From positions 827,501-891,500 of the forward strand of contig NZ_CP029797.1 in NCBI RefSeq assembly GCF_003268595.1: 64,000 nt of DNA, written 5' to 3'. Shown here in pieces: positions 1 through 64,000 of the stretch. The position numbers and the translations under genes were made by a program. This DNA is from Paraliobacillus zengyii (lineage in GTDB: Bacteria; Bacillota; Bacilli; Bacillales; Amphibacillaceae). The notes under the pieces are model-generated. The model saw nothing but the letters and a program-made list of their open reading frames with translations, searched no databases and was not told the DNA's origin. Position 1 is the first letter of the stretch. Every line of letters starts with the position of its first letter.

Positions 1-1
1 A

Positions 2-568
2 CAGGGTCTAGACAATATAGGAACTGGTTACGTAAAATATATTTATGACTATTTGTTAGTAAGCGATCCACAAGATTTCCCTGAAATAATTAATTGCGGA
101 ATTGGTGGAGATCGAATTACAGATTTAGCTAACCGTTGGCAACAAGATGTAGTTGATCTTCAGCCAGACATATTATCTATTTCTGTTGGAATAAATGATG
201 TTTGGAGACAACTTGATGAACCAGAAATAGAACAAGTTATGCCAGAGAAATTTGAATTGATTTATCGAGAGCTTTTGCTAAAAACATTAAAAGAAACAAA
301 TGCAACGATTATTATTATGGAGCCAACAGTTATTGGAGAAGAAATAAAATCTGAAGGTAATAAAAAACTACAAGCGTATGTACAAATTATTGCTAAACTT
401 GCAACTGAATTTAATCTTATAGTTGTCCCAACACATCAAGCTTTTCTTACTTATTTACAAGCTAACAATGAGCATGAGCTCACAATAGATGGAGTGCATA
501 TGAATGATGTTGGTAATCTATTAATGGCAAAAACATGGTTAGAAACATATAATAAATTAAATGCTTAA
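2..568 (+). CDS. SGNH/GDSL-type hydrolase, 5' end outside window
   Basis: The frame is open from base 2, so the gene starts upstream of the window and its N-terminal GDS block is missing. The visible part carries the later SGNH blocks: a GIGGDR segment (block II glycine), SVGINDVW (block III, GxND) and DGVHMND near the C-terminus (block V, catalytic Asp and His). This pattern belongs to the GDSL lipase/esterase family of Bacilli, which hydrolyses acyl or acetyl esters, often on carbohydrates. The substrate cannot be read from the sequence. A strong terminator follows. A TTG in frame at 53 is probably only an internal codon. Confidence 0.85.
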   Translation, partial: QGLDNIGTGYVKYIYDYLLVSDPQDFPEIINCGIGGDRITDLANRWQQDVVDLQPDILSISVGINDVWRQLDEPEIEQVMPEKFELIYRELLLKTLKETNATIIIMEPTVIGEEIKSEGNKKLQAYVQIIAKLATEFNLIVVPTHQAFLTYLQANNEHELTIDGVHMNDVGNLLMAKTWLETYNKLNA

Positions 569-579
569 CAAAAGAAAGT

Positions 580-617
580 GAGCGATCAAGGCATAAAAGA
601 TTAAACTTTGATCGCTC
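580..617. terminator. Rho-independent terminator
   Basis: The arms GAGCGATCAA and TTGATCGCTC form a perfect 10-bp stem around a 19-nt loop. It closes the SGNH hydrolase unit. Purine-rich sequence on the other side could let it also serve the minus-strand small gene ending at 641. Confidence 0.7.
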
Positions 618-640
618 AAGACTTTCCTTTATTAAATTCA

Positions 641-775
641 CTATCTACGCAACATTTTGGCAATAAATACAACCAAAGCAATTACTAGTAGAATGTGGAC
701 AAGGCCACCTGCAACTTCAAATGCAAACCCAAGTATCCATGCTAGTAATAAAATTCCTATAATAGTCCAAATCAT
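641..775 (-). CDS. Small Lmo0937/DUF5670-type membrane protein
   Basis: This is a 44-residue gene with the Shine-Dalgarno AAAGGAG about 11 bases before the ATG. The protein starts MIWTIIGILLLAW, has a mid-section GFAFEVAGGLVHILLVIALVV and ends in a basic AKMLRR tail. Two hydrophobic helices separated by a Gly-rich turn with a central His match the Lmo0937 (DUF5670) family found across Firmicutes, whose function is unknown. It is too short for most gene callers, and the plus-strand frame over it is a shadow. It probably has its own transcript. Confidence 0.8.
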   Translation of the reverse strand: MIWTIIGILLLAWILGFAFEVAGGLVHILLVIALVVFIAKMLRR

Positions 776-829
776 TTATTTTCACACTCCTTTATACTTC
801 ATAACTTACCCGTATATACTAAAAGTAAA

Positions 830-1336
830 CTATTTGGATATTTTAGTGAGAAAAGTTTTTGTTTGTTTTGGAGAAGTGAATTCTAATAATTGGGCATGCT
901 GAGCACTATTCAAGCGTTCTCGAATTGATGGTAGTTTATCTTTTTTAAATCTAGCAACCCAGAGAAAAAATTCTAAGTCTATTTTCTCTGGACAATCTTT
1001 ACCCATGTCGGGTCTTGTTTTACCTTGATATTGAATTCTTCTTTTAGTAATACCATAAAGACACCGTAATGTAGAATAGTTGAGAAAGATAACCGTGTCG
1101 CAAGCTTGTAGCCGTATATCCATTGTCGCACTATAGTTTCCGTCAATAATCCATCTATCTTGCGTTATAAACCCTTCTTGTAATCTAGCTAGCTCGGATC
1201 TTTCAATCGGGTTCCAACCAGGTTTCCAAAAATAAGCATCCAAATGGTAAACTGGTATATCTAGAATTTCTCCTAAAGTTTTAGCGAGTGTAGATTTACC
1301 AGAACCACCACTTCCAATTATCATTATTTTTCGCAT
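830..1336 (-). CDS. P-loop kinase-like topology modulation (FlaR-type) protein
   Basis: The product has about 168 residues. It opens MRKIMIIGSGGSGKSTLAK, a Walker A loop of the adenylate/shikimate-kinase type. PVYHLDAYFWKPGW and IIDGNYSATMDIRL follow, and both are typical of the small AAA-18 group annotated as DNA topology modulation protein FlaR. The start at 1336 is chosen because AAGGAG lies 6-7 bases upstream; an upstream in-frame ATG would overlap the preceding gene and lacks such a site. It lies 13 bases behind dat, so the two are probably co-transcribed. The real substrate is unknown: the family is nucleotide-kinase-like and the topology role is historical. Confidence 0.75.
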   Translation of the reverse strand: MRKIMIIGSGGSGKSTLAKTLGEILDIPVYHLDAYFWKPGWNPIERSELARLQEGFITQDRWIIDGNYSATMDIRLQACDTVIFLNYSTLRCLYGITKRRIQYQGKTRPDMGKDCPEKIDLEFFLWVARFKKDKLPSIRERLNSAQHAQLLEFTSPKQTKTFLTKISK

Positions 1337-1349
1337 AGTCTGCTCCTTT

Positions 1350-2213
1350 TTACTTAAGTAGAGAAGAAATAAGGCCAGCATCTAGTTGGTAGGCTGCTTG
1401 TAATGCTCGTGTTATCGATCCAGGTTGTCCATTTCCAATCTCTGTTTGATCTACCTCAACAATTGGCATCACTTCAGCTGTACTACTCGTTAAAAAAACT
1501 TCATCTGCATAGGCTAAATCATCCGTTACGAACGCAGTTTCAGCTAATTCCATATCTAAAGCGTGAATGAATGTCTTTATTCGATCTCGCACACATCCAT
1601 GCAATATTTGATTTGTTTCTGGATGTGTATAAATTATATTGTCTTTTACTAAGTATACGTTCGAAGAGCTACATTCTGTTACGATTCCATCGCGATGTAA
1701 TATCGCTTCAAAACATCCTTGTTCAAACGCTTCTTGTTTAGCCATAACATTTGGTAATAAATTCAAACTTTTAATATAACAGTTTTGCCAACGGATATCA
1801 GGTAATGTAATTGCCTTCACACCAAATTGAAGCTTTTCAACGGGACGTTCTAATTCCTCCACATAGGCATAGAAATTCGCTTCAACTGCTGGGAAAATAT
1901 GATCACGTTTTGCCGATCCGCGTGTTACTTGCAAATAAATTTTCCCGTTAGTAGTTAATTGATTAACCTTTACTAGTTGTTTTAACTCAATTCGTACTTG
2001 CTCTTTGGTGAAAGGTAAAGTTAGCTTAATTGCTTCTGCTGAACGAAATAAACGATCGATGTGCTTTGAAAGCAAATAACAATCTCCATTATAAACGCGA
2101 ATTACTTCATAAATGCCATCCCCGAATTGTAAGCCGCGTTCTTCGAATGGATAATGCAATTGTGTACTATTTATTAATCCAGTCTGGGTCAGGATCATCG
2201 GATTATCAATCAT
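1350..2213 (-). CDS. dat: D-amino acid aminotransferase
   Basis: This is a fold-type IV PLP enzyme of 287 residues that interconverts D-alanine and D-glutamate with their 2-oxo acids, supplying D-amino acids for peptidoglycan. The catalytic lysine is K148 in CYIKSLNLLPN. The TRGSAKRDHIFP segment matches the Arg/His carboxylate trap of Bacillus D-AAT, and YEVIRVYNG is the N-terminal active-site tyrosine region. The ATG at 2213 is preferred because GGGAG sits 9 bases upstream; the TTG three codons earlier abuts that site. The FlaR-like gene follows immediately. A branched-chain (IlvE-like) specificity is less likely given the RDH motif. Confidence 0.9.
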   Translation of the reverse strand: MIDNPMILTQTGLINSTQLHYPFEERGLQFGDGIYEVIRVYNGDCYLLSKHIDRLFRSAEAIKLTLPFTKEQVRIELKQLVKVNQLTTNGKIYLQVTRGSAKRDHIFPAVEANFYAYVEELERPVEKLQFGVKAITLPDIRWQNCYIKSLNLLPNVMAKQEAFEQGCFEAILHRDGIVTECSSSNVYLVKDNIIYTHPETNQILHGCVRDRIKTFIHALDMELAETAFVTDDLAYADEVFLTSSTAEVMPIVEVDQTEIGNGQPGSITRALQAAYQLDAGLISSLLK

Positions 2214-2275
2214 TATTATCAACTCCCTTATTCATTAATTTAGTAAAGTTTATTATAACAAAAATTTATAATAAT

Positions 2276-2303
2276 AGCGTGAGAGTTTACTAACTCTCAC
2301 GCT
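2276..2303 (-). terminator. Terminator of the mnt operon
   Basis: Read on the minus strand, AGCGTGAGAGTT and AACTCTCACGCT form a perfect 12-bp stem with a 4-nt loop, followed by an AT-rich run. It lies just beyond the stop codon of mntD and separates that operon from dat. Confidence 0.8.
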
Positions 2304-2314
2304 TTACGATAGTT

Positions 2315-3211
2315 TCAATGGTTTTGTATTGTCGTTTCTTTACGTTTCGAACGATTATGCCAAGTTTTAAATAAAATACCATGCTTCGGACTAAAGAAAA
2401 AAGCAAGAGCGAATAAGATACCAACTGCTGTTGCCATTGAACCCGCAATCGAAACATTCCAATAGACAGCTCCTAGATATCCTAATAATGCAGATACAAC
2501 ACCAATTACTCCGCTTAGTATTAAGATATTTAAGAAGCGGTCTGTTAACAGATAAGCAGTTGCACCAGGTACAATTAACATGGCAACGACAAGTATTGCA
2601 CCTACACTATCAAATGAAGCAACAGTCGATAAAGAAACCATTGTCATTAGTAAATAGTGCATAAAGACAACGGGTACCCCGATTAACGTGGCAAACTGTG
2701 GATCAAATGTAGAAGTTTTAATCTGTTTATAGAATAAACCGATTAATATGAAGTTTATCACTAAAACACTGCCTAGCATCCAAACTGCTTTGGGCCCATA
2801 ATCATTACCGTTAATTTGAACAGTATCCCACGGTACAAAAGCTATTTCTCCCATTAAAGCATGTTGTGTATCAAGGTGCACTTGATCACCAATAAAGGAA
2901 ATAAATACAACAGCTAAAGCGAATAATGTGGTGAAGACAACGCCGATTGCTGCATCGGACTGAACGCCTGAGTTATCCAATGCTTCTACTAAAAATGCGG
3001 TTACCAAACCAACAATAGCTGCACCAATCAGCATTGGAATGCCATTTAAGGATTGTGTAATAAAGAATGCACCGACAATTCCTAAAAGGACAGTATGACT
3101 AATTGCATCTGCAATCATAGACATTTTTCGTAAGACTAATAAGGAACCAGTTACCCCACAAGTTAGTCCTACAAGGCAGCCTGTAAGAACAATCCAAAAT
3201 GTATAGGTCAT
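2315..3211 (-). CDS. mntD: Manganese ABC transporter permease MntD-like
   Basis: This is an ABC-3 family permease of 298 residues with about eight to nine hydrophobic helices, so it is an inner-membrane channel subunit for Mn (or Zn/Fe) uptake. It begins with a helix and the GSLLVLRKMSMIADAISHTVL segment typical of the family. DSVGAILVVAMLIVPGATAYLL is the conserved ABC-3 motif near the cytoplasmic loop. The start codon overlaps the stop of mntC by 4 bases, which suggests translational coupling. It is the last gene of a four-gene operon controlled from the MntR-boxed promoter at 5852-5879. The C-terminus ends in a charged cytoplasmic tail. Confidence 0.88.
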   Translation of the reverse strand: MTYTFWIVLTGCLVGLTCGVTGSLLVLRKMSMIADAISHTVLLGIVGAFFITQSLNGIPMLIGAAIVGLVTAFLVEALDNSGVQSDAAIGVVFTTLFALAVVFISFIGDQVHLDTQHALMGEIAFVPWDTVQINGNDYGPKAVWMLGSVLVINFILIGLFYKQIKTSTFDPQFATLIGVPVVFMHYLLMTMVSLSTVASFDSVGAILVVAMLIVPGATAYLLTDRFLNILILSGVIGVVSALLGYLGAVYWNVSIAGSMATAVGILFALAFFFSPKHGILFKTWHNRSKRKETTIQNH

Positions 3212-4080
3212 ACTATTCTCAACCCCTTTAGTAAAATGCCTTTACGCTTACCAAATAACAAACTAATGAAAAAAATAAAGGAGGCACTTAAAACGATCAT
3301 AGGTCCAGTTGGTAAGTCACTTATAACTGTACTCATACTTGCACCAACCATCCCGGAGATACCCCCAAATATTCCTGCTAACCAAGCCATAACACTCAGA
3401 TTTTCAGTCCAATATCGAGCAGCTAATGGAGGAGTAATTAATAAGGCCGCAATTAATACGACACCTACCATTTGAATTCCAATCACAACAATCCCGACAA
3501 TAAGAAAAAGTAAAACGCCATTAAAGAAGCTTACAGGTATACCTATCCCACGTGCGAATGATGGGTCAAAAATACTTATCTTAAACTCTTTAAAACAAAA
3601 AGTGGTAACAATCATTAATAAAAGGGAACTAACAGCAATTAATTGAACGTCGCTTTTAATTAAAGAGGCAGCTTGCCCAAAGATAAATGAATTTAATCCT
3701 GCTTGATTCCCACTAGAGTTTTGTTGAATATATGTTAATAAAACAATTCCAAAGCCAAAGAATACCGAAATAATGATACCTATTGCTGCATCTGTCTTTA
3801 TTCTAGAGTGCTTGATAATAACCTGAATAGCTTGTGTAGCTAGCAAACTTGTAATAGCAGCACCTATTAATAACAATGGCATCGATTTTTCTTGAAATAT
3901 AATGAAAGCAATACAGACACCGGGAAGTGCAGCATGTGCCATAGCGTCACTGATAAGACTTTGTTTTTTTAACAAAACAAAACTTCCTATCATGCCACTT
4001 GCAAATCCCAATAATAAACTGCCCATTAAAACCCATTGAACATTTGCACTTGAAAACAACGAGACAACTTCAGTCCACAT
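3208..4080 (-). CDS. mntC: Manganese ABC transporter permease MntC-like
   Basis: This is the second ABC-3 permease of the operon (290 residues, multiple membrane helices). GSFVLLKKQSLISDAMAHAALPG and VGVVLIAALLITPPLAARYW mark the family. The start MWTEVV at 4080 is preferred: GGAGG lies 9 bases upstream, and an upstream in-frame ATG would run 60 bases into mntB without a usable site. mntB stops 1 base before this start, and mntD overlaps its end. Two different permeases, one ATPase and one binding protein is the arrangement of Bacillus subtilis MntABCD. Confidence 0.88.
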   Translation of the reverse strand: MWTEVVSLFSSANVQWVLMGSLLLGFASGMIGSFVLLKKQSLISDAMAHAALPGVCIAFIIFQEKSMPLLLIGAAITSLLATQAIQVIIKHSRIKTDAAIGIIISVFFGFGIVLLTYIQQNSSGNQAGLNSFIFGQAASLIKSDVQLIAVSSLLLMIVTTFCFKEFKISIFDPSFARGIGIPVSFFNGVLLFLIVGIVVIGIQMVGVVLIAALLITPPLAARYWTENLSVMAWLAGIFGGISGMVGASMSTVISDLPTGPMIVLSASFIFFISLLFGKRKGILLKGLRIV

Positions 4081-4081
4081 C

Positions 4082-4834
4082 TTACAATCCTCCCTGAAGT
4101 ACGATTGGAGTCTTTTGTAAGAATGATATTTTCCCGCCATATGTTTGTTCTAAGTTATCTAAGGTAAAAACTGATTGTGTCTCACCGTATGCGATTGGAG
4201 TTTTATTAAGCAACAATACGTGATCAAAGTAATCTTCAACTGTTTGTAAATCATGATGGACAACTAGAACTGTTTTTCCTTGATCTTTCCATTCCTTCAT
4301 TAATTTTATAATTGCCTTTTCTGTTGCAGCATCGACTCCAGCAAAAGGTTCATCCATAAAGTAAATTGTCGCATCTTGAGCAAGTGCCCGTGCTAAGAAA
4401 ACCCGTTGCTGTTGTCCACCTGAAAGTTGACTGATTTGTCTCTGTGCATAATCTAACATACCAACTTTATCTAGACATGTTCGTGCCCAATCTATTTCTT
4501 TCTTTTTTGCTCTTTTGAAGAATCCAATTTCACGATATCTGCCCATTAAGACAACATCCAGTGCATTTGTCGGGAAATCCCAATCAACTTCACTTCGTTG
4601 TGGAACGTAACCGATTAGTTGCTTTTGTTGTGCATAAGATTTCCCAAAAACTTGTACATCGCCTGCTTGCATAGGAATGAGGCGTAATATTGATTTAATT
4701 AATGTTGATTTACCTGCCCCATTTGGACCGATAATACCTGTAAGTGATCCAACTGGTACACGAAAAGAAACATGTTCAAGTGCGGGTTGTTTATCATACA
4801 AGACTTTCAGGCCATTTATTGTTAAAGCATCCAT
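4082..4834 (-). CDS. mntB: Manganese ABC transporter ATP-binding protein MntB-like
   Basis: This is a 250-residue ABC ATPase that powers the MntCD channel. The Walker A loop is GPNGAGKST (residues about 36-44), the signature is LSGGQQQRV, Walker B is ATIYFMDEP and the switch histidine is in VVHHDL. YVPQRSEVDWDFP is the Q-loop stretch typical of the metal-uptake (ZnuC/MntB) subgroup. The Shine-Dalgarno AAAGGAGG precedes the start. It sits 16 bases behind the binding-protein gene. Confidence 0.92.
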   Translation of the reverse strand: MDALTINGLKVLYDKQPALEHVSFRVPVGSLTGIIGPNGAGKSTLIKSILRLIPMQAGDVQVFGKSYAQQKQLIGYVPQRSEVDWDFPTNALDVVLMGRYREIGFFKRAKKKEIDWARTCLDKVGMLDYAQRQISQLSGGQQQRVFLARALAQDATIYFMDEPFAGVDAATEKAIIKLMKEWKDQGKTVLVVHHDLQTVEDYFDHVLLLNKTPIAYGETQSVFTLDNLEQTYGGKISFLQKTPIVLQGGL

Positions 4835-4850
4835 TTTTCATATACCTCCT

Positions 4851-5780
4851 TTATTTTAGTGCCTCTACAATCGTATCAACGTTATGTTTAAACATTCCTG
4901 CATACGTACCTTCTTCAGTTCCAGCTTCACCCATAGCATCAGAATATAATTCTCCACCAATGGAGACATCATGACCTGCTTCTTTTGCGCCTTCAACGAC
5001 TGCGTTGATAGAACGGTCAGAGACACTACTCTCAACAAAAACACCTTTTACATTTCTATCAATTAATAGATCAATAATTTTTTGGACATCATTCACACTA
5101 TAATCGGATTCGGTGCTTAAACCTTGTAAACCGACCACTTCAAATCCGTAAGCTTTGCCAAAATAATTAAAAGCATCATGAGCTGTTACTAAAACTCTAC
5201 TTTCTTCAGGGATTTCTTCAAAACGTTCTTTTGCGTAGATATCTAACGCTTCTAACTCAGCTAAGTAGTCAGCGGCATTTTGACTATAGCTTTCTTCGTT
5301 GTCTGGATCGATATTGATTAAATCATCACGTACTGCCTCCACACTATATGACCACATCGATATGTCGAACCAGACGTGAGGATCAGTGATAGTAGGGCTC
5401 TCTGGATCACTTAATAATTTACTTTCGGGAATGTTTTCTGACACTGGTGTAGTTGTTTTATCTTGTTCCATTTGTTCAAAGATTTCCCCCATTTGGCCTT
5501 CCAAATGAAGTCCGTTATAAAAGATGATATCAGCTTGATCCAGTGTTTGGATGTCTCCTTGAACTGCATTGTATAAATGGGGGTCAACACCAGGACCCAT
5601 AAGGCTTGTTACATCTACATGTTCTCCTCCAATATTTTCAACTGCATCTGCAATTTGTGCGATGGTGGTGACTACTTTTAGTGGTTCTTCTGATTTATTA
5701 ATTGTTTCCTCATCTTGAGTAGAGCATCCAAATAGTCCAACTAAAAGGAATCCTATACTAACAATTAAGCGTTTTTTCAT
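4851..5780 (-). CDS. mntA: Manganese-binding lipoprotein MntA-like
   Basis: This is the solute-binding lipoprotein (309 residues) of the Mn ABC transporter. The signal peptide ends in a lipobox LFGC with the lipidated Cys at 19. Predicted metal ligands are H68 (DPHLYN), H135 (DPHVWF), H201 (TAHDAFNYF) and D281 (LYSDAMG). This His-His-His-Asp set is the TroA/MntA pattern rather than the His-His-Glu-Asp of PsaA-type proteins. Zn cannot be excluded from ligands alone, but the MntR box in the promoter argues for Mn. It is the first gene of mntABCD. There is no long His-rich loop, unlike the znuA gene at 39.5 kb. Confidence 0.9.
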   Translation of the reverse strand: MKKRLIVSIGFLLVGLFGCSTQDEETINKSEEPLKVVTTIAQIADAVENIGGEHVDVTSLMGPGVDPHLYNAVQGDIQTLDQADIIFYNGLHLEGQMGEIFEQMEQDKTTTPVSENIPESKLLSDPESPTITDPHVWFDISMWSYSVEAVRDDLINIDPDNEESYSQNAADYLAELEALDIYAKERFEEIPEESRVLVTAHDAFNYFGKAYGFEVVGLQGLSTESDYSVNDVQKIIDLLIDRNVKGVFVESSVSDRSINAVVEGAKEAGHDVSIGGELYSDAMGEAGTEEGTYAGMFKHNVDTIVEALK

Positions 5781-5836
5781 TTAAACTCCTCCTTATAAAT
5801 TAGCTTTGCTTAAATTTTATGTGTTAAACTAAAAAA

Positions 5837-5852
5837 GTTTCCTTAAGGCAAA
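5837..5852. promoter_or_regulatory. MntR operator
   Basis: The minus strand reads TTTGCCTTAAGGAAAC, which to my knowledge matches the Bacillus subtilis MntR consensus throughout. It starts at the last base of the -10 box and covers the transcription start, so Mn-loaded MntR should block initiation. A second, degenerate half (TTTCCTTAAAG) lies between the -35 and -10 boxes. No mntR gene is in this window. Confidence 0.88.
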
Positions 5853-5879
5853 TTATATTCTTTAAGGAAATAAAGTCAA
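5852..5879 (-). promoter_or_regulatory. Sigma-A promoter of mntABCD
   Basis: On the minus strand, -35 TTGACT and -10 TATAAT are separated by 16 bases. The MntR box follows directly, and the mntA start codon lies about 70 bases downstream. Confidence 0.85.
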
Positions 5880-5992
5880 GAGGTATTCTGGAATTTTACA
5901 AAGAATTAATTGTTTAAAGTTAAGCATGTAAATAAACAAATGATAATAATTGTTATTTTACAAAGAAAATAGTCAAAGTTAGCAAGAAGGGG

Positions 5993-6021
5993 TTGCATTC
6001 ATAAATTTAGGTAGGTATAAT
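5993..6021 (+). promoter_or_regulatory. Sigma-A promoter for the tRNA-Gly unit
   Basis: TTGCAT and TATAAT are 17 bases apart. Transcription should start near 6028, about 60 bases before the truncated tRNA copy, and run through the intact tRNA to the terminator at 6329. Confidence 0.75.
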
Positions 6022-6087
6022 AGAAAACATCATTTCAAACAGCGACAGATTATGTGACAATGAATTTTTGGAGTCCCATTTAAAAAT

Positions 6088-6118
6088 GCGGGTGTAGTTT
6101 AGTGGTAAAACCTCAGCC
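6088..6118 (+). pseudogene. Truncated tRNA-Gly (5' half only)
   Basis: Thirty-one bases are identical to the first 31 of the intact tRNA-Gly at 6242. They cover the 5' acceptor strand, the D arm and the 5' side of the anticodon stem, and the identity extends 3 bases upstream. The sequence then diverges completely. No anticodon loop, T arm or 3' acceptor strand is recognisable. Bases 6119-6241 are unrelated unique sequence. The copy lies in the same predicted transcript as the complete tRNA. Confidence 0.85.
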
Positions 6119-6241
6119 ACGAGCATAAGCTTCATGAATTAACATCGAGTTGTCCCGAAGCATGAATCATCACTGAATAAGCTAGAAGATACAGGGACAT
6201 GATTTGTGGGTATAGATTAAAGAAAAAGAACAATTTATAAT

Positions 6242-6315
6242 GCGGGTGTAGTTTAGTGGTAAAACCTCAGCCTTCCAAGCTGATGTCGAGGGTTCAATTC
6301 CCTTCACCCGCTCCA
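6242..6315 (+). tRNA. tRNA-Gly (UCC anticodon)
   Basis: This is a 74-nt gene with acceptor stem GCGGGTG/CACCCGC, a D arm around TTTAGTGGTAAAA, anticodon loop CTTCCAA (UCC), T loop GGTTCAATTCC and an encoded CCA end. It closely resembles Bacillus tRNA-Gly(UCC). It stands alone rather than in an rRNA-linked cluster. Promoter at 5993 and terminator at 6329. Confidence 0.95.
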
Positions 6316-6328
6316 TACATATGTGTAC

Positions 6329-6372
6329 AACGCAGTGTTTCGTTGATTTACAACGAAGTATTGCGTTTTTTA
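6329..6372 (+). terminator. Terminator after tRNA-Gly
   Basis: An interrupted stem is formed by AACGCA...TTTCGTTG and CAACGAA...TTGCGTT, followed by a run of T. Confidence 0.8.
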
Positions 6373-6415
6373 ATTTGGTGTTACCAAGTGCCTCAACTTT
6401 TTCACAGAAAATAAA

Positions 6416-6463
6416 CCGCGACGTAACTTGCTAGACACCTGCTACGTCAATAAAGGCTTTCGC
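6416..6463. repeat. Remnant of the structured intergenic repeat
   Basis: GCGACGTAAC and GCTACGTCAATAAAGGC-TTTCGC resemble the terminal parts of the repeats at 25.8 and 56.8 kb (GCGACGTAACCCGC; GCTACGTCAGCAAATGG). The core hairpin is absent, so this is probably a deletion remnant. The rest of 6373-6552 shows nothing else recognisable apart from the start region of the ATPase gene. Confidence 0.45.
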
Positions 6464-6552
6464 ATATATAGTTAATTAGATATATTACTTGATACATGCT
6501 TAAGAAAGGTTGTATTCTAAGAGGGCACAATGTATGAGAAGGTGGTTTGAAA

Positions 6553-8244
6553 ATGAAACAATTACAAGAAAAGTTACAACAAATAGATGGTAAAGGTTAT
6601 AAAGCATATAAATCAATTTACGGGAGATATTCATTTCATCGATTTGAATTATGTGTGGATTATGTTCAAGGAGATCCATATGCTACTCCATCAAAAGTAC
6701 GAATAATTATACCAACAGCTTACCGGAAAATCAGATCGGACTGGAAGGAAGACCGTAATCGGAAAATATATGTAGAAGATTTGATTGCGCGAAGTTTAGC
6801 GAAGTCTATTACTGAAAACACCTTAAATAATAGAGAAAAAGGTTTAATTACTATTGATGAACCAGGACAAGAAATTTTAGAACGTACTGCAGTGTCAGTT
6901 GATGCCGAACATGTAACGATTTGCTTAACTGTTAACCTGCCAGCAAACGGTCGTCGAATTAATGGAAAAGAAGCAAAATATCTTTTCTTTGAAATGATGC
7001 CCAATGTATTAACAGGATCGATTTTTGCTATTAAAGATGAATCGTTTCAAGAAGTAGTAGAATTATCTGATCAACACCAAGCTATCAGAGCTGAAATGAA
7101 GAAGAATAAGTGGATTACCTTTGTTGCAGATAATGCAATTCTGCCGCGGGAAAGTGGTATTAGTAACCGCCCATTAAAGAACGCTGTACCGTTTAAGAGT
7201 CCAATTGCTAATCAGGTGAAGATAGACCTGCCAAATCAGGAGGAAGCAATTTCTGGATTGGCGATATCGGAGGGAATTACACTTATCGTTGGCGGAGGAT
7301 ATCATGGTAAAAGCACACTATTACAAGCGATGGAGCGTGGTGTTTATCATCATATAAAAGGCGACGGACGTGAATATGTTCTAACTGATCCTACTGCTGT
7401 AAAAGTACGCGCTGAAGACGGCCGAAAAGTTAGTGGTGTGAATATCTCTGCTTTTATTAAGCAGTTACCACATCAGCAACATACAACGAAGTTTACAACA
7501 GATAATGCAAGTGGAAGTACTTCACAGGCAACAAACATTATGGAGGCTCTTGAAGCGGGAGTAGGTACGTTGTTAATTGATGAAGATACGAGCGCAACAA
7601 ATTTCATGATCAGAGACAGACGGATGCAAGAATTGGTTGCGAAAGAAAAGGAACCAATTACACCCTTTATAGATAAAATTAATCAATTAAAAGATCAACT
7701 AGGAATATCAACAATATTTGTTATGGGTGGATCTGGTGATTATTTTGACATTGCTGATCAAGTGATTATGATGGATGAATATAGACCGAAAAACGTAACG
7801 AAATTAGCGAAAGAAATAGCTAGTAAGTATCCTGCAAATCGTTTAGAGACAAAAGAAACAGATTTTGGCGACATACCAAATCGCATTCTCTTACAAAATA
7901 GTATACAAACGTATAAAGGCAAGAAATCAAGAGTACAAGCAAAAGGGCTGTCAACAATTATTGTTGGAAACACAGCTATTCAATTGGATTATCTTGAACA
8001 GCTTGTTGATAGTTCTCAAACGAATATGATTGCTATGCTTATTCATTATTTGGATAAAAATCAAATTTTAAAAAGTGAAATGACAATAGCCAACTTATTA
8101 GATGAAATAGAAATGCAATTTGAAACAGAAGGTCTTGCTTCATTTGCTCCTTTTGCTGATAAACATCCAGGTGAATTAGCTAGACCACGTCGGTTTGAAA
8201 TAGCTGGTGCTTTAAATAGAATGAGAACTGCAATAGTAAAATAG
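6553..8244 (+). CDS. ABC-class ATPase (predicted, soluble)
   Basis: This is a 563-residue protein of the 'predicted ATPase of the ABC class' family. A Walker A-like loop GGGYHGKSTLL lies near residue 250, a signature-like ASGSTSQATN at about 320 and a Walker B region GVGTLLIDEDTSATN at about 335. No membrane segments are visible. The N-terminal 200 residues are the family-specific region. The ATG at 6553 is chosen because AAGGTGG lies 7 bases upstream; the TTG six bases earlier is too close to it. It is followed closely by queG and may share its transcript. The cellular role is unknown; the length is normal for the family. Confidence 0.85.
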   Translation: MKQLQEKLQQIDGKGYKAYKSIYGRYSFHRFELCVDYVQGDPYATPSKVRIIIPTAYRKIRSDWKEDRNRKIYVEDLIARSLAKSITENTLNNREKGLITIDEPGQEILERTAVSVDAEHVTICLTVNLPANGRRINGKEAKYLFFEMMPNVLTGSIFAIKDESFQEVVELSDQHQAIRAEMKKNKWITFVADNAILPRESGISNRPLKNAVPFKSPIANQVKIDLPNQEEAISGLAISEGITLIVGGGYHGKSTLLQAMERGVYHHIKGDGREYVLTDPTAVKVRAEDGRKVSGVNISAFIKQLPHQQHTTKFTTDNASGSTSQATNIMEALEAGVGTLLIDEDTSATNFMIRDRRMQELVAKEKEPITPFIDKINQLKDQLGISTIFVMGGSGDYFDIADQVIMMDEYRPKNVTKLAKEIASKYPANRLETKETDFGDIPNRILLQNSIQTYKGKKSRVQAKGLSTIIVGNTAIQLDYLEQLVDSSQTNMIAMLIHYLDKNQILKSEMTIANLLDEIEMQFETEGLASFAPFADKHPGELARPRRFEIAGALNRMRTAIVK

Positions 8245-8274
8245 CGTTTATCAAGGATAAAGAAAGGAGGTAAT

Positions 8275-9423
8275 ATGATGGCTTATGAACAATTAAAAGC
8301 AGAAATCATTGCGTATAGTAAAGAGATTGGTATTGATAAGATAGGATTTGCTGCTTCAAATGAATTTTCAGAAATGAAATCCCGTTTGAAGTTACAACAA
8401 GAAGATGGCTATCAGTCTGGTTTCGAAAAAGGAACGATAGAAGAGCGAACAGAGCCAGAACTTTTGTTAGCTAATGCGCAGTCAATAGTAGCAATTGCAG
8501 TAGCTTACCCCTCCAGATTAAAGAACCCGCCAAATAGTAAAAAAGGAGATCGCCGTGGTAATTTTTGTCGAGCTTCATGGGGAACGGATTATCATACAGT
8601 TCTAAATGAAAAGTTAGATAAATTGAGTGCCTTTATTGCGACAAAAATAACAGGATTCCAATTTCGATCAATGGTAGATACGGGTGAATTATCAGATCGA
8701 GCGGTAGCAGAGCGAGCAGGTATTGGTTTTAGTGGAAAAAATTCAATGATTATTACACCCGAGTTTGGATCTTATGTCTATTTGGGTGAGATGATAACAA
8801 ATATTCCGTTTCCTCCCGATCAACCAGTTGATGATAGTTGTGGTGAGTGTACAAAATGTTTAGATGCTTGTCCAACAGGTGCACTAGTTGCACCTGGAAG
8901 GTTAAATGCACAAAATTGTATTGCATTTGTTACACAAACAAAAGGATTCTTGCCAGATAAATATCGTGAATTGATGGGCAATCAATTATATGGCTTTGAT
9001 ACATGCCAGTTAGTTTGTCCGAAAAATAAGCAAGTGGATACCCACCTACATCCTGAATTAGAACCTGATCCAGAACTTGTAAAGCCTAAATTACTTCCAT
9101 TACTCTCCATGTCAAATCGTGAATTTAAGGAGAAATTTGGTTCAATGGCAGGAAGTTGGAGAGGGAAAAAGCCAATTCAGCGTAATGCTATTATTGCATT
9201 AGCTCATTATAAAGATGAAACAGCACTAGATGAGTTAACACGCTTAATGAAAGAAGATCCACGTCCGGTAATACGAGGAACTGCCGCATGGGCTATTGGG
9301 AAAATTGGTGTAACTTCAGGTTATGATGCAATTCGTGCTGCTCAATTAAACGAAGTGGATGGGGAAGTTTTAGAAGAAATGGAAAAAGGATTAAGATTTG
9401 AACAAACAAAAGTGAATGTATAA
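8275..9423 (+). CDS. queG: Epoxyqueuosine reductase
   Basis: QueG reduces epoxyqueuosine to queuosine in the anticodon of tRNAs, using a cobalamin cofactor and two [4Fe-4S] clusters. The 382-residue protein shows both cluster motifs, with Cys at about 189, 192, 195, 199 and at 215, 244, 248. VDTGELSDR contains the probable catalytic Asp 135. A HEAT-like C-terminal segment (RNAIIALAHYKDETALDEL) is typical of Bacillus QueG. AAAGGAGG stands before two adjacent ATG codons, and either could start. It opens the conserved yhbA-yhbB-trmL-prkA order of B. subtilis. Confidence 0.93.
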   Translation: MMAYEQLKAEIIAYSKEIGIDKIGFAASNEFSEMKSRLKLQQEDGYQSGFEKGTIEERTEPELLLANAQSIVAIAVAYPSRLKNPPNSKKGDRRGNFCRASWGTDYHTVLNEKLDKLSAFIATKITGFQFRSMVDTGELSDRAVAERAGIGFSGKNSMIITPEFGSYVYLGEMITNIPFPPDQPVDDSCGECTKCLDACPTGALVAPGRLNAQNCIAFVTQTKGFLPDKYRELMGNQLYGFDTCQLVCPKNKQVDTHLHPELEPDPELVKPKLLPLLSMSNREFKEKFGSMAGSWRGKKPIQRNAIIALAHYKDETALDELTRLMKEDPRPVIRGTAAWAIGKIGVTSGYDAIRAAQLNEVDGEVLEEMEKGLRFEQTKVNV

Positions 9424-9483
9424 CCTCAATGTTCATGCTCTTCTCACTAAGTTCATATAGATAGTGTAGAGGAGTTGATATAA

Positions 9484-10356
9484 ATGCCATGGACAAAAAA
9501 ACTTCAACACTATTGGCAAGAACAATTAGCCGTAGATCGTGCTTCAGTAGCCGATAATTGGATTGTATCAAAGAAAAAGTTACATGAACAAAGAGGTAAT
9601 AAAGTACCGCACATGTATGGGCAAGGTAAAGTTATTAGAAGTAGATCAATAAATCAAAAAGAAGTACAAATTGACTATTTGTTAAGTGTCACGTTCTTAA
9701 TTAAACAAGAATCAGATTTCTATCAAGAAGAGGAACAATGTGAACATCAATGTTCCTTCTATAAAGGAACGCTAGTAGAGGATAAACCTAAAATTGTAGA
9801 AACGACGCCATCAAAGGAAGTAGTTAAGACAGGTGCAGATGAACCGTTGCTAAAGATAAGAGAACAGCGGTTTTCTTATGATCGACGTAAAGCTGTTCAA
9901 TATGCTGAACGTTGGTGGAACGATTATAATCCAGCATACAAAAAATTTGATGTAGATTGTACCAATTATGTTTCCCAATGCTTACATGCAGGGGGGGCTC
10001 CAATGAGGGGGTATTCTAATCGTTCCAATGGTTGGTGGTATCAAAATGAAAATTGGAGCTACAGTTGGGCTGTTGCCCATTCACTTAGGTGGTATTTAAG
10101 TGGATCGTCACAAGGTTTGAAAGGAAAAACCATTGAAGAGGCAAATCAACTACTTCCAGGTGATGTTATTTGCTATGACTTTGAAGGTGATGGGAAATGG
10201 GACCATAACACGATCGTTGTTAGTAAAGATGAAAGTGGAATGCCTTTAGTAAATGCCCATACAAACAATAGTAGACATCGGTATTGGGATTATCAAGACT
10301 CTTATGCATGGACACCAGAATGCAAATATAAGTTTTTTCGAATTGGTGAAGATTAA
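9484..10356 (+). CDS. YhbB-like amidase-domain protein
   Basis: This is a 290-residue protein with a C-terminal putative amidase (Amidase_6) domain. It has a Cys in FDVDCTNYVSQCLHAGG, a His in WDHNTIVV and VNAHTNNSRHRYW, which is the NlpC/P60-like Cys-His arrangement. The Tyr/Trp-rich central block NGWWYQNENWSYSW is characteristic. The N-terminal half is a variable, charged region. There is no obvious signal peptide, as in its B. subtilis counterpart YhbB, which also sits between queG and trmL. It may act on peptidoglycan peptides during sporulation, but that is inference. Confidence 0.8.
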   Translation: MPWTKKLQHYWQEQLAVDRASVADNWIVSKKKLHEQRGNKVPHMYGQGKVIRSRSINQKEVQIDYLLSVTFLIKQESDFYQEEEQCEHQCSFYKGTLVEDKPKIVETTPSKEVVKTGADEPLLKIREQRFSYDRRKAVQYAERWWNDYNPAYKKFDVDCTNYVSQCLHAGGAPMRGYSNRSNGWWYQNENWSYSWAVAHSLRWYLSGSSQGLKGKTIEEANQLLPGDVICYDFEGDGKWDHNTIVVSKDESGMPLVNAHTNNSRHRYWDYQDSYAWTPECKYKFFRIGED

Positions 10357-10408
10357 ATGAATTTTATGCTATAATAAGCTAGTTATTATTGTTCTAGAGG
10401 TGAAAAAA

Positions 10409-10888
10409 ATGGGCTTGCATGTCGTATTATATCAACCAGAGATCCCTGCCAATACAGGAAATATTGCACGGACTTGTTTAGCAACAAATGCAACATTACA
10501 TCTTATTCATCCATTAGGATTTTCCACGGATGATAAAATGCTTCGTCGTGCTGGGCTCGATTACTGGCAAGATGTTAAAATTATGTATCATGATTCAATT
10601 GAAGAGTTATATGAGAAATTCCCTGTAAGTGAATTTTACTATATTGAGAATTTTGGTAAGAAGTATTACAGTGATTTTGATTTTAGTGATGCAGAAAAAG
10701 AACTTTTCTTTGTATTCGGTAGAGAAACAAATGGCATACCGAAATCTTTATTAGAAGGAAAAGAAGATCGCTGTTTACGAATTCAGATGGCGCAAAATGA
10801 TAAGGTTCGCTCACTAAATCTCTCTAATACTGCAGCAATAATTGTCTATGATGTTTTAAAACAACAAGGGTTTCCAAATATGCATTAA
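10409..10888 (+). CDS. trmL: tRNA (cytidine/uridine-34 2'-O)-methyltransferase TrmL
   Basis: This is a SPOUT-fold methyltransferase of 159 residues that methylates the ribose at the wobble position of tRNA-Leu, using AdoMet. The signature elements are PEIPANTGNIARTC at the N-terminus, FGRETNGIP (motif 2) and RSLNLSNTAAIIVY (motif 3, knot). The ATG at 10409 is chosen because AGAGGTG lies 6 bases upstream; the in-frame GTG at 10400 is inside that site. An extended -10 (TGCTATAAT, ending at 10375) just upstream may give it a private promoter. B. subtilis calls it CspR/TrmL. Confidence 0.92.
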   Translation: MGLHVVLYQPEIPANTGNIARTCLATNATLHLIHPLGFSTDDKMLRRAGLDYWQDVKIMYHDSIEELYEKFPVSEFYYIENFGKKYYSDFDFSDAEKELFFVFGRETNGIPKSLLEGKEDRCLRIQMAQNDKVRSLNLSNTAAIIVYDVLKQQGFPNMH

Positions 10889-10890
10889 TA

Positions 10891-10940
10891 AAATAAGTGC
10901 GATTCATTTAGTGACAGACTAAATGAATCGCACTTATTTT
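10891..10940. terminator. Long bidirectional-type terminator
   Basis: A 22-bp near-perfect stem (AAATAAGTGCGATTCATTTA paired with its complement) has a short GACAG loop and T-rich ends on both sides. It ends the queG-yhbB-trmL unit. Confidence 0.85.
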
Positions 10941-11023
10941 ATGCTAACAAGCATTCATTTTCTTTCGTCACCCGACATAGAATAAAAGTATCTAGTGAAA
11001 GGGATACTTAGGGAGGCAATTGG

Positions 11024-12919
11024 ATGGACATATTGCGTAAAGTTAGAGAACATCGTGAAGAACAGGAAACATTAAAATGGGAAGGCACATTGGAAGATTA
11101 TTTAGAACTTCTAAAGGAACGGCCTTATTTGGCTCAATCGGCACATTCACGGGTATATCAGATGATTCAGGATCAAGGAATAGAAGAAATAGATGGCCAC
11201 AAACAATATAACTTTTTTAAAGATCAAATTTTTGGTTTAGAAGAGTCATTGGAACGGTTAATTGAAGAATACTTTCATCCAGCTGCAAAAAGACTTGATG
11301 TAAGAAAGCGAATACTATTATTGATGGGCCCTGTTAGTGGTGGTAAATCAACATTGGTTACTTTGTTGAAAAGGGGACTAGAGGAATATACCTTTACAGA
11401 TAAGGGGGCAGTGTATGCTATCAAAGGTTGCCCAATGCATGAAGATCCGCTTCATCTAATTCCACATCATCTACGAGCCGAATTCGAACAAGATTATGGA
11501 ATTAGGATAGAAGGTAATCTATCACCGCTTAATGTGATGCGTTTAGAAGAAGAGTATAAAGGTAGGATTGAAGATGTCTTAGTGGAACGAGTCTTCTTTT
11601 CAGAAGATAAACGTACCGGGATTGGTACTTTTAGTCCATCAGATCCTAAATCACAAGATATTGCTGATTTAACTGGTTCAATCGACTTCTCTACAATCGC
11701 AGAGTATGGTTCAGAGTCTGATCCGCGTGCTTATCGCTTCGATGGTGAATTAAATAAAGCAAATAGAGGGATGATGGAGTTTCAGGAGATGTTAAAATCT
11801 GATGAAAAATTCCTTTGGCACTTATTATCTTTAACACAAGAAGGAAACTTTAAAGCGGGAAGATTCGCACTGATTTCTGCAGATGAATTGATTGTTGCTC
11901 ACACAAATGAATCAGAGTATCGCTCCTTTATTTCTAACAAAAAAAATGAAGCATTACACTCACGGATGATTGTAATGCCAATTCCATATAATTTAAAAAT
12001 GAGTAAGGAAGAACAAATTTATCAGAAAATGATTCAAGAAAGTGATATCAAAGATGTGCATATCGCACCGCATACTTTGAAAGTGGCAGCTATGTTTACT
12101 ACCCTAACGCGTTTAAAGGAATCAGCAAAAGGTAGCATAAGTTTACTTAAAAAAATGTATCTATATGATGGTCAAACCGTTGAAGGTTTTAGTGATACAG
12201 ATGTACCAGAGTTGAAAAAGGAATTTAATGATGAAGGAATGAGTGGAATTGATCCAAGGTATGTTATTAATCGTATTTCATCTACTATTATAAAAAAAGA
12301 GATGAATTCCATTAATGCCTTAGATGTGTTGCGTTCATTAAAAGATGGTTTAGATGCCCATGCTTCTATTTCAAAAGAACAAAGGGAAAGCTATTTAAAC
12401 TTTATTTCTATTGCGCGCAAAGAATATGACGAATTAGCGAAAAAAGAAGTACAAAAAGCATTTGTTTATTCATACGAAGAATCAGCTAAGACGCTTATGG
12501 ATAATTATTTAGATAACGTGGAAGCATTTTGTAATAAATCAAAGTTAGAAGATCCTTTAACGGGCGAGGAAATGCAACCAGATGAAAAGCTAATGCGATC
12601 TATTGAAGAGCAAATTGGTATCTCTGAAAATGCAAAAAAGGCGTTTCGTGAGGAAATTTTAATTCGGATTTCTGCCTATGCGAGAAAAGGAAAGAAATTT
12701 GATTATCAATCACATGAACGCTTACGTGAAGCAATTCAGAAAAAACTTTTTGCGGATCTAAAAGACGTAGTGAAAATTACCACTTCATCGAAAACACCAG
12801 ATGAACAACAATTGAAAAAAATGAATGAAGTTGTTGCAACATTGATTGATGAATATGGATATAATTCAACGTCTGCAAATGATTTGTTACGTTATGTTGG
12901 AAGTCTTTTAAATCGTTAA
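11024..12919 (+). CDS. prkA: Serine protein kinase PrkA
   Basis: This is a 631-residue AAA-like protein. The Walker A loop is GPVSGGKST at about residue 103, in the PrkA AAA domain. The C-terminal third carries the PrkA kinase-like domain. In B. subtilis PrkA is made in the mother cell during sporulation and influences sigma-K; later work suggests Lon-like protease activity instead of kinase activity. AGGGAGG precedes the ATG. A CATAGAATA element at 10976 resembles a sigma-E -10 box, with a weak -35. In B. subtilis yhbH follows directly; here odhAB intervene. The length is normal. Confidence 0.9.
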   Translation: MDILRKVREHREEQETLKWEGTLEDYLELLKERPYLAQSAHSRVYQMIQDQGIEEIDGHKQYNFFKDQIFGLEESLERLIEEYFHPAAKRLDVRKRILLLMGPVSGGKSTLVTLLKRGLEEYTFTDKGAVYAIKGCPMHEDPLHLIPHHLRAEFEQDYGIRIEGNLSPLNVMRLEEEYKGRIEDVLVERVFFSEDKRTGIGTFSPSDPKSQDIADLTGSIDFSTIAEYGSESDPRAYRFDGELNKANRGMMEFQEMLKSDEKFLWHLLSLTQEGNFKAGRFALISADELIVAHTNESEYRSFISNKKNEALHSRMIVMPIPYNLKMSKEEQIYQKMIQESDIKDVHIAPHTLKVAAMFTTLTRLKESAKGSISLLKKMYLYDGQTVEGFSDTDVPELKKEFNDEGMSGIDPRYVINRISSTIIKKEMNSINALDVLRSLKDGLDAHASISKEQRESYLNFISIARKEYDELAKKEVQKAFVYSYEESAKTLMDNYLDNVEAFCNKSKLEDPLTGEEMQPDEKLMRSIEEQIGISENAKKAFREEILIRISAYARKGKKFDYQSHERLREAIQKKLFADLKDVVKITTSSKTPDEQQLKKMNEVVATLIDEYGYNSTSANDLLRYVGSLLNR

Positions 12920-12944
12920 TCCTCCATATGGGGGGATTTTTTTT
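12918..12944 (+). terminator. Terminator of prkA
   Basis: AATCCTCC and GGGGGGATT pair across an ATAT loop, followed by eight T. The stem begins within the stop codon. Confidence 0.85.
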
Positions 12945-12984
12945 ATTGTTTACAAAAAACACAAAAATTTGGACGAATATCACA

Positions 12985-13013
12985 TTGTTTCCATGAAAAG
13001 AATAGGTTATATT
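12985..13013 (+). promoter_or_regulatory. Sigma-A promoter of odhAB
   Basis: TTGTTT and TATATT are 17 bases apart. It lies after the prkA terminator and about 40 bases before the odhA start, so odhAB have their own vegetative promoter and do not depend on the sporulation unit around them. Confidence 0.6.
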
Positions 13014-13053
13014 AAGAAATAAGAGTTACTTAGAAGACATGGAGGGATTTCAC

Positions 13054-15915
13054 GTGACGAAAAGAGAATCAAAGGAGCGATTCTGGCGCAATATTCATGC
13101 TGCTAACAGAAGCTACATCGAAGAACAATATCGCATGTTTTTACAAAACGCTACTAGCGTTCCTACATCCTTTCGTGACATGTTTGAGCAATATGGTGCC
13201 CCTAATTGGGCTGACCAGTCTATAAATGAAGAAAATAGAAACGATATATCGTTTGATATGATAAAAAAGGTAACTGCCACCATACAACTTGTTGAAGCCA
13301 TTCGGCGATATGGACATCTAGCAGCTAAGATCTATCCTGTAGGGAGAAAGAAAAATCGACATTCGACATTAATATTACCTGTGAGCTATGGTTTGACTGA
13401 AGAAGATTTAATGGCTATTCCTGCAACACTAATTTGGGAAACACCTCAACTTGGGCTTGAGACAGCACATGATATTATTGAGATGTTAAAAAGCTGTTAT
13501 TCTAATACGATATCTTTTGAATATGATCATGTAAATCAACATGAAGAGCGGAAATGGTTACAGGACCAGATTGAATTAGGAGATTATAGGGTTCCTTTTT
13601 CAGAAAGTAAGAAAAAGAATTTATTAACAAATTTAATTGAAGTAGAGGGATTTGAAAAGTTTCTTGGGAAAACATTTGTTGCACAAAAAAGATTCTCTAT
13701 TGAAGGTTTAGATGTTATGGTCCCGATGTTAAATTTACTTGTTCAACAATCTTTATATGATGAGACAGAAAATGTCATGATTGGTATGGCCCATCGTGGC
13801 CGATTAAGTGTCTTAACACATATTTTAGGTAAACCATTTGATTTATTATTCTCTGAGTTTCATCATGCACAGAACAAAGCATTACTTCCAATTTCTAATA
13901 CGCATTCTATTACGTATGGTTGGACTGGAGATGTTAAATACCACTTTGGGGCAAAGCGTGATATTGGTAAAGAGAAACCTTCTCCAACTCGAATTACGTT
14001 AGCGCATAATCCATCACATTTGGAATTTGTAAATCCAGTGGTAGAAGGTTTTACACGTGCTTGTCAAGATTATCGTTTTCAATCGGGGTACCCAAAACAG
14101 GACCAAGATAAAGCGTTTAGTATTCTAATCCATGGTGATGCTGCGTTTATTGGGCAAGGTGTAGTCGCCGAGACACTTAATTTAAGTGCTTTACCGGGTT
14201 ATCAAACCGGCGGAACCATTCACTTAATTGCTAATAACCAAATCGGCTTTACAACAAATCATGAACAGAGTAGATCGACGCGTTATGCTAGTGACTTAGC
14301 CAAGGGATTTGAGATTCCAATTGTACATGTTAATGCGGATGATCCAGAAGCGTGTCTTTCGGCAATGAAATTGGCATGTGCTTACCGTAAGAAATTCCAT
14401 AAAGATTTCTTGATTGATCTTGTTGGTTATCGTCGCTACGGCCACAATGAAATGGATGAGCCTAGAGCAACGCAACCAGCACTTTATCAAGAAATTGATC
14501 AGCATCCAACAGTCACAGCACTTTATGCTAATAAGTTAATAAAAGAATCGATTATAGATGCTGGTGCATTCCATTCTATCCAACAAAAAGTATGGAATGA
14601 TCTGCAAGAGATATATGAAAACATGAAAGAAAATAATAATGATACGTATGAACCAAAGGCTGCACCAACAGCGTTAGCTTATGGATTGGAACAATTTAAT
14701 ACTGCAGTGCCATTTCAATTACTAGATCAATTAAATAGTAAGTTACTAAATCGTCCAGAAGGTTTTACTACATTTCAAAAGTTGGAAACAATTTTAAAGA
14801 AGCGGGCCAGAGCATTTGATGAGAATCAAACAGTTGATTGGGCAAGTGCAGAGGTTTTAGCCTATGCTTCGATTTTGACAGATGGTATTCCAATTCGTTT
14901 GACAGGTCAGGATACAGAACGTGGAACATTTGCGCATCGTCATCTCATGTTACACGATGTGCATACTGGCGATCGTTATTGTCCATTGCATGGTTTAGGT
15001 AATAGCACAGCATCATTTTCTATTCATAATAGTCCATTATCAGAAGTTGCAGTATTAGGATTTGAATATGGTTATAGTGTTGAAGCACCAAAAACACTGG
15101 TTATATGGGAAGCCCAGTTTGGCGATTTTGCAAATGTGGGTCAAGTTATGTTCGACCAGTTTATTTCGTCAGGCCGAGCGAAATGGGGAGAAAAATCAAA
15201 TATGGTATTTTTATTACCACATGGTTATGAAGGGCAGGGGCCTGAACATTCGAGTGCTCGACTGGAACGTTTTTTATCTTCAGCTGCAGAAAACAATTGG
15301 ATTATTGCAAACGTCACAACAAGCGCACAATACTTCCATCTATTACGAAGGCAAGCAGCCCTGGTCGACAGTGACGCAGCTCGTCCGCTCATTGTGATGA
15401 CGCCTAAAAGCTTGTTACGACATGCTGCTGTTGTTTCGCACATCGATCTATTGTCAGAGGGTAGATTTGAAACTTGTATGTCAACTAGTAAAGTAGACGG
15501 GGATTATAGTAGCGTTAAACGTATTATAATTGGTAGTGGTAAAGTTATGATTGATTTGAATGAAGCGTTAATCAAATTAGACAATACAGATTGGGTACAT
15601 GTCATTCGTCTAGAGCAAATCTATCCATTCCCAAAGAGTGAAATTGATTATATTTTCGCTGCTTGTGAAGGTTTAGAGGAAGTGATTTGGATTCAGGAAG
15701 AACCAGAAAATATGGGGGCATGGAATTTTGTGAAAGATAGGTTATACCGTCTATTGCCAGAAACAGTCAGACTACGATTTGTTGGTAGATGGGAAAGATC
15801 AGCACCTGCTGTAGGTGACTTGTCTATTCATAAAAACGAACAAAAGCATATTATTGAAACTGCTCTAGAAGACAGAACAAGTGCTTTTCAGAAACCTGCA
15901 TATTTTGTTAAATAA
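13054..15915 (+). CDS. odhA: 2-oxoglutarate dehydrogenase E1 component
   Basis: This is the thiamine-diphosphate E1 subunit of the 2-oxoglutarate dehydrogenase complex in the TCA cycle, which decarboxylates 2-oxoglutarate and passes the succinyl group to E2. The protein is 953 residues, close to the Bacillus norm. The cofactor fold shows HGDAAFIGQGVVAETLNLS and ANNQIGFTT; MIGMAHRGRL and HNPSHLEFVNPV are further conserved E1o segments. GTG at 13054 is preferred over the ATG at 13039 because GGAGGG lies exactly between them, 7 bases before the GTG. odhB follows after 22 bases. Confidence 0.95.
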   Translation: MTKRESKERFWRNIHAANRSYIEEQYRMFLQNATSVPTSFRDMFEQYGAPNWADQSINEENRNDISFDMIKKVTATIQLVEAIRRYGHLAAKIYPVGRKKNRHSTLILPVSYGLTEEDLMAIPATLIWETPQLGLETAHDIIEMLKSCYSNTISFEYDHVNQHEERKWLQDQIELGDYRVPFSESKKKNLLTNLIEVEGFEKFLGKTFVAQKRFSIEGLDVMVPMLNLLVQQSLYDETENVMIGMAHRGRLSVLTHILGKPFDLLFSEFHHAQNKALLPISNTHSITYGWTGDVKYHFGAKRDIGKEKPSPTRITLAHNPSHLEFVNPVVEGFTRACQDYRFQSGYPKQDQDKAFSILIHGDAAFIGQGVVAETLNLSALPGYQTGGTIHLIANNQIGFTTNHEQSRSTRYASDLAKGFEIPIVHVNADDPEACLSAMKLACAYRKKFHKDFLIDLVGYRRYGHNEMDEPRATQPALYQEIDQHPTVTALYANKLIKESIIDAGAFHSIQQKVWNDLQEIYENMKENNNDTYEPKAAPTALAYGLEQFNTAVPFQLLDQLNSKLLNRPEGFTTFQKLETILKKRARAFDENQTVDWASAEVLAYASILTDGIPIRLTGQDTERGTFAHRHLMLHDVHTGDRYCPLHGLGNSTASFSIHNSPLSEVAVLGFEYGYSVEAPKTLVIWEAQFGDFANVGQVMFDQFISSGRAKWGEKSNMVFLLPHGYEGQGPEHSSARLERFLSSAAENNWIIANVTTSAQYFHLLRRQAALVDSDAARPLIVMTPKSLLRHAAVVSHIDLLSEGRFETCMSTSKVDGDYSSVKRIIIGSGKVMIDLNEALIKLDNTDWVHVIRLEQIYPFPKSEIDYIFAACEGLEEVIWIQEEPENMGAWNFVKDRLYRLLPETVRLRFVGRWERSAPAVGDLSIHKNEQKHIIETALEDRTSAFQKPAYFVK

Positions 15916-15937
15916 TCTTAGGCGGGAGGGTGTCCTG

Positions 15938-17185
15938 ATGATCGAATTGAAAATTCCAGAGTTGGCTGAATCTATTACAGGTGGAACAGTTGTAGAATGG
16001 CTTGTAGAAACAGGAGATACAGTAAAAAAAGGAGATCCTGTTTTAGAAATAGAAACGGATAAAATTAATGTAGAAATACCCGCAAATGCTAGTGGTGTCA
16101 TAACATCTATTCATAAGCAAGTGGAAGAAGAAGTACTAGTCGGTGACATTGTTGCTATCATCAATGATAAGGAAGAATTAACTGGTAATAAACCAGGTAA
16201 AGATGAAAAAGAATCTAGATTACGAGAGCGTGCCATTCATACTGGCGAATTTAAAAAGGCTGAGGATTACATTGTAGCAACGCCTTCAGTTAGGAAAAAG
16301 GCGCGACAGTTAGCTATCGATCTAAGAGAATTAAATGGACAAGATCACATTAAGAGGATTCAGCATAGCGACATAGAAGCGTTTGCTAAACAAAAAGATT
16401 TAATAGTAGGAAATAAATCTCTAACAAACGCTTCTGAAGAAGTAGAAAAACAAGTAACGAATACATTCATAAAAGAACCTACTAAACAGATCGAAAGAGT
16501 TAAAATGAGTCCTCGTCGTCGTACGATTGCCAAACGATTAGTGGAAGCACAACAAGAGGCAGCGATGCTAACAACATTTAATGAAATTGACTTATCAGTT
16601 GTGATGGAGATTCGTGCCAAACGAAAGGATGCATTTTTAAAGAAACATGGTGTTAAGCTAGGTTTGATGTCATTTTTTACGAAAGCAGTTGTTATGGCAC
16701 TTAAGGAATTTCCGATTTTAAATGCAGAGCTACAAAGTGATGAAATTTTATTGAAGAAGTTTTATGATATTGGAATAGCAGTATCTACTAATGATGGTTT
16801 AGTTGTACCAGTACTTCGCGAAGCAGATAAACTTGGATTTGCTCAAATTGAAACAGAAATAAGCCGATTAGGTGAGAAAGCAAAGGCAAGGAAGTTAGAA
16901 CTAAGCGATTTACAGGGTGGAACGTTTACTATAACAAATGGTGGGGTATTTGGTTCATTATTTTCAACACCTATTCTAAATGCACCCCAGGTCGGGATTT
17001 TGGGAATGCACACCATTCAGAAAAGGCCGGTTGTATTAGAAGACGATACCATTACAGTTAGACCAATGATGTATGTTGCACTTTCATATGACCATCGTAT
17101 TATTGATGGAAAAGATGCTGTTCAATTTCTGATGTATGTAAAACGATTACTTGAAACACCATATGATCTTTTATTAGAAAGTTAA
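15938..17185 (+). CDS. odhB: 2-oxoglutarate dehydrogenase E2, dihydrolipoyl succinyltransferase
   Basis: This is a 415-residue E2 core protein. The N-terminal lipoyl domain carries the lipoylated Lys in EIETDKINVEI (about residue 42). A charged linker follows, then the E1/E3-binding domain VATPSVRKKARQLA (about 113-150). The C-terminal acyltransferase domain has the catalytic SYDHRIIDGKDA (His and Asp). The start ATG follows GGGAGGG by about 8 bases. No E3 gene is adjacent, as in other Bacilli, where E3 is shared with pyruvate dehydrogenase. Confidence 0.95.
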   Translation: MIELKIPELAESITGGTVVEWLVETGDTVKKGDPVLEIETDKINVEIPANASGVITSIHKQVEEEVLVGDIVAIINDKEELTGNKPGKDEKESRLRERAIHTGEFKKAEDYIVATPSVRKKARQLAIDLRELNGQDHIKRIQHSDIEAFAKQKDLIVGNKSLTNASEEVEKQVTNTFIKEPTKQIERVKMSPRRRTIAKRLVEAQQEAAMLTTFNEIDLSVVMEIRAKRKDAFLKKHGVKLGLMSFFTKAVVMALKEFPILNAELQSDEILLKKFYDIGIAVSTNDGLVVPVLREADKLGFAQIETEISRLGEKAKARKLELSDLQGGTFTITNGGVFGSLFSTPILNAPQVGILGMHTIQKRPVVLEDDTITVRPMMYVALSYDHRIIDGKDAVQFLMYVKRLLETPYDLLLES

Positions 17186-17189
17186 TTCC

Positions 17190-17221
17190 AAGAGTCACAT
17201 TAGATGTGACTCTTTATTTTT
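17190..17221 (+). terminator. Terminator of odhAB
   Basis: AAGAGTCACAT and ATGTGACTCTT form a perfect stem with a TAG loop, followed by a T-rich tail. Confidence 0.88.
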
Positions 17222-17318
17222 ATGTTAATTAAATTAATTGATTTTTCTAAAATCTTAATCAAAACAATATCTACTGCATATAATAAGAAAACACACACAA
17301 TAAGGAGGGGATTTACAC

Positions 17319-18473
17319 ATGTCTAAAAGTTTCTTGATTTCAGAAGATGACTGGTCACTTCATCGCAAGGGATATGATGATCAAAAGCGTCATCAAGATA
17401 AGATTAAAGATGTTCTTAAGCAGAAGCTCCCCGACCTCGTAAGTGAAGAAAGTATTGTTATGTCTAGAGGGAAAAATATTATTCGAATTCCAATTCGTTC
17501 ATTAGATGAATATAAAATCCGCTACAGTCAGGAGAAAAATAAACAAGCAGGGCAAGGTGATGGTGAAAGTAAGGTTGGTGACACTGTTGCAAAGGGTGGA
17601 AAGCCTAAACAAGGTAATGGAACAGGTGAAGGAGCCGGTGATCAACCTGGAACGGATTATTATGAGGCTGAAATATCTATGGAAGAGTTACAAGAAGCTT
17701 TTTTTAGTCAACTAGAGTTACCTAATTTACAAGAAAAAGAGAAAGATAATATCGTACTAACTGATGTAACCTTTAATGATATTCGAAAAAAAGGTTTAGA
17801 AGGTAATATTGATAAGAAACGTACTTTATTAGAAGCCTACAAACGAAATGCAAGGCAAGGAAGTGCTGTATTTCATCCAATTTATCCCGATGATTTACGA
17901 TTTAAAACGTGGAATGAAATTGAAAAGCCGCAATCTAAAGCAGTTGTCTTAGCAATGATGGATACGAGTGGAAGTATGGGGCAATTCGAGAAATATATGG
18001 CACGTAGCTTCTTTTTTTGGATGACACGTTTTCTTCGGACTAACTATGCAACAGTAGATATTGAATTTATAGCGCATCATACGGAGGCTAAAGTAGTAGA
18101 TGAAGAAGCATTTTTTTCTAGAGGTGAAAGTGGAGGAACCATCTGTTCATCAGCTTATAAAAAGGCATTAGAATTGATTGAATCAAAATATGATCCTGCG
18201 CAATATAATATTTATCCTTTTCATTTATCTGATGGTGATAACCTTACCTCAGATAACAGACGTTGTGTAGCATTGGTAAAAGAACTGTTATCATACGCAA
18301 GTTTATTCGGTTATGCGGAAGTAAATCAATATCAGCGTCATTCTACATTAATGCAAGTATTTAAAGAATTTGATCAACCAAATCTTGATCATTTTATTTT
18401 GCGAAAAAAAGAAGATGTTTATTATGCGATGCAACACTTCTTTAAAAATGATAAAAAGGAAGTATATGCATAA
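17319..18473 (+). CDS. yhbH: YhbH-type sporulation protein (DUF444)
   Basis: This is a 384-residue DUF444 protein. The N-terminus and a Gly/Lys-rich flexible region (about 75-110, GDGESKVGD and GEGAGDQPG) precede a von Willebrand A-like domain with the metal-binding motif [10 protein letters not shown] at about 215 and [11 protein letters not shown] further on. In B. subtilis yhbH lies next to prkA and is expressed in the mother cell, and the two families co-occur widely (YeaG/YeaH in E. coli). AAGGAGG precedes the ATG. A CATATAATA element at 17277 may be part of its promoter. Here it is separated from prkA by odhAB. Confidence 0.92.
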
Positions 18474-18498
18474 TAGATTTGTAATAATATATCAATTT

Positions 18499-18532
18499 AA
18501 AAGACCAAATCGAACATTGATTTGGTCTTTTA
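18499..18532 (+). terminator. Terminator of yhbH
   Basis: AAAAGACCAAATC and GATTTGGTCTTTT form a perfect 13-bp stem. Confidence 0.85.
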
Positions 18533-18610
18533 TTGATTGATAATAAATAGATAAGTTTCCTATATATATATGCTAAAATAAATTTAAAAGAAAACAAGGG
18601 AGAGCGAAAA

Positions 18611-19168
18611 ATGTTAATACATAGGATTGATGGAGAAGTCTCATTGAGAATGTTTAATGAAAGTGACGCTGAAGAATTTTACAATTTAACGATTAGTTCA
18701 AAAGACTATCTAAGAGAATGGCTTGGATGGCTTGACTATATTGAAAGTATAGAAGATACTACTCAAAATATCAAAACGAGATTAAAGGCTTTTGCAGAAA
18801 ATGGTGGCTACCCAAAATCTTTTGCGATAATTTATAAGGGAGATATTGCAGGAACAATTGGATTTAATACTCTTAATAAAAACGATAAAATGGGTGACAT
18901 TGGTTATTGGTTAGGTAAAGATTTTCAAGGTAATGGTATTATGACAAGGGCTTTTATGTCTATAATTGATTATGGATTTAACGAACTTGGACTTAATAGA
19001 ATTGAGATAAGCGTCGCTACTGATAACAAAAAAAGTAGAGCTCTTCCTGAACGTTTTGGTTTTAAAGTAGAAGCTGAATTAAGACAAGCAGAATGGCTGT
19101 ATGACCATTATGTAGACCACGTTATTTATGGACTTTTGGCGGAAGAAATAGAAAAAATCCATGTTTAA
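18611..19168 (+). CDS. GNAT acetyltransferase, RimJ/RimL/YdaF-like
   Basis: This is a 185-residue N-acetyltransferase of the ribosomal-protein-type GNAT subfamily. IGYWLGKDFQGNGIMTRAF contains the acetyl-CoA pyrophosphate loop (Q-x-x-G-x-G/A), and NRIEISVATDNKKSRALPERFGF is the C-terminal acetyl-CoA-binding stretch, in which SRALPERFGF is usual for YdaF/RimL relatives. It uses acetyl-CoA to modify an N-terminal amine or small molecule; the substrate is unknown. It is a single-gene unit ending at a strong terminator shared with the convergent gene. Confidence 0.85.
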   Translation: MLIHRIDGEVSLRMFNESDAEEFYNLTISSKDYLREWLGWLDYIESIEDTTQNIKTRLKAFAENGGYPKSFAIIYKGDIAGTIGFNTLNKNDKMGDIGYWLGKDFQGNGIMTRAFMSIIDYGFNELGLNRIEISVATDNKKSRALPERFGFKVEAELRQAEWLYDHYVDHVIYGLLAEEIEKIHV

Positions 19169-19173
19169 AAAAT

Positions 19174-19221
19174 AAAAACGCTCAACGTACTTGAAGAATT
19201 CCAAGTGTGTTGAGCGTTTTT
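19174..19221. terminator. Bidirectional terminator between convergent genes
   Basis: AAAAACGCTCAAC and GTTGAGCGTTTTT are a perfect 13-bp inverted repeat with A and T runs on opposite sides. It serves the acetyltransferase (plus) and the PLD-like gene (minus). Confidence 0.88.
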
Positions 19222-19228
19222 CTAGTTT

Positions 19229-19783
19229 TTAAGGTGTCCAATATGTGTAATCATCGCTTTCCCATAAAGTAAGGAATAAATCATTCCATTCTGTTGCTAA
19301 TGTAGTATTTTCAATGGAAAAAAGAAGTTCTTGATTTTCTTCACTAGAGTTGTCTGTATAATTAAATGAACCAGCCACTACTGTTGTTTGATCTGCAATT
19401 GTTAATTTTAAATGCATTTTAGTTTCGGTATTTATCTTGATTGGAATACCAGCTTCCGAAAGTGAGGTAAAAATCTCCTCACTATCTTCATTCGTTATCT
19501 TTTCTTGATCTGTTATTATCTGAATAGCTACACCACGCTGATTTGCCTCAAGTATAGCCTCTGAAATAACTGTATCATCAAGATTATAAATAGCTATATC
19601 AAGGCTTTCGGTTGAATTGTTAATGATATCTAGCAATTGTTGTTCGGGATCTCCCTCCAAATTACTGAGAGAATAGGAGATTTTGCTTCCATTTGCATCT
19701 ATTTCATTTGTATTGTTATCAAAGATGAAATAGACATTTAACAGGATGGAAAGTGCCAAAAAGACACTAAAAATTTTATTCAT
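19229..19783 (-). CDS. Membrane-anchored or secreted PLD-like (HKD) protein
   Basis: This is a 184-residue protein with an N-terminal signal-anchor (KIFSVFLALSILLNVYFIF) and one phospholipase D-like domain. The HKD motif is visible as MHLKLTIADQTTVVAGSFNYT (H-x-K-x4-D, then GSFN). SLDIAIYNLDDTVISEA is the typical preceding strand-helix. One HKD motif per chain means it must dimerise for activity, as in Nuc-type endonucleases. Nuclease or phosphodiesterase activity outside the membrane is likely, but the substrate is unknown. AAAGGAAC lies before the start. Confidence 0.8.
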   Translation of the reverse strand: MNKIFSVFLALSILLNVYFIFDNNTNEIDANGSKISYSLSNLEGDPEQQLLDIINNSTESLDIAIYNLDDTVISEAILEANQRGVAIQIITDQEKITNEDSEEIFTSLSEAGIPIKINTETKMHLKLTIADQTTVVAGSFNYTDNSSEENQELLFSIENTTLATEWNDLFLTLWESDDYTYWTP

Positions 19784-19915
19784 AAAATGTTCCTTTCTTA
19801 GGTGAGATGATATCCTCTACATTACCGATTATAAGATTCATTTCTTAAAAATCCCTTAACTGCCAATAGTATATTTATTTAAAAGATAGTTTTTTCAGAA
19901 TATTGTATTTACTTT

Positions 19916-19944
19916 TTGTCAGAAAGTGTTACTATATGTATACT
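19916..19944 (+). promoter_or_regulatory. Sigma-A promoter of cstA
   Basis: TTGTCA and TATACT are spaced 17 bases apart, about 28 bases before the cstA start. Confidence 0.65.
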
Positions 19945-19971
19945 TTACGATTTTAACAGGGGGAAATGGAT

Positions 19972-21408
19972 ATGGTAACATTTTTACTTGCATTATTTGC
20001 ACTTATACTTGGTTATATTTTTTATTCTAAATTTGTCGAGAAAGTTTTTGTAGTAAACGATGAAACAGTTACACCTGCATATAGTAAGCGTGATAATTTA
20101 GACTTTATTCCAATGAGTTGGTGGAAGGGAAACTTGATTCAATTGCTTAATATTGCGGGATTAGGTCCAATATACGGAGCGGTTGCTGGCGCTCTGTATG
20201 GGCCAGTAGCATTCTTTTGGATTGTGTTAGGTAGTATATTTGCAGGGGGCGTACACGATTATTTTTCAGGAATGATGTCCTTACGTCACGGTGGGGCACA
20301 ATTTCCAACGCTTGTTGGCCGATATTTAGGAAAGTATATCAAGTCATTTATTAATGTTATTTCACTTGTTTTAATGATTTTGGTTGCAGCAGCATTCACT
20401 GCTGGACCTGCACAATTGATTTCGCAAATTACACCATTAAGCTTTTTTGTTGCCTTAGTAATTATCTTTGCTTATTTTGTTATAGCAACTGTATTGCCAA
20501 TTAATCGTGTTATTGGACGAATCTACCCAATTCTAGGAGCGATCTTGTTAATAATGGCAGCTTCTGTTGGAATTGCCTTGCTGTTTTCAGGAAAACCAAT
20601 CCCTAATATTACATTGCAAAATTTGCATCCTGGTGATTTACCTATTTGGCCTTTATTAATGGTTACAATATCGTGTGGAGCAATTTCTGGTTTTCACTCG
20701 ACACAAAGTCCAATTATTGCGAGTACAATGAAAAAGGAAACAGATGGGCGTAGAATTTTTTACGGAGCAATGATCACTGAAGGAGTTATTGCATTAATTT
20801 GGGCAGCTGCAGGGATGACTTTCTTTAATGGAACTACTGGATTACAAGAAGCATTAGCCGCTGGAGGTCCGTCAGGTGTTGTTAACGAAATTTCAACGTC
20901 ATTACTTGGAGTTACTGGTGGGATTCTAGCGATATTCGGTGTAATTATTCTGCCAATAACCACTGGGGATACTGCATTACGATCATCACGAATGATTTTA
21001 ACAGATATGCTTTCGAATATATTTGATATGAATAATAAAATTAAAGTACTACTTATTGCAATTCCAGTTTCTATTCCTGCATTCTTTCTAGCGACCATTG
21101 ATTATACATTCTTATGGCGGTATGTTGGCTGGACAAATCAAGTGGTTGCAACAGTAATGCTTTGGACAGCTGCAATGTATCTAGTTGAAAGTCATAAATT
21201 TCATTGGATAGCAGCAATACCGGCTATTTTTATGACTGGTGTATCGACAACATACATTTTTTATGCTCCTGAAGGATTGGGACTTGATTATAGTCTTTCT
21301 TTAACAATTGGTTTTATTTTAACTTTATTAGTAGTAGCGTGGTATATAATCCAATTAGTTAAATATCAAAGAATTAAAAAAAGAAGTGCACAATTAAACA
21401 TAGCATAA
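19972..21408 (+). CDS. cstA: Carbon starvation CstA-family transporter
   Basis: This is a multi-pass membrane protein of 478 residues with about 12-14 helices. Family hallmarks are the N-terminal PMSWWKGNLIQLLNIAGLGPIYG, GGVHDYFSGMMSLRHGG, GFHSTQSP and the TGDTALRSSR segment. CstA and relatives import peptides or pyruvate. This copy is of the shorter type, lacking much of the C-terminal region of the roughly 600-700-residue enterobacterial form. The ATG at 19972 has AGGGGG 8 bases upstream; the ATG at 19966 is too close to that site. No BtsSR/LytST-type sensor genes are adjacent. Confidence 0.85.
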   Translation: MVTFLLALFALILGYIFYSKFVEKVFVVNDETVTPAYSKRDNLDFIPMSWWKGNLIQLLNIAGLGPIYGAVAGALYGPVAFFWIVLGSIFAGGVHDYFSGMMSLRHGGAQFPTLVGRYLGKYIKSFINVISLVLMILVAAAFTAGPAQLISQITPLSFFVALVIIFAYFVIATVLPINRVIGRIYPILGAILLIMAASVGIALLFSGKPIPNITLQNLHPGDLPIWPLLMVTISCGAISGFHSTQSPIIASTMKKETDGRRIFYGAMITEGVIALIWAAAGMTFFNGTTGLQEALAAGGPSGVVNEISTSLLGVTGGILAIFGVIILPITTGDTALRSSRMILTDMLSNIFDMNNKIKVLLIAIPVSIPAFFLATIDYTFLWRYVGWTNQVVATVMLWTAAMYLVESHKFHWIAAIPAIFMTGVSTTYIFYAPEGLGLDYSLSLTIGFILTLLVVAWYIIQLVKYQRIKKRSAQLNIA

Positions 21409-21410
21409 CT

Positions 21411-21438
21411 AAAAGGTACCTTCTAAAGGTGCCTTTTT
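21411..21438 (+). terminator. Terminator of cstA
   Basis: AAAAGGTACC pairs with GGTGCCTTTTT with one G-T pair. Confidence 0.7.
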
Positions 21439-21516
21439 AAAGTTAATTTATTTAAATTAGAACTACTAATTTAGAACATATTATGATATTATATTTAAGC
21501 AATTATAACTATATAC

Positions 21517-21592
21517 TTTGGCAAACTTATTGAAAAATGAGGACGCAAAGCCACGAATCTAAAGCTTTAGAGCAAAGATAGTCGAGCTGCAT
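21517..21592 (+). ncRNA. Cyclic-di-GMP-I riboswitch (GEMM-I)
   Basis: The leader contains the GEMM-I core: GGCAAAC, then a short helix CTTATT/AATGAG capped by a GAAA tetraloop, then GGACGCAAAGCC. A second arm follows with the tetraloop-receptor sequence TCTAAAGC...AAAGATAG, and then TCGAGCTGC. These strings are the most conserved positions of the Vc2-type aptamer. An intrinsic terminator lies about 30 bases downstream, so the switch probably acts at transcription. It precedes the small unknown gene at 21687 and the KAS III-like gene at 22071. Confidence 0.92.
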
Positions 21593-21624
21593 TTAGTCAT
21601 TTAGCACGTATTAAAATGATTGTG

Positions 21625-21654
21625 AGCCTACAAATGTTTTTGTAGGCTTTTTTG
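21625..21654 (+). terminator. Expression-platform terminator of the c-di-GMP riboswitch
   Basis: AGCCTACAAA and TTTGTAGGCT pair around a TGTT loop, followed by six T. Between aptamer and terminator, AGTCATTT can pair with AAATGATT, a candidate alternative structure. Whether c-di-GMP turns the switch on or off cannot be decided from sequence alone. Confidence 0.85.
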
Positions 21655-21686
21655 CGTACATGGTATAAAAACAGGGGGAAAGTGTA

Positions 21687-22031
21687 ATGGAAAAGTATAG
21701 TATTAAGGTTGATGAAACAAATAAGAAAGTAGACATGATTGTAAGTGGTTCATTTGAGCCTGCAGATGTGGAGCAGTTCGTGAAAGATTATCAAACAAAA
21801 ATAGGTGCTATTACAACTAATCAATATACATTAGATGTTGATTGTACCACTATGAATATACTGACAAAAGATATGGTGCCGAGTTTAGAAAATTCATTTA
21901 AAATGTACAATCAATCAGGATTCGAAAAGATTCTTTTCACAATCAAGAAAAATCCTGTAATAAAAATGCAGTTGAAACGAATTGCTAAAAATTCAGGTTT
22001 AACAAATTCTGAAGTAGTCGAGATTGCATAA
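21687..22031 (+). CDS. Unknown small protein under c-di-GMP riboswitch
   Basis: This is a 114-residue cytoplasmic protein that I do not recognise at family level. It begins MEKYSIKVDETNKKVDMIVSG, which looks like beta strands, followed by alternating helices and strands (EPADVEQFVKDYQ, YTLDVDCTTMNILTKD, EKILFTIKKNP) and a basic C-terminal helix. The size and beta-alpha rhythm resemble STAS-like folds, but no diagnostic motif is visible. There is one cysteine in the middle. Its Shine-Dalgarno is AGGGGGAAAG. The KAS III-like gene follows after 39 bases, so the two are co-expressed under the riboswitch. Confidence 0.8.
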   Translation: MEKYSIKVDETNKKVDMIVSGSFEPADVEQFVKDYQTKIGAITTNQYTLDVDCTTMNILTKDMVPSLENSFKMYNQSGFEKILFTIKKNPVIKMQLKRIAKNSGLTNSEVVEIA

Positions 22032-22070
22032 AACTAATTTAATGATATTGGTTTAAGGTGGGTATTGTTC

Positions 22071-23051
22071 GTGGAAAACATTAGAATTAAAGGGATAGAT
22101 ATTTATCATCCGGGTAAAATTCTGGATAATGCATATTTCATTAATCATTTTGCTGAGAGAGATAAAGATATAGAGAGATTTTTAACACATATGGGTAGAG
22201 ATAAGAGATATGTGATTGATAATTCAGAAGAAAATGGATTGACAATGGGAGTCGCTGTTGCACGAAAATTATTAAAAAAACTAAATCTCACTGGTAAGGA
22301 TATCGATATGATTGTATTTTCAACGCAAGTACCAGAGACTACTTTTCCTACTAATACGATGTTTTTACATGCTGCAATTGAGGCAAATAGTGAGACGATA
22401 ATATTTGACTCTAATGCTAATTGTGCTGGCATGACAGTTGCTGTAGAACAAGCGTCTTATTATATGAAAGCAAATGCTCGAATAAATAAAACACTTGTTG
22501 TAGGCTCTGACTATAATTCGCTTATTAGCAATCCAGAAGATGAGATTACATATGCTAATTATGGTGACGCTGCTGCGGCTGTAGTGTTGGAGAAAACAAA
22601 AGAAGATTCTGGTTTCATTGATGCTATCTACCATACTGATTCAGTTAATCGTGATAAAATTATGTATCCTGGAAATGGCTTATCGAATATAAACAGTGAA
22701 GAAGATAAATATATTAAATGGCTTCCTTTTAATGCCGATTTGGCAATGCCACCGACTTATAGAATGTTAGAAAGACTATTAGAAAGAAATAATCTAACAA
22801 CAAATGACATAAAAGCCTATTGCTTATCCCAATTCTCTTTAGCTAATATCTTGAAAATTCAAAATAAATTTGCTTTAGATCAGAAACAATTGATTTATGT
22901 TGGAGATCGCTTTGGTTATACAGGTACCAGTAGTCCATTTATTGCTTTACATGAAGCAGTAGAAACTGGCGTTGTAACACGCGGAGATTATGTTGTTTTT
23001 TGGACGATAGGTGCAGGTTTTCAACTTGTCGCAATGTTGTTTAAATATTAG
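22071..23051 (+). CDS. Atypical 3-oxoacyl-ACP synthase III-like protein
   Basis: This is a thiolase-fold protein of 326 residues, similar in length to FabH. The nucleophile region FDSNANCAGM keeps the Cys (C118). The other two catalytic positions are changed. The usual PHQAN helix reads LSQFS (His to Ser at about 253), and the usual GNTSAAS loop reads GYTGTSS (Asn to Tyr at about 283). A decarboxylating Claisen condensation is therefore unlikely; acyl transfer or hydrolysis, as in divergent KAS III-like enzymes, is more plausible. GTG at 22071 is chosen because AAGGTGGG lies 8 bases upstream. It is controlled by the c-di-GMP riboswitch at 21517. Confidence 0.85.
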   Translation: MENIRIKGIDIYHPGKILDNAYFINHFAERDKDIERFLTHMGRDKRYVIDNSEENGLTMGVAVARKLLKKLNLTGKDIDMIVFSTQVPETTFPTNTMFLHAAIEANSETIIFDSNANCAGMTVAVEQASYYMKANARINKTLVVGSDYNSLISNPEDEITYANYGDAAAAVVLEKTKEDSGFIDAIYHTDSVNRDKIMYPGNGLSNINSEEDKYIKWLPFNADLAMPPTYRMLERLLERNNLTTNDIKAYCLSQFSLANILKIQNKFALDQKQLIYVGDRFGYTGTSSPFIALHEAVETGVVTRGDYVVFWTIGAGFQLVAMLFKY

Positions 23052-23087
23052 TTTAAATGATAGAATGTTGTTAGAGGTGAATTATGT

Positions 23088-23828
23088 ATGCGAGCAGTTC
23101 TTTATATATGCCATGGTAGTAAAAACGATCAAACGAATAAACAATTTCAATTAGAATTGGAACAGATGGAACAATACATCAATGCTCCAATCCAGATTAC
23201 AGCTTTTCTTGAAGCAGAGCCATCAATTATTGAAGGTGTTACAAAATGTTCGGAGCAAGGTGCGACAGAAATTATTCTTGTGCCTATTTTTCTATTACCT
23301 GGAGTGCATGTAATAAAGGATATTCCTAATGAAGTGAAAATTGCACAACGCACATTTCCCGAGATACCTATCCATTTAGGTGAACCATTAGGTGCTAGTG
23401 AACAACTTATTTTAAATACTCAAAAGCGTATAGTAAATAAGCGTTTGAAGGGTAAAGAAAAAAGAGAAGCAGTTCTCCTTGTTTCACACGGTAGTAGGTA
23501 TTTAGAAGCAAGTAATACATTTACTTATTTTGCACGTGAATTAGAAAATAGATTGCTAGAATTACCTGTCTTCGAATCTTATTTGAATTCGAACAAACCA
23601 AATTTCGAATCTGAATTAAGACGTTTATTGGCAGCTGATTATGAGGTTATTTATCTAGTGCCACACTTTTTTTCAATAGGGTTTTTCCCTGAAAAGATAA
23701 AACAAACAGCATCATATGTTCAGGGGAATCAAGAACAGACAGAAGTTATTTATGTAGATCCTATTACGTTTGATCAGGATATTTATGCAAATATCAAAAC
23801 TAATTATAACAGAACAATTATCCGATAA
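23088..23828 (+). CDS. sirB: Sirohydrochlorin chelatase (SirB/CbiX-like)
   Basis: This is a 246-residue class II chelatase with two related halves. The metal-binding histidine of the first half is in YICHGSK (H9), and the second half begins LLVSHGSRYLEAS. IILVPIFLLPGVHVIKDIP contains the second active-site histidine region. The enzyme inserts Fe (siroheme) or Co (cobalamin path) into sirohydrochlorin. No sirA, sirC, cysH or cob genes are adjacent. AGAGGTGA stands before the ATG, 36 bases after the KAS III-like gene, so read-through from the riboswitch unit is possible. Confidence 0.85.
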   Translation: MRAVLYICHGSKNDQTNKQFQLELEQMEQYINAPIQITAFLEAEPSIIEGVTKCSEQGATEIILVPIFLLPGVHVIKDIPNEVKIAQRTFPEIPIHLGEPLGASEQLILNTQKRIVNKRLKGKEKREAVLLVSHGSRYLEASNTFTYFARELENRLLELPVFESYLNSNKPNFESELRRLLAADYEVIYLVPHFFSIGFFPEKIKQTASYVQGNQEQTEVIYVDPITFDQDIYANIKTNYNRTIIR

Positions 23829-23938
23829 ATGGATATTAGTTCTGTTTTTTTTATATAAACTGAAACGGATCGAACGATTTCTACGTCTAATAAATAACAC
23901 GTTTTTTGTTGAAAAAATAGAAGGAGGGACGAAAATTA

Positions 23939-24436
23939 ATGAAAAAATATGTTTTCTTGTGTATGATAAGTTTTTTTACACTGATTGGTTGTAAACAACA
24001 GGTAGCGATTCCTGAAGGTTATTATGCTTATGAAAATTCGGAAGTAGAAAAAGCTTTAGAGGGACTTTCATTCAATCCTGAAACACCGGAATTCGTCCCT
24101 ATTCAAGTGGATTTTATTATTTCAGATCAGTATGTAGTTAATGATACAAATCAAGAGGCTGTAGATATTAGTTTTTATTCCCAAGAAAATGATCTTTTAA
24201 CGTTTCAAGCAGTTGAGGGAGAATTTAAGAATCTTATTGACGGGGATCCGATTAAATTGGAAGGAGAAATAAGCGGCTCTTACATTGATAATAACTTCGC
24301 AAAAACACTTCATTGGAGTAAAGCAGGTATATCGTATAAATTAGTTTACCGTTCTGGTATTGTTAAAAAAGAAGAAGTTTCCAATAAAATAACAAAAAGT
24401 GAATTAGTAAGAGTGGCAGAATCATTTCAATCATAA
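23939..24436 (+). CDS. Lipoprotein, DUF4367-like
   Basis: This is a 165-residue predicted lipoprotein. The signal peptide ends in the lipobox LIGC (Cys at 18). The mature part is mainly beta, with ISFYSQENDLLTFQAVEG and an end KTLHWSKAGISYKLVYRSG ... SELVRVAESF that resembles the DUF4367 fold found in anti-sigma and sporulation lipoproteins of Bacilli. AAGGAGGG lies before the ATG. The function is unknown. Confidence 0.75.
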   Translation: MKKYVFLCMISFFTLIGCKQQVAIPEGYYAYENSEVEKALEGLSFNPETPEFVPIQVDFIISDQYVVNDTNQEAVDISFYSQENDLLTFQAVEGEFKNLIDGDPIKLEGEISGSYIDNNFAKTLHWSKAGISYKLVYRSGIVKKEEVSNKITKSELVRVAESFQS

Positions 24437-24540
24437 AAATATCAGTTCTTTTTTCTAATAGTAATTGTTTCATACATATTTGCGTTCCTTTTATGATAAA
24501 ATCCGTATAGAGTACTGTGAAAAAAGAGAGGATTTTATTA

Positions 24541-25611
24541 ATGAGTAAAAAGTCTATTGTATTTACTGGTGGCGGAACAGCTGGTCATGTTATGGTGAAC
24601 ATTGCAATTATTCCTACCTTTTTAGAACAAGGTTGGAAAGTTGATTATATTGGATCGAAAACGGGAATTGAGCGTGAGCTAATTGGGAAATTAGAAGGTG
24701 TTACATATCACCCAATTTCAACAGGAAAGTTACGTAGATATATGTCTATGGAAAACTTTAAAGATCCATTTAAAGTATTAATAGGTATAGAGCAAGCGTA
24801 TCGAATTTTAAGAAAAGTAAAGCCACAAGTTATTTTTTCTAAAGGTGGATTTGTTTCTGTACCGGTCTTAATAGCAGCTCGAATGAGACGTGTGCCAGCT
24901 GTGATACATGAATCAGATATTACCCCTGGATTGGCGAACAAACTGGCAATGCCGTTTGCTAAAAAAATTCTTGCAACCTTTCCTGAAACGATGCAACATT
25001 TGCCTGAGAAAAAAGCTGAATGGATTGGAGCGGTTGTGAGACCAGAGCTTTTGCAGGGAAGCAAACAAAAGGGATTAGCATATGCTGGACTACAAGGTAT
25101 AAAACCTACACTACTAATTATGGGAGGTAGTGCGGGAGCGCAGCAAATCAACCAAACTGTAAGAGCTGAATTAACGACACTAACCTCAGAATTTGAGATT
25201 ATTCACATTTGTGGAAAGGATAATGTTGATCACACTATAAGTGTTTCAGGGTATAAACAGTTTGAATATGTCCACGAACAATTAAGTGACCTATTTGCTG
25301 CTACTGATTTTGTTTTATCACGAGCTGGCGCCAATGCGATTTTTGAATTTTTAGCATTGCGAAAACCGATGCTTTTAATACCATTATCTCGTCGAGTAAG
25401 TCGTGGTGATCAAATATTAAATGCTGATTCTTTTAAGAATCAAGGCTATGCACATGTATTAGAAGAAGAAGAATTAACCGGAGACACGCTAGTAAATGCG
25501 TTACAAAAGTTAAAAGAAGAAGGACCGATTTTTGAAAAAAATATGCGCAAGTATGAAAGTCGTCAAGCACGAGACGAAGTAATTACTATCATTAAAACTA
25601 CAGCAAAATAG
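24541..25611 (+). CDS. murG: UDP-GlcNAc:lipid I N-acetylglucosaminyltransferase MurG
   Basis: MurG adds GlcNAc to lipid I to form lipid II at the inner face of the membrane. The 356-residue protein has GT-B family landmarks: [10 protein letters not shown] at the N-terminus, [23 protein letters not shown], the [11 protein letters not shown] loop and [12 protein letters not shown], which binds UDP-GlcNAc. The wording GKLRRY and [11 protein letters not shown] is close to the staphylococcal type. It stands outside a dcw cluster, so it may be a second MurG or the relocated only copy. The ATG at 24541 fits AGAGAGG; the upstream in-frame GTG does not. Confidence 0.9.
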
Positions 25612-25622
25612 TAAGTAAATAT

Positions 25623-25660
25623 AAACTCGCAAACGATTGGTTGCGAGTTTTCTATTTTTT
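25623..25660 (+). terminator. Terminator of murG
   Basis: AAACTCGCAA and TTGCGAGTTT form a perfect stem, followed by a T-rich tail. Confidence 0.85.
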
Positions 25661-25766
25661 TCATAGGATAAGTTCGATAATTCGTTTTTTTTCTGATAAA
25701 ATTGTTGTTTATGATTAAATTTTTTTAGACACTGACGTAACATTTCTTGCGTCAAAGTTATCTTCA

Positions 25767-25978
25767 ACTGCGACGTAACCCGCCATGTTGAATTTCGCTT
25801 CGGTCAGTCGCTTTCCGCGGGCAAGTCTTTTCGATGGGTCGAGTAATCGCAGACCCAACGCTTCAACTTCCTCGGAAGCAAAATACGCTTCCTGCGGGAT
25901 TTTCAGCTGTTGCTTTTCCCGCAGGAGTCGACTGTCCTACGCTACACTCAATCAGCATAACGTGAACAACTGTCATAA
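25767..25978 (-). repeat. Structured intergenic repeat, long variant
   Basis: Read on the minus strand the element has an outer stem CAGTCG...CGACTG, core GACTCCTGCGGGAA and GCCCGCGGAAAG, and an inner hairpin GGAAGC-GTATTTT-GCTTCC. The ends carry GCGACGTAACCCGCC and a degenerate counterpart near 25970. It is noticeably GC-richer than its surroundings. It shares core and loop with the copies at 26030, 56750/58397 and 58546. Together with the next copy it fills the gap between murG and the small zinc-ribbon gene; no gene is credible there. Confidence 0.7.
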
Positions 25979-26029
25979 GCACAATAAAAATTCTGACCAG
26001 TAGACGATAATATATTACTTTTAACACCT

Positions 26030-26180
26030 ATCCAGCGGAGCAGTGAAATGGGTGAGACTCCTGTGGGAACAGCACGGGCTGAAGATCCACTTAGTAAAGC
26101 GTTTTTTGCTTTACTAAGTTAGCTGAAGCCGTGCCCACGGAAAGCGGAGTATATTTCCAAAGCGGTATGTTATGTCACAG
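26030..26180 (+). repeat. Structured intergenic repeat, canonical copy
   Basis: The core reads GACTCCTGTGGGAACAGCAC then GGGCTGAAGATCC on the 5' side, and GTTAGCTGAAGCCGTGCC, CACGGAAAGC on the 3' side. The inner hairpin is GTAAAGC-GTTTTTT-GCTTTAC. The outer flanks (GAAAT/ATTTC) are self-complementary. The element ends near TGTTATGTCACAG, related to the terminal GCGACGTAAC motif of the other copies. Confidence 0.75.
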
Positions 26181-26321
26181 TTTCTCTCTATTTCGATTTA
26201 AAATTGATTAAAATTTAAGTGCAAGAAGGTTTTTTGATAGTTAATTGATTTCAGGAAGTTAATTAATTTTTAATAAGTTTAAAAAGATTGTTATAATTAA
26301 CAGATTGAAGGGAGAAAAGTG

Positions 26322-26654
26322 ATGAAATTAATTATATGTCCATATTGTAAGAAACCAATTGAAAAACGAGACGAACTTGTTACCGTAAGTAACATGTTTC
26401 GTATTCGACCTTATCATTATGTTTGTTATCAGAAAGTAGAACTAGAAATAAAGGCTATTTGGAGTCTTTGGACACCTTTAAATGGTATTTCAGGAACTGT
26501 CCGATTTATAATATTGTTAGGTATAGCCATCTGGTTACTAACGACTAACAAATTCGGTCTAGGTGGGGAATTATTAGGTTTATTTGCTATGTATAATGTT
26601 ATTGTGCACATTACTGCTTACTTAATGTATGACCGACGTCTACCAAAGTTATAA
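26322..26654 (+). CDS. Small zinc-ribbon membrane protein
   Basis: This is a 110-residue protein beginning MKLIICPYCKKPIEKRDELVTV, a CPxC zinc-ribbon half, with a second HYVCY element at about 37. Two hydrophobic stretches follow (VRFIILLGIAIWLL and LLGLFAMYNVIVHITAYLM), and the end is basic. It is a conserved-hypothetical type in Bacilli with no known role. The ATG at 26322 fits GGGAG 7 bases upstream. It has its own terminator. Confidence 0.75.
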   Translation: MKLIICPYCKKPIEKRDELVTVSNMFRIRPYHYVCYQKVELEIKAIWSLWTPLNGISGTVRFIILLGIAIWLLTTNKFGLGGELLGLFAMYNVIVHITAYLMYDRRLPKL

Positions 26655-26684
26655 CTATACTTTAGCTAATAGCTTGTTATATAT

Positions 26685-26734
26685 AAATAAAAGGTGACAT
26701 GCATAAATATAATATGCATGTCACCTTTTATTTT
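26685..26734. terminator. Bidirectional terminator
   Basis: AAATAAAAGGTGACATGCAT pairs perfectly with its complement across a 9-nt loop. It serves the zinc-ribbon gene (plus) and the convergent carbonic anhydrase gene (minus). Confidence 0.88.
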
Positions 26735-26745
26735 CTGATTAACTT

Positions 26746-27291
26746 TTAGTATCCTTTGATAACTAAATCCAACTTACCTGTATGAGGATCTATTACTAAC
26801 CCATGAACAGGAATATCTTCAGGTAATAGGGGATGACTCTCTATAACGGAAACAGAACGTTTAACGGATTCGTCTACATGACTAAAACCTTCTAACCACT
26901 CTGAAGCGTTTACTGGTAATTGTTCTAAATTATCTTCTGTAATTCCTTTTGATTTCATTTTTGTTATTAGTGTCTCTGTGTCTAGGTTATTCATTCCGCA
27001 ATCATGGTGCGCAACAACAAAAACTTCTTTTGCCTGCAATGCGTGAATAGCAATTAGGATGCTTTTCATTACACTGTCATAAGGATCTGTAAGGATTGCT
27101 CCTGCCGATTTAACTATTTTGACATCACCATTTTTAAAGTTTAGTGCTTTTGGTAATAATTCGACTAAACGTGTATCCATGCATGTCAAAATAACTGCCT
27201 TTTTATTTGGCAGACTGTCTGTTGCATATTGTTGATAGGATTTACTTTCAACAAACTTTTGGTTAAAAGTAAGTATTTCTTCTAATAACAT
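26746..27291 (-). CDS. Beta-carbonic anhydrase, YtiB-like
   Basis: This is a 181-residue beta-class carbonic anhydrase (CO2 hydration). Predicted zinc ligands are C37 (TCMDTR), H95 and C98 (AHHDCGM); the Asp-Arg dyad D39/R41 is present. SAGAILTDPYDSVMKSILIAI is the conserved helix region. The short length and sequence resemble B. subtilis YtiB and relatives, some of which have weak or unproven activity. It is a single-gene unit with a terminator shared with its convergent neighbour. Confidence 0.88.
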   Translation of the reverse strand: MLLEEILTFNQKFVESKSYQQYATDSLPNKKAVILTCMDTRLVELLPKALNFKNGDVKIVKSAGAILTDPYDSVMKSILIAIHALQAKEVFVVAHHDCGMNNLDTETLITKMKSKGITEDNLEQLPVNASEWLEGFSHVDESVKRSVSVIESHPLLPEDIPVHGLVIDPHTGKLDLVIKGY

Positions 27292-27399
27292 ATTTAGCCC
27301 CCCTTTAATTTAACACTCCTTATATAATAGTTGATACAGGCTATATGTTTCAAGTTTTTTGTCTTAAATTCTCATTATGGTGAATTTTTGCAATTTTCA

Positions 27400-27428
27400 T
27401 TGACTGAAGAAATAGTTAAGCTTATAAT
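27400..27428 (+). promoter_or_regulatory. Strong sigma-A promoter of a leader/microgene unit
   Basis: TTGACT and TATAAT are exactly 17 bases apart. The expected transcript starts near 27435, carries a 28-codon reading frame with an excellent ribosome site and ends at the terminator at 27633-27664, about 230 nt in all. Confidence 0.8.
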
Positions 27429-27462
27429 ATGTATATTGAATTCATGAGAGGAGGTCATTAAA

Positions 27463-27549
27463 ATGAAAATGCATAAAACTTATTCAGTTGTAGTTTTCAC
27501 TAATTTTATAAAAAACGTGACCTCCAAAGCGAAATTAGGATTTGATTGA
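27463..27549 (+). CDS. Candidate 28-residue leader peptide or microprotein
   Basis: The peptide is MKMHKTYSVVVFTNFIKN followed by VTSKAKLGFD, preceded by GAGGAGG with good spacing. It has a basic start, a hydrophobic SVVVF core and a basic end. The Shine-Dalgarno segment GGAGGTCA (27450-27457) is perfectly complementary to TGACCTCC (27518-27525), which lies inside the reading frame. The CGTGACC of that second segment can pair instead with GGTCACG (27592-27598), and GTCACG within it can pair with CGTGAC (27608-27613). This chain of alternative stems is what translational or transcriptional attenuators look like. No similarity to a named leader is claimed. Confidence 0.5.
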   Translation: MKMHKTYSVVVFTNFIKNVTSKAKLGFD

Positions 27550-27632
27550 ATTGTTTGATCAATTCTATTGAATAAGTAATTGTATTACTTTGGTCACGTA
27601 ACTAGTCCGTGACTTTATAGGTATTTGTGATA

Positions 27633-27664
27633 AGCACATACGTCTTCGGGCGTATGTGCTTTTT
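27633..27664 (+). terminator. Terminator of the leader unit
   Basis: AAGCACATACG and CGTATGTGCTT form an 11-bp stem, extended inward by TC/GG around a TTCG tetraloop, followed by T. It is stable and well formed. Confidence 0.88.
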
Positions 27665-28198
27665 ATATTATGTAAAATTTTTCTAATAATAGGTACAAAA
27701 CTGGTAATGCAGTTTTTATCATAAATAAACAAAGAAGGAGTGAGGGTAAATGTTTAAATTTATTGGTTTACAACAACATGTAATGGTGAGGAAAGATGGC
27801 GGTTGACTAAATTGAATATTGGATGAAACGGGTGATTTTGTGATAGTTGAAAAAGAAAATAAAGAGTTTGTTTTAAATCGACTACTTAAACGATATGTAT
27901 TGATATGCGTGATTTTCAGAAAAGAAAACCGAATAGGAATAGATAGAATTATTTTTATTATATGTCGAAAATAATAATTACAAAGGAGATATAAGAATGG
28001 AAACAGGTCATTTAATAAAAAGAGGAATAACAAAAACAAAATGTTGGAAAGATAGTGGCTAGTAACCCTCAACCATTCTATTTCCCAGGAAATAAATGTC
28101 GAAAGTATTATTAATAACTCGAAAACAACAGTCATATTAAGTTTAATCTGTTAATGTTAGAATGAAGCTAGAGTTTGTTAATAATGGGGTGAGACTTT
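27665..28198 (+). other. Gene-poor stretch with tiny SD-preceded ORFs
   Basis: No gene of normal size is credible here. Two very short frames have good ribosome sites: 27750-27806 (18 codons, MFKFIGLQQHVMVRKDGG, after GAAGGAG) and 27997-28062 (21 codons, METGHLIKRG..., after AAAGGAG). Between them a GTG frame of 44 codons (27840-27974; basic and hydrophobic, ending IIFIICRK) has only a weak site. They may be remnants of decayed genes, real microproteins or chance. The minus-strand frame across the stretch lacks a ribosome site and has the composition of a shadow. Confidence 0.4.
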
Positions 28199-29008
28199 TT
28201 GAATGGTGATAAAGACAAATCCGATATGATTGACAAGGATTTATATGAAGACATAGATGAAGAAGAATTAATAGAAATTTTTGATAAAAATCGTAAAGAA
28301 GTGAAAGATGATGATGTAGAAGAAAAAAAGACAAAACGTCCTATTCCTAAATGGGCATTTTGGCTAATTGCAGGTTCATTGTTTTTGAATGTAATAGCCA
28401 TACTTCCCCAAACATTTTCTATACCAGCAATTGAATTTTTGATAACATCAACAAAGTTGTCTGCTGATTCATCTATTAGCACTTATAAAAAGGCAGTCGT
28501 TGTAGTAGAAGCTGGTGATAGTAAGGGCACTGGTTTTTCGATTACCTCTGATGGTGTGATTCTTACTAATAATCATGTGATTGATGAAGAAGAACAAATT
28601 TCTATTTCATTCCCTGATGAGGGGTTGTTTGCAGCCGAGGTAATTGAATCTTATCCTGCGATCGATTTAGCCGTTTTACAAGTAGAAGCAAAAGACCTAC
28701 CTTACTTAGAATTAGCTGAGGATGTAGATTTTGAAGTAGAAGAGAAAATTAATTTTATTGGTAACCCGCTCCGCTTTAATGGGATAGCCAATCAAGGGAA
28801 TATAATCGGTTATACGAATTTGGAAAGTTGGGATCAAGAAGTACTTATGTTAAAAGCACCAGTATATCGTGGTAACAGCGGTAGTCCAGTTATCAATAGT
28901 CAAGGGAAGGTTATAGGTGTTATTTTTGCTACTATGAATCATGAGCAACATGGTAAAGTCGGATTAGCTGTTCCAATTGATTATTATAAAAATATAGAAA
29001 AAGAGTGA
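28199..29008 (+). CDS. Membrane-anchored trypsin-like serine protease (HtrA-like, no PDZ)
   Basis: This is a 269-residue protein. An acidic cytoplasmic N-terminus (about 1-50) precedes one membrane helix (WAFWLIAGSLFLNVIAI, 52-68). An extracellular trypsin-like domain follows, with catalytic triad H126 (TNNHVI), D156 (AIDLAVL) and S228 (RGNSGSP). The PDZ domain of HtrA/DegP proteins is absent and the protein ends just after the protease domain, so it is shorter than YkdA/YvtA/YyxA. It probably degrades or senses misfolded exported proteins. The start is TTG with GGGGTGA upstream; an alternative is an internal ATG. A strong terminator follows. Confidence 0.82.
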   Translation: MNGDKDKSDMIDKDLYEDIDEEELIEIFDKNRKEVKDDDVEEKKTKRPIPKWAFWLIAGSLFLNVIAILPQTFSIPAIEFLITSTKLSADSSISTYKKAVVVVEAGDSKGTGFSITSDGVILTNNHVIDEEEQISISFPDEGLFAAEVIESYPAIDLAVLQVEAKDLPYLELAEDVDFEVEEKINFIGNPLRFNGIANQGNIIGYTNLESWDQEVLMLKAPVYRGNSGSPVINSQGKVIGVIFATMNHEQHGKVGLAVPIDYYKNIEKE

Positions 29009-29009
29009 G

Positions 29010-29050
29010 AAACCCCGCAGACAGCAAGGATAAAATGTCTGCGGGGTTTT
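29010..29050 (+). terminator. Terminator of the HtrA-like gene
   Basis: AAACCCCGCAGACA and TGTCTGCGGGGTTT form a perfect 14-bp GC-rich stem. The remaining bases up to sigI show no further element I can name. Confidence 0.9.
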
Positions 29051-29262
29051 AAATGGATAATTTTAGTGTTGTTCTCTATTTATGACTAATTATTTTCATT
29101 TAGATGATAAAATAGGTGAATGGCACTATTTTTTGATATACACTTTTAAGAATTTGTAAAGTTCCTGTGATGGTTTCCTTCCTATTTCTCTTGTATCATT
29201 TGATTAGATAGAAAATTACTGAGAACAATAATTCGATATAAGTAAACTGGAGTTGAATCAAG

Positions 29263-30000
29263 ATGAAAAACTTAATAGATATGGAAACTGATACATTAGA
29301 AAAACAAGTTCATCTTGTACAATTAGGTGACCGTAAGTTACAGAATAAACTATTGAAAGCCTATAAGCCGTATATTGCGAAATGCGTTTCAGAAGTGTGC
29401 AAAAGATATATTAATCCTACTAGTGATGACGAGTTTAGTATTGGTCTGTTTGCTTTTAACGAAGCAATGAATTGCTATTCACAGGATAAAGGAAGTTCTT
29501 TTTTAAGTTTCGCTAAATTAATTATTAAACGAAAAACAATAGACTATATCAGGAAAGAAAGTGCAAGGTTAAGGGTGACCTCATTAGATGAAAACTTTGA
29601 CGAAGTAATGGTAGATAAACCAATTGAAATACAAGTTGCTAATGAGATGAATAAATTTAAAGTGGATCAATGGAATTGTCGTAATGAAATTCTTGTGTTT
29701 GCAACACATTTAAGTTATTATAACCTATCATTTTCGGAATTAATGCGGATATCACCAAAACATAAAGATGCCCGTGAATCAGCTATTCAAGTTGCACGAA
29801 CTTTGTATCAAAATGAAAAAATGCGCCAATTTGTTCAAAGTAAAAAGAAGATACCTATTACAAAATTAATGGAATACGTTACGGTAAGTAAAAAGACGCT
29901 GGAGCGTAATCGTAAGTATATTTTAGCAATATTTATCGTATTGGATGGGGACTTTCTTTATATCAAGGAATATATAAATGGAGTTGGCTGCTTGAATTAA
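29263..30000 (+). CDS. sigI: RNA polymerase sigma factor SigI-like
   Basis: This is a 245-residue sigma-70-related protein of the SigI type. Region 2-like KPYIAKCVSEVCKRYI and FSIGLFAFNEAMNCY with FLSFAKLIIKRKTIDYIRKE are present, as is the C-terminal SigI domain with ITKLMEYVTVSKKTLERNRKYI and the AIFIVLDGDF segment. In B. subtilis sigI is followed by rsgI, encoding its membrane anti-sigma. Here no rsgI-like gene follows; the next gene is an oxidoreductase. GGAG lies before the ATG at 29263. It may respond to heat or cell-envelope stress, by family analogy. Confidence 0.85.
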   Translation: MKNLIDMETDTLEKQVHLVQLGDRKLQNKLLKAYKPYIAKCVSEVCKRYINPTSDDEFSIGLFAFNEAMNCYSQDKGSSFLSFAKLIIKRKTIDYIRKESARLRVTSLDENFDEVMVDKPIEIQVANEMNKFKVDQWNCRNEILVFATHLSYYNLSFSELMRISPKHKDARESAIQVARTLYQNEKMRQFVQSKKKIPITKLMEYVTVSKKTLERNRKYILAIFIVLDGDFLYIKEYINGVGCLN

Positions 30001-30079
30001 AAGATAAATAAAAATGGCAATTCCTTCATAAGTTCATGCTATACTGTGCTTATCTATTGATTACAGGAAGGTGAATGCA

Positions 30080-31003
30080 ATGAAAAGGAAAGTTCGTGTT
30101 GGTGTAGTTGGGCTGGGAGGAATAGCACAAAAAGCGTATTTACCAATCTTAACGAAACAGGAAGATTGGGATTTAATTGGTGCGTATACACCAAATCAGG
30201 AAAAGTTAAAAAGAATATGTACGAGCTATCGTTTACAACCTTTTTCGAGTATGGAAGCTTTAAGTAAGGAATGTGATGCTGTTTTTGTTCACAGTTCAAC
30301 AGAGACACATTATCAAGTAGTTGATTATTTATTAGATCAAGGCAAGGATATATATGTTGATAAACCTTTAGCATCAAGCATTGAAGAGGCGGAGCTATTA
30401 GTAGAAAAAAGTGAGAAACTAGGCTTGAAGCTGATGGTTGGTTTTAATCGAAGGTTTGCCCCAGTTTATCAAGAAGCGAAAGAATTGGCAGGGGATTTTG
30501 ACGCAGTGCACATTGAAAAGCATCGTCCTTTTGGAATAGGCCCCATGTCTTTTAATGAGACCATGTTAGACGATTACTTACATGTAGTGGATACGGTTCG
30601 TTGGTTAGCAGATGATGATGATCTTTTGGTTAAAAATTTTTTCGCCAAGCAAACAGCTCAAAAGGAAATGATATTTGCTAATCACATTTATGAAAGTAAA
30701 ACTAGTTTATTTACAACATCCATGCACCGTCAAGCTGGTTTGGATTTGGAGAAATTAGAATTTGTATCAGATCGTTCGATTATTCGTGTGTGGAATATGC
30801 GTGATTTAGAAATTAATGAAGAGAAGCTCACAAAGAAAAGAACTTCTGGATCATGGCAAACAGTGGGTGATATTAGAGGGTTTGAAGGTGCAATAAAACA
30901 CTTTATTTCGTGTGTTGAAAACAATACAACGCCAATTGTAGATGGAGTGGAAGCTCTTAAATCACAACGTTTACTGCAACTAATGTTAGATCATGCCAGA
31001 TAA
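30080..31003 (+). CDS. Gfo/Idh/MocA family oxidoreductase
   Basis: This is a 307-residue NAD(P)-dependent sugar or cyclitol dehydrogenase-like protein. The N-terminal Rossmann fold begins VRVGVVGLGGIAQKAYLPIL, with the glycine-rich GxGxxA pattern. VDKPLASSIEEAE contains the EKP-type catalytic lysine (here DKP), and LMVGFNRRFAPVY is typical. YLHVVDTVRW supplies the conserved His-x-x-Asp. The ATG at 30080 fits GGAAGG; the in-frame GTG at 30071 lies inside that site. The substrate is unknown and no sugar operon is adjacent. Confidence 0.85.
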   Translation: MKRKVRVGVVGLGGIAQKAYLPILTKQEDWDLIGAYTPNQEKLKRICTSYRLQPFSSMEALSKECDAVFVHSSTETHYQVVDYLLDQGKDIYVDKPLASSIEEAELLVEKSEKLGLKLMVGFNRRFAPVYQEAKELAGDFDAVHIEKHRPFGIGPMSFNETMLDDYLHVVDTVRWLADDDDLLVKNFFAKQTAQKEMIFANHIYESKTSLFTTSMHRQAGLDLEKLEFVSDRSIIRVWNMRDLEINEEKLTKKRTSGSWQTVGDIRGFEGAIKHFISCVENNTTPIVDGVEALKSQRLLQLMLDHAR

Positions 31004-31019
31004 AAATTTAATTATAAAG

Positions 31020-31058
31020 AAGGGAAGAATACTTCTCCTGAGTACTCTTCCCTTGTTA
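31020..31058. terminator. Terminator between convergent genes
   Basis: AAGGGAAGA.TACT and AGTACTCTTCCCTT pair with one mismatch, followed by TTAATTTT. It serves the oxidoreductase and possibly the minus-strand small gene. Confidence 0.8.
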
Positions 31059-31061
31059 ATT

Positions 31062-31304
31062 TTACAGCATCTCTATTTCAGCAATTGGTGTATACCCCAT
31101 CGCATGATCAATATAATGCAATAAGGAATCATGATCGGTCATGATTTGCTGCTCATTGTGACTATAATGAAAGGCGTGTAGAAATGCCTCGATTTTTTTT
31201 GACAAGATATCATCATGGGTGCGTACCATTAGCACTAGTAGATCATCCCACTGGCCCCAAAGCGTAAAGTATAATGCTTTATCATAATCGGGTATTCCCA
31301 TCAT
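31062..31304 (-). CDS. YhdB-like small protein
   Basis: This is an 80-residue soluble protein, DYDKALYFTLWGQWDDLLVL followed by MVRTHDD and FLHAFHYSHN, ending after YIDHAMGYTP. It resembles B. subtilis YhdB, a conserved protein of unknown role in spore formers. AGAGGGGTG precedes two adjacent ATG codons. It stands alone. Confidence 0.7.
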   Translation of the reverse strand: MMGIPDYDKALYFTLWGQWDDLLVLMVRTHDDILSKKIEAFLHAFHYSHNEQQIMTDHDSLLHYIDHAMGYTPIAEIEML

Positions 31305-31499
31305 CCGTCACCCCTCTTTCAAGTTTATTCCATGGTATTTGGAACAGTATCTAAAGGGCTACTGTTAGTATGGCTTACTTCTTTAAATTAACGATGCCAC
31401 ATTCTTGGTTCTCTTACCATTTATTAAATCATATGCAGAGAATAAGTATTAAGTGCAAATATTTAGTGTAAGATGAAAGGTTTTACTGTTCGTCATAGA

Positions 31500-31529
31500 T
31501 GAATAAAGAAATACTTCATTCACATACTA
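31500..31529 (+). promoter_or_regulatory. Sigma-G (forespore) promoter of the yhcN-like gene
   Basis: TGAATA and CATACTA, 17 bases apart, fit the sigma-G consensus very well and suit the downstream spore-lipoprotein gene. No comparable sigma-A boxes are seen in 31305-31563. Confidence 0.75.
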
Positions 31530-31563
31530 GTCATGACTCTTAAAAAATAAGGAGGAGTTAAGT

Positions 31564-32253
31564 ATGGAATGGAAAAAAGTAAGTATCGCATTATTAACTG
31601 TATCAACGTTAGTTGCTTGTGGTGCACAAGATAATAATGAACTGGGTCAGCGTGGTACAAACAACCTTGAACCCGTTCGTAATGAAAGTACGTTAGATGC
31701 GCCGTTCGGAAATCGAAATGTACAAAACGGGCAAATGAACAATGGTACAAATGGTAATAATGGAACTACCTATGATGGTACGTATCAGCGTGGTACAGAT
31801 TTAACAGCAGATAATGTTAGACAGAATAATACAAACGGAAATCAAAATAACACTAGTAGTAGACATAACACGAGTGGCAATCAACAGGGAAATAATGAAT
31901 ATGAAGTAGCTGACAAAGCTGCAGATCGTATTGCCAAAGAAGTAGATGGTGTTGATCGTGCTTATGTTTTAACGACTAATAATAACGCATATGTAGCAGC
32001 TGAATTGAATGAAGGTAATGGAGAAAATGGTAACAACAATGGTGAAGTAAGTGACGAAGTGAAAAAACAGGTTACAAAAGCTGTGAAAGCTGAAAATGAT
32101 GATATTGATAATGTGTATGTTTCAACAAATCCGGATTTTGTTAATTTAACAACAGGCTATAGAAATGACGTTGAAAATGGTGAACCAATTGAAGGTTTTT
32201 TTGATCAATTTGGTGAAATGATTCAACGTGTATTCCCGAATCAAGCAGATTAA
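31564..32253 (+). CDS. YhcN/YlaJ-family sporulation lipoprotein
   Basis: This is a 229-residue lipoprotein with lipobox LVAC (Cys at 19). A low-complexity Asn/Gln/Gly/Thr-rich linker (about 20-115) is followed by the YhcN/YlaJ domain: VADKAADRIAKEVDGVDRAYVL, a second low-complexity insert NEGNGENGNNNG, VKKQVTKAVKAENDDIDNVYVS and NPDF. Family members sit in the inner spore membrane and affect germination. AAGGAGG lies before the ATG. The sigma-G promoter at 31500 agrees with forespore expression. Confidence 0.88.
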   Translation: MEWKKVSIALLTVSTLVACGAQDNNELGQRGTNNLEPVRNESTLDAPFGNRNVQNGQMNNGTNGNNGTTYDGTYQRGTDLTADNVRQNNTNGNQNNTSSRHNTSGNQQGNNEYEVADKAADRIAKEVDGVDRAYVLTTNNNAYVAAELNEGNGENGNNNGEVSDEVKKQVTKAVKAENDDIDNVYVSTNPDFVNLTTGYRNDVENGEPIEGFFDQFGEMIQRVFPNQAD

Positions 32254-32380
32254 TTAATATCAGAAAAGTGACTGTTATATACAGTCGCTTTCTCTTTACA
32301 TACAGCTTATTTCCACGATTGCCTTTTTTGTGTTATCTTATTTCTATAGTAAGATAAATGCTTAAAGGAGCTGAGGAGAA

Positions 32381-32848
32381 ATGGTCGAAAAAATGAATGT
32401 AGAAAGTTTTAATTTAGATCACACAAAAGTGAAAGCCCCTTATGTACGTTTAGTTGGTGTTACTACTGGTCAAAGTGGGGATAAAGTATATAAATATGAT
32501 GTTCGTTTTTGTCAACCGAATAAAGAACATATGGATATGCCAGGCTTGCATTCAATTGAGCATTTGATGGCAGAAAACATTCGCAATAATATAGATGATG
32601 TCTTGGATATCGGACCAATGGGGTGTCAAACAGGTTTTTATTTAGCGATATTAAATAATGACAGTTACGATGCTATTTTAGTTGCTCTAGAAAAGACGTT
32701 AAATGATGTACTAGATGCTACTGAAGTGCCTGCTTGTAATGAAGTACAGTGCGGTTGGGCAGCTAATCACAGTTTGGAAGGTGCAAAACAGATTGCTTCA
32801 CGTATGTTAGAACAGAAAAATGAATGGCACATTGTATTTGCTGAGTAA
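32381..32848 (+). CDS. luxS: S-ribosylhomocysteine lyase LuxS
   Basis: LuxS cleaves S-ribosylhomocysteine to homocysteine and DPD, the precursor of AI-2. The 155-residue protein has the metal ligands H57 and H61 (HSIEH) and C124 (VQCGWA), the catalytic Cys C82 (MGCQTGFY) and E60. The length is as usual. AAGGAG stands before the ATG. It is not linked to pfs or mccAB here. A hairpin AAGAAGAGC/GCTCTTCTT at 32863-32896 probably ends the transcript. Confidence 0.95.
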
Positions 32849-32928
32849 ATAATCATAAAAGAAAGAAGAGCTGGTACATGATTGTGCTGCTCTTCTTACG
32901 TTTATTATGAAAAGGAAGTGTATGGAAC

Positions 32929-34299
32929 ATGACAGAAAACGTCCTACAATATTTAAAAGAAAATAGGGAAGCACAACTAGATGTTTTACATAAATTTTTA
33001 TCAATTCCTAGTGTTAGTACGGAAAGTTCGCATAAACAAGATGTGAACAAAGCTGCTCAGTTTGTGGCTGATTATTTAAAAAGTATTTCGTTTAATAATG
33101 TAGAAGTAAAAGAAACAAAAGGTCATCCACTTGTATATGGAGAGTGGCTTGGTGCTGGTGAAGATGCTCCAACTGTTTTGTTGTATGGTCATTATGATGT
33201 GCAACCCGCTGAGCCTTTAGAGTTATGGGAGAGCAAACCATTTGAGCCGGAAGTGCGGGATGGCCGTTTATATGCTCGTGGAGCGAGTGACGACAAAGGA
33301 CAGGTATTTATGCATTTAGCTGTCTTTGAAGCATTTATCAAGACAGAAGGTGCTATACCAATTAATGTAAAGGTTTGTATAGAAGGAGAAGAAGAAATTG
33401 GTAGTGAGAATTTATATGCTATCTTGAAAGAGAAAAAAGAATTGTTTCAGGCTGATTTTGCAGTTATTTCTGATTCCGGAATGGTGGCAAGTGGACAACC
33501 TACGATTTTATACGGTTTAAAAGGTTTCACAGGACTTGAATTTACATTGGAAGGTCCATCTAGTGATCTTCACTCTGGATTATATGGTGGTGCTGTAAGG
33601 AACCCTGCTATGGCAATGGCTCATCTTTTAGCATCCTTAAAGGACCAGGATGAAGTAGTCCAAGTAGATGGTTTTTATCATGATGTAGAGCCATTGACAG
33701 AAGAAGAGAAACTGTTAATTGCGGATGTTCCTGGTGAAGATTATCAACAATCCACCGGTGTCACAAAAACAATATCTGAAAAAGGCTATACTGCAAAAGA
33801 ACACACAATGGCACGTCCAACTTTAGAATTAAATGGAATATATGGTGGTTATCAAGGTGAGGGAACAAAAACAATAATCCCAGCTTCTGCAACTGCAAAA
33901 ATTACTTGTCGTTTGGTTCCGGGCCAAGAACCTGAAAAAATTCAAGATTTACTAATTAAACATTTGGAGAAATATGTACCAGATGGAGTGAGATTGCATG
34001 TGAAGCGCGAAGCATTATCAGCAAAAGCATATAAAGTAGATCCTAATCATTATCTTATTAAAAAGACGGCAGAAAGTTATACAAAAGCGTTTGGAAAGGA
34101 AACGGTCTTTGTAAGAATGGGTGGTTCTATCCCAGTTGTAGAATGGATTGATGCCATTTATAAAATGCCAATTGTTCTATTAGGCTTTGGTACTCCAGAA
34201 GATCGGTTACATTCACCGAATGAAAGCTTTCCCCTTGAAAGCTTTGATAAAGGTTTAGAAACGCTTGTGCATTATTGGAATGCAGTGAAGCTAAAATAA
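32929..34299 (+). CDS. M20-family dipeptidase
   Basis: This is a 456-residue zinc peptidase of the M20 family (carnosinase/PepV-like dipeptidases and Cys-Gly dipeptidases). Metal ligands are visible in LLYGHYDVQPA (His, Asp), RGASDDKGQ (Asp) and CIEGEEEIGS (Glu catalytic, Glu ligand), and in the C-terminal LHSPNE. SDLHSGLYGGAVRNPA is the lid-domain His motif. It hydrolyses dipeptides in the cytoplasm. It is a single gene with its own terminator. Confidence 0.9.
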   Translation: MTENVLQYLKENREAQLDVLHKFLSIPSVSTESSHKQDVNKAAQFVADYLKSISFNNVEVKETKGHPLVYGEWLGAGEDAPTVLLYGHYDVQPAEPLELWESKPFEPEVRDGRLYARGASDDKGQVFMHLAVFEAFIKTEGAIPINVKVCIEGEEEIGSENLYAILKEKKELFQADFAVISDSGMVASGQPTILYGLKGFTGLEFTLEGPSSDLHSGLYGGAVRNPAMAMAHLLASLKDQDEVVQVDGFYHDVEPLTEEEKLLIADVPGEDYQQSTGVTKTISEKGYTAKEHTMARPTLELNGIYGGYQGEGTKTIIPASATAKITCRLVPGQEPEKIQDLLIKHLEKYVPDGVRLHVKREALSAKAYKVDPNHYLIKKTAESYTKAFGKETVFVRMGGSIPVVEWIDAIYKMPIVLLGFGTPEDRLHSPNESFPLESFDKGLETLVHYWNAVKLK

Positions 34300-34308
34300 T
34301 GTAAATGT

Positions 34309-34339
34309 TGGGGTCCTAAGTTAATTTAGGGCCCCTTTT
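34309..34339 (+). terminator. Terminator of the dipeptidase gene
   Basis: GGGGTCCTAA and TTTAGGGCCCC pair with one bulge, followed by TTTT. Confidence 0.75.
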
Positions 34340-34397
34340 ATAACGTAACGCACAGATAAGTTAAAGCAACATAAAATAGGAGGAAAAATCATTTTTA

Positions 34398-34426
34398 TTG
34401 ACCTTATACCTATAAGGGTATAAAAT
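34398..34426 (+). promoter_or_regulatory. CsoR/CstR-type operator inside a sigma-A promoter
   Basis: The -35 box TTGACC and -10 box TAAAAT are 17 bases apart. The spacer together with the first -10 bases (34404-34423) forms the palindrome TTATACC-TATAAG-GGTATAA with perfect 7-bp arms. Its position implies that a bound repressor blocks RNA polymerase directly. The repressor is almost certainly the second gene of this unit (34857). Confidence 0.8.
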
Positions 34427-34470
34427 AAATTACGTATGATAAAGTATTAATAATTGGAGTGATATAATTG

Positions 34471-34833
34471 ATGATACTAGTGGTATTTCTGTTAGTGATT
34501 ATAGGATATATGCTATATGCTCGATATTATCCTGTCAAAGGTGTGCCGTGTATGGACGAAAAGGAATCAAAAGGTAAAAACGCTAGTATTACTTTAGATA
34601 TTCGAGATTATAATACTTCATCAAAAGAGTCGTTAAATGATTCAATTTTTATTCCTATAGCATATTTAAAAAGATATCATCATGAAATACCATCCAAGTA
34701 TATATATTTAATAGCTTCTGATAAAATAGAAAAGAACTTAGGTATTCGATTATTGAGTCAAAGAGGATATCAAGTAATTGGGTATAAGCTAGCTAATTGC
34801 AACTGCAAAGATAAACTAAGGAATTTAATATAA
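34471..34833 (+). CDS. Membrane-anchored rhodanese-like protein without active-site Cys
   Basis: This is a 120-residue protein with one N-terminal helix (MILVVFLLVIIGYMLYARYY). A short rhodanese-like domain follows: ITLDIRDYNTSSKESLNDS, IFIPIAYLKRYHHEIPSKYIYL and GIRLLSQRGYQVIGYKL. At the place of the catalytic Cys loop the sequence is LIASDKIEKNLG, so the usual Cys is missing. Two other cysteines stand near the C-terminus (NCNCKDK) and one after the helix (GVPCMDE). The ATG at 34471 fits GGAGTG. It shares a promoter with the CsoR-family repressor, so a role near sulfane-sulfur or thiol metabolism is inferred. Confidence 0.7.
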   Translation: MILVVFLLVIIGYMLYARYYPVKGVPCMDEKESKGKNASITLDIRDYNTSSKESLNDSIFIPIAYLKRYHHEIPSKYIYLIASDKIEKNLGIRLLSQRGYQVIGYKLANCNCKDKLRNLI

Positions 34834-34856
34834 TCACGGAAAGAGACGGAGGAAAT

Positions 34857-35120
34857 ATGATGGAATATACAGATCAAATGAAAAATAGAGTGAAGCGGAT
34901 AGAAGGACAGTTACGTGGAATTTTAAAAATGATGGAAGAAGGAAATGATTGTAAAGATGTGATTACACAAATGTCTGCTGCTCGTACAGCGATGGATCGT
35001 ACGATGGGAGTTGTGGTAAGTTCTAACTTAGTTGCTTGTGTTAAAAAGGCTGAGGAAGAAGGAGAAGACACAGCTGAGTATGTTAACCAAGCTGTTAATT
35101 TATTAGTGAAAAGTAGATAA
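34857..35120 (+). CDS. CsoR-family repressor, CstR-like (persulfide-type)
   Basis: This is an 87-residue all-helical DUF156 repressor. The copper-sensing CsoR set is Cys, His-x3-Cys; here the residues are C32, N57 and C61, so the His is replaced by Asn. That pattern is known for CstR, which senses sulfane sulfur by linking its two cysteines. RVKRIEGQLRGILKMMEEG is the family's N-terminal DNA-binding helix. It is co-transcribed with the rhodanese-like gene, and a matching palindrome lies in their promoter at 34404-34423. No sqr or cstB gene is adjacent. Confidence 0.82.
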   Translation: MMEYTDQMKNRVKRIEGQLRGILKMMEEGNDCKDVITQMSAARTAMDRTMGVVVSSNLVACVKKAEEEGEDTAEYVNQAVNLLVKSR

Positions 35121-35227
35121 AGAAGTATTAATTGCAATCCATTTATAAAAACAAGTCCAACACTCTTCATCATTCATGCCCGCGAATCATATACTGAGGA
35201 TAATCCAGTCAAAGGGAGCGATCATGA

Positions 35228-36643
35228 ATGAAACAATCAGATCAGAAACAATTGGAATACGCGATTGACGAGATCACAGAAATTGCGAAAGGTTTTGGAC
35301 TTGATTTTTTTCCTATGCGTTATGAAATTTGCCCCCCCGAAATAATCTATACATTTGGTGCCTATGGCATGCCTTCTCGATTTTCCCATTGGAGTTTTGG
35401 CAAACAATTTCATATGATGAAATTACAATATGATCTGGGATTGAGTAAAATATACGAACTGGTAATTAACTCAAATCCCTGTTATGCATTTTTGTTAAAC
35501 TCAAATAGCCTTGTTCAAAACAAACTAATTGTTGCACATGTTTTAGCACATTGTGATTTTTTTAAAAACAATGCTCGTTTTCAGAATACGCAACGTGATA
35601 TGGTAGAAAGTATGTCAGCAACAGCAGAACGAATAGATACTTATGAAAAACAGTACGGTGTCCATGAAGTTGAAATTTTTCTAGATGCAGTATTAGCTAT
35701 TCAAGAACATATTGATCCTTCTTTGATGAAATCAAAATTCGATTGGAAATTAGATGGGATAGAAGAAGAGGAAGAAGTAAAAAGGGAAACTGTTTATGAC
35801 GATTTATGGAAATTAGATGAATCATCAAAAATTGGAACTGAACCGATTAAAAAGAAAAAAAAGCAGTTACCGCCTAAGCCAGAAAAGGATATCGTTTTGT
35901 TTATTGAAGAATATAGCCCTCACTTAGAAGATTGGCAACGGGACATTTTAACGATGATGCGAGAAGAAATGCTATATTTCTGGCCGCAATTAGAAACGAA
36001 AATTATGAATGAAGGATGGGCTTCATATTGGCATCAACGAATTCTAAGAAGTTTGGATTTAACAAGTGACGAAGCTGTCGAATTTGCTAGTCTGAATGCA
36101 GGAGTTGTTCAACCTTCTAAAACCCAAATTAATCCTTATTATTTAGGAGTTAAAATGTTTGAAGACATTGAAAAAAGATTTGATAACCCTACAGAAGAAA
36201 TGAAAAAGTGGGGAGCGGTTCCTGGAAAAGGACGAGAGAAAATGTTTGAAGTTAGAGAAATCGAATCAGATATTTCATTCTTACGTAACTATTTAACAAA
36301 AGACTTTGTTGAGAGAGAAGATTTATACTTATTCCAAAAACAAGGGAATGACTATAAAGTTAGTGATAAAAATTGGGAAAACGTCCGAGATCAATTAATT
36401 TCAATGCGAATCAATGGAGGTTTTCCTTTTATTACGGTTTTAAATGGTGATTATGCTGGTAATGGAGAGCTTTATTTGAAACATAATTATGAAGGTGTTG
36501 AGTTGGATATGCGTTATCTTGAAAGAACGATACCATATATTTATCAACTATGGGGAAAATCCGTGCATATGGAAACAGAGTTGGAGGATAAACGCGTTGT
36601 ATTTAGTTACGATGGGAAAAAGGTAAGTAAAAAACAATTGTAA
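35228..36643 (+). CDS. spoVR: SpoVR-family protein
   Basis: This is a 471-residue cytoplasmic protein of the SpoVR family, needed for normal spore cortex in B. subtilis. Conserved landmarks are [42 protein letters not shown] and [13 protein letters not shown]. The same family occurs in YeaG/YeaH-linked operons of proteobacteria together with PrkA and YhbH relatives, so this window holds all three family members in separate loci. AAAGGGAG lies before the ATG. A convergent czrA gene shares its terminator. Confidence 0.93.
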
Positions 36644-36654
36644 TGTGGAAAATG

Positions 36655-36691
36655 AAAAGGGAAGCAGTTTGAAAACAACTGTTTCCCTTTT
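36655..36691. terminator. Bidirectional terminator between spoVR and czrA
   Basis: AAAAGGGAAgCAGTT and AACTGtTTCCCTTTT pair across a short loop, with A and T runs on either side. Confidence 0.8.
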
Positions 36692-37007
36692 ATTCATGTA
36701 AAGCATGATCTATAGTTTGTTGTAATGTTTTCATGACATGTTCGTCGTCATGTTCATAATACATTGTTTTACCATCACGTCGATATTTAACTAAACGTAA
36801 ATTTTTCAAGAACCGAAGTTGATGTGAAACGTTTGATTGCTTTAATTCAAGGCATTCTGAAATCTCGGTAACAGAGCATTCCTTTTTAGAGAGTAAATGT
36901 AAGATGCGTATGCGAGTTGGATCAGCTAATGCTTTAAATGTTTGAGAAACAATAAATAAAGTTTCTTCATCAAGACCGTTATAATCCTTCTTTATTAATT
37001 CATCCAC
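36690..37007 (-). CDS. czrA: ArsR/SmtB-family zinc-responsive repressor CzrA-like
   Basis: This is a 105-residue winged-helix repressor. The HTH is in [24 protein letters not shown]. The last helix carries D-x-H ... H-x2-H (in [19 protein letters not shown]), which is the alpha-5 metal site of zinc and cobalt sensors such as CzrA. The GTG at 37007 is preferred: AGGAG lies 9 bases upstream and directly abuts the in-frame TTG at 37016. It follows czcD by about 22 bases, so efflux pump and repressor form one operon, likely autoregulated. Confidence 0.88.
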
Positions 37008-37029
37008 TACGAACAACTCCTATTTCAAT

Positions 37030-37944
37030 CTAATTACAGCAATCTTCATGATCTTGTATCGCGGAACCTTCTCCTTCAATTTGGATGGTTGTGTGGTTTA
37101 ATTTAAAATTCTCCAATAATAACTTTGAAGCTACTTGTAAGATCACATCTCTATTGTGGTTTTGATCGACAATTAAATGACAACTAAGGGCAGGGAAGTT
37201 AGATGTTATTGTCCAAACGTGCAAATCGTGCATATCTACTACACCATCGATTGACAGTAGGCATTTTTCTACTTGCGTAATATCAATTTGATTTGGTATG
37301 CCTTCCATTAAGACATGGAATGAGTCCTTCGTTACGCGCCAACCACTAAATAAAATTAAGCTAGCAACAATTACACTTGCAATTGGATCAGCAATATTCC
37401 AATTAAATAATAGGATGAGTATCCCTGCAATAATAGCTCCAACTGATCCAAGTAAATCTCCAAATACATGTAACAGCGCACTACGCATATTTAAATTCTC
37501 TTCTGTATCTCCACGCATTAGAATCCAAGCAACTAAAATATTAACCAAAAGACCAATAATGGCAATTATCATCATGCTTCCATCTACATTTGGAGGCTCT
37601 AAGAAACGATTATATGCCTCCCAAAAAATATAAACGGAAATGGCTAGTAATGTAATGCCATTGATAAATGCTGCTAATATTTCAAAACGTTTATAACCAT
37701 AAGTTTTAGTAGAAGTTGCAGCTCTTTCACCAAACTTAAATGCGAATAAACTTAATCCCAAGGCGGCAGCATCGCTTAACATATGCCCTGCATCAGATAA
37801 TAATGCTAAGCTATTCGTTAGTATTCCTCCGATAACTTCAACAACCATGAAAGTAGCAATGAGAATAAAACTTAATAATAATGCTTTTTTATTTGCATGA
37901 TGTCCGTGTTGGTGGTCATGTCCATGACTATGCTCATGTCCCAT
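37030..37944 (-). CDS. czcD: Cation diffusion facilitator CzcD
   Basis: This is a 304-residue Zn/Co/Cd efflux protein with six membrane helices. The N-terminus is His-rich (GHEHSHGHDHQHGHH). Helix II contains LLSDAGHMLSDAAAL and helix V HVFGDLLGSVGAI, giving the His/Asp metal site. The C-terminal cytoplasmic metallochaperone-like domain has VVDMHDLHVWTITS. It works as a zinc/proton antiporter dimer. It is first in the czcD-czrA operon; an operator-like palindrome lies in its leader at 37958-37979. Confidence 0.93.
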   Translation of the reverse strand: MGHEHSHGHDHQHGHHANKKALLLSFILIATFMVVEVIGGILTNSLALLSDAGHMLSDAAALGLSLFAFKFGERAATSTKTYGYKRFEILAAFINGITLLAISVYIFWEAYNRFLEPPNVDGSMMIIAIIGLLVNILVAWILMRGDTEENLNMRSALLHVFGDLLGSVGAIIAGILILLFNWNIADPIASVIVASLILFSGWRVTKDSFHVLMEGIPNQIDITQVEKCLLSIDGVVDMHDLHVWTITSNFPALSCHLIVDQNHNRDVILQVASKLLLENFKLNHTTIQIEGEGSAIQDHEDCCN

Positions 37945-37957
37945 ACTTATCTCTCCT

Positions 37958-37979
37958 ATACATTCATATGTTCATGTAT
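37958..37979. promoter_or_regulatory. Probable CzrA operator
   Basis: ATACAT and ATGTAT flank TCATATGTTC, giving an imperfect palindrome with the TGAACATATGA-type centre (minus strand) seen in ArsR/SmtB operators. It lies between a weak -10 region and the czcD start codon. Confidence 0.45.
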
Positions 37980-38074
37980 TCATACTATAATATTTTAAAT
38001 TAGAATACAACCGACTTCGGCTAAAATACATTTAATTATTAAAAGGATTTGTTGGTTAAAATGAAAAAGATAAT

Positions 38075-39268
38075 TTAAAATTGATTTAAAAGAAAACCGC
38101 CAAAAGCCCCAATTAATACAATCAACCAAGCGGGAAATTTCCAATATACTAACATACTGAATAAAACTGCAGCAAATGCAAAATCAATAGGGGTAATAAT
38201 CGCAGTTCTCCAAATTGGTTGATAAAATGCAGCAATTAAAATGCCGACAACAGCAGCATTAACACTTATAAATGCTGCTTTCATTTTAGTGTGATTGCGT
38301 AGTTGATCCCAGAAAGGCAATGCTCCGAATATTAATAAGAATGATGGCAAGAAAATAGCAACTGTTGCGATCAAGCCTCCTAACCAACCTGATTTTATAG
38401 CCCCAATATATGCAGCAAACGTGAACAACGGACCAGGTACAGCTTGTGCAGCACCATATCCAGTTAAGAATTGTTGTTCTGTTAAAAATCCATTGGGTAC
38501 AAATTCTCTTTCTAATAAAGGCAATACAACATGTCCACCACCAAAGACTAGCGCTCCGGATCTATAAAAACTATCGAACATTGCAATCCAATTGGTTCCA
38601 ATTACTTCGCGAAGTAACGGTAAGACACCTAACAATCCGATAAATAGTACAAGACAAATGCCTGCAACTTTTTTTGAAATGGCAACAGTAATCAATGTTC
38701 TATCTTCTTCTATTTCATTACTAAATAAAAAAAGGCCAGCAAAAGCTGCTAATAGGATAACAACCACTTGTGATAGAGTGGTTTGCCATAAAAGTGTAGT
38801 AAGAAGTGCAAGTAATGCAATTAACTTATGGGTGAGTGTAGGTGTTAGTTTTTTCCCCATATTTAAAATAGCATGTGCAACTACCGCGACTGCTACAATT
38901 TTCAAACCTTGGATAGCTCCTGATTCTGCGATTGAAAAAGCATTCAAAAAGTAAACAAAAAGAATAAGTGCTATCACAGATGGTAATGTAAAACCAATGA
39001 ATGAAACAATACCACCTAACATACCGCCTCTAATAATACCGATTCCCATACCAACCTGACTACTTGCTGGTCCAGGTAGAAATTGGCATAAAGCAACCAA
39101 ATCAGCATAACTTTTATCGTTCAACCATTTTTCCTTTTTTACGTACGTATCGTGAAAATAGCCTAAATGTGCAATTGGACCACCGAACGAGGTTAAACCC
39201 AATCGAGTTGATATTTTTAAAATTTCCCATAAGGTTGCAATTTTTGTTTTATTTTTAATCGTAATCAC
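38075..39268 (-). CDS. chrA: Chromate transporter ChrA (two-domain)
   Basis: This is a 397-residue long-chain CHR protein with two homologous halves. The first shows LGLTSFGGPIAHLGYFHDTYV and LCQFLPGPASSQVG; the second shows FGGGHVVLPLLEREFV and GYGAAQAVPGPLFTFAAYIG. Long ChrA proteins export chromate by proton antiport. About ten or more membrane helices are visible. The start is odd: the only Shine-Dalgarno (AGGAG) overlaps the GTG at 39268, and the triplet at ideal distance is an ATT at 39259. It is divergent from znuA. Confidence 0.9.
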   Translation of the reverse strand: MITIKNKTKIATLWEILKISTRLGLTSFGGPIAHLGYFHDTYVKKEKWLNDKSYADLVALCQFLPGPASSQVGMGIGIIRGGMLGGIVSFIGFTLPSVIALILFVYFLNAFSIAESGAIQGLKIVAVAVVAHAILNMGKKLTPTLTHKLIALLALLTTLLWQTTLSQVVVILLAAFAGLFLFSNEIEEDRTLITVAISKKVAGICLVLFIGLLGVLPLLREVIGTNWIAMFDSFYRSGALVFGGGHVVLPLLEREFVPNGFLTEQQFLTGYGAAQAVPGPLFTFAAYIGAIKSGWLGGLIATVAIFLPSFLLIFGALPFWDQLRNHTKMKAAFISVNAAVVGILIAAFYQPIWRTAIITPIDFAFAAVLFSMLVYWKFPAWLIVLIGAFGGFLLNQF

Positions 39269-39395
39269 TCCTAATCATTAATTAATAATCTTTTTATAGG
39301 TAACGCTTTTCGTTTAAAGTGTAAGGCAGTGCTGGTATTTTATCAATAACAATAATGTAAATTATAATTTATTAAATAAAGCGTAACGATTACTA

Positions 39396-39424
39396 TTTAC
39401 AATACGTAATGATTACGATATAAT
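39396..39424 (+). promoter_or_regulatory. Sigma-A promoter of znuA with internal Zur box
   Basis: TTTACA and TATAAT are 17 bases apart. The spacer holds ACGTAATGATTACGA (39404-39418), a CGTAAT-G-ATTACG palindrome matching the Bacillus Zur box. A second, incomplete copy (CGTAACGATTAC) lies just upstream at 39382. Zinc-loaded Zur would shut the promoter. Confidence 0.85.
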
Positions 39425-39461
39425 CCATATAAAGCAAATATACGGGGGAGAGACTTAAGAA

Positions 39462-40499
39462 ATGAAATTATTAATGCGATTTACATTATTTATGTTAGTT
39501 GGTGGACTATTGGTAGCTTGTGGTAGTGAGGAACAAGCGGAGTCTGAGTCAGAAGCAGTATCTGGAACCGATTCAGAAGAGGAAAAACTACAAATTTATA
39601 CGACCTTATATCCATTAGAATATTTTGCAAACGAAATTGGTGGCTCATATGTTGAAGTAACTTCTATCTTACCCGCTGGAGCAGACGCACATACATATGA
39701 ACCAACATCGAAAACAATGGTTGATATTGCAACAGCAGATTTATTTATTTACAATGGTGCTGATTTAGAGGCATACGCTGAAAAGATTCAACAAGCTTTA
39801 ATTGATGAAGATGTAGAAATGGTTGAAGCTGCAGAAGGTTTAGATCTATTAAACTACGAACACGAACATGAAGAAGAAAGCGAAGAACACGCGCACGATG
39901 AAGAAGAAAGTGAAGAGCATACATACGAAGAGGAAGAAGCAGAAAGTACAGAGGATGATGGTCACGATCACGGAGATGTTGATCCACACGTATGGCTAGA
40001 CCCAATGCTTTCCGTTTCGCTGGCAGAAAACATTAAAGAAGAATTAGTAGCAAAAATGCCAGAACAAGAAGAAACTTTTGAAGCGAATTATCAAGACTTA
40101 GTTTCAAGATTGGAAAGTTTAGATAGTAATTTCCATGACACGATTGAAGGTTATGATCAAAATGAAATTTTAGTCTCACATGCAGCTTACGGATATTGGG
40201 AAAAGGCATATGGAATCGAACAATTGGCGATTTCTGGTATAACTTCTTCAGATGAACCATCACAAAAGGAATTAGAGAATATCATTGAGGAAGTTGAAGA
40301 AAATGACATTCACTATTTGTTTTTTGAGCAAAATATCACACCAAAAGTAGCAACTGTTATCCAACAAGAAACTGGTGTTGAGTCATTAGAATTGCATAAT
40401 CTTTCTGTATTAACTGAGGAAGATATAGATAATAGTGAAGATTACTTTACATTAATGGAACGGAATTTAAAAGCAATTGAAACAGCGTTAGCTGAATAA
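39462..40499 (+). CDS. znuA: Zinc-binding ABC transporter lipoprotein ZnuA/AdcA-like
   Basis: This is a 345-residue solute-binding lipoprotein with lipobox LVAC (C20). Predicted zinc ligands are H77 (GADAHTYE), H176 (VDPHVWLD) and H240 (LVSHAAYGY). Between the first two is a His/Glu/Asp-rich loop (about 131-171, seven His) typical of zinc-specific members. No permease or ATPase gene is adjacent, so it must work with a transporter encoded elsewhere. The Zur-boxed promoter at 39396 confirms zinc control. A hairpin terminator follows. Confidence 0.92.
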   Translation: MKLLMRFTLFMLVGGLLVACGSEEQAESESEAVSGTDSEEEKLQIYTTLYPLEYFANEIGGSYVEVTSILPAGADAHTYEPTSKTMVDIATADLFIYNGADLEAYAEKIQQALIDEDVEMVEAAEGLDLLNYEHEHEEESEEHAHDEEESEEHTYEEEEAESTEDDGHDHGDVDPHVWLDPMLSVSLAENIKEELVAKMPEQEETFEANYQDLVSRLESLDSNFHDTIEGYDQNEILVSHAAYGYWEKAYGIEQLAISGITSSDEPSQKELENIIEEVEENDIHYLFFEQNITPKVATVIQQETGVESLELHNLSVLTEEDIDNSEDYFTLMERNLKAIETALAE

Positions 40500-40500
40500 T

Positions 40501-40543
40501 AAAAGCGTGTATCTTCTTAAAAGTAGAGGGTACACGCTTTTTG
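40501..40543 (+). terminator. Terminator of znuA
   Basis: AAAGCGTGTA and TACACGCTTT pair, extended by an imperfect inner stem, then TTG. The following 260 bases up to the DUF5317 gene are very AT-rich, with a TATAAT at 40713 but no convincing -35 box. Confidence 0.8.
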
Positions 40544-40805
40544 TCGAACAAATAGAACTTTGTACCTAATTAAACCTATTTAAGTTAATTTAGCTTGTAG
40601 ATTACGCCTTTTTTGAACAATTTATGCAAGAAAATTTGTAAATATGATTTTATAATAGGTCATTTTACCTAATTATGTTAAAAGTATTCAAAAAAATTGA
40701 TTTGAATTATCTTATAATTAGCATTAATGTATAAATATATACAAATTTGTATTTAGATTTTTGATGTATTGTTTCTTATTAAAGTTCAGTATTGGAGAAA
40801 ATTAT

Positions 40806-41399
40806 ATGGTATATGATGGTATTTTATTTGCTATAATTGTTGGATTTATCCGAAAAGGTAATTTAAAGTTTTTAACAGAGCCTTTATTTCGTTGGGGATG
40901 GATTTTTCCGATTATCTTAATCATTCAAATTTTAGTTTTTAATTTTCAAAACCAATTACCTATTCTAGGTGAATGGAGCAACACAATATTTATCTTTGTT
41001 TATATAGTTGGTTTGTTCTTCCTTTGGCTTAACCGAAAAAATGCCGGTTTTAATCTAATAATGATTGGTGTGTTATTAAATTTCATTGTTATGGCCATAA
41101 ATGGTGGGCGCATGCCAGTTTCTGAAGAGGCTTCTACAATATTAGATCCAATGTATATGGAAGCAATTAAAAATGGATTCTATGGAAAGCATGCGCTTTT
41201 AACAGAATCTACTAGACTAGCATTTTTGGGTGATATTATTCCTATCACATCACCTTATCCAAGAGATCAAGTTATTAGTATTGGTGATGTCATTATGAAT
41301 ATTGGTATTTTCTTCTTTATTCAAGATAAAATGTTGAAGGACAAGCCAACAGAAGAGGAAATTATCTCAATGCAACTTAAAGGAGGTGAAATCAAATGA
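40806..41399 (+). CDS. DUF5317 membrane protein
   Basis: This is a 197-residue membrane protein with about five helices. It shows the DUF5317 landmarks IIVGFIRKGN, an NGGRMPVS loop, STRLAFLGDIIP and a final helix before a charged tail. The start at 40806 fits GGAG and removes 15 non-conserved residues of an upstream frame. Its role is unknown. It overlaps the next tiny gene by the sequence ATGA, and a GGDEF-HD-GYP gene follows, so a link to signalling is possible. Confidence 0.8.
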   Translation: MVYDGILFAIIVGFIRKGNLKFLTEPLFRWGWIFPIILIIQILVFNFQNQLPILGEWSNTIFIFVYIVGLFFLWLNRKNAGFNLIMIGVLLNFIVMAINGGRMPVSEEASTILDPMYMEAIKNGFYGKHALLTESTRLAFLGDIIPITSPYPRDQVISIGDVIMNIGIFFFIQDKMLKDKPTEEEIISMQLKGGEIK

Positions 41400-41509
41400 A
41401 AAAAGCTATGCAAAGCAACACTGGAATTAAAATTACTGGAGTAGTAATCAATGCTATTATTATTGGTACACTTTTGGTAGGATTAACGTCAGGATTCAGA
41501 TTGATTTAA
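41396..41509 (+). CDS. 37-residue membrane microprotein coupled to DUF5317 gene
   Basis: The product is MKKAMQSNTGIKITGVVINA followed by IIIGTLLVGLTSGFRLI: a basic start and one membrane helix. The ribosome site AAAGGAGG is ideal, and the ATG overlaps the stop of the upstream gene (ATGA), which indicates translational coupling. I do not recognise the family. It may be a small subunit or regulator of the DUF5317 protein or of the downstream cyclase. Confidence 0.75.
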   Translation: MKKAMQSNTGIKITGVVINAIIIGTLLVGLTSGFRLI

Positions 41510-41558
41510 GAGTCATCAATTTTTATATTAATAATCTAATTGAGAGTGGTGTTGAGAG

Positions 41559-43376
41559 TTGATATCTTTTAAAAATTATACCCATCTATATATTGCTAGT
41601 ATAGGATTGGTTGGAATTATTGCGTATTTGATGGTAGGAGATATTGGCTTTCAATCGCTCTATGATTGGATTATGGGATACGCCTTGATTGGTGTTACTT
41701 TGCTTCTTTTTAAGTATGTTATTGTTTTACCACCAAAAGGAAATTCATTATCTATGGATACTGCAATATTTCTGGCTTGCCTTTTTCTATTTGGTATTGA
41801 ATTTTCTTTAAATGTGTTGTTATTTAGTAGTTTAATATATTCTTTCTATGAAAAACGAATAAATTGGAGTAAACATCTATTTAATTTCTCAGCGTATACT
41901 ATTATGTTAATAAGCACTTATTATGTATTTTTATTTTTTAATGGTACTATTGGTTCAATAAACTTCATTAATTTATTTGCATACTTAGCGTCATTTTTGA
42001 TTTACTTTTTCGTGAATTCATTAATAATATCGACGTACTTTTGGATATCTGATAAAAAGAGTTTAATAGGTGTATTAGATGGCATGTTAAAGGGTACTTT
42101 AGAAAGTTATGTTGTCACACTAGTATTATCTTTAGTATTAGGATATTTAATGGATTCTTCAGGGGTTTTTGGGTTGGCGTTATTTGCAGTTATATCAATA
42201 TTGTTATCGATTGTTTTCAAGCAATATTTCTCTCTTTACGAGTCAGTAAAAACCAAGGCAAATATGGATCACTTAACGGGTCTTTATAACCATGGCTATT
42301 TTAAAGAAATACTAAATGAAAAGTTTGAGGAAATGAAACAGATTACTATCAACAAACCGTTATCTATGGCTATGTTGGATATTGATGATTTTAAGATATT
42401 TAATGATAGTAATGGACATATGAAGGGTGATCATGTATTAACTTTATTTGGCGAAATATTGATAGAAAAATGTAAAGAGAAAGATTATGTAGTGGCAAGG
42501 TATGGTGGGGAAGAATTTGTGATTTTAATGCCCGAAACGACAGAAAACCAGGCTAATGATTTTATTGAGTGCATTAGAAAAGAATTAAATAATACATATG
42601 TAGATGGAGTAGAAAGGTTACCATACGGATGTTTATCATTCTCAGCTGGTATTATAGAGTGGAATATAGAAATGTATAATCCGACTGAATTTTTAACGCA
42701 TGCAGATCAGGCGATGTATTATGCAAAAGAACAAGGAAAAAACAATACACACATATACGGTCACGAATTTGAGCCATTGGAAATTACAGCTTCTTTAGAA
42801 GAATTGGAACAGCAGTTAAAATTACTATTAGCAAAAGATATCTATACATATAGACATAGTAAACGTGTATTTAAGTTTGCAGTAGAGTTTGGTAAATATC
42901 TATTACTTAATGAGCAAGATAAAAAGATACTTTCCCTAGGGGCACTTGTTCATGATATAGGAAAACTTGAGGTACCTAGAGAAATTATTAATAAAACTGG
43001 TAAATTAACAGCTGAAGAATGGAATACTGTGAAACAACATGTTACATGGGGAAGAGAAATTATACAAGTTGATAAAAAAAATGCATCATTAGTACCTTTA
43101 GTTGAATTGCACCATGAGCGATTTGATGGAAAAGGTTATCCATATGGTAAAAAAGCTGAAGAAATACCTAAGTTAGCTAGGATATTATGTGTTATTGACT
43201 CATTTGATGCCATGACTACTGAAAGACCTTATCAAAAGACGAAATCATATAATGATGCATTAGATGAATTACGTGATTGCGCAGGAACTCAATTCGATCC
43301 ATTTTATGCTACAGCTTTTATAGATTATTTTAATAAAGAGTATATGCAGGTTGAGGAAGATATAACTACTATATAA
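41559..43376 (+). CDS. Membrane GGDEF-HD-GYP c-di-GMP enzyme
   Basis: This is a 605-residue bifunctional protein. About seven membrane helices (1-225) form a sensor part. The GGDEF domain (about 240-400) has the intact active site YGGEEF. The upstream I-site position reads KEKD instead of RxxD, so product inhibition is probably weak. The HD-GYP domain (about 405-595) has LVHDIGK and HHERFDGKGYP, both intact. It could both make and break c-di-GMP. The start is TTG at 41559 after GAGTGGTG. It is last in an operon with DUF5317 and the microprotein. Confidence 0.9.
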   Translation: MISFKNYTHLYIASIGLVGIIAYLMVGDIGFQSLYDWIMGYALIGVTLLLFKYVIVLPPKGNSLSMDTAIFLACLFLFGIEFSLNVLLFSSLIYSFYEKRINWSKHLFNFSAYTIMLISTYYVFLFFNGTIGSINFINLFAYLASFLIYFFVNSLIISTYFWISDKKSLIGVLDGMLKGTLESYVVTLVLSLVLGYLMDSSGVFGLALFAVISILLSIVFKQYFSLYESVKTKANMDHLTGLYNHGYFKEILNEKFEEMKQITINKPLSMAMLDIDDFKIFNDSNGHMKGDHVLTLFGEILIEKCKEKDYVVARYGGEEFVILMPETTENQANDFIECIRKELNNTYVDGVERLPYGCLSFSAGIIEWNIEMYNPTEFLTHADQAMYYAKEQGKNNTHIYGHEFEPLEITASLEELEQQLKLLLAKDIYTYRHSKRVFKFAVEFGKYLLLNEQDKKILSLGALVHDIGKLEVPREIINKTGKLTAEEWNTVKQHVTWGREIIQVDKKNASLVPLVELHHERFDGKGYPYGKKAEEIPKLARILCVIDSFDAMTTERPYQKTKSYNDALDELRDCAGTQFDPFYATAFIDYFNKEYMQVEEDITTI

Positions 43377-43389
43377 GAATGGAAATGTT

Positions 43390-43417
43390 GCTTGGATTAA
43401 TTTATCCAGGCTTTTAT
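43390..43417 (+). terminator. Terminator of the GGDEF-HD-GYP unit
   Basis: GCTTGGAT and ATCCAGGC pair with one G-T pair, followed by TTTTATT. Bases 43418-43698 before qoxA are AT-rich leader and promoter sequence without a recognisable gene or RNA. Confidence 0.65.
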
Positions 43418-43698
43418 TATGGGAATAAATCTGTCTTTTTTTGGAATCGTGTTTTGTTTGTCAAAAAATAAATGCTAAATCTATAAATATTATGGTTTAG
43501 TTTTTTTAAAACTTTTTCTCAAATATGAACTTTTTGTGACACTTTAATGTAATGTGTTACTTATTTGCGGATAATTGTTAGAATAAGATTTGGCAACACT
43601 ATTATTTACACTTTGTGTTCATTTAAGTATAATAACTCTTGTTATGTGCAAAAATCTGTAATAGATTACTATTTGGTTGAAAGAAAGGAGAAGATGTA

Positions 43699-44727
43699 AT
43701 GAAGCGTATTCGTACTATATTTTATATCACGGCAATACTATTAGCTACATTAACGTTAACTGGTTGTGAATCAACGCTTACGGTTTTTGATCCACAAGGA
43801 CCAGTGGCACGAAATTTAACTGAATTAATTATATTCTCTATTATTTTCATGCTATTAATTGTTATAGTAGTATTCGTTTTATTTGGTTTCATTGTTTGGA
43901 AGTATCGTGCAAAACCAGAAAATGAAGATTATGAACCTCCACATGAGGAGGGAAGTACAGCGTTAGAAATCACATGGTTCTTAATTCCTGTGTTGATCGT
44001 TGTTGCTTTAACTATACCAACTATAATTACAATTTCAGATGTTGAAGATATTCCAGAGGGTTATGATGATCAAGAACCTCTAGTTATTCACGTTACTTCT
44101 GCAGACTGGAAATGGATTTTTAGCTATCCAGAGCAAGATATTGAAACAGTAAATTATGTTAATATTCCTGCTGATCGCCCTATTCAATTTAAAATGACAT
44201 CTGCTGGAACAATGCAATCGTTTTGGGTTCCGTCTCTTGCAGGCCAGAAGTATACAATGGCTAACATGCAGACACAACTGTATCTAGTAGCTGATCGTCC
44301 AGGTGAATATATTGGAAGAAACACAAACTTTAACGGTGAAGGTTATGCACATATGTCTTTTGAAGTTGTTGCGGAATCAGCAGAAGACTTTAATGAATGG
44401 GTTTCTGATGTAAAAAACACGGCAAATGTCTTAACGGAAGATGAATATCGAGAAATTCTTACGCCAAGTATTATTGGACGTAAGACATATAATGAAACAC
44501 ATCTACAATGGATTGACCACGCACATGGTGGTTCAGAAGAATACATTAATCCAGAAGATTATGAAACACATCTTTATGAACAAGAAGGCGAGATAGATGA
44601 AGAAGATTCGGACGTATCTATTACAGATACTGAGACTGACGAAGAGCAAGATGAGTCTGAATCAGAACAAAGTAATGAAGAAATGGATATGGATGAATCA
44701 GAACATGAAGGACATGATGGACATTAA
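43699..44727 (+). CDS. qoxA: Quinol oxidase subunit II, QoxA
   Basis: This is subunit II of the aa3-600-type menaquinol oxidase. It is a 342-residue lipoprotein (lipobox LTGC) with two membrane helices and an extracytoplasmic cupredoxin domain. The CuA-binding cysteines are absent: the region reads NFNGEGYAHMSF. That marks a quinol rather than a cytochrome c oxidase. The C-terminal tail of about 60 residues is extremely acidic (DEEDSDVSITDTETDEEQ), longer than in B. subtilis and fitting a salt-adapted host. It is first in qoxABCD, with AAAGGAG before the start. Confidence 0.94.
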   Translation: MKRIRTIFYITAILLATLTLTGCESTLTVFDPQGPVARNLTELIIFSIIFMLLIVIVVFVLFGFIVWKYRAKPENEDYEPPHEEGSTALEITWFLIPVLIVVALTIPTIITISDVEDIPEGYDDQEPLVIHVTSADWKWIFSYPEQDIETVNYVNIPADRPIQFKMTSAGTMQSFWVPSLAGQKYTMANMQTQLYLVADRPGEYIGRNTNFNGEGYAHMSFEVVAESAEDFNEWVSDVKNTANVLTEDEYREILTPSIIGRKTYNETHLQWIDHAHGGSEEYINPEDYETHLYEQEGEIDEEDSDVSITDTETDEEQDESESEQSNEEMDMDESEHEGHDGH

Positions 44728-44745
44728 GTTGGGGGTGAGAAGCAT

Positions 44746-46689
44746 ATGAAATTAGATGAATTTTTTGTAACTGGTGATCCGATTATTTTCTTATCCCAAA
44801 TTGCGATTGGTTTAACAATTATCGGATTGGTTGCACTTATTAGTTATTTAAAAAAATGGAAGTATCTTTGGCAAGAGTGGTTTACTACAGTAGATCATAA
44901 GAAAATCGGAATAATGTATATTATTGCCGGTGTGTTAATGTTTTTCCGTGGTGGAGTAGATGGTCTGATGATGCGTGCACAAACATCACGGCCTGGATTG
45001 GAACTTTTAGACGGACAGCATTATGATGAGATATTTACAACACATGGTGTCGTAATGATTCTATTCATGGCTATGCCTCTACTGATCGGTATTATGAACG
45101 TGGTTCTACCTTTACAAATTGGAGCGCGTGACGTTGCATTCCCGAAATTAAATGCTTTAAGTTTTTGGTTGTTTTTCGGTGCTGCAATGTTATTTAATAT
45201 TTCTTTTGTAATTGGTGGTTCTCCCGATGCAGGTTGGACAAATTACTTTCCGTTAGCAGGTGTGGAATTCTCACCTGACATAGGAAATAACTTCTATGCA
45301 ATTGCACTGCAAATTGCTGGTATTGGAACACTTGCAACTGGAATTAACTTTATTGTAACGATTCTTAAAATGAGAGCTCCAGGAATGACATTGATGAAGA
45401 TGCCTATGTTTACGTGGACTTCATTAGTTACATCGGTTTTAATTGTAGCTGCATTTCCGATTTTAACGATCGCTTTATTAATGATGACACTTGATAGAAT
45501 GTTTGGGGCTCATTTCTTTACAGTAGCAGCTGGAGGAGACCCAATGCTATGGTTAAATCTATTCTGGCTTTGGGGACATCCTGAAGTGTATATAGTAGTT
45601 TTACCTGCGTTTGGTATGTATTCAGAAATTATTGCAACTTTCTCAAGAAAGAACTTGTTTGGTTATAAAACAATGGTAATTTCTATTGTAGCTATTGCAT
45701 TTTTAAGTATGCTAGTTTGGGTACACCATTTCTATACAATGGGTAATAGTGCAGCAGTAAACTCAGTCTTTTCGGTAACAACGATGATGATTGCGATCCC
45801 TACTGGTGTCAAAATATTTAACTGGCTATTCACGATGAGGAAGGGCCGAATCCAATTTACCAACGCGATGATGTGGTCGCTAGCATTTATTCCTTGTTTC
45901 ACTATTGGTGGGGTAACTGGTGTTATGTTAGCAATGGCAGCGGCTGATTATCAGTATCACAACACAATGTTCTTAGTGGCACACTTTCACTATGTATTAA
46001 TTCCTGGTGTTGTATTCGCAGTATTTGCTGGTTTATATTATTGGTGGCCAAAAATGTTTGGATTCACTTTGAATGAAAGAATTGGTAAATGGCATTTCTG
46101 GTTATTTGTAATTGGATTTAACATGACATTTATGCCAATGTTCTTTGTTGGATTAGATGGAATGTCACGTCGTATGTACACTTATTCAGAGAGTACAGGT
46201 TGGGCACCGTATTTAGGATTCTCAGCTATTGGCTCTTTAGTGCTAGCAGCAGGTTTTGCTGCCTTAGTTTATAACATTTATTGGAGTTTCCGTTATGCAT
46301 CGCGTGATATCGGAGGAGATCCTTGGGATGCGCGTACCCTAGAATGGGATACAGCATCACCTGTTCAAGAATATAACTTTGCTGTAACGCCTGAAGTAAC
46401 TGAATTAGATCAGTTTTGGAAAAATAAAAAAGAAGGCAAGAACAAGCTGAAGAAAGAGGAGATAAAAGATATTCATATGCCAAGTAACTCAGGAATTCCA
46501 ATTATCATGAGTGTGGCATTTGGTATTGTCGGTTTCTTCTTAATATTTGAATGGTTTACCTTAGCAGCTATTTTCTCTATTGCGATAATTGCTGGTTTGA
46601 TTGCTAGTTCATTTGATTATGATGACGGTTATCATATCCCAGCTAAAAAGGTATTAGAAACAGAACGTAAGTGGAGAGGTGATCTATAA
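44746..46689 (+). CDS. qoxB: Quinol oxidase subunit I, QoxB
   Basis: This is the catalytic subunit (647 residues, about 14-15 helices). Haem and copper ligands are visible: FTTHGVVMI (low-spin haem), GHPEVY (CuB with the His-Tyr cross-link), WVHHFYT (CuB) and AHFHYV (both haems). It reduces O2 to water and pumps protons. It starts 18 bases after qoxA and overlaps qoxC by 1 base. Confidence 0.96.
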   Translation: MKLDEFFVTGDPIIFLSQIAIGLTIIGLVALISYLKKWKYLWQEWFTTVDHKKIGIMYIIAGVLMFFRGGVDGLMMRAQTSRPGLELLDGQHYDEIFTTHGVVMILFMAMPLLIGIMNVVLPLQIGARDVAFPKLNALSFWLFFGAAMLFNISFVIGGSPDAGWTNYFPLAGVEFSPDIGNNFYAIALQIAGIGTLATGINFIVTILKMRAPGMTLMKMPMFTWTSLVTSVLIVAAFPILTIALLMMTLDRMFGAHFFTVAAGGDPMLWLNLFWLWGHPEVYIVVLPAFGMYSEIIATFSRKNLFGYKTMVISIVAIAFLSMLVWVHHFYTMGNSAAVNSVFSVTTMMIAIPTGVKIFNWLFTMRKGRIQFTNAMMWSLAFIPCFTIGGVTGVMLAMAAADYQYHNTMFLVAHFHYVLIPGVVFAVFAGLYYWWPKMFGFTLNERIGKWHFWLFVIGFNMTFMPMFFVGLDGMSRRMYTYSESTGWAPYLGFSAIGSLVLAAGFAALVYNIYWSFRYASRDIGGDPWDARTLEWDTASPVQEYNFAVTPEVTELDQFWKNKKEGKNKLKKEEIKDIHMPSNSGIPIIMSVAFGIVGFFLIFEWFTLAAIFSIAIIAGLIASSFDYDDGYHIPAKKVLETERKWRGDL

Positions 46690-47288
46690 TGGCATCACAA
46701 ACATCAACACCGTTAGAGTATAGTACGCATCAAAATGAAATGAATATTTTAGGTTTTTGGTTATTCCTAGGTGCAGAGATTGTCTTGTTTGCTACTCTAT
46801 TTGCTGGCTACTTTGTATTAGAAGGTGGCACAGCTGATGGACCAACATTAGCTGAAATCTTTGTCTTAAATGACGTATTAATTGAAACCTTTTTACTTTT
46901 AACAAGTAGTTTCACAATGGGATTGGCGCTGCATCAAATGCGTCATAACAACCTTAAGGGGATGCTCATTTTTACTGTGATTACCTTGTTACTTGGAGCT
47001 GGCTTCATGTATATGGAAATTAATGAGTTCATTCATTATGTGCATGAAGGTGCGACGTTGCAAACAAGTGCATTTACATCTGCTTTCTTTACCTTATTAG
47101 GTACACACGGGGCACACGTATCGTTTGGTATTGTTTGGATCACGATGTTAATCATTCAATTGGTTCAAAGAGGTATTACACCAGTGACTTCTCGTAAATT
47201 CTTTATAGCAAGTCTATATTGGCACTTTTTAGATGTTGTTTGGATCTTCATCCTTACCTTTGTCTATTTGAGAGGAGTGTTGATGTAA
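46689..47288 (+). CDS. qoxC: Quinol oxidase subunit III, QoxC
   Basis: This is a 199-residue, five-helix subunit III. LGFWLFLGAEIVLFATLFAGY and LYWHFLDVVWIFILTFVYL are the typical first and last helices. It stabilises the catalytic subunit. It overlaps qoxB and lies 1 base from qoxD. Confidence 0.95.
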   Translation: MASQTSTPLEYSTHQNEMNILGFWLFLGAEIVLFATLFAGYFVLEGGTADGPTLAEIFVLNDVLIETFLLLTSSFTMGLALHQMRHNNLKGMLIFTVITLLLGAGFMYMEINEFIHYVHEGATLQTSAFTSAFFTLLGTHGAHVSFGIVWITMLIIQLVQRGITPVTSRKFFIASLYWHFLDVVWIFILTFVYLRGVLM

Positions 47289-47289
47289 G

Positions 47290-47589
47290 ATGAAAAAACA
47301 AACTTTATTTCCGATGAATCACGTAGTTGGTTTTGTTTTGTCAATTGTATTAACAGTCGCAGCAGTATTAGTTGTTTATGAAACTACTTTTGCAGCATCG
47401 GTTAAGATGGTCATTATCGGTATTTTAGCTATTTTTCAAGCCTTAGTTCAGCTAATTATGTTTATGCATGTTACTGAAGGTAAATCAGGTGGTATTAACA
47501 TTATTAATGTTGCATTTGCTATTTTCATGGCGCTTGTTATCGTAGCAGGTTCAATATGGGTCTTAACTACTGGACATGCAGCACATTAA
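47290..47589 (+). CDS. qoxD: Quinol oxidase subunit IV, QoxD
   Basis: This is a 99-residue protein with three helices, including FVLSIVLTVAAVLVVYETTF and LVQLIMFMHVTEGKSGG, the standard subunit IV pattern. It is last in the operon before a very strong terminator. Confidence 0.94.
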   Translation: MKKQTLFPMNHVVGFVLSIVLTVAAVLVVYETTFAASVKMVIIGILAIFQALVQLIMFMHVTEGKSGGINIINVAFAIFMALVIVAGSIWVLTTGHAAH

Positions 47590-47596
47590 TTTAATC

Positions 47597-47643
47597 AATA
47601 ACCCGTTGTTATCTCATTGAGATAACAACGGGTTATTTTTTTT
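47597..47643 (+). terminator. Terminator of qoxABCD
   Basis: AATAACCCGTTGTTATCTCA pairs almost perfectly with its complement around a 3-nt loop, followed by eight T. Confidence 0.92.
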
Positions 47644-47977
47644 GGTCTGAGAAAAAAATCAGTCCACAGACGTAATCTAATTCAAGCTTACTATGGTTTT
47701 GAAAGCTATTTATAAACGATACACTTATATTATCAAGAAAAGGAAGGAGGTTAAATCTTTTGTGTAATGTTTATGAATTAGAGAATCAGATTAATGACAG
47801 GCGACCGAAGTAGAAACCTAATTTAGGAATGGAGGTACATTGATATGACGGCCGTCATAAATAGGAGTAAATAAAAGCTATTTCCATGTATTATTTGAGG
47901 AAATGGCTTTTATTTATTTCTATTTTTAATCGTGATATACTAGTGTGAAAGTATTAAGAAAAGGGACCGATCAAAGA
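47644..47977 (+). other. Intergenic stretch with tiny ORFs and its own terminator
   Basis: No gene of normal size is present. AAGGAGG at about 47745 stands before a TTG frame (MCNVYELENQINDRRPK, 17 codons) whose beginning recalls the N-terminus of Spo0E-type phosphatases; it stops early and may be a remnant. GGAGG at 47832 precedes a nine-codon ATG frame. A 17-bp stem, AAATAAAAGCTATTTCC with its complement (47869-47915), ends the stretch. The functional status is unclear. Confidence 0.4.
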
Positions 47978-48292
47978 ATGGAAGACTTCACACAGGTTAT
48001 TATTGATATCATTCGAAATATACCAGAAGGAAAAGTTATGTCTTATGGTCAAATAGCACGTGTAGCAGGAAATCCAAGAGCGGCAAGACAAGTATCCCGT
48101 ATTTTACATAGTATGAGCAAGAAGTACAAATTACCTTGGCACCGTGTGATAAATAGTAAAGGTGAAATTAGTTTGCAAGGAGAAGGTTATGCATCACAAA
48201 AGTGGTTACTTGAACAAGAAGGTATTCTATTTCATAAAACATCTAAAATTGACTTAACTGTCTATCAGCATCAGATGGAAGAAAAGATGTAA
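47978..48292 (+). CDS. Alkyltransferase-like (ATL) protein, MGMT fold without Cys
   Basis: This is a 104-residue DNA-binding protein related to the C-terminal domain of O6-alkylguanine-DNA alkyltransferase. GKVMSYGQIARVAGNPRAAR holds the helix-turn-helix and the Arg finger. The active-site PCHRV motif reads PWHRV (W54), so the alkyl-accepting Cys is missing. ATL proteins bind O6-alkylguanine without repairing it and hand the lesion to nucleotide excision repair. The start at 47978 matches the family; the ribosome site is weak. Confidence 0.88.
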   Translation: MEDFTQVIIDIIRNIPEGKVMSYGQIARVAGNPRAARQVSRILHSMSKKYKLPWHRVINSKGEISLQGEGYASQKWLLEQEGILFHKTSKIDLTVYQHQMEEKM

Positions 48293-48358
48293 AGAATGGT
48301 TTTATTCTTCATAGTAGGATAAAGTAGTAACTAACACGTTAAAAGGGGAGAGAGAATA

Positions 48359-49501
48359 GTGGGTCAACAATTCGATACAAAGTCCGTGCATTTAGCTTTA
48401 AAAAATAAGAACGTTATAGATAGCAAAGTAACACCAATTTATCAAACAACAGCTTTTAAGTTTTCCGATTTAGATGATTTAGAGGGTTTTTATCAGGGGG
48501 AAAAAGACTATTTGTATTCAAGAGTGGGTAATCCGAATACTGATGAACTTGGATCTGCTGTTGCCCAATTAGAAAGTGCACCTAAAGGGCTTGCAACTTC
48601 TTCTGGTCTTTCAGCTATTTTAGTCGGAATTTTAGCTATCGCTAAATCAGGGGATCATATTTTAGCATCTACAGATATTTACGGTGGGACTTATCAGTTG
48701 TTAGCACATGAATTAGCTGATTTTGGGATAGAAGTTACCTTTGTTAATTTTGAAAAGGTTGATGAGTTGGAACAACATATCCGTGAGAATACGAAGCTAT
48801 TATATTCCGAGTCTGTAACAAATCCATTACTTCGTGTTGAAGATATAACGTCTCTTGTTAAGCTCGCTAAAAAGAATGATATATTTACCATGATTGATAA
48901 TACATTTGCTACACCCTATTTATGTCGTCCATATACAGATGGAGTTAACTTAGTTGTACATAGTGCGACTAAATATTTAGGCGGTCATAGCGATGTAACA
49001 GCAGGAGTACTTGTTGGTGATGTAGATTTAATTGATAAGGCCAAATCAAAGGTCGTGAATATCGGTACGAACTTAAGTCCGTTTGAGGCTTGGTTAGCAT
49101 GTCGTGGTATTAAAACACTTAGCGTACGAATGGAACGGCATGTAAAAAATGCACAGGCATTAGCTGATGCATTAGCTAAGAATAATGCTGTTACTAAAGT
49201 TTATTATCCTAAAAATGTTGCTACTAATGGAAATGGAGCAATTGTTTCTATTGATGTTACAGGTAATTGTGATATTAATAAGTTCTTTCAATCATTAGAT
49301 TGGGTAAAGATTGTGCCAACTTTAGCGGGTGTAGAAACATCGGTTTCTTATCCATTGACCACATCTCATCGCGCTTTACCTAAAGAATCACAGGATGAGT
49401 TAGGTATCACAGAGGGACTAGTTCGTATATCTGTTGGTATTGAGGATGCAGCAGATATTATTGATGTATTTGAACAAGCAATTAAAGTCTCAAAATTATA
49501 A
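48359..49501 (+). CDS. Cys/Met-metabolism PLP lyase (cystathionine/methionine gamma-lyase-like)
   Basis: This is a 380-residue fold-type I enzyme of the trans-sulfuration family. YSRVGNPNTDELG is the phosphate-binding region contributed by the neighbouring subunit, the PLP lysine is in VVHSATKYLGGHSDV and SVGIEDAADI is the C-terminal motif. It could be a cystathionine gamma-lyase, beta-lyase or methionine gamma-lyase; these cannot be separated here. No S-box or T-box precedes it and no partner gene is adjacent. The start is GTG with GGGGAG upstream. Confidence 0.88.
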   Translation: MGQQFDTKSVHLALKNKNVIDSKVTPIYQTTAFKFSDLDDLEGFYQGEKDYLYSRVGNPNTDELGSAVAQLESAPKGLATSSGLSAILVGILAIAKSGDHILASTDIYGGTYQLLAHELADFGIEVTFVNFEKVDELEQHIRENTKLLYSESVTNPLLRVEDITSLVKLAKKNDIFTMIDNTFATPYLCRPYTDGVNLVVHSATKYLGGHSDVTAGVLVGDVDLIDKAKSKVVNIGTNLSPFEAWLACRGIKTLSVRMERHVKNAQALADALAKNNAVTKVYYPKNVATNGNGAIVSIDVTGNCDINKFFQSLDWVKIVPTLAGVETSVSYPLTTSHRALPKESQDELGITEGLVRISVGIEDAADIIDVFEQAIKVSKL

Positions 49502-49504
49502 AGG

Positions 49505-49537
49505 AATGCACCTCCCAAAATTTGGAGGTGCATTTTT
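49505..49537 (+). terminator. Terminator of the PLP lyase gene
   Basis: AATGCACCTCC and GGAGGTGCATT form a perfect 11-bp stem, followed by T. Confidence 0.9.
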
Positions 49538-49602
49538 AACTGGAAGTTGTTTCACCAAAGTATTACCATTATGTATAATAGAATGAACTAGGAGGTTGAA
49601 GG

Positions 49603-50361
49603 ATGAAATATGCAGTTATAACAGGTACTTCAAGAGGCTTAGGAGCGTCCCTCGCTAAACTATGTATTGAACAAGGAATGCATGTATTTGGGATTTCTAG
49701 AAAAATGGATAGTAAATTAAAGAAAATGACTGAAAGTTCACCAGGAACGTATGAACACCATGCATGTAATTTAGCAAATGCAGAACAAGTAGAAAAAGTG
49801 TTTTCAACAATTGCGGAACAGCTATTTAAAAGAAAGACTGCCTACGTATACCTTATTCATAACGCAGGAGTAGTTAATCCTATTGACACTTCTGATAAAC
49901 ACACAATGGAAGCTATAAATTCCCATATGCATGTTAATTTAATTGCACCGATGATAACGACTAGTTTATTTTTAAATAAAGCCCAAAAAACAGATATTCC
50001 ACTAATTATTGCTACTGTTACATCTGGTGCAGCAGATCGCTCCGTCTATGGCTGGAGCGCATACAGTGCAAGTAAAGCAGGATTAAATCGTTTTACGGAA
50101 TCTGTCGCATTAGAACAAGCACAATTGAAAACGAAAAATAAAGTCATTTTATTTGATCCTAGTATTATGGATACAGAAATGCAAAGCGAAATCCGTTTAT
50201 CAAGTAAAGAAGCATTTCAAGATGTTGAACAGTTTAAGCAATATAAAACCGAAAATCAATTAAGAAATACTGATGCAGTTGCAGAAGTTCTAACTTCGAT
50301 CTTATTTAAACCAGAACAAGTAATCAATGGTAAATATTATAGTGTAAAAGACTTCCTTTGA
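49603..50361 (+). CDS. Short-chain dehydrogenase, YueD/benzil reductase-like
   Basis: This is a 252-residue NADP(H)-dependent SDR. The cofactor loop is TGTSRGLGASLA, NAGV is present, and the catalytic residues lie in VTSGAADRSVYGWSAYSASKAG (Ser, Tyr-x3-Lys). The FDPSIMDTEMQ segment and overall pattern match the sepiapterin-reductase-like YueD, which reduces benzil to (S)-benzoin in vitro. The natural substrate is unknown. Confidence 0.85.
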   Translation: MKYAVITGTSRGLGASLAKLCIEQGMHVFGISRKMDSKLKKMTESSPGTYEHHACNLANAEQVEKVFSTIAEQLFKRKTAYVYLIHNAGVVNPIDTSDKHTMEAINSHMHVNLIAPMITTSLFLNKAQKTDIPLIIATVTSGAADRSVYGWSAYSASKAGLNRFTESVALEQAQLKTKNKVILFDPSIMDTEMQSEIRLSSKEAFQDVEQFKQYKTENQLRNTDAVAEVLTSILFKPEQVINGKYYSVKDFL

Positions 50362-50505
50362 TTGGTAAATATACCATATAATACGCTTATGAAGGGCTAG
50401 AAACGTTTAAAACTAAGTAAAACACCCATTTTTTTCGTTTAGACTTCCATTCTGGGGCTTATTACATATTCTATAAGTGTAATAAACAAAGGAGGGGTTA
50501 TAAAG

Positions 50506-50607
50506 ATGAGTGCAGGATATAGTTATGGTTCTGGATTTGCGTTGATTGTTGTTTTATTCATCTTACTAATTATCATTGGTGCTTCATGGGGCTTCGGTGG
50601 ATACTAA
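50506..50607 (+). CDS. YjcZ-family sporulation microprotein
   Basis: This is a 33-residue peptide, MSAGYSYGSGFALIVVLFIL then LIIIGASWGFGGY: a Gly/Tyr-rich start, one membrane helix and a Gly-rich end. This is the hallmark of the YjcZ family of small spore proteins. AAAGGAGGGG precedes the ATG. A CATATTCTA element about 40 bases upstream resembles -10 boxes of mother-cell sigma factors, though no clear -35 was found. It lies just outside the IS1182 element. Confidence 0.85.
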   Translation: MSAGYSYGSGFALIVVLFILLIIIGASWGFGGY

Positions 50608-50633
50608 ATTACCATAAAAGCATCTAGAAAAAA

Positions 50634-52472
50634 GAGGCTGGGACAAAACCCAGATAAACAATAAAAAGTTGCACCTTTCCAAATTTATGGTTGGAGGGTG
50701 CAACTTTTTTATGAAATCGAAAATTTTAGTAAGTAAAAAAGGATACCTTCTGATAAAATTAAAGTGACGAAACAATAACTATCGGAGGTATCCTTATGTT
50801 TAAAGATTATAACATGAATCAAGTAATTTTGCCGTTAGATTTAGAAATAAAATTACAAAAAAATGATATTGCCTATACAATCCATGACTTAGTTGAACAA
50901 ATACCAGATAAAGCTTTTTCTGTTTTCTTACATGAAACAGGTTGTCCTGCTTATCATCCACGAATGATGATGAAGGTTATTTTATGTGCTTATACGCAAT
51001 CTGTTTTCTCTGGGAGAAAAATTGAAGCATTACTGAAAGATAGTATACGTATGATGTGGTTAGCGCAAGGTTATGAGCCAAGCTATCGTACAATTAACCG
51101 TTTTCGAGTCAATCAAGAAGTACAAGACCTGTTACGCCAATGTTTTGTGCAATTTCGATGCCAGCTGGTGAAAGAAGAACTGATTGATGAAGAAGCGATC
51201 CTTATTGATGGTACCAAGATTGAAGCAAATGCCAACAAATTTACGTTTGTTTGGCGAAAAGCGATTGAAAAATACAGTGCCAATTTGGTGGAAAAATCAA
51301 ATCAAATGTATGATGAATTGCTAGCAAACGAAATTATCCCAGAAATCGAACGTGAAAGTATGGAAGAACTAACCACCCAGGAACTCGAAAAAGTTTTGGA
51401 GAAACTAGAGAAGACGGTTGAAGCATACGACAAAAAGATCGAAGAAAGTGAAGATGTAAGCGAACGTAAGCAACTTCGTTCTGAACGCAAAACACCAAAA
51501 CAATATCGCAAACGGTTTAAGGATTATGCAACACGCAAACAAAAATACGAAAATGATATGGCCATATTTGAAGAGCGTAACAGTTATTCAAAGACAGATC
51601 ATGATGCCACATTTATGCGAATGAAAGACGATTATATGAAGAATGGCCAATTGAAAGCTGGTTATAATGTCCAAATTGCGACAGAAGGACAATATGCACT
51701 CGCTTATGATGTATTTCCTAATCCAACCGATGTACGCACATTCATTCCTTTTCTAGATAAAATCGAGGAAAGCGTCTTTGAGCTTCCTAAATATATCGTC
51801 GCTGATGCAGGTTATGGAAGTGAACAAAATTACGATGATGTCCTAATTAATCGGGAGTGCATTCCACTAATTACATACAATATGTATCGAAAAGAGAAGA
51901 CAAAGAAATATAAGCAAGATCCTTTTAACACAAAGAACTGGGAGTATGATGAAGCGACTGATTCCTTCCTCTGTCCAAATGACAAAAAAGTAATGTTCCA
52001 GTATCTTTCCAACCGGATAGGTAAAGACAACTTCACTCGAGCGTTTAGAGTCTATGAATGTGAAGATTGTTCGGATTGTCTATTACGCTCACAATGTACA
52101 AAAGCAAAGGAAGGAAATAATCGAAAGATATATTACAACGAAAAATGGGAACAACAAAAAGCATACACAAAACAACAACTTTCAGAAAAAGAAACCGGTA
52201 AAATCTATGGTAAACGAAAAATAGATGTGAAACCAGTCTTCGGATTTTTGAAGGCTAATTTGCGTTTTACTCGCATGTCGGTAAGAGGCAAAAAGAAAGT
52301 AGAAAATGAATTAGGATTCGCGTTCATGGCGGTGAACTTGAGGAAGTACACCGCTAAACATGCGCATGGTACAACAACGCCTGAATATAATCTAACAAAA
52401 AAAGGTTCCGACCATCTTTCTATGATGATTGGAACCTTTTTCGTTATTTTTGGCTAGTTATGTCCCAGCCTC
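50634..52472 (+). mobile_element. IS1182-family insertion sequence
   Basis: The element is about 1.84 kb, bounded by the near-perfect inverted repeats GAGGCTGGGACAAAAC (50634-50649) and GTTATGTCCCAGCCTC (52457-52472). It contains one intact transposase gene. A strong hairpin (AAAAAGTTGCACC, 50663-50710) inside the left end shields the transposase from outside transcription, and another (AAAAAGGTTCC, 52399-52441) lies within the 3' end of the transposase gene. No target duplication could be seen. Its right end supplies the stop codon of the neighbouring AraC-type gene. Confidence 0.9.
50796..52457 (+). CDS. IS1182-family transposase
   Basis: This is a 553-residue DDE transposase, apparently intact. 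The N-terminal DUF772 domain shows YHPRMMMKVILCAYTQSVFSGRKIE. ILIDGTKIEANANKFTFVWRK holds the first catalytic Asp, YIVADAGYGSEQNYD the second, and KPVFGFLKANLRFTRMSVRG the Glu region typical of IS1182. A Cys-rich insert (CEDCSDCLLRSQC) is usual. GGAGG lies before the ATG. It ends inside the right inverted repeat region, back to back with the AraC gene. Confidence 0.93.
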   Translation: MFKDYNMNQVILPLDLEIKLQKNDIAYTIHDLVEQIPDKAFSVFLHETGCPAYHPRMMMKVILCAYTQSVFSGRKIEALLKDSIRMMWLAQGYEPSYRTINRFRVNQEVQDLLRQCFVQFRCQLVKEELIDEEAILIDGTKIEANANKFTFVWRKAIEKYSANLVEKSNQMYDELLANEIIPEIERESMEELTTQELEKVLEKLEKTVEAYDKKIEESEDVSERKQLRSERKTPKQYRKRFKDYATRKQKYENDMAIFEERNSYSKTDHDATFMRMKDDYMKNGQLKAGYNVQIATEGQYALAYDVFPNPTDVRTFIPFLDKIEESVFELPKYIVADAGYGSEQNYDDVLINRECIPLITYNMYRKEKTKKYKQDPFNTKNWEYDEATDSFLCPNDKKVMFQYLSNRIGKDNFTRAFRVYECEDCSDCLLRSQCTKAKEGNNRKIYYNEKWEQQKAYTKQQLSEKETGKIYGKRKIDVKPVFGFLKANLRFTRMSVRGKKKVENELGFAFMAVNLRKYTAKHAHGTTTPEYNLTKKGSDHLSMMIGTFFVIFG

Positions 52473-53345
52473 ATTTTTATGAGTTACTTGGTAATTTTGA
52501 TTGAGATACACAGACGGTGCCATTCCTGTAACTTTTTTAAAAACACGGCTAAAGTAAAAGGCATTTGAAAAACCTAATTTTTCACTTACCTCCGAAACAT
52601 TATTTACTTCCGTTTTGAATAAATCCATCGCTTTTTCAATTAATATTTCATTCTGAAACTGTGTAATACTTTTACCTGTTTCTTTTCGAAATATAGTCGA
52701 TACATAAGCATAATTCATATCCATTGCTTGACTAATTTCTTTACCAGATAGTTTCTTTGAGGCCTGTCTGCATATTTTTGTTAATTGCGCAATTATCCGC
52801 TGTGTTCTTGGAAGAACTTTTGATTCCTTTGAGTGCTTATATAAGTTAATAAATAATGCATAAGTCATTTGTGATAAAAGAAGGGGTCTAATTTCATCTT
52901 GGCTTTTATCTTGCTCAATTAATTTATCTAATTGCAATGTGTAGAAATCAGGTTGAGTTACGCTACCCTTTTTTGGTAACTGTAGTTGTTGGTTATATGT
53001 TTCTTCTGCAATTAATGAGGTTTGTTGGAAATTATGATAATCCTCTAACGGAACTATTACCGTTGGTGGATCATAAAAGTGAATATAATACCAACTTGTC
53101 CCTGGAAGATAGGAGCCAGCACCCCAATGAGTTATGTTTTTTCTTAAAAAAAGATAGGATCCAGCTGATAGTTCATAGAAATTATCATCTTCAATTACTT
53201 CTATTTTTCCTTTAACAACAAAAATAAAGACATTAATATTATCTAGTTTACGATGGGGATGGTTTAAAACCCCTTTTTCATCAGTCATAAAACCAACTTC
53301 TCTAACTAAAGGTAATTGATAGGTAGGTAGTTTTATTGCGTACAT
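52458..53345 (-). CDS. AraC-family regulator with IS-derived C-terminus
   Basis: This is a 295-residue regulator: an N-terminal cupin-like sensor (HPHRKLDNINVFIFVVKGK) and a C-terminal double helix-turn-helix with MNYAYVSTIFRKETGKSI and LGFSNAFYFSRVFKKVTGMAPS. Both HTH motifs are complete. The last four codons and the stop (EAGT and TAA) lie inside the inverted repeat of the IS1182 element, so the natural C-terminus was replaced by insertion. It is divergent from the GH127 gene and probably controls it. GGAGG stands 6 bases before the ATG. Confidence 0.88.
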   Translation of the reverse strand: MYAIKLPTYQLPLVREVGFMTDEKGVLNHPHRKLDNINVFIFVVKGKIEVIEDDNFYELSAGSYLFLRKNITHWGAGSYLPGTSWYYIHFYDPPTVIVPLEDYHNFQQTSLIAEETYNQQLQLPKKGSVTQPDFYTLQLDKLIEQDKSQDEIRPLLLSQMTYALFINLYKHSKESKVLPRTQRIIAQLTKICRQASKKLSGKEISQAMDMNYAYVSTIFRKETGKSITQFQNEILIEKAMDLFKTEVNNVSEVSEKLGFSNAFYFSRVFKKVTGMAPSVYLNQNYQVTHKNEAGT

Positions 53346-53479
53346 ATAAAGCCTCCACGTTTCTTTTTAGTATAGCATATAAAAACAAAAATAAGATATG
53401 TTTTCTATATTTAGGTGTATTCCAATCATGTATGTTAACACGCATAATAGAAGTAAATTATGGTGTGAGGAGAATAGAT

Positions 53480-55762
53480 ATGAATAAGGTCGTTTTAAAT
53501 AGTGGTCTTTTTAAGCAGTCAGAAGAAAAAGGTAAAAGTTATTTATTATATTTAGATGTTGATCGATTAGTGGCCCCTTGTTATGAGGCGATTGGTAAAG
53601 AACCAAAGAATAAGCGATATGGTGGTTGGGAATCGATGGAGATTGCTGGTCATTCAATAGGTCATTGGCTCTCTGCTGCAGCCATGATGTATCATGTAAC
53701 TGGTGATGAAAAGATGAAAGAGAAATTAGATTATGCTGTCGCTGAGTTATCCTATTTGCAATCATTTGATTCGGAAGGATATGTAAGCGGATTCGCTAAA
53801 GATTGTTTTGAAGAAGTATTTACTGGTGATTTTCGAGTTGAAAGCTTTGGATTAGGTGGCTCTTGGGTTCCTTGGTATAGTATCCATAAAATTTATGCTG
53901 GTTTAATTGATGCATATCGCCTAACAGGTAATATTCAGGCACTAGCTGTAGTTAAGAACTTATCTGATTGGGCATATAAAGGTTTGTCAAAGTTAACGGA
54001 TGAACAGTTTCAAAGAATGTTGACTTGTGAATATGGTGGTATGAATGAAGTGATGGCTGATATGTATGAGATTACGAATGATCCTCGATATCTTGATCTG
54101 GCTATCCGTTTCTGTGATCAAAGTATTCTCAACCCATTAATTGAGGGTGTTGATCATTTAGAAGGACAACATGCAAATACACAATTTCCAAAAGTGATAG
54201 GTGCTGCGAAATTGTATGATGTAACAGGAGATGAAGTTTATAAAAAACTCGTAACCTTTTTTTGGGAGCAAGTGATTAATCACCGCTCATACGTAATAGG
54301 TGGCAATAGTAATGCAGAACATTTTGGTCCAATTGATACAGAGCCACTAGGTGTTCTGACAACAGAAACATGTAATACGTATAATATGTTAAAGCTTACC
54401 GAGTATTTATTTGATTGGAGTCCAGATAGTAGGTATATGGATTATTATGAAAATGGTCTATATAATCACATTTTAGCTTCACAAGATCCTGATTCTGGAA
54501 TGAAGACTTATTTTGTCTCAACAGAACCAGGACATTTCAAGGTATATTGTTCACCAGATGATTCGTTTTGGTGTTGTACAGGATCAGGTATGGAGAATCC
54601 TGCACGATATACAAAAAATATATATACAAGAAAAGACAATGCACTTTATGTGAATTTATTCATTAATTCTACTATTACCCTAGAAGACAAAGAAATTCAA
54701 TTAGTACAAGAGACAACTTTTCCAACAGGAAATAAGAGTGAAATTCTAGTTAAAGAGGCAAATGGAGCAGAATTATCAATAAAAATTCGTGTTCCGTATT
54801 GGCTAACAGGTAATATGAATACGCGTATAAACGATGAGTTAGTTAATGGAGAAGTTATAAATGGTTATCTTGAGTTGAAACGGGAATGGACTGCAGGAGA
54901 TCGGATTGTATTCGATTTACCAATGAAGTTACACAGATACGTGTCGAAAGATGATCCGCAAAAACAAGCATTCATGTATGGACCAATTGTTTTAGCGGGT
55001 GCGTTAGGAAAGGAAAACTTCCCTGAAACAGATATTGTCGCTGATCATCAGCAATTTAATAATTATAAATTGATAGATGTTCCCACACTTGTAACAGCAG
55101 AAGATGATTTAGATAAATGGATTAAGCTGATTGATGATAAAACATTGACCTTTGAGACAAAGGCTATTGGTCAACCTGGATCTGTCATAGTGAAAATGGT
55201 TCCGTTTTATGCACTTCATCATGAACGATATACATTGTATTGGAAAGTGATGAATGAAAAAGAATTTGCTTCCTTTGTGGATCACGAAAAAGAAGCAATG
55301 GAAAAATTGCGTGCGATCACTGTTGACCACGTGCAACCTGGAGAACAACAGCCTGAAAAGGATCATCAGGTAAAAGCGAAAAACTCAGAAACGGGTTATT
55401 TAAATATTGTACATCAAAGCTGGCGTGACGCAAAAGATGTTGGCTATTTTAGTTATCAAATGGCTGTTGACGGTAAGTTGCCAATGTTTTTACTTGTAAC
55501 GTATTATGGTGGAGATGGTAAGCATTATATCGACGGTAAAGCCTATCAAAGAGATTTCACTATCGAAGTGGATGGTAGTCACGTTGCGAAACAAACATTA
55601 ATATCGAGTAAAGCTGGTGAATTAATAGATGTTTGTTATCCAATTCCAACTGTGCTAACAAAGAGTAAAGAAAAAGTAGAGGTGAAATTCACTTCTACCG
55701 AGGGAAATATTGCTGGAGGTATTTATGGGGTTCGTATAATAAATGCAAATACAGAAATATAA
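53480..55762 (+). CDS. Glycoside hydrolase family 127 (beta-L-arabinofuranosidase-like)
   Basis: This is a 760-residue cytoplasmic enzyme (no signal peptide). A helical barrel holds YGGWESMEIAGHSIGHWLSA at the start, GNSNAEHFGPI, and TETCNTYNML with the Glu-x-Cys pair. FWCCTGSGMENPARY supplies the Cys cluster that binds zinc in GH127 enzymes, where one Cys is the nucleophile. A beta-rich C-terminal part follows. GH127 enzymes release beta-L-arabinofuranose from plant glycoprotein sugars. No sugar transporter is adjacent; only the divergent AraC gene. The ATG at 53480 has GAGGAGA upstream; longer frames extend into non-conserved sequence. Confidence 0.88.
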   Translation: MNKVVLNSGLFKQSEEKGKSYLLYLDVDRLVAPCYEAIGKEPKNKRYGGWESMEIAGHSIGHWLSAAAMMYHVTGDEKMKEKLDYAVAELSYLQSFDSEGYVSGFAKDCFEEVFTGDFRVESFGLGGSWVPWYSIHKIYAGLIDAYRLTGNIQALAVVKNLSDWAYKGLSKLTDEQFQRMLTCEYGGMNEVMADMYEITNDPRYLDLAIRFCDQSILNPLIEGVDHLEGQHANTQFPKVIGAAKLYDVTGDEVYKKLVTFFWEQVINHRSYVIGGNSNAEHFGPIDTEPLGVLTTETCNTYNMLKLTEYLFDWSPDSRYMDYYENGLYNHILASQDPDSGMKTYFVSTEPGHFKVYCSPDDSFWCCTGSGMENPARYTKNIYTRKDNALYVNLFINSTITLEDKEIQLVQETTFPTGNKSEILVKEANGAELSIKIRVPYWLTGNMNTRINDELVNGEVINGYLELKREWTAGDRIVFDLPMKLHRYVSKDDPQKQAFMYGPIVLAGALGKENFPETDIVADHQQFNNYKLIDVPTLVTAEDDLDKWIKLIDDKTLTFETKAIGQPGSVIVKMVPFYALHHERYTLYWKVMNEKEFASFVDHEKEAMEKLRAITVDHVQPGEQQPEKDHQVKAKNSETGYLNIVHQSWRDAKDVGYFSYQMAVDGKLPMFLLVTYYGGDGKHYIDGKAYQRDFTIEVDGSHVAKQTLISSKAGELIDVCYPIPTVLTKSKEKVEVKFTSTEGNIAGGIYGVRIINANTEI

Positions 55763-55772
55763 TAATAGACTT

Positions 55773-55813
55773 AAACTGCTGATTGATGCACTTTCATCAA
55801 TTAGCAGTTTTTT
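55773..55813 (+). terminator. Terminator of the GH127 gene
   Basis: AAACTGCTgATTGATG and CATCAATtAGCAGTTT pair, followed by T. Confidence 0.85.
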
Positions 55814-55928
55814 GTGCAAAATGGTCATGGAAATATCTATTTTGTGATAAACTTATTGTAATATTGGATACATAATAGAAATAAGAAAATATGATATAGT
55901 AAGTAATGAATGAAAGGGAGTATGAACG

Positions 55929-56678
55929 ATGATCACACGAAAAAGTACAAGAGAGGTAGCTATGATGGAAGAGGCAGGTAAGCTATTAGCATCTTGTCAT
56001 AAAGAAATAGCTAAAATGATGAAACCAGGTGTCACAACAAAAGAGATTGATGACTTTGTTGAAAAATATCTAGCAGATAATGGTGCAACTCCTGAACAAA
56101 AGGGATATAACGGTTATGAATATGCAACATGTGCATCTGTAAATGATGAAATTTGCCACGGATTTCCCCGAAATGAGCCATTAAACAATGGTGATATTGT
56201 AACAATTGATATGGTAGTTAATTTAAATGGTGGTTTGGCGGATTCTGCTTGGACGTATGTTGTTGGAGAGGCGGATGAAAAGACAAAACGGTTTTTGGAT
56301 GTCACCAAAGAGTCGCTTTATAGAGGGATCAAAGAGGCAAAAGCCGGAAATCGTATTGGAGATATAGGACATGCGATTCAGCAATATGCAGAGGCAGAAG
56401 GTTATGCAGTAGTACGCGACTTTACTGGGCACGGGATTGGTCCAACTATTCACGAAGAACCACATATTCCTCACTATGGTTTAGCTGGTAAAGGCCCTCG
56501 TTTGAAAGAAGGTATGGTGATTACGATTGAGCCAATGTTAAATGAAGGATCTTGGCATAGTAAGATGGATAATAATAATTGGACAGCAAGAACTGTAGAT
56601 GGAGAAAGATCAGCACAATTTGAACATACAATTGTAGTAACAAAAAACGAACCACTAATTATTACAGAACAAGAATAG
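55929..56678 (+). CDS. map: Methionine aminopeptidase, type I (second-copy type)
   Basis: This is a 249-residue MetAP that removes N-terminal methionine from nascent proteins. The five metal ligands are visible: VTIDMVV (Asp), GGLADSAW (Asp), FTGHGIG (His), TIEPML (Glu) and AQFEHTIVV (Glu). CASVNDEICHGFP is the substrate-pocket loop. It is not in the ribosomal-protein operon context of the main map gene, so it corresponds to the B. subtilis YflG (MapB) type. It is a single-gene unit with a hairpin at 56691-56720. Confidence 0.92.
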   Translation: MITRKSTREVAMMEEAGKLLASCHKEIAKMMKPGVTTKEIDDFVEKYLADNGATPEQKGYNGYEYATCASVNDEICHGFPRNEPLNNGDIVTIDMVVNLNGGLADSAWTYVVGEADEKTKRFLDVTKESLYRGIKEAKAGNRIGDIGHAIQQYAEAEGYAVVRDFTGHGIGPTIHEEPHIPHYGLAGKGPRLKEGMVITIEPMLNEGSWHSKMDNNNWTARTVDGERSAQFEHTIVVTKNEPLIITEQE

Positions 56679-56689
56679 TATAAATCTAG

Positions 56690-56720
56690 GAAGTGAGGTA
56701 ATAATTACCTTGCTTCTTTT
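56690..56720 (+). terminator. Terminator of map
   Basis: AAGTGAGGTAAT pairs with ATTACCTTGCTT (two G-T pairs), followed by T. Confidence 0.65.
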
Positions 56721-56749
56721 TAAATTTTCAACTGAGCAGTAGATGAAAA

Positions 56750-56816
56750 TTGCGACATAGTGAAAATTCCTTACCCGCTACGTCAGCAAATGGTTTCGCT
56801 TTCCGTGGGCACGGCT
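56750..56816 (-). repeat. Left part of a structured repeat split by the IS4 element
   Basis: On the minus strand it reads AGCCGTGCCCACGGAAAGCG, then AACCATTTGCT, GACGTAGCGGGTAAGG and a terminal GCGAC-like motif. AGCAAATGGTT (plus, 56785-56795) is the exact complement of AACCATTTGCT at 58478-58488 on the far side of the IS, so the two were arms of one outer stem. Confidence 0.75.
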
Positions 56817-58396
56817 CATAGCCGTCAAGCTAAGCACTACGGTTTAAAGAACTAGAAAAATACGATACCCTAACGGATAAGAAATAGTTATTTGGAGGGG
56901 ATGTCGATGTATTTCAAGAAAGAAATGGAGCCATTTATTCAAGGCATTCATCAAGTGTTATCAGTCTCTGAGGTGCGTCAATGGGCGCGTGAAATAGGGT
57001 TTGTTCAACGCCAAAATAAATTAAAGCCAGAAGATTTCTTAAGTATTTGTGCCTTTTTAAAAGAAACAGTAGGCTCTAGTGGTTTGGGGAATCTATGTTC
57101 AAGTATCACGCGCATATCCGGTGCGGATATATCTAAACAGGCCCTACATCAACGTTTCGATGCGAAAGGTGTTGCCTTTCTCCAGGGGATTTTTAATCAA
57201 CTAGCTGAACAACAAGCTATTTTTATGCGTCCATTATATATAGATCATTTATTTTCTCGTATCCGTATTTTAGACGCCACTTCTTTTGGTGTACCTAAAA
57301 ATGATCCAGATCATCCGGATGGTGCCAAAATCCAATTAGAATATGAACTATTTGAAGGGAAATTTCTGCATACATTCCTTTATGACCAAACAAAAAGCGA
57401 CCAACATGCAGCACGGGAATTGGCAGACACAATTGAACCAGGAGATCTTATCTTGCGCGATTTGGGTTACTTTTCTGGGGAACACTTGAAGAAAATAGAT
57501 CGTGCAGGTGGCTTTTATATCTCACGTGTCCCTGCCAATATGACGTTTTGGACATGGGATAAAAAAGGGAAGATGATGCAAATCAAACCAGAAGAAGATG
57601 CAAAAAAATTGGAACATGGAGAAGCGATAGATTATGGGCACATTCAAATCGGAAAGAAAGGGAAAAACACACTCCAAACACGTCTGGTCGTGCAACAATT
57701 AACCGAGGAACAGAAAATGAAAAGAGAGGGGTATTTACAAAAGAGAAGACGGAAAGGGGGTCACACCCAATCCGCCACCAAAAAAAATCAAATCCAAATC
57801 CTTGCCACCAATATAACATCGGATCAAGTAGATATGCAAGGGTTATACCCAATCTATTCCTTACGTTGGCAAGTGGAAATTCTATTTAAAACATGGAAAT
57901 CATTATTTCATATCGACAAGGTGCGCGCAATGAATCCTGAACGATTTTCGTGCCATTTATATGGTACGCTAATTCATATTCTTCTATCATCTATGATTGC
58001 TTTTCAATGTCGTTATTACCTCTATCAGAAGCATCAGATCGAAGGCAGTGAGTTCAAATGTATCGACCATGTGAAAAGCGCCATTGAAGAGGATCAAGGC
58101 CAAGCGTTGTATCATAGCACTTCCTTTATTACATTGATAAAGAACATCTATCAAAATGTCTACAGGCATGGAAGGAAAGATCATCGTTATCAACATAAGA
58201 GTCCTTTTGACATTCTATATCTTACGTATGAACAAACCTTCCAAGCAGTATAGGATTACGTTATACATTTTTTTAAAATAGTAAAGTGGCTTATTATTAC
58301 GCATACATCTAATTGGAAAATAATTCAACTTTATGTTAGAAGTTAGTTGCGTAATGTTTGTTTTTTCTATAGTTTATCCTTAGCTTGACGGCTATG
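56817..58396 (+). mobile_element. IS4-family insertion sequence
   Basis: The element is about 1.58 kb with perfect 18-bp inverted repeats, CATAGCCGTCAAGCTAAG (56817-56834) and its complement (58379-58396). It has one intact transposase gene. The flanking bases GGGCACGGCT (left) and GGGCACAACC (right) share six of ten positions, compatible with a decayed 10-bp target duplication or with recombination. It interrupts a structured intergenic repeat. Confidence 0.9.
56907..58253 (+). CDS. IS4-family transposase (IS231-like)
   Basis: This is a 448-residue DDE transposase, apparently intact. IRILDATSFGVP holds the first Asp, GDLILRDLGYFSGE the second, and the Y-(2)-R-(3)-E-(6)-K signature is in YSLRWQVEILFKTWKS. 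The ATG at 56907 is chosen because GGAGGGG lies 7 bases upstream; TTG 56892 and ATG 56901 are too close to or inside that site. Confidence 0.92.
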   Translation: MYFKKEMEPFIQGIHQVLSVSEVRQWAREIGFVQRQNKLKPEDFLSICAFLKETVGSSGLGNLCSSITRISGADISKQALHQRFDAKGVAFLQGIFNQLAEQQAIFMRPLYIDHLFSRIRILDATSFGVPKNDPDHPDGAKIQLEYELFEGKFLHTFLYDQTKSDQHAARELADTIEPGDLILRDLGYFSGEHLKKIDRAGGFYISRVPANMTFWTWDKKGKMMQIKPEEDAKKLEHGEAIDYGHIQIGKKGKNTLQTRLVVQQLTEEQKMKREGYLQKRRRKGGHTQSATKKNQIQILATNITSDQVDMQGLYPIYSLRWQVEILFKTWKSLFHIDKVRAMNPERFSCHLYGTLIHILLSSMIAFQCRYYLYQKHQIEGSEFKCIDHVKSAIEEDQGQALYHSTSFITLIKNIYQNVYRHGRKDHRYQHKSPFDILYLTYEQTFQAV

Positions 58397-58500
58397 GGGC
58401 ACAACCTCAGCTATCTATAGAAGCAAAGATCGCTTCTATAGAGGATCTTCGGTTTGTGCTGTTCCCACAGGAGTCTCAACCATTTGCTTCCTTCGCTTAA
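58397..58500 (-). repeat. Right part of the structured repeat split by the IS4 element
   Basis: On the minus strand: AGCAAATGG-TT arm partner, GAGACTCCTGTGGGAACAGC, then ACAAACCGAAGATCC, the inner hairpin CTATAGAAGC-GATCTTT-GCTTCTATAG, and AGCTGAGGTTGTGCCC. Both arms of the middle stem differ from the canonical copy but still pair (CACAAACC with GGTTGTG), so the change is compensatory. Confidence 0.75.
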
Positions 58501-58545
58501 TAGTGTACCTTTTCGATATGTAATAAATTTATTCTCTTCTAATAT

Positions 58546-58726
58546 TGCAGTGTAATAAACTAGCGGATCAAGTGAAATTGACGACACTCCTGCAGGAACA
58601 GCGCGGGCTGAAGATCCACTTGGAGGCGTTCTTTGCTTCCAAGTTAGCTGAAGCCGTGCCTGCGGAAAGGGAGTCAATTTCACTTGAGTAGCGGGTCATT
58701 CAGGAGATTCTGTGGTGTCGCAGTTG
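58546..58726 (+). repeat. Structured intergenic repeat, intact copy
   Basis: The outer stem is TCAAGTGAAATTGAC (58568-58582) with its perfect complement at 58673-58687. The core is ACTCCTGCAGGAACAGCGC, GGGCTGAAGATCC, then GTTAGCTGAAGCCGTGCC. The inner hairpin is TTGGAGGC-GTTCTTT-GCTTCCAA. The right end has TGTCGCAGTTG, the complement of the terminal motif. No gene is credible between 58397 and 58883. Confidence 0.78.
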
Positions 58727-58883
58727 ATGGTTATACCGAAGTGTTTGAGGAAAGTGTCGTGTATTTTTAGAGCCAGGTAAGAGTTTAGTTGGGTATTTTG
58801 AGAAAGGTATTATTTTTCACAATTTCACATGGTGCAATAATATGTTAAAGTATCATACATAAAGCAACACAGGGGGTATGGTA

Positions 58884-59609
58884 ATGGCCAAAGTAATGAT
58901 TGAGCGCCATTCATCACAAAAAATAAAAATGATTCAAAATGGTTTTTTGACTGGTTTACCTATAATGTTCGGTTATTTACCGATTGCGATTACATACGGT
59001 GTTCTTGCCTCACAGTCAGGTATGACATTAATGGAGTTAACAGCAATGAGTGTATTTGTTTATGCAGGAGCAGCACAGTTTATGGGCGCTAATATGATTG
59101 CGATTGGTGCTGGTTCTATTGAAATCATTATTGCAACATTTGTACTAAACTTCCGTCATTTTGTAATGAGCTTATCTTTTATGAATAGGTCTAAAAATCT
59201 TGACTTAAAATGGAAGGCTCCGCTTTCTCTGGGACTAACAGACGAGTCGTTTTCAGTAGCGTCTTTACATACTAAAGAAGCAAACGAAAAGAATGGTGGA
59301 TACTTCTATGCAAGCTTAATGCTAACTGCTTATTTATCATGGGTGTTAGGGTCTGTTTTGGGTGGTATATTGGGCGATGTTATACCTGAATCTCTAAGTA
59401 TGAGTATGGGAATCGCATTGTATGCTATGTTTATTGCGCTGTTAATTCCATCAGTTAAGGTCGAAGTGCGTTATGGTGTTATTGCCGTTTTGGCAATGAT
59501 TTTTAATTATTTGTTTAGTATGCAAATGGATCAAGGTTGGGCCATTGTATGTAGTACATTATTAGCCAGTTTTATTGGTACACTTTTCGTAAAGGTGGTA
59601 GAAAAATGA
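58884..59609 (+). CDS. azlC: Branched-chain amino acid exporter, large subunit AzlC
   Basis: This is a 241-residue membrane protein of the AzlC/LIV-E family, about seven helices. Conserved segments are GLPIMFGYLPIAITYGVLA, VYAGAAQFMG, NFRHFVMSLS and LTDESFSVAS. With AzlD it forms a two-component exporter of branched-chain amino acids or analogues. The ATG at 58884 has AGGGGG 7 bases upstream; the ATG at 58878 is too close. It overlaps azlD by the sequence ATGA. No azlB-type regulator is adjacent. Confidence 0.92.
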   Translation: MAKVMIERHSSQKIKMIQNGFLTGLPIMFGYLPIAITYGVLASQSGMTLMELTAMSVFVYAGAAQFMGANMIAIGAGSIEIIIATFVLNFRHFVMSLSFMNRSKNLDLKWKAPLSLGLTDESFSVASLHTKEANEKNGGYFYASLMLTAYLSWVLGSVLGGILGDVIPESLSMSMGIALYAMFIALLIPSVKVEVRYGVIAVLAMIFNYLFSMQMDQGWAIVCSTLLASFIGTLFVKVVEK

Positions 59610-59899
59610 TTATGTTTACGATTATTGGTATGGCACTTGTGACAATTATACCAAGGCTGATTCCTGCTTTCATAGTGGATAAAATAATTTTTCCTGGTTG
59701 GGTTAACAAATGGCTCAATGTAATACCTTATGCTGCATTAGGGGCATTAATTTTTCCAGGTATTTTAACCGTCATACCTGAAGCACCTTGGATAGGTTTT
59801 TTTGGCGGGCTAATTGCGATAGTATTAGCTTTATTTAGATTAAATATAATTCTTGTTATATTGGGTGCTTCAACTACAGTATTTCTATTAACTATCTAA
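59606..59899 (+). CDS. azlD: Branched-chain amino acid exporter, small subunit AzlD
   Basis: This is a 97-residue membrane protein with three to four helices and the AzlD pattern GMALVTIIPRLIPAF and LNVIPYAALGALIFPGIL. The start overlaps the azlC stop by 4 bases. It ends in a terminator shared with the convergent CDF gene. Confidence 0.92.
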   Translation: MIMFTIIGMALVTIIPRLIPAFIVDKIIFPGWVNKWLNVIPYAALGALIFPGILTVIPEAPWIGFFGGLIAIVLALFRLNIILVILGASTTVFLLTI

Positions 59900-59938
59900 A
59901 AAAAGTAACGAGAGATTATCTCCTCGTTACTTTTTTTT
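59898..59938. terminator. Bidirectional terminator between azlD and the CDF gene
   Basis: AAAAAAGTAACGAG and CTCGTTACTTTTTT pair around a loop. The stem overlaps the stop codons of both convergent genes. Confidence 0.88.
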
Positions 59939-60805
59939 AGATGGATAGGGTTCAATATGAATGTGTGCATGTGGTACGTCATGTTTCTCAGATAATAAAT
60001 CTTCAATTCGATCTGTAATGTGATGACTTTGTTTTACAGTTAATTCTGGATCGACATAGATAGTGATCTCGATTAATGCTTGGTTCCCATGCAAACGTCC
60101 TTTCATATCCTTCACTTCTATCACTTCTTCATCACTTATTATACTCGCTCGAATGATATCTAGCTTTTCTTCGTCAAATCCATCCGTTAATGTATGACTT
60201 GCGTTTTTAAAAATATCCCAAGCTGTTTTACATATGATGAAACCAACAAGTAGTCCTGTGACAGGGTCAAGCCAATATAAACCAATTTGTGCACCGACAA
60301 TGCCGATAAATGCACCAATACTAACAAGTGCATCCGCTCTGTTATCTTGTGCAGCGGCATATAATGATGTGCTATTTACCTTTTTTGATAGTTGCAAGTT
60401 GTAGTGATAAACACCAAACATGACAAACGCTGCGGTTAAAGCAGTCCAAGCAGTTAACCAACTTGGCTGAGTATAGTTTGTTTCAATTATAGATTGAAAT
60501 GAACCAATGATAACTTGTAATCCAACGCTGATCATAATAAACGCTGCTACTAGTGACGCAATTGTTTCAGCACGAAAATGACCATAATGGTGATCTTCAT
60601 CTGGAGGCTTTCTCGATATACGAAGACCTATTAAAACAGCAATTGACGCAATGACATCAGTTGTATTATTTAGTCCATCCGCTCTTAAAGCAGCTGAACC
60701 ACCAATTGTTGCAATGATCAATTTAGAAGAGGCTAGAGAGAGGTATGCGATGATACTTACCCAAGCTCCTTTTTCTCCTTTTTTATAATTATCATACTGG
60801 CTCAT
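59927..60805 (-). CDS. Cation diffusion facilitator, MneP-like
   Basis: This is a 292-residue CDF protein with six helices and a C-terminal cytoplasmic domain. The helix II site reads ADGLNNTTDV and the helix V site DNRADALVS (N/D-x3-D and D-x3-D). Histidines are absent at these places, which is the manganese/iron-type CDF pattern, unlike the His/Asp sites of the czcD gene at 37 kb. The nearest B. subtilis type is the Mn exporter MneP (YdfM). Together with mntABCD the window would hold both uptake and efflux of Mn. No MntR box was seen upstream. Confidence 0.85.
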   Translation of the reverse strand: MSQYDNYKKGEKGAWVSIIAYLSLASSKLIIATIGGSAALRADGLNNTTDVIASIAVLIGLRISRKPPDEDHHYGHFRAETIASLVAAFIMISVGLQVIIGSFQSIIETNYTQPSWLTAWTALTAAFVMFGVYHYNLQLSKKVNSTSLYAAAQDNRADALVSIGAFIGIVGAQIGLYWLDPVTGLLVGFIICKTAWDIFKNASHTLTDGFDEEKLDIIRASIISDEEVIEVKDMKGRLHGNQALIEITIYVDPELTVKQSHHITDRIEDLLSEKHDVPHAHIHIEPYPSKKK

Positions 60806-61093
60806 GACGTCTCCTCCAATAGTTTCTAACTAGCATACATAGCTTACCAAATATACTATTAATGAGTCTAGAGAAAAAAAGCTTCGGCAGGCAATATCAA
60901 TTGGGATATAGCAAGGATGTTTGCTTTACGAAACAAATTCCATAACCTATAGCTTTTTTGTTGTTATGGTGAGAGTTTGTATCTTTTTTCATAAAAAATA
61001 CATGAAATAGATAGGAAGAAAGCATAATAGCTTATAGTAAAACGCATGTTAATATATATTACTTTATAATTAAGATTAGGAAGGGATGACTTT

Positions 61094-62332
61094 ATGGCTC
61101 GAAATAAATCGGGAACTGGTCAAGATGAAGTACACGAAAAAAGGTGGGCAATTGTTTCGTTAGCCTCTATCCCCCTTATCATGACATTAGGAAATTCAAT
61201 GCTTATTCCGATATTACCGTTAATGGAAAAAGAGCTAGATATTTCAAAAATTCAAACAAGCTATATCATAACGGTTTATTCTCTGGTTGCAATTGTACTT
61301 ATTCCAATAGCAGGTTTTTTATCCGATCGGTTTGGAAGAAAGGCAGTTATTATTCCTTCGTTGTTAATATCAGGTGCAGGAGGATTATTGTCAGGTTATG
61401 CTGCTTGGAAAATGGAATCACCATACATGGTCATTATAATCGGAAGGATATTGCAAGGCGTAGGTGTATCTGGTACTGCACCGATTGTTTTACCATTGGT
61501 AGGAGATATGTTTAAACGTGAAAAGGACGTCAGCGCGACATTAGGACTTGTAGAAACATCGAATACATTTGGGAAAGTATTAAGTCCAATTTTAGGTGCT
61601 GGGTTAGCAAGTTTTTTTTGGTTTTTACCATTTTTATCTATACCGATTTTCTGTGTAATTTCTGCAATTTTAGTGTTGTTTTTAGTGAAAAAACCAAAGA
61701 ATGAACAAAAACCAGTAGCAGTTAAGATTTTTTGGAAAGATACAAAAAAAGCTTTTAAGAAACATGGAAGATGGCTAATTGCTGTGTACATTATTGGTGC
61801 AATCTTAATGTTTATCTTATTTGGAATCTTGTTTTACTTATCGAGTATGTTAGAAGATAAATATGCTATTACGGGTATAAAAAAAGGTTTTTACTTAGCT
61901 GGGCCATTAGCTGCTTTATGTTTGGCATCATATCTGACAGGTAAACGAATTAAGTCTCATGTAAAAGTAATGAAATGGACAGTGTTTTTTGGGCTTCTTA
62001 TATTAGCAACTGCAGTAGTTGCTATATATTTTTCGGATCATTTCATTTATATTTTAATCGTTTTTTTAATTGGAGGAGTTGGAATTGGTGTTGGATTGCC
62101 ATGTTTAGATGCGATTATTACGGAAAGTATTGATAAAGAAGTGAGAGGAACAATCACTTGTTTCTATAGTTCAGCACGTTATTTAGGTGTAGCAGTCGGA
62201 CCTCCAGCAACAGCTTTTTTAATGCGCTATGACGTAATTTGGATGGTAATAACATTCAGTGTGTTTATTGCAATTGCAATCTATTTTGCTTTAGTGAAGA
62301 TAAAACCAAAGCGTAAAAGTTCATTATTTTAA
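61094..62332 (+). CDS. MFS multidrug/siderophore-type exporter, YmfD-like
   Basis: This is a 412-residue major facilitator protein with 12 helices. Motif A is GFLSDRFGRKAVI after helix 2; GRILQGVGVSG is the drug-exporter motif C-like region of helix 4/5. An internal charged loop (FWKDTKKAFKKHGRW) divides the halves. It resembles B. subtilis YmfD, which exports bacillibactin; no siderophore genes are adjacent here, so the substrate remains open. GGAAGGG lies upstream of the ATG. Confidence 0.85.
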   Translation: MARNKSGTGQDEVHEKRWAIVSLASIPLIMTLGNSMLIPILPLMEKELDISKIQTSYIITVYSLVAIVLIPIAGFLSDRFGRKAVIIPSLLISGAGGLLSGYAAWKMESPYMVIIIGRILQGVGVSGTAPIVLPLVGDMFKREKDVSATLGLVETSNTFGKVLSPILGAGLASFFWFLPFLSIPIFCVISAILVLFLVKKPKNEQKPVAVKIFWKDTKKAFKKHGRWLIAVYIIGAILMFILFGILFYLSSMLEDKYAITGIKKGFYLAGPLAALCLASYLTGKRIKSHVKVMKWTVFFGLLILATAVVAIYFSDHFIYILIVFLIGGVGIGVGLPCLDAIITESIDKEVRGTITCFYSSARYLGVAVGPPATAFLMRYDVIWMVITFSVFIAIAIYFALVKIKPKRKSSLF

Positions 62333-62454
62333 TGTTTAATTATTTATATTCTGGGGTAATATTTAAATAAATATTCTGAAAATTGTGCGTTAAACTATTG
62401 CATTTAAACCTGAAATCTAGGATAATGGAAAAAAGGGACTAGGAGGCGTGTTCC

Positions 62455-62700
62455 ATGAAGAAGCAAAAAGTGAATTACACGTTGAGAGCATTTAATGGTA
62501 AGAAAGACAAACCAATTGAAGCAAAACGAGAAATTTCATTTGAGATCAAACTTGCATCAACATTAATCTTGGATTCATTGGTTTCACAATGGAATAAATC
62601 TAATTTAGAGAACAAAATTAATGATTCAATTGACAAGCAGGATAAAGAGACGTTTCTTCATTTAAGCAAAGAATACCAAGCATACTCATGGGAATATTAA
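62455..62700 (+). CDS. IDEAL-domain protein
   Basis: This is an 81-residue protein with the C-terminal IDEAL motif INDSIDKQDKETFLHLSKEY, a short helical segment found in several Bacillus proteins (YpiB and relatives). The N-terminal 40 residues are basic and beta-like. The function is unknown. AGGAGG lies before the ATG. A terminator hairpin follows. Confidence 0.78.
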   Translation: MKKQKVNYTLRAFNGKKDKPIEAKREISFEIKLASTLILDSLVSQWNKSNLENKINDSIDKQDKETFLHLSKEYQAYSWEY

Positions 62701-62707
62701 AATAGTC

Positions 62708-62741
62708 AGTCCTTGTCCATTAATGACAGGGGCTTTTTTTG
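62708..62741 (+). terminator. Terminator of the IDEAL-domain gene
   Basis: AGTCCTTGTC and GACAGGGGCT pair with G-T wobbles, followed by seven T. Confidence 0.75.
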
Positions 62742-62836
62742 TGCAAAAAAAAATGCTTTAAATTTCCTCTCTCACGAATATTAGAATATGTTATAGTAAG
62801 TAAGAATTTAAAATAGTAATCGAAGGGATTTTTAGT

Positions 62837-63667
62837 ATGCGTTTATGGTTATTTCCACTTATTTTATTTAGCCTTTTGTTTATTACTGCGTGTGAAGAGA
62901 GTAATAACGAGCAAGAACCTATAACTCAAGATGATACAAATCAAAATGAAACTGTTCAAGAGGAACAAGAAGAGAATACGGTAGAGGAAGAAAACGATAG
63001 TATGGAAGAATTAGAAGAAGAGCAAGAAGATGAAGTAAATAAACATATAGCAGAGGTAGAAGATGACACAGGTCTACATGTAGTAGATAATCCGGAAAGT
63101 AACCAAGTTTATCTTAATAAACAACGTAAGCTTCCAGATGGTTATGAACCAGCTGATTTAGTTGTTCCAAATGTGCAACATTATGCAGCAGAAGGTGATC
63201 CAAAACGTCAAATGCGAGAAGAAGCGGCTAAGGCATTGGAATCATTATTTACCCGTGCTCAAGAACAAGGAATTGAACTAATTGCTGTATCAGGCTATCG
63301 TTCTTATGATCGACAGAAACAAATTTATGATAATAGTGTTGCAACTAATGGACAAGAATACGCTGATAAATACTCCGCTAGTCCTGGTACAAGTGAACAT
63401 CAAACAGGTTTAGCTATGGATATAGGTTCTTCGACCGAAACAGTGGCAACTTTATTAGAAGAATCATTTAAACAAACGAGTGAAGGAACATGGCTAGCAG
63501 AAAATGCCCACCAAGAGGGATTTATTATTAGATATCCAGAAGGAAAAAGTGAAATAACTGGATATAATTATGAACCATGGCATATTCGTTACGTTGGTAA
63601 GGAAATTGCTACTGAAATTCATGATCAAGATCTTACATTAGAAGAATATTTTGGTTATGACTATTAA
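62837..63667 (+). CDS. M15B D-alanyl-D-alanine carboxypeptidase, VanY/YodJ-like lipoprotein
   Basis: This is a 276-residue lipoprotein with lipobox ITAC (Cys 19). A Glu-rich linker (about 20-80) precedes the VanY domain: SGYRSYDRQKQIY, SEHQTGLAMDIG (His and Asp zinc ligands) and EPWHIRYVG (Glu catalytic, His ligand). It trims the terminal D-Ala from peptidoglycan peptides outside the membrane. No van resistance genes are adjacent, so this is a housekeeping YodJ/DacB-type enzyme rather than glycopeptide resistance. Confidence 0.9.
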   Translation: MRLWLFPLILFSLLFITACEESNNEQEPITQDDTNQNETVQEEQEENTVEEENDSMEELEEEQEDEVNKHIAEVEDDTGLHVVDNPESNQVYLNKQRKLPDGYEPADLVVPNVQHYAAEGDPKRQMREEAAKALESLFTRAQEQGIELIAVSGYRSYDRQKQIYDNSVATNGQEYADKYSASPGTSEHQTGLAMDIGSSTETVATLLEESFKQTSEGTWLAENAHQEGFIIRYPEGKSEITGYNYEPWHIRYVGKEIATEIHDQDLTLEEYFGYDY

Positions 63668-63676
63668 TTTATAATG

Positions 63677-63710
63677 AAATCCTTTCTCAAAAATATGAGG
63701 AAGGATTTTT
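63677..63710 (+). terminator. Terminator of the VanY-type gene
   Basis: AAATCCTTtCTCA and TGAGgAAGGATTT pair, followed by T. Confidence 0.82.
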
Positions 63711-63782
63711 GTGTGTAGTTATCAGAGAATAAACACGGTAGAATAGAAAGTAAATAGTGAATATAGAGGGAGTGTTGTTAAC

Positions 63783-64000
63783 GTGGATTACCGGGTAGAA
63801 AAAGATACATTAGGAGAGGTTAAAGTACCAATAGATAAATTTTGGGGAGCTCAAACACAACGAAGCATAGAGAACTTTCCAATTGGAACAGAGAAAATGC
63901 CAATAGAAATTATTACAGCTTTCGCATTATTAAAACGAAGCGCGGCCATTGCGAATCATAAATTAGGTATATTAGAAGCGGATAAAATGGAAGCGATTGT
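63783..64000 (+). CDS. fumC: Class II fumarase, 3' end outside window
   Basis: The first 72 codons of fumarate hydratase (TCA cycle) are present and the frame runs off the window. The start is GTG with GGGAGTG about 9 bases upstream. The product begins with [20 protein letters not shown] then [14 protein letters not shown], the characteristic N-terminus in which GAQTQRS lines the active site of FumC. Aspartase or argininosuccinate lyase relatives would differ here. Confidence 0.92.

What the first reader, a model, noticed from the sequence alone, without database searches (positions are those of the whole stretch)
21517..23051. c-di-GMP riboswitch driving an unknown protein and a KAS III-like protein lacking two catalytic residues
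Seen: a full GEMM-I aptamer core, a terminator platform, an unrecognised 114-residue protein and a FabH-like protein that keeps its Cys (C118) but has Ser for the catalytic His (about 253) and Tyr for the Asn (about 283). Known: KAS III needs His and Asn for decarboxylating condensation, and GEMM-I switches usually control motility, adhesion or matrix genes. Inference: c-di-GMP controls production of a modified acyl product (acyl transfer or hydrolysis, with the small protein as partner), perhaps for an envelope or matrix lipid. This pairing is the best candidate for an undescribed system here.
Basis: partly seen in the sequence, partly recalled or inferred. Interest (0 to 1): 0.72.

Follow-up and report, generated by a model that had tools for sequence, protein, structure and literature searches.

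The report
Ketosynthase-like protein linked to chemotaxis genes
A c-di-GMP-sensing RNA switch sits before a small signalling-type protein and an altered fatty-acid-synthase-like protein that has swapped two of its three catalytic residues; relatives in swimming Clostridia and Bacilli pair that protein with either the same small protein or a chemotaxis receptor, which suggests an undescribed link between acyl chemistry and bacterial swimming.

Summary
A GEMM-I aptamer (21510-21594, 71.5 bits) and a terminator precede a 114-aa STAS-fold protein and a KAS III-like protein (here KAS'). KAS' keeps Cys118 but has Ser253 for His and Tyr283 for Asn. This is a subfamily trait: of 158 scored rows (some duplicates), Cys 158, Tyr 158, Ser/Thr 155, no His or Asn at those sites; ordinary clostridial FabH 30/30 Cys-His-Asn. 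The genomic context is new: of 105 intact clostridial copies, 33 have the STAS gene and 66 a chemoreceptor (MCP) beside KAS', none both, 6 neither; partners change at least 8 times on an approximate tree. GEMM-I lies upstream in 32 of 105. FabH loci show no MCP, STAS or GEMM-I (0/30). Clostridial carriers have flagellin (88/89 against 87/117). Best reading: a c-di-GMP-controlled, motility-linked module in which KAS' forms an acyl-cysteine and passes the acyl group to a non-malonyl acceptor, read out by a STAS or MCP partner. The association is solid; chemistry and direction of signalling are inferred.

The parts
21510..21594 (+). GEMM-I (c-di-GMP-I) riboswitch aptamer
   Evidence: Rfam RF01051, 71.5 bits, E 4.8e-12, full model 1-87; also found by the genome search as one of 7 in this genome
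21584..21628 (+). predicted antiterminator: the 3' strand of the aptamer's P3 base (about 21584-21592) can pair with the start of the terminator's 5' arm (about 21622-21628)
   Evidence: partition function of 21500-21640: pairs 21586-21588 with 21625-21627 at 0.69-0.71; prediction only
21624..21653 (+). intrinsic terminator hairpin and U tract
   Evidence: -15.2 kcal/mol hairpin 21624-21649; 32 of 38 tested GEMM-I/KAS' leaders, this one included, have such a hairpin within about 230 nt
21687..22031 (+). 114-aa STAS-fold protein, partner of KAS'
   Evidence: ORF; AlphaFold pLDDT 92, pTM 0.85; best fold matches RsbS, SpoIIAA, SiaC, DUF3478; conserved beside KAS'
22071..23051 (+). KAS' : KAS III-like protein with Cys118, Ser253 (His site), Tyr283 (Asn site); GTG start at 22071 judged more likely than TTG at 22065 from the spacing to AAGGTGGG
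   Evidence: Pfam PF08545/PF08541, below the cut-off of every NCBIfam model listed; AlphaFold pLDDT 93.3, KAS III fold; signature
22422..22424 (+). codon of Cys118, the retained nucleophile
   Evidence: Cys in 158 of 158 rows
22827..22829 (+). codon of Ser253 at the catalytic His site
   Evidence: Ser/Thr in 155 of 158 rows; His in 30 of 30 FabH
22917..22919 (+). codon of Tyr283 at the catalytic Asn site
   Evidence: Tyr in 158 of 158 rows; Asn in 30 of 30 FabH

Best explanation
This is a c-di-GMP-gated, motility-linked module built on a subfamily of KAS III-like proteins that probably cannot do the normal decarboxylating condensation. Shown: the riboswitch, the terminator, the residue signature, the STAS fold of the small protein (by prediction), and the either/or pairing of KAS' with a STAS protein or an MCP in Clostridia. 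Inferred: (1) c-di-GMP favours termination, so the module is made mainly when c-di-GMP is low and cells swim; (2) KAS' takes an acyl group from acyl-CoA or acyl-ACP onto Cys118, which need not depend on the His; (3) without His and Asn it passes the acyl group to a non-malonyl acceptor, so it is an acyltransferase or signal synthase and not an elongating synthase; (4) the partner reads the outcome: a membrane-embedded chemoreceptor in many Clostridia, a soluble STAS protein in Bacilli and some Clostridia. In the window the STAS protein would be the receiver. The same genome has an MCP behind another GEMM-I switch.
For: GEMM-I and terminator. Signature in 155 of 158 rows, Cys and Tyr invariant. 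STAS 33, MCP 66, both 0, neither 6 of 105 clostridial copies. 58 of 72 adjacent MCPs have 4-6 predicted N-terminal membrane spans against 3 of 25 other MCPs in the same regions, some of which are cut off at region ends; the long ones fall into N-terminal groups of 44, 11, 4 and 3 that BLAST does not link at 1e-3. At least 8 partner changes on a FastTree tree. GEMM-I upstream in 32 of 105, before both STAS-KAS' (8) and KAS'-MCP (24) loci; in 13 clostridial genomes chosen for carrying KAS', 9 of 22 GEMM-I lie in KAS' loci. Control: 0 of 30 FabH loci have MCP, STAS or GEMM-I. Flagellin in 88 of 89 carriers against 87 of 117 non-carriers (Fisher p 1.7e-7, relatedness not corrected). AMP-ligase neighbours and one AMP-ligase-ACP-KAS' fusion point to acyl chemistry. 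In PqsC, acylation of Cys is reported to be independent of the His (PMC4807248, passages read). An MCP gene follows another GEMM-I in the window's genome (L042).
Against: No substrate, product or partner contact is shown. Most Bacilli pairs have no GEMM-I (1 of 14; 3 of 20 in the window's family), so c-di-GMP control is common but not general. Some GEMM-I in the fetched regions lie elsewhere and not upstream of KAS' (for example L229, L257, L279). No MCP gene is among the ORFs I read around the window's KAS' (14-32 kb; by eye). The OFF direction rests on folding alone, and class I switches of both signs are known (PMC6366702, passages read). Six clostridial copies have neither partner within 600 bp. 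Three rows lack Ser/Thr at the His site. The flagellin contrast in the window's own family is weak (20/20 against 129/139).
Confidence: 0.4

Rival explanations
1. KAS' is no synthase but an acyl-thioester sensor: reversible acylation of Cys118 reports acyl-CoA/ACP status by direct docking to the MCP or the STAS protein, feeding metabolic state into chemotaxis.
For: Partner exchange between two kinds of signalling protein; loss of both condensation residues with Cys kept in 158 of 158 rows; 97 of 105 clostridial copies have no AMP-ligase directly downstream.
Against: AMP-ligase neighbours and the AMP-ligase-ACP-KAS' fusion look biosynthetic. Tyr283 and Asn115 are strictly conserved too, which suggests a kept reaction. 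No complex was modelled.
Confidence: 0.3
2. KAS' is an acyltransferase of ordinary lipid or secondary metabolism and the MCP merely senses the substrate or product nutritionally.
For: KAS III fold; AMP-ligases like fatty-acid-CoA ligases (none over a curated cut-off in the rows shown); a FabF, an AMP-ligase and a 199-aa ORF upstream in Salinibacillus kushneri L002.
Against: In 58 clustered neighbourhoods no envelope or matrix cluster was seen to recur (most clusters not annotated, ABC-ATPase-like proteins do occur in 19 loci). It does not explain the STAS/MCP either-or pattern.
Confidence: 0.2
3. KAS' retains a condensing activity with a different residue set (Ser/Thr253, Tyr283 and Asn115 replacing His and Asn).
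For: Strict conservation of Tyr283 and Asn115 (158 of 158). PMC4807248 notes that replacing the His of FabH lowered its activity only about 10-fold (passage read).
Against: The same paper states that in E. coli FabH both His and Asn are required for decarboxylation. No curated KAS III model reaches its cut-off.
Confidence: 0.07
4. The gene neighbourhood is coincidence or shared ancestry only.
For: Genomes within a family are related and the survey is not phylogenetically corrected; deep forks of the tree are weakly supported.
Against: At least 8 partner changes, several MCP N-terminal groups, and 0 of 30 FabH controls.
Confidence: 0.03

Closest known systems
FabH (beta-ketoacyl-ACP synthase III)
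   Different: Ser/Thr for His and Tyr for Asn; below the NCBIfam cut-offs (146 of 249 and 140 of 292 bits); partner genes not seen at 30 clostridial FabH loci.
PqsBC of Pseudomonas aeruginosa (FabH-like, makes HHQ)
   Same: A FabH-like enzyme that lacks the Asn, is acylated at Cys without help of the His, and makes a signal molecule (PMC4807248, abstract start and passages read).
   Different: PqsC keeps its His; PqsBC is a heterodimer of two FabH-like proteins; no STAS or MCP partner is mentioned in the passages read.
CerJ / ChlB3 KAS III-like acyltransferases
   Same: KAS III fold used for acyl transfer, with Cys as nucleophile (PMC9573744, passages read).
   Different: They use Cys-His-Asp; KAS' has no His or Asp in 281-290 of the window protein. 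No direct alignment to them was made.
PpyS (photopyrone synthase)
   Same: A ketosynthase thought to have evolved from FabH-type enzymes that makes a cell-cell signal (PMC4578411, passages read).
   Different: It is proposed to use a Glu from the neighbouring subunit; the nearest KAS' position by my hand alignment is variable.
STAS / SpoIIAA-like proteins (RsbS, SpoIIAA, SiaC, DUF3478)
   Different: No Pfam STAS match; found next to KAS' and not next to an anti-sigma factor or a diguanylate cyclase in the window.
GEMM-I switches of motility genes (C. difficile flgB operon)
   Same: Class I aptamer with terminator before a motility-linked operon; flgB is switched off by c-di-GMP (PMC6366702, passages read).
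   Different: The controlled operon here encodes KAS' and a STAS or MCP partner; sign of control untested.

Membership tests
GEMM-I (RF01051) riboswitch | covariance score above the curated threshold over the whole aptamer | tested here: met
   71.5 bits against 35, model 1-87
GEMM-I (RF01051) riboswitch | binds c-di-GMP and changes expression | not testable with these tools
   needs in-line probing and in vitro transcription
FabH / KAS III | thiolase-type KAS III fold | tested here: met
FabH / KAS III | catalytic Cys | tested here: met
   158 of 158 rows
FabH / KAS III | catalytic His | tested here: not met
   0 of 158; Ser 150, Thr 5, other 3
FabH / KAS III | catalytic Asn | tested here: not met
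   0 of 158; Tyr 158
FabH / KAS III | curated NCBIfam cut-off (TIGR00747, NF006829) | tested here: not met
   140.4 of 292.1 and 146.1 of 249 bits for the window protein
PqsC-type Cys-His dyad | His kept | tested here: not met
   the definition comes from PMC4807248
CerJ/ChlB3 acyltransferases | Cys-His-Asp set with the His and Asp five residues apart | tested here: inconclusive
   loop FGYTGTSSPF of KAS' has no His or Asp; definition from PMC9573744; that this loop is the equivalent one is my inference, no direct alignment to ChlB3 was made
OleA/PpyS | Glu base from the neighbouring subunit | tested here: inconclusive
   position 92 is variable (Ser 47, Phe 33, Thr 21 of 158), but its equivalence to the Glu site rests on my own recalled alignment
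STAS domain proteins | SpoIIAA-like fold | tested here: met
STAS domain proteins | sequence match to a STAS Pfam model | tested here: not met
   only a sub-threshold CdiI hit, E 0.025
STAS domain proteins | phosphorylatable Ser/Thr of SpoIIAA/RsbS | tested here: inconclusive
   by eye the stretch around residues 60-62 shows no conserved Ser; placing it against SpoIIAA is recalled, no residue-level superposition was available

The most novel reading that the evidence does not exclude
KAS' makes an acyl-derived, membrane-permeable self-signal from acyl-CoA/ACP, and the adjacent multi-span MCP (or, elsewhere, the STAS protein) is its dedicated receptor, so that cells steer by a compound they make themselves only while c-di-GMP is low: a ketosynthase-based chemotactic communication system in Firmicutes.
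Probability: 0.2. Interest if true: 0.92.

Novelty: new variant of a known kind. Interest (0 to 1): 0.73.

Why it matters
It defines a widespread but unnamed KAS III subfamily with its own residue signature: matches at the search thresholds in 89 of 206 genomes of a clostridial family, 90 of 245 of a Paenibacillaceae-like family and 20 of 159 of the window's family. Where one search shows a name, its members are called ordinary ketoacyl-ACP (3-oxoacyl-ACP) synthases. The finding ties that subfamily to c-di-GMP, to chemoreceptors whose N-termini have no Pfam name (4 of 4 multi-span representatives scanned), and to a STAS protein. If the link is functional, it gives orphan multi-span MCPs a testable ligand source and shows a fatty-acid enzyme fold recruited into motility signalling.

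Tried and rejected
Envelope/matrix lipid role: clustered the ORFs of 58 neighbourhoods; besides KAS', STAS and MCP the clusters in most loci were ABC-ATPase-like (19 loci) and one in 10 loci; most clusters were not annotated, so this is an impression and not a gene-by-gene test. Shifted His/Asn: rejected by alignment. Known small-protein family: nothing over threshold in Pfam or NCBIfam, weak PDB sequence hit E 0.21; the fold gave STAS. Single-sequence search for the small protein found only 6 relatives; profile searches found far more. FabH as the source of the association: 0 of 30 controls. The distant cousins L180/L181 (Cys-Thr-Tyr) lie beside a FabH-like gene and, in L180, a butyryl-CoA:acetate CoA-transferase-like gene below its curated cut-off; they were kept in the signature and the tree but are not in the clostridial counts. 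Literature: searches (open-access library only); no listed title or abstract start was about this pairing. Papers: passages of four (PMC4807248, PMC9573744, PMC4578411, PMC6366702), none read whole. Fold-search absences are not used as evidence.

Counting notes: the 105 clostridial copies are intact rows fetched with wide flanks (distance limit 600 bp, or an MCP behind an adjacent AMP-ligase); 3 fragments were dropped. L017, L018 and one fragment of G614 that one search also lists were not in that count. L015 and L142, and L016 and L144, are the same loci seen twice, so the 158 rows contain duplicates; the de-duplicated count of an earlier set is 114 of 114 (107 Cys-Ser-Tyr, 7 Cys-Thr-Tyr). 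The counting HMM at 1e-40 also hits 20 of 30 FabH, but all 158 rows counted lack the FabH residues. The 29 Paenibacillaceae-like regions fetched wide were picked by hand from roughly 100 places: STAS 25, MCP 0, neither 4, GEMM-I 5. One search's 11 of 398 genomes include the window's own and 4 with only distant cousins. The survey model R1 was built from 11 GEMM-I sequences of which 5 come from KAS' loci; in the 13 clostridial genomes Rfam's own model gave the 9 sites. The 38 leaders are the window's and 37 of the 50 GEMM-I hits. In one search, 11 genomes without flagellin are not listed; I took them by elimination.

Full report
Observation. The window holds a GEMM-I aptamer at 21510-21594, 71.5 bits against a gathering score of 35, a terminator hairpin at 21624-21649 with a U tract, a 114-aa ORF at 21687-22031 and a KAS III-like ORF ending at 23051. 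The genome shows only one other match to the KAS III C-terminal domain, a FabH with the normal Cys-His-Asn set (L049), and seven GEMM-I switches.

Distribution. At the thresholds used KAS' is in 20 of 159 genomes of the window's family, 89 of 206 of a clostridial family and 90 of 245 of a Paenibacillaceae-like family; in a spread sample of the phylum 11 of 398 match, of which 4 hold only distant cousins. The family labels are inferred from contigs shared with named records.

Partners. In the 14 Bacilli loci the STAS gene stands upstream in 14; three of them also have an MCP converging from the other side. In 105 intact clostridial copies fetched with wide flanks, 33 have the STAS gene within 600 bp (upstream, downstream or convergent), 66 an MCP (within 600 bp, or behind an adjacent AMP-ligase), 0 both and 6 neither. 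FabH loci from the same family, with 1.5 kb flanks, have neither (0 of 30); the 30 KAS' loci with the same flank size have the STAS gene in 18 and an MCP in 8. On a FastTree tree of 156 rows the partner changes at least 8 times and the presence of GEMM-I at least 11 times (many deep forks are weakly supported). The adjacent MCPs are unusual: 58 of 72 have 4-6 predicted spans in the first 250 residues, against 3 of 25 other MCPs in the same regions, some of those cut off at region ends (simple hydropathy). Four representatives of this kind (L153, L154, L155, L177) have no Pfam match in the N-terminal half. The N-termini of the long ones fall into BLAST groups of 44, 11, 4 and 3 with one left over, and the short soluble ones into a group of 8 with one left over, so chemoreceptors were probably recruited more than once.

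Riboswitch. GEMM-I stands upstream on the same strand in 32 of 105 clostridial copies (24 with MCP, 8 with STAS) and in 5 of 29 hand-picked Paenibacillaceae-like regions, and in 3 of the 20 carriers of the window's family (the window and two others). In 13 clostridial genomes chosen for carrying KAS', Rfam finds 22 GEMM-I; 9 of them lie in KAS' loci, 8 before KAS' or its fragments and 1 before the MCP of the locus (one search read). FabH loci: 0 of 30. Of 38 GEMM-I/KAS' leaders tested, 32 have a terminator-like hairpin. In the window the predicted antiterminator uses the 3' side of the aptamer, which ligand binding should lock; this predicts an OFF switch (inference). The functional class I switches of C. 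difficile are OFF switches while one in B. thuringiensis is ON (PMC6366702, passages read), so the sign needs an experiment.

Motility link. Flagellin genes occur in 88 of 89 clostridial carriers and 87 of 117 non-carriers (Fisher p 1.7e-7, relatedness not corrected), and in 20 of 20 carriers and 129 of 139 non-carriers of the window's family (weak). In the window's genome five of the other six GEMM-I switches precede an MCP, a pectate lyase, a GGDEF protein, an HD-domain protein and a DUF5667 protein; the gene after the sixth (L048) was not scanned.

Chemistry. AMP-ligases related to fatty-acid-CoA ligases directly follow KAS' in 8 of 105 clostridial copies (two clostridial ones scanned), and one Clostridium protein is an AMP-ligase-ACP-KAS' fusion of 999 residues (L018). 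These point to acyl thioesters as substrates. For PqsC the acylation of Cys is reported to be independent of its His. The same paper states that both His and Asn are required for decarboxylation in FabH, and also that replacing the FabH His cost only about 10-fold in activity (PMC4807248, passages read). KAS III-like acyltransferases are known, but with a Cys-His-Asp set (PMC9573744, passages read).

Interpretation. The best-supported account is a c-di-GMP-gated module of the swimming state: KAS' makes an acyl-cysteine and hands the acyl group to a non-malonyl acceptor, and a STAS or MCP partner reads the result. Whether the partner reads a released product (signal synthase and receptor) or docks on KAS' itself (acyl-status sensor) cannot be told from sequence; I give the account as a whole 0.4, the docking sensor 0.3, and ordinary lipid metabolism 0.2. 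The association itself is well supported.

Limits. Genomes are related, the tree is approximate, hydropathy is a crude count of membrane spans, most neighbour genes were not annotated, and no complex was modelled. The literature searches cover open-access papers only.

Noticed in passing
L018:472-3471: A 999-aa Clostridium protein fuses an AMP-ligase, a phosphopantetheine carrier domain and KAS'.
   Followed up: partly
L180:7034-8020 and L181:7094-8077: Distant cousins with Cys-Thr-Tyr stand beside a FabH-like gene (NF005308 in L180) and, in L180, a butyryl-CoA:acetate CoA-transferase-like gene; a related gene of the same cluster is next to the cousin in L181. A possible catabolic relative of KAS'.
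   Followed up: partly
L143:9882-9969: In this locus the GEMM-I lies between the AMP-ligase gene and the MCP gene and not before KAS'.
   Followed up: no
L260:5010-5995 and L261:5014-5697: Two copies of KAS' behind a GEMM-I look broken (fragments); the same genomes hold another, full-length copy.
   Followed up: no
L017:183-1025, L147:8453-9319, L148:8399-9241: Short MCP-like proteins (280-288 aa; no predicted membrane span in L147) are divergent to KAS'-AMP-ligase operons.
   Followed up: partly
L042:1-1488: Another GEMM-I of the window's genome precedes a HAMP-containing MCP gene.
   Followed up: no
L163:4177-6448: A GEMM-I lies at the start of a TPP-enzyme ORF and a 122-aa ORF directly upstream of a STAS-KAS' pair in a Paenibacillaceae-like genome.
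   Followed up: no
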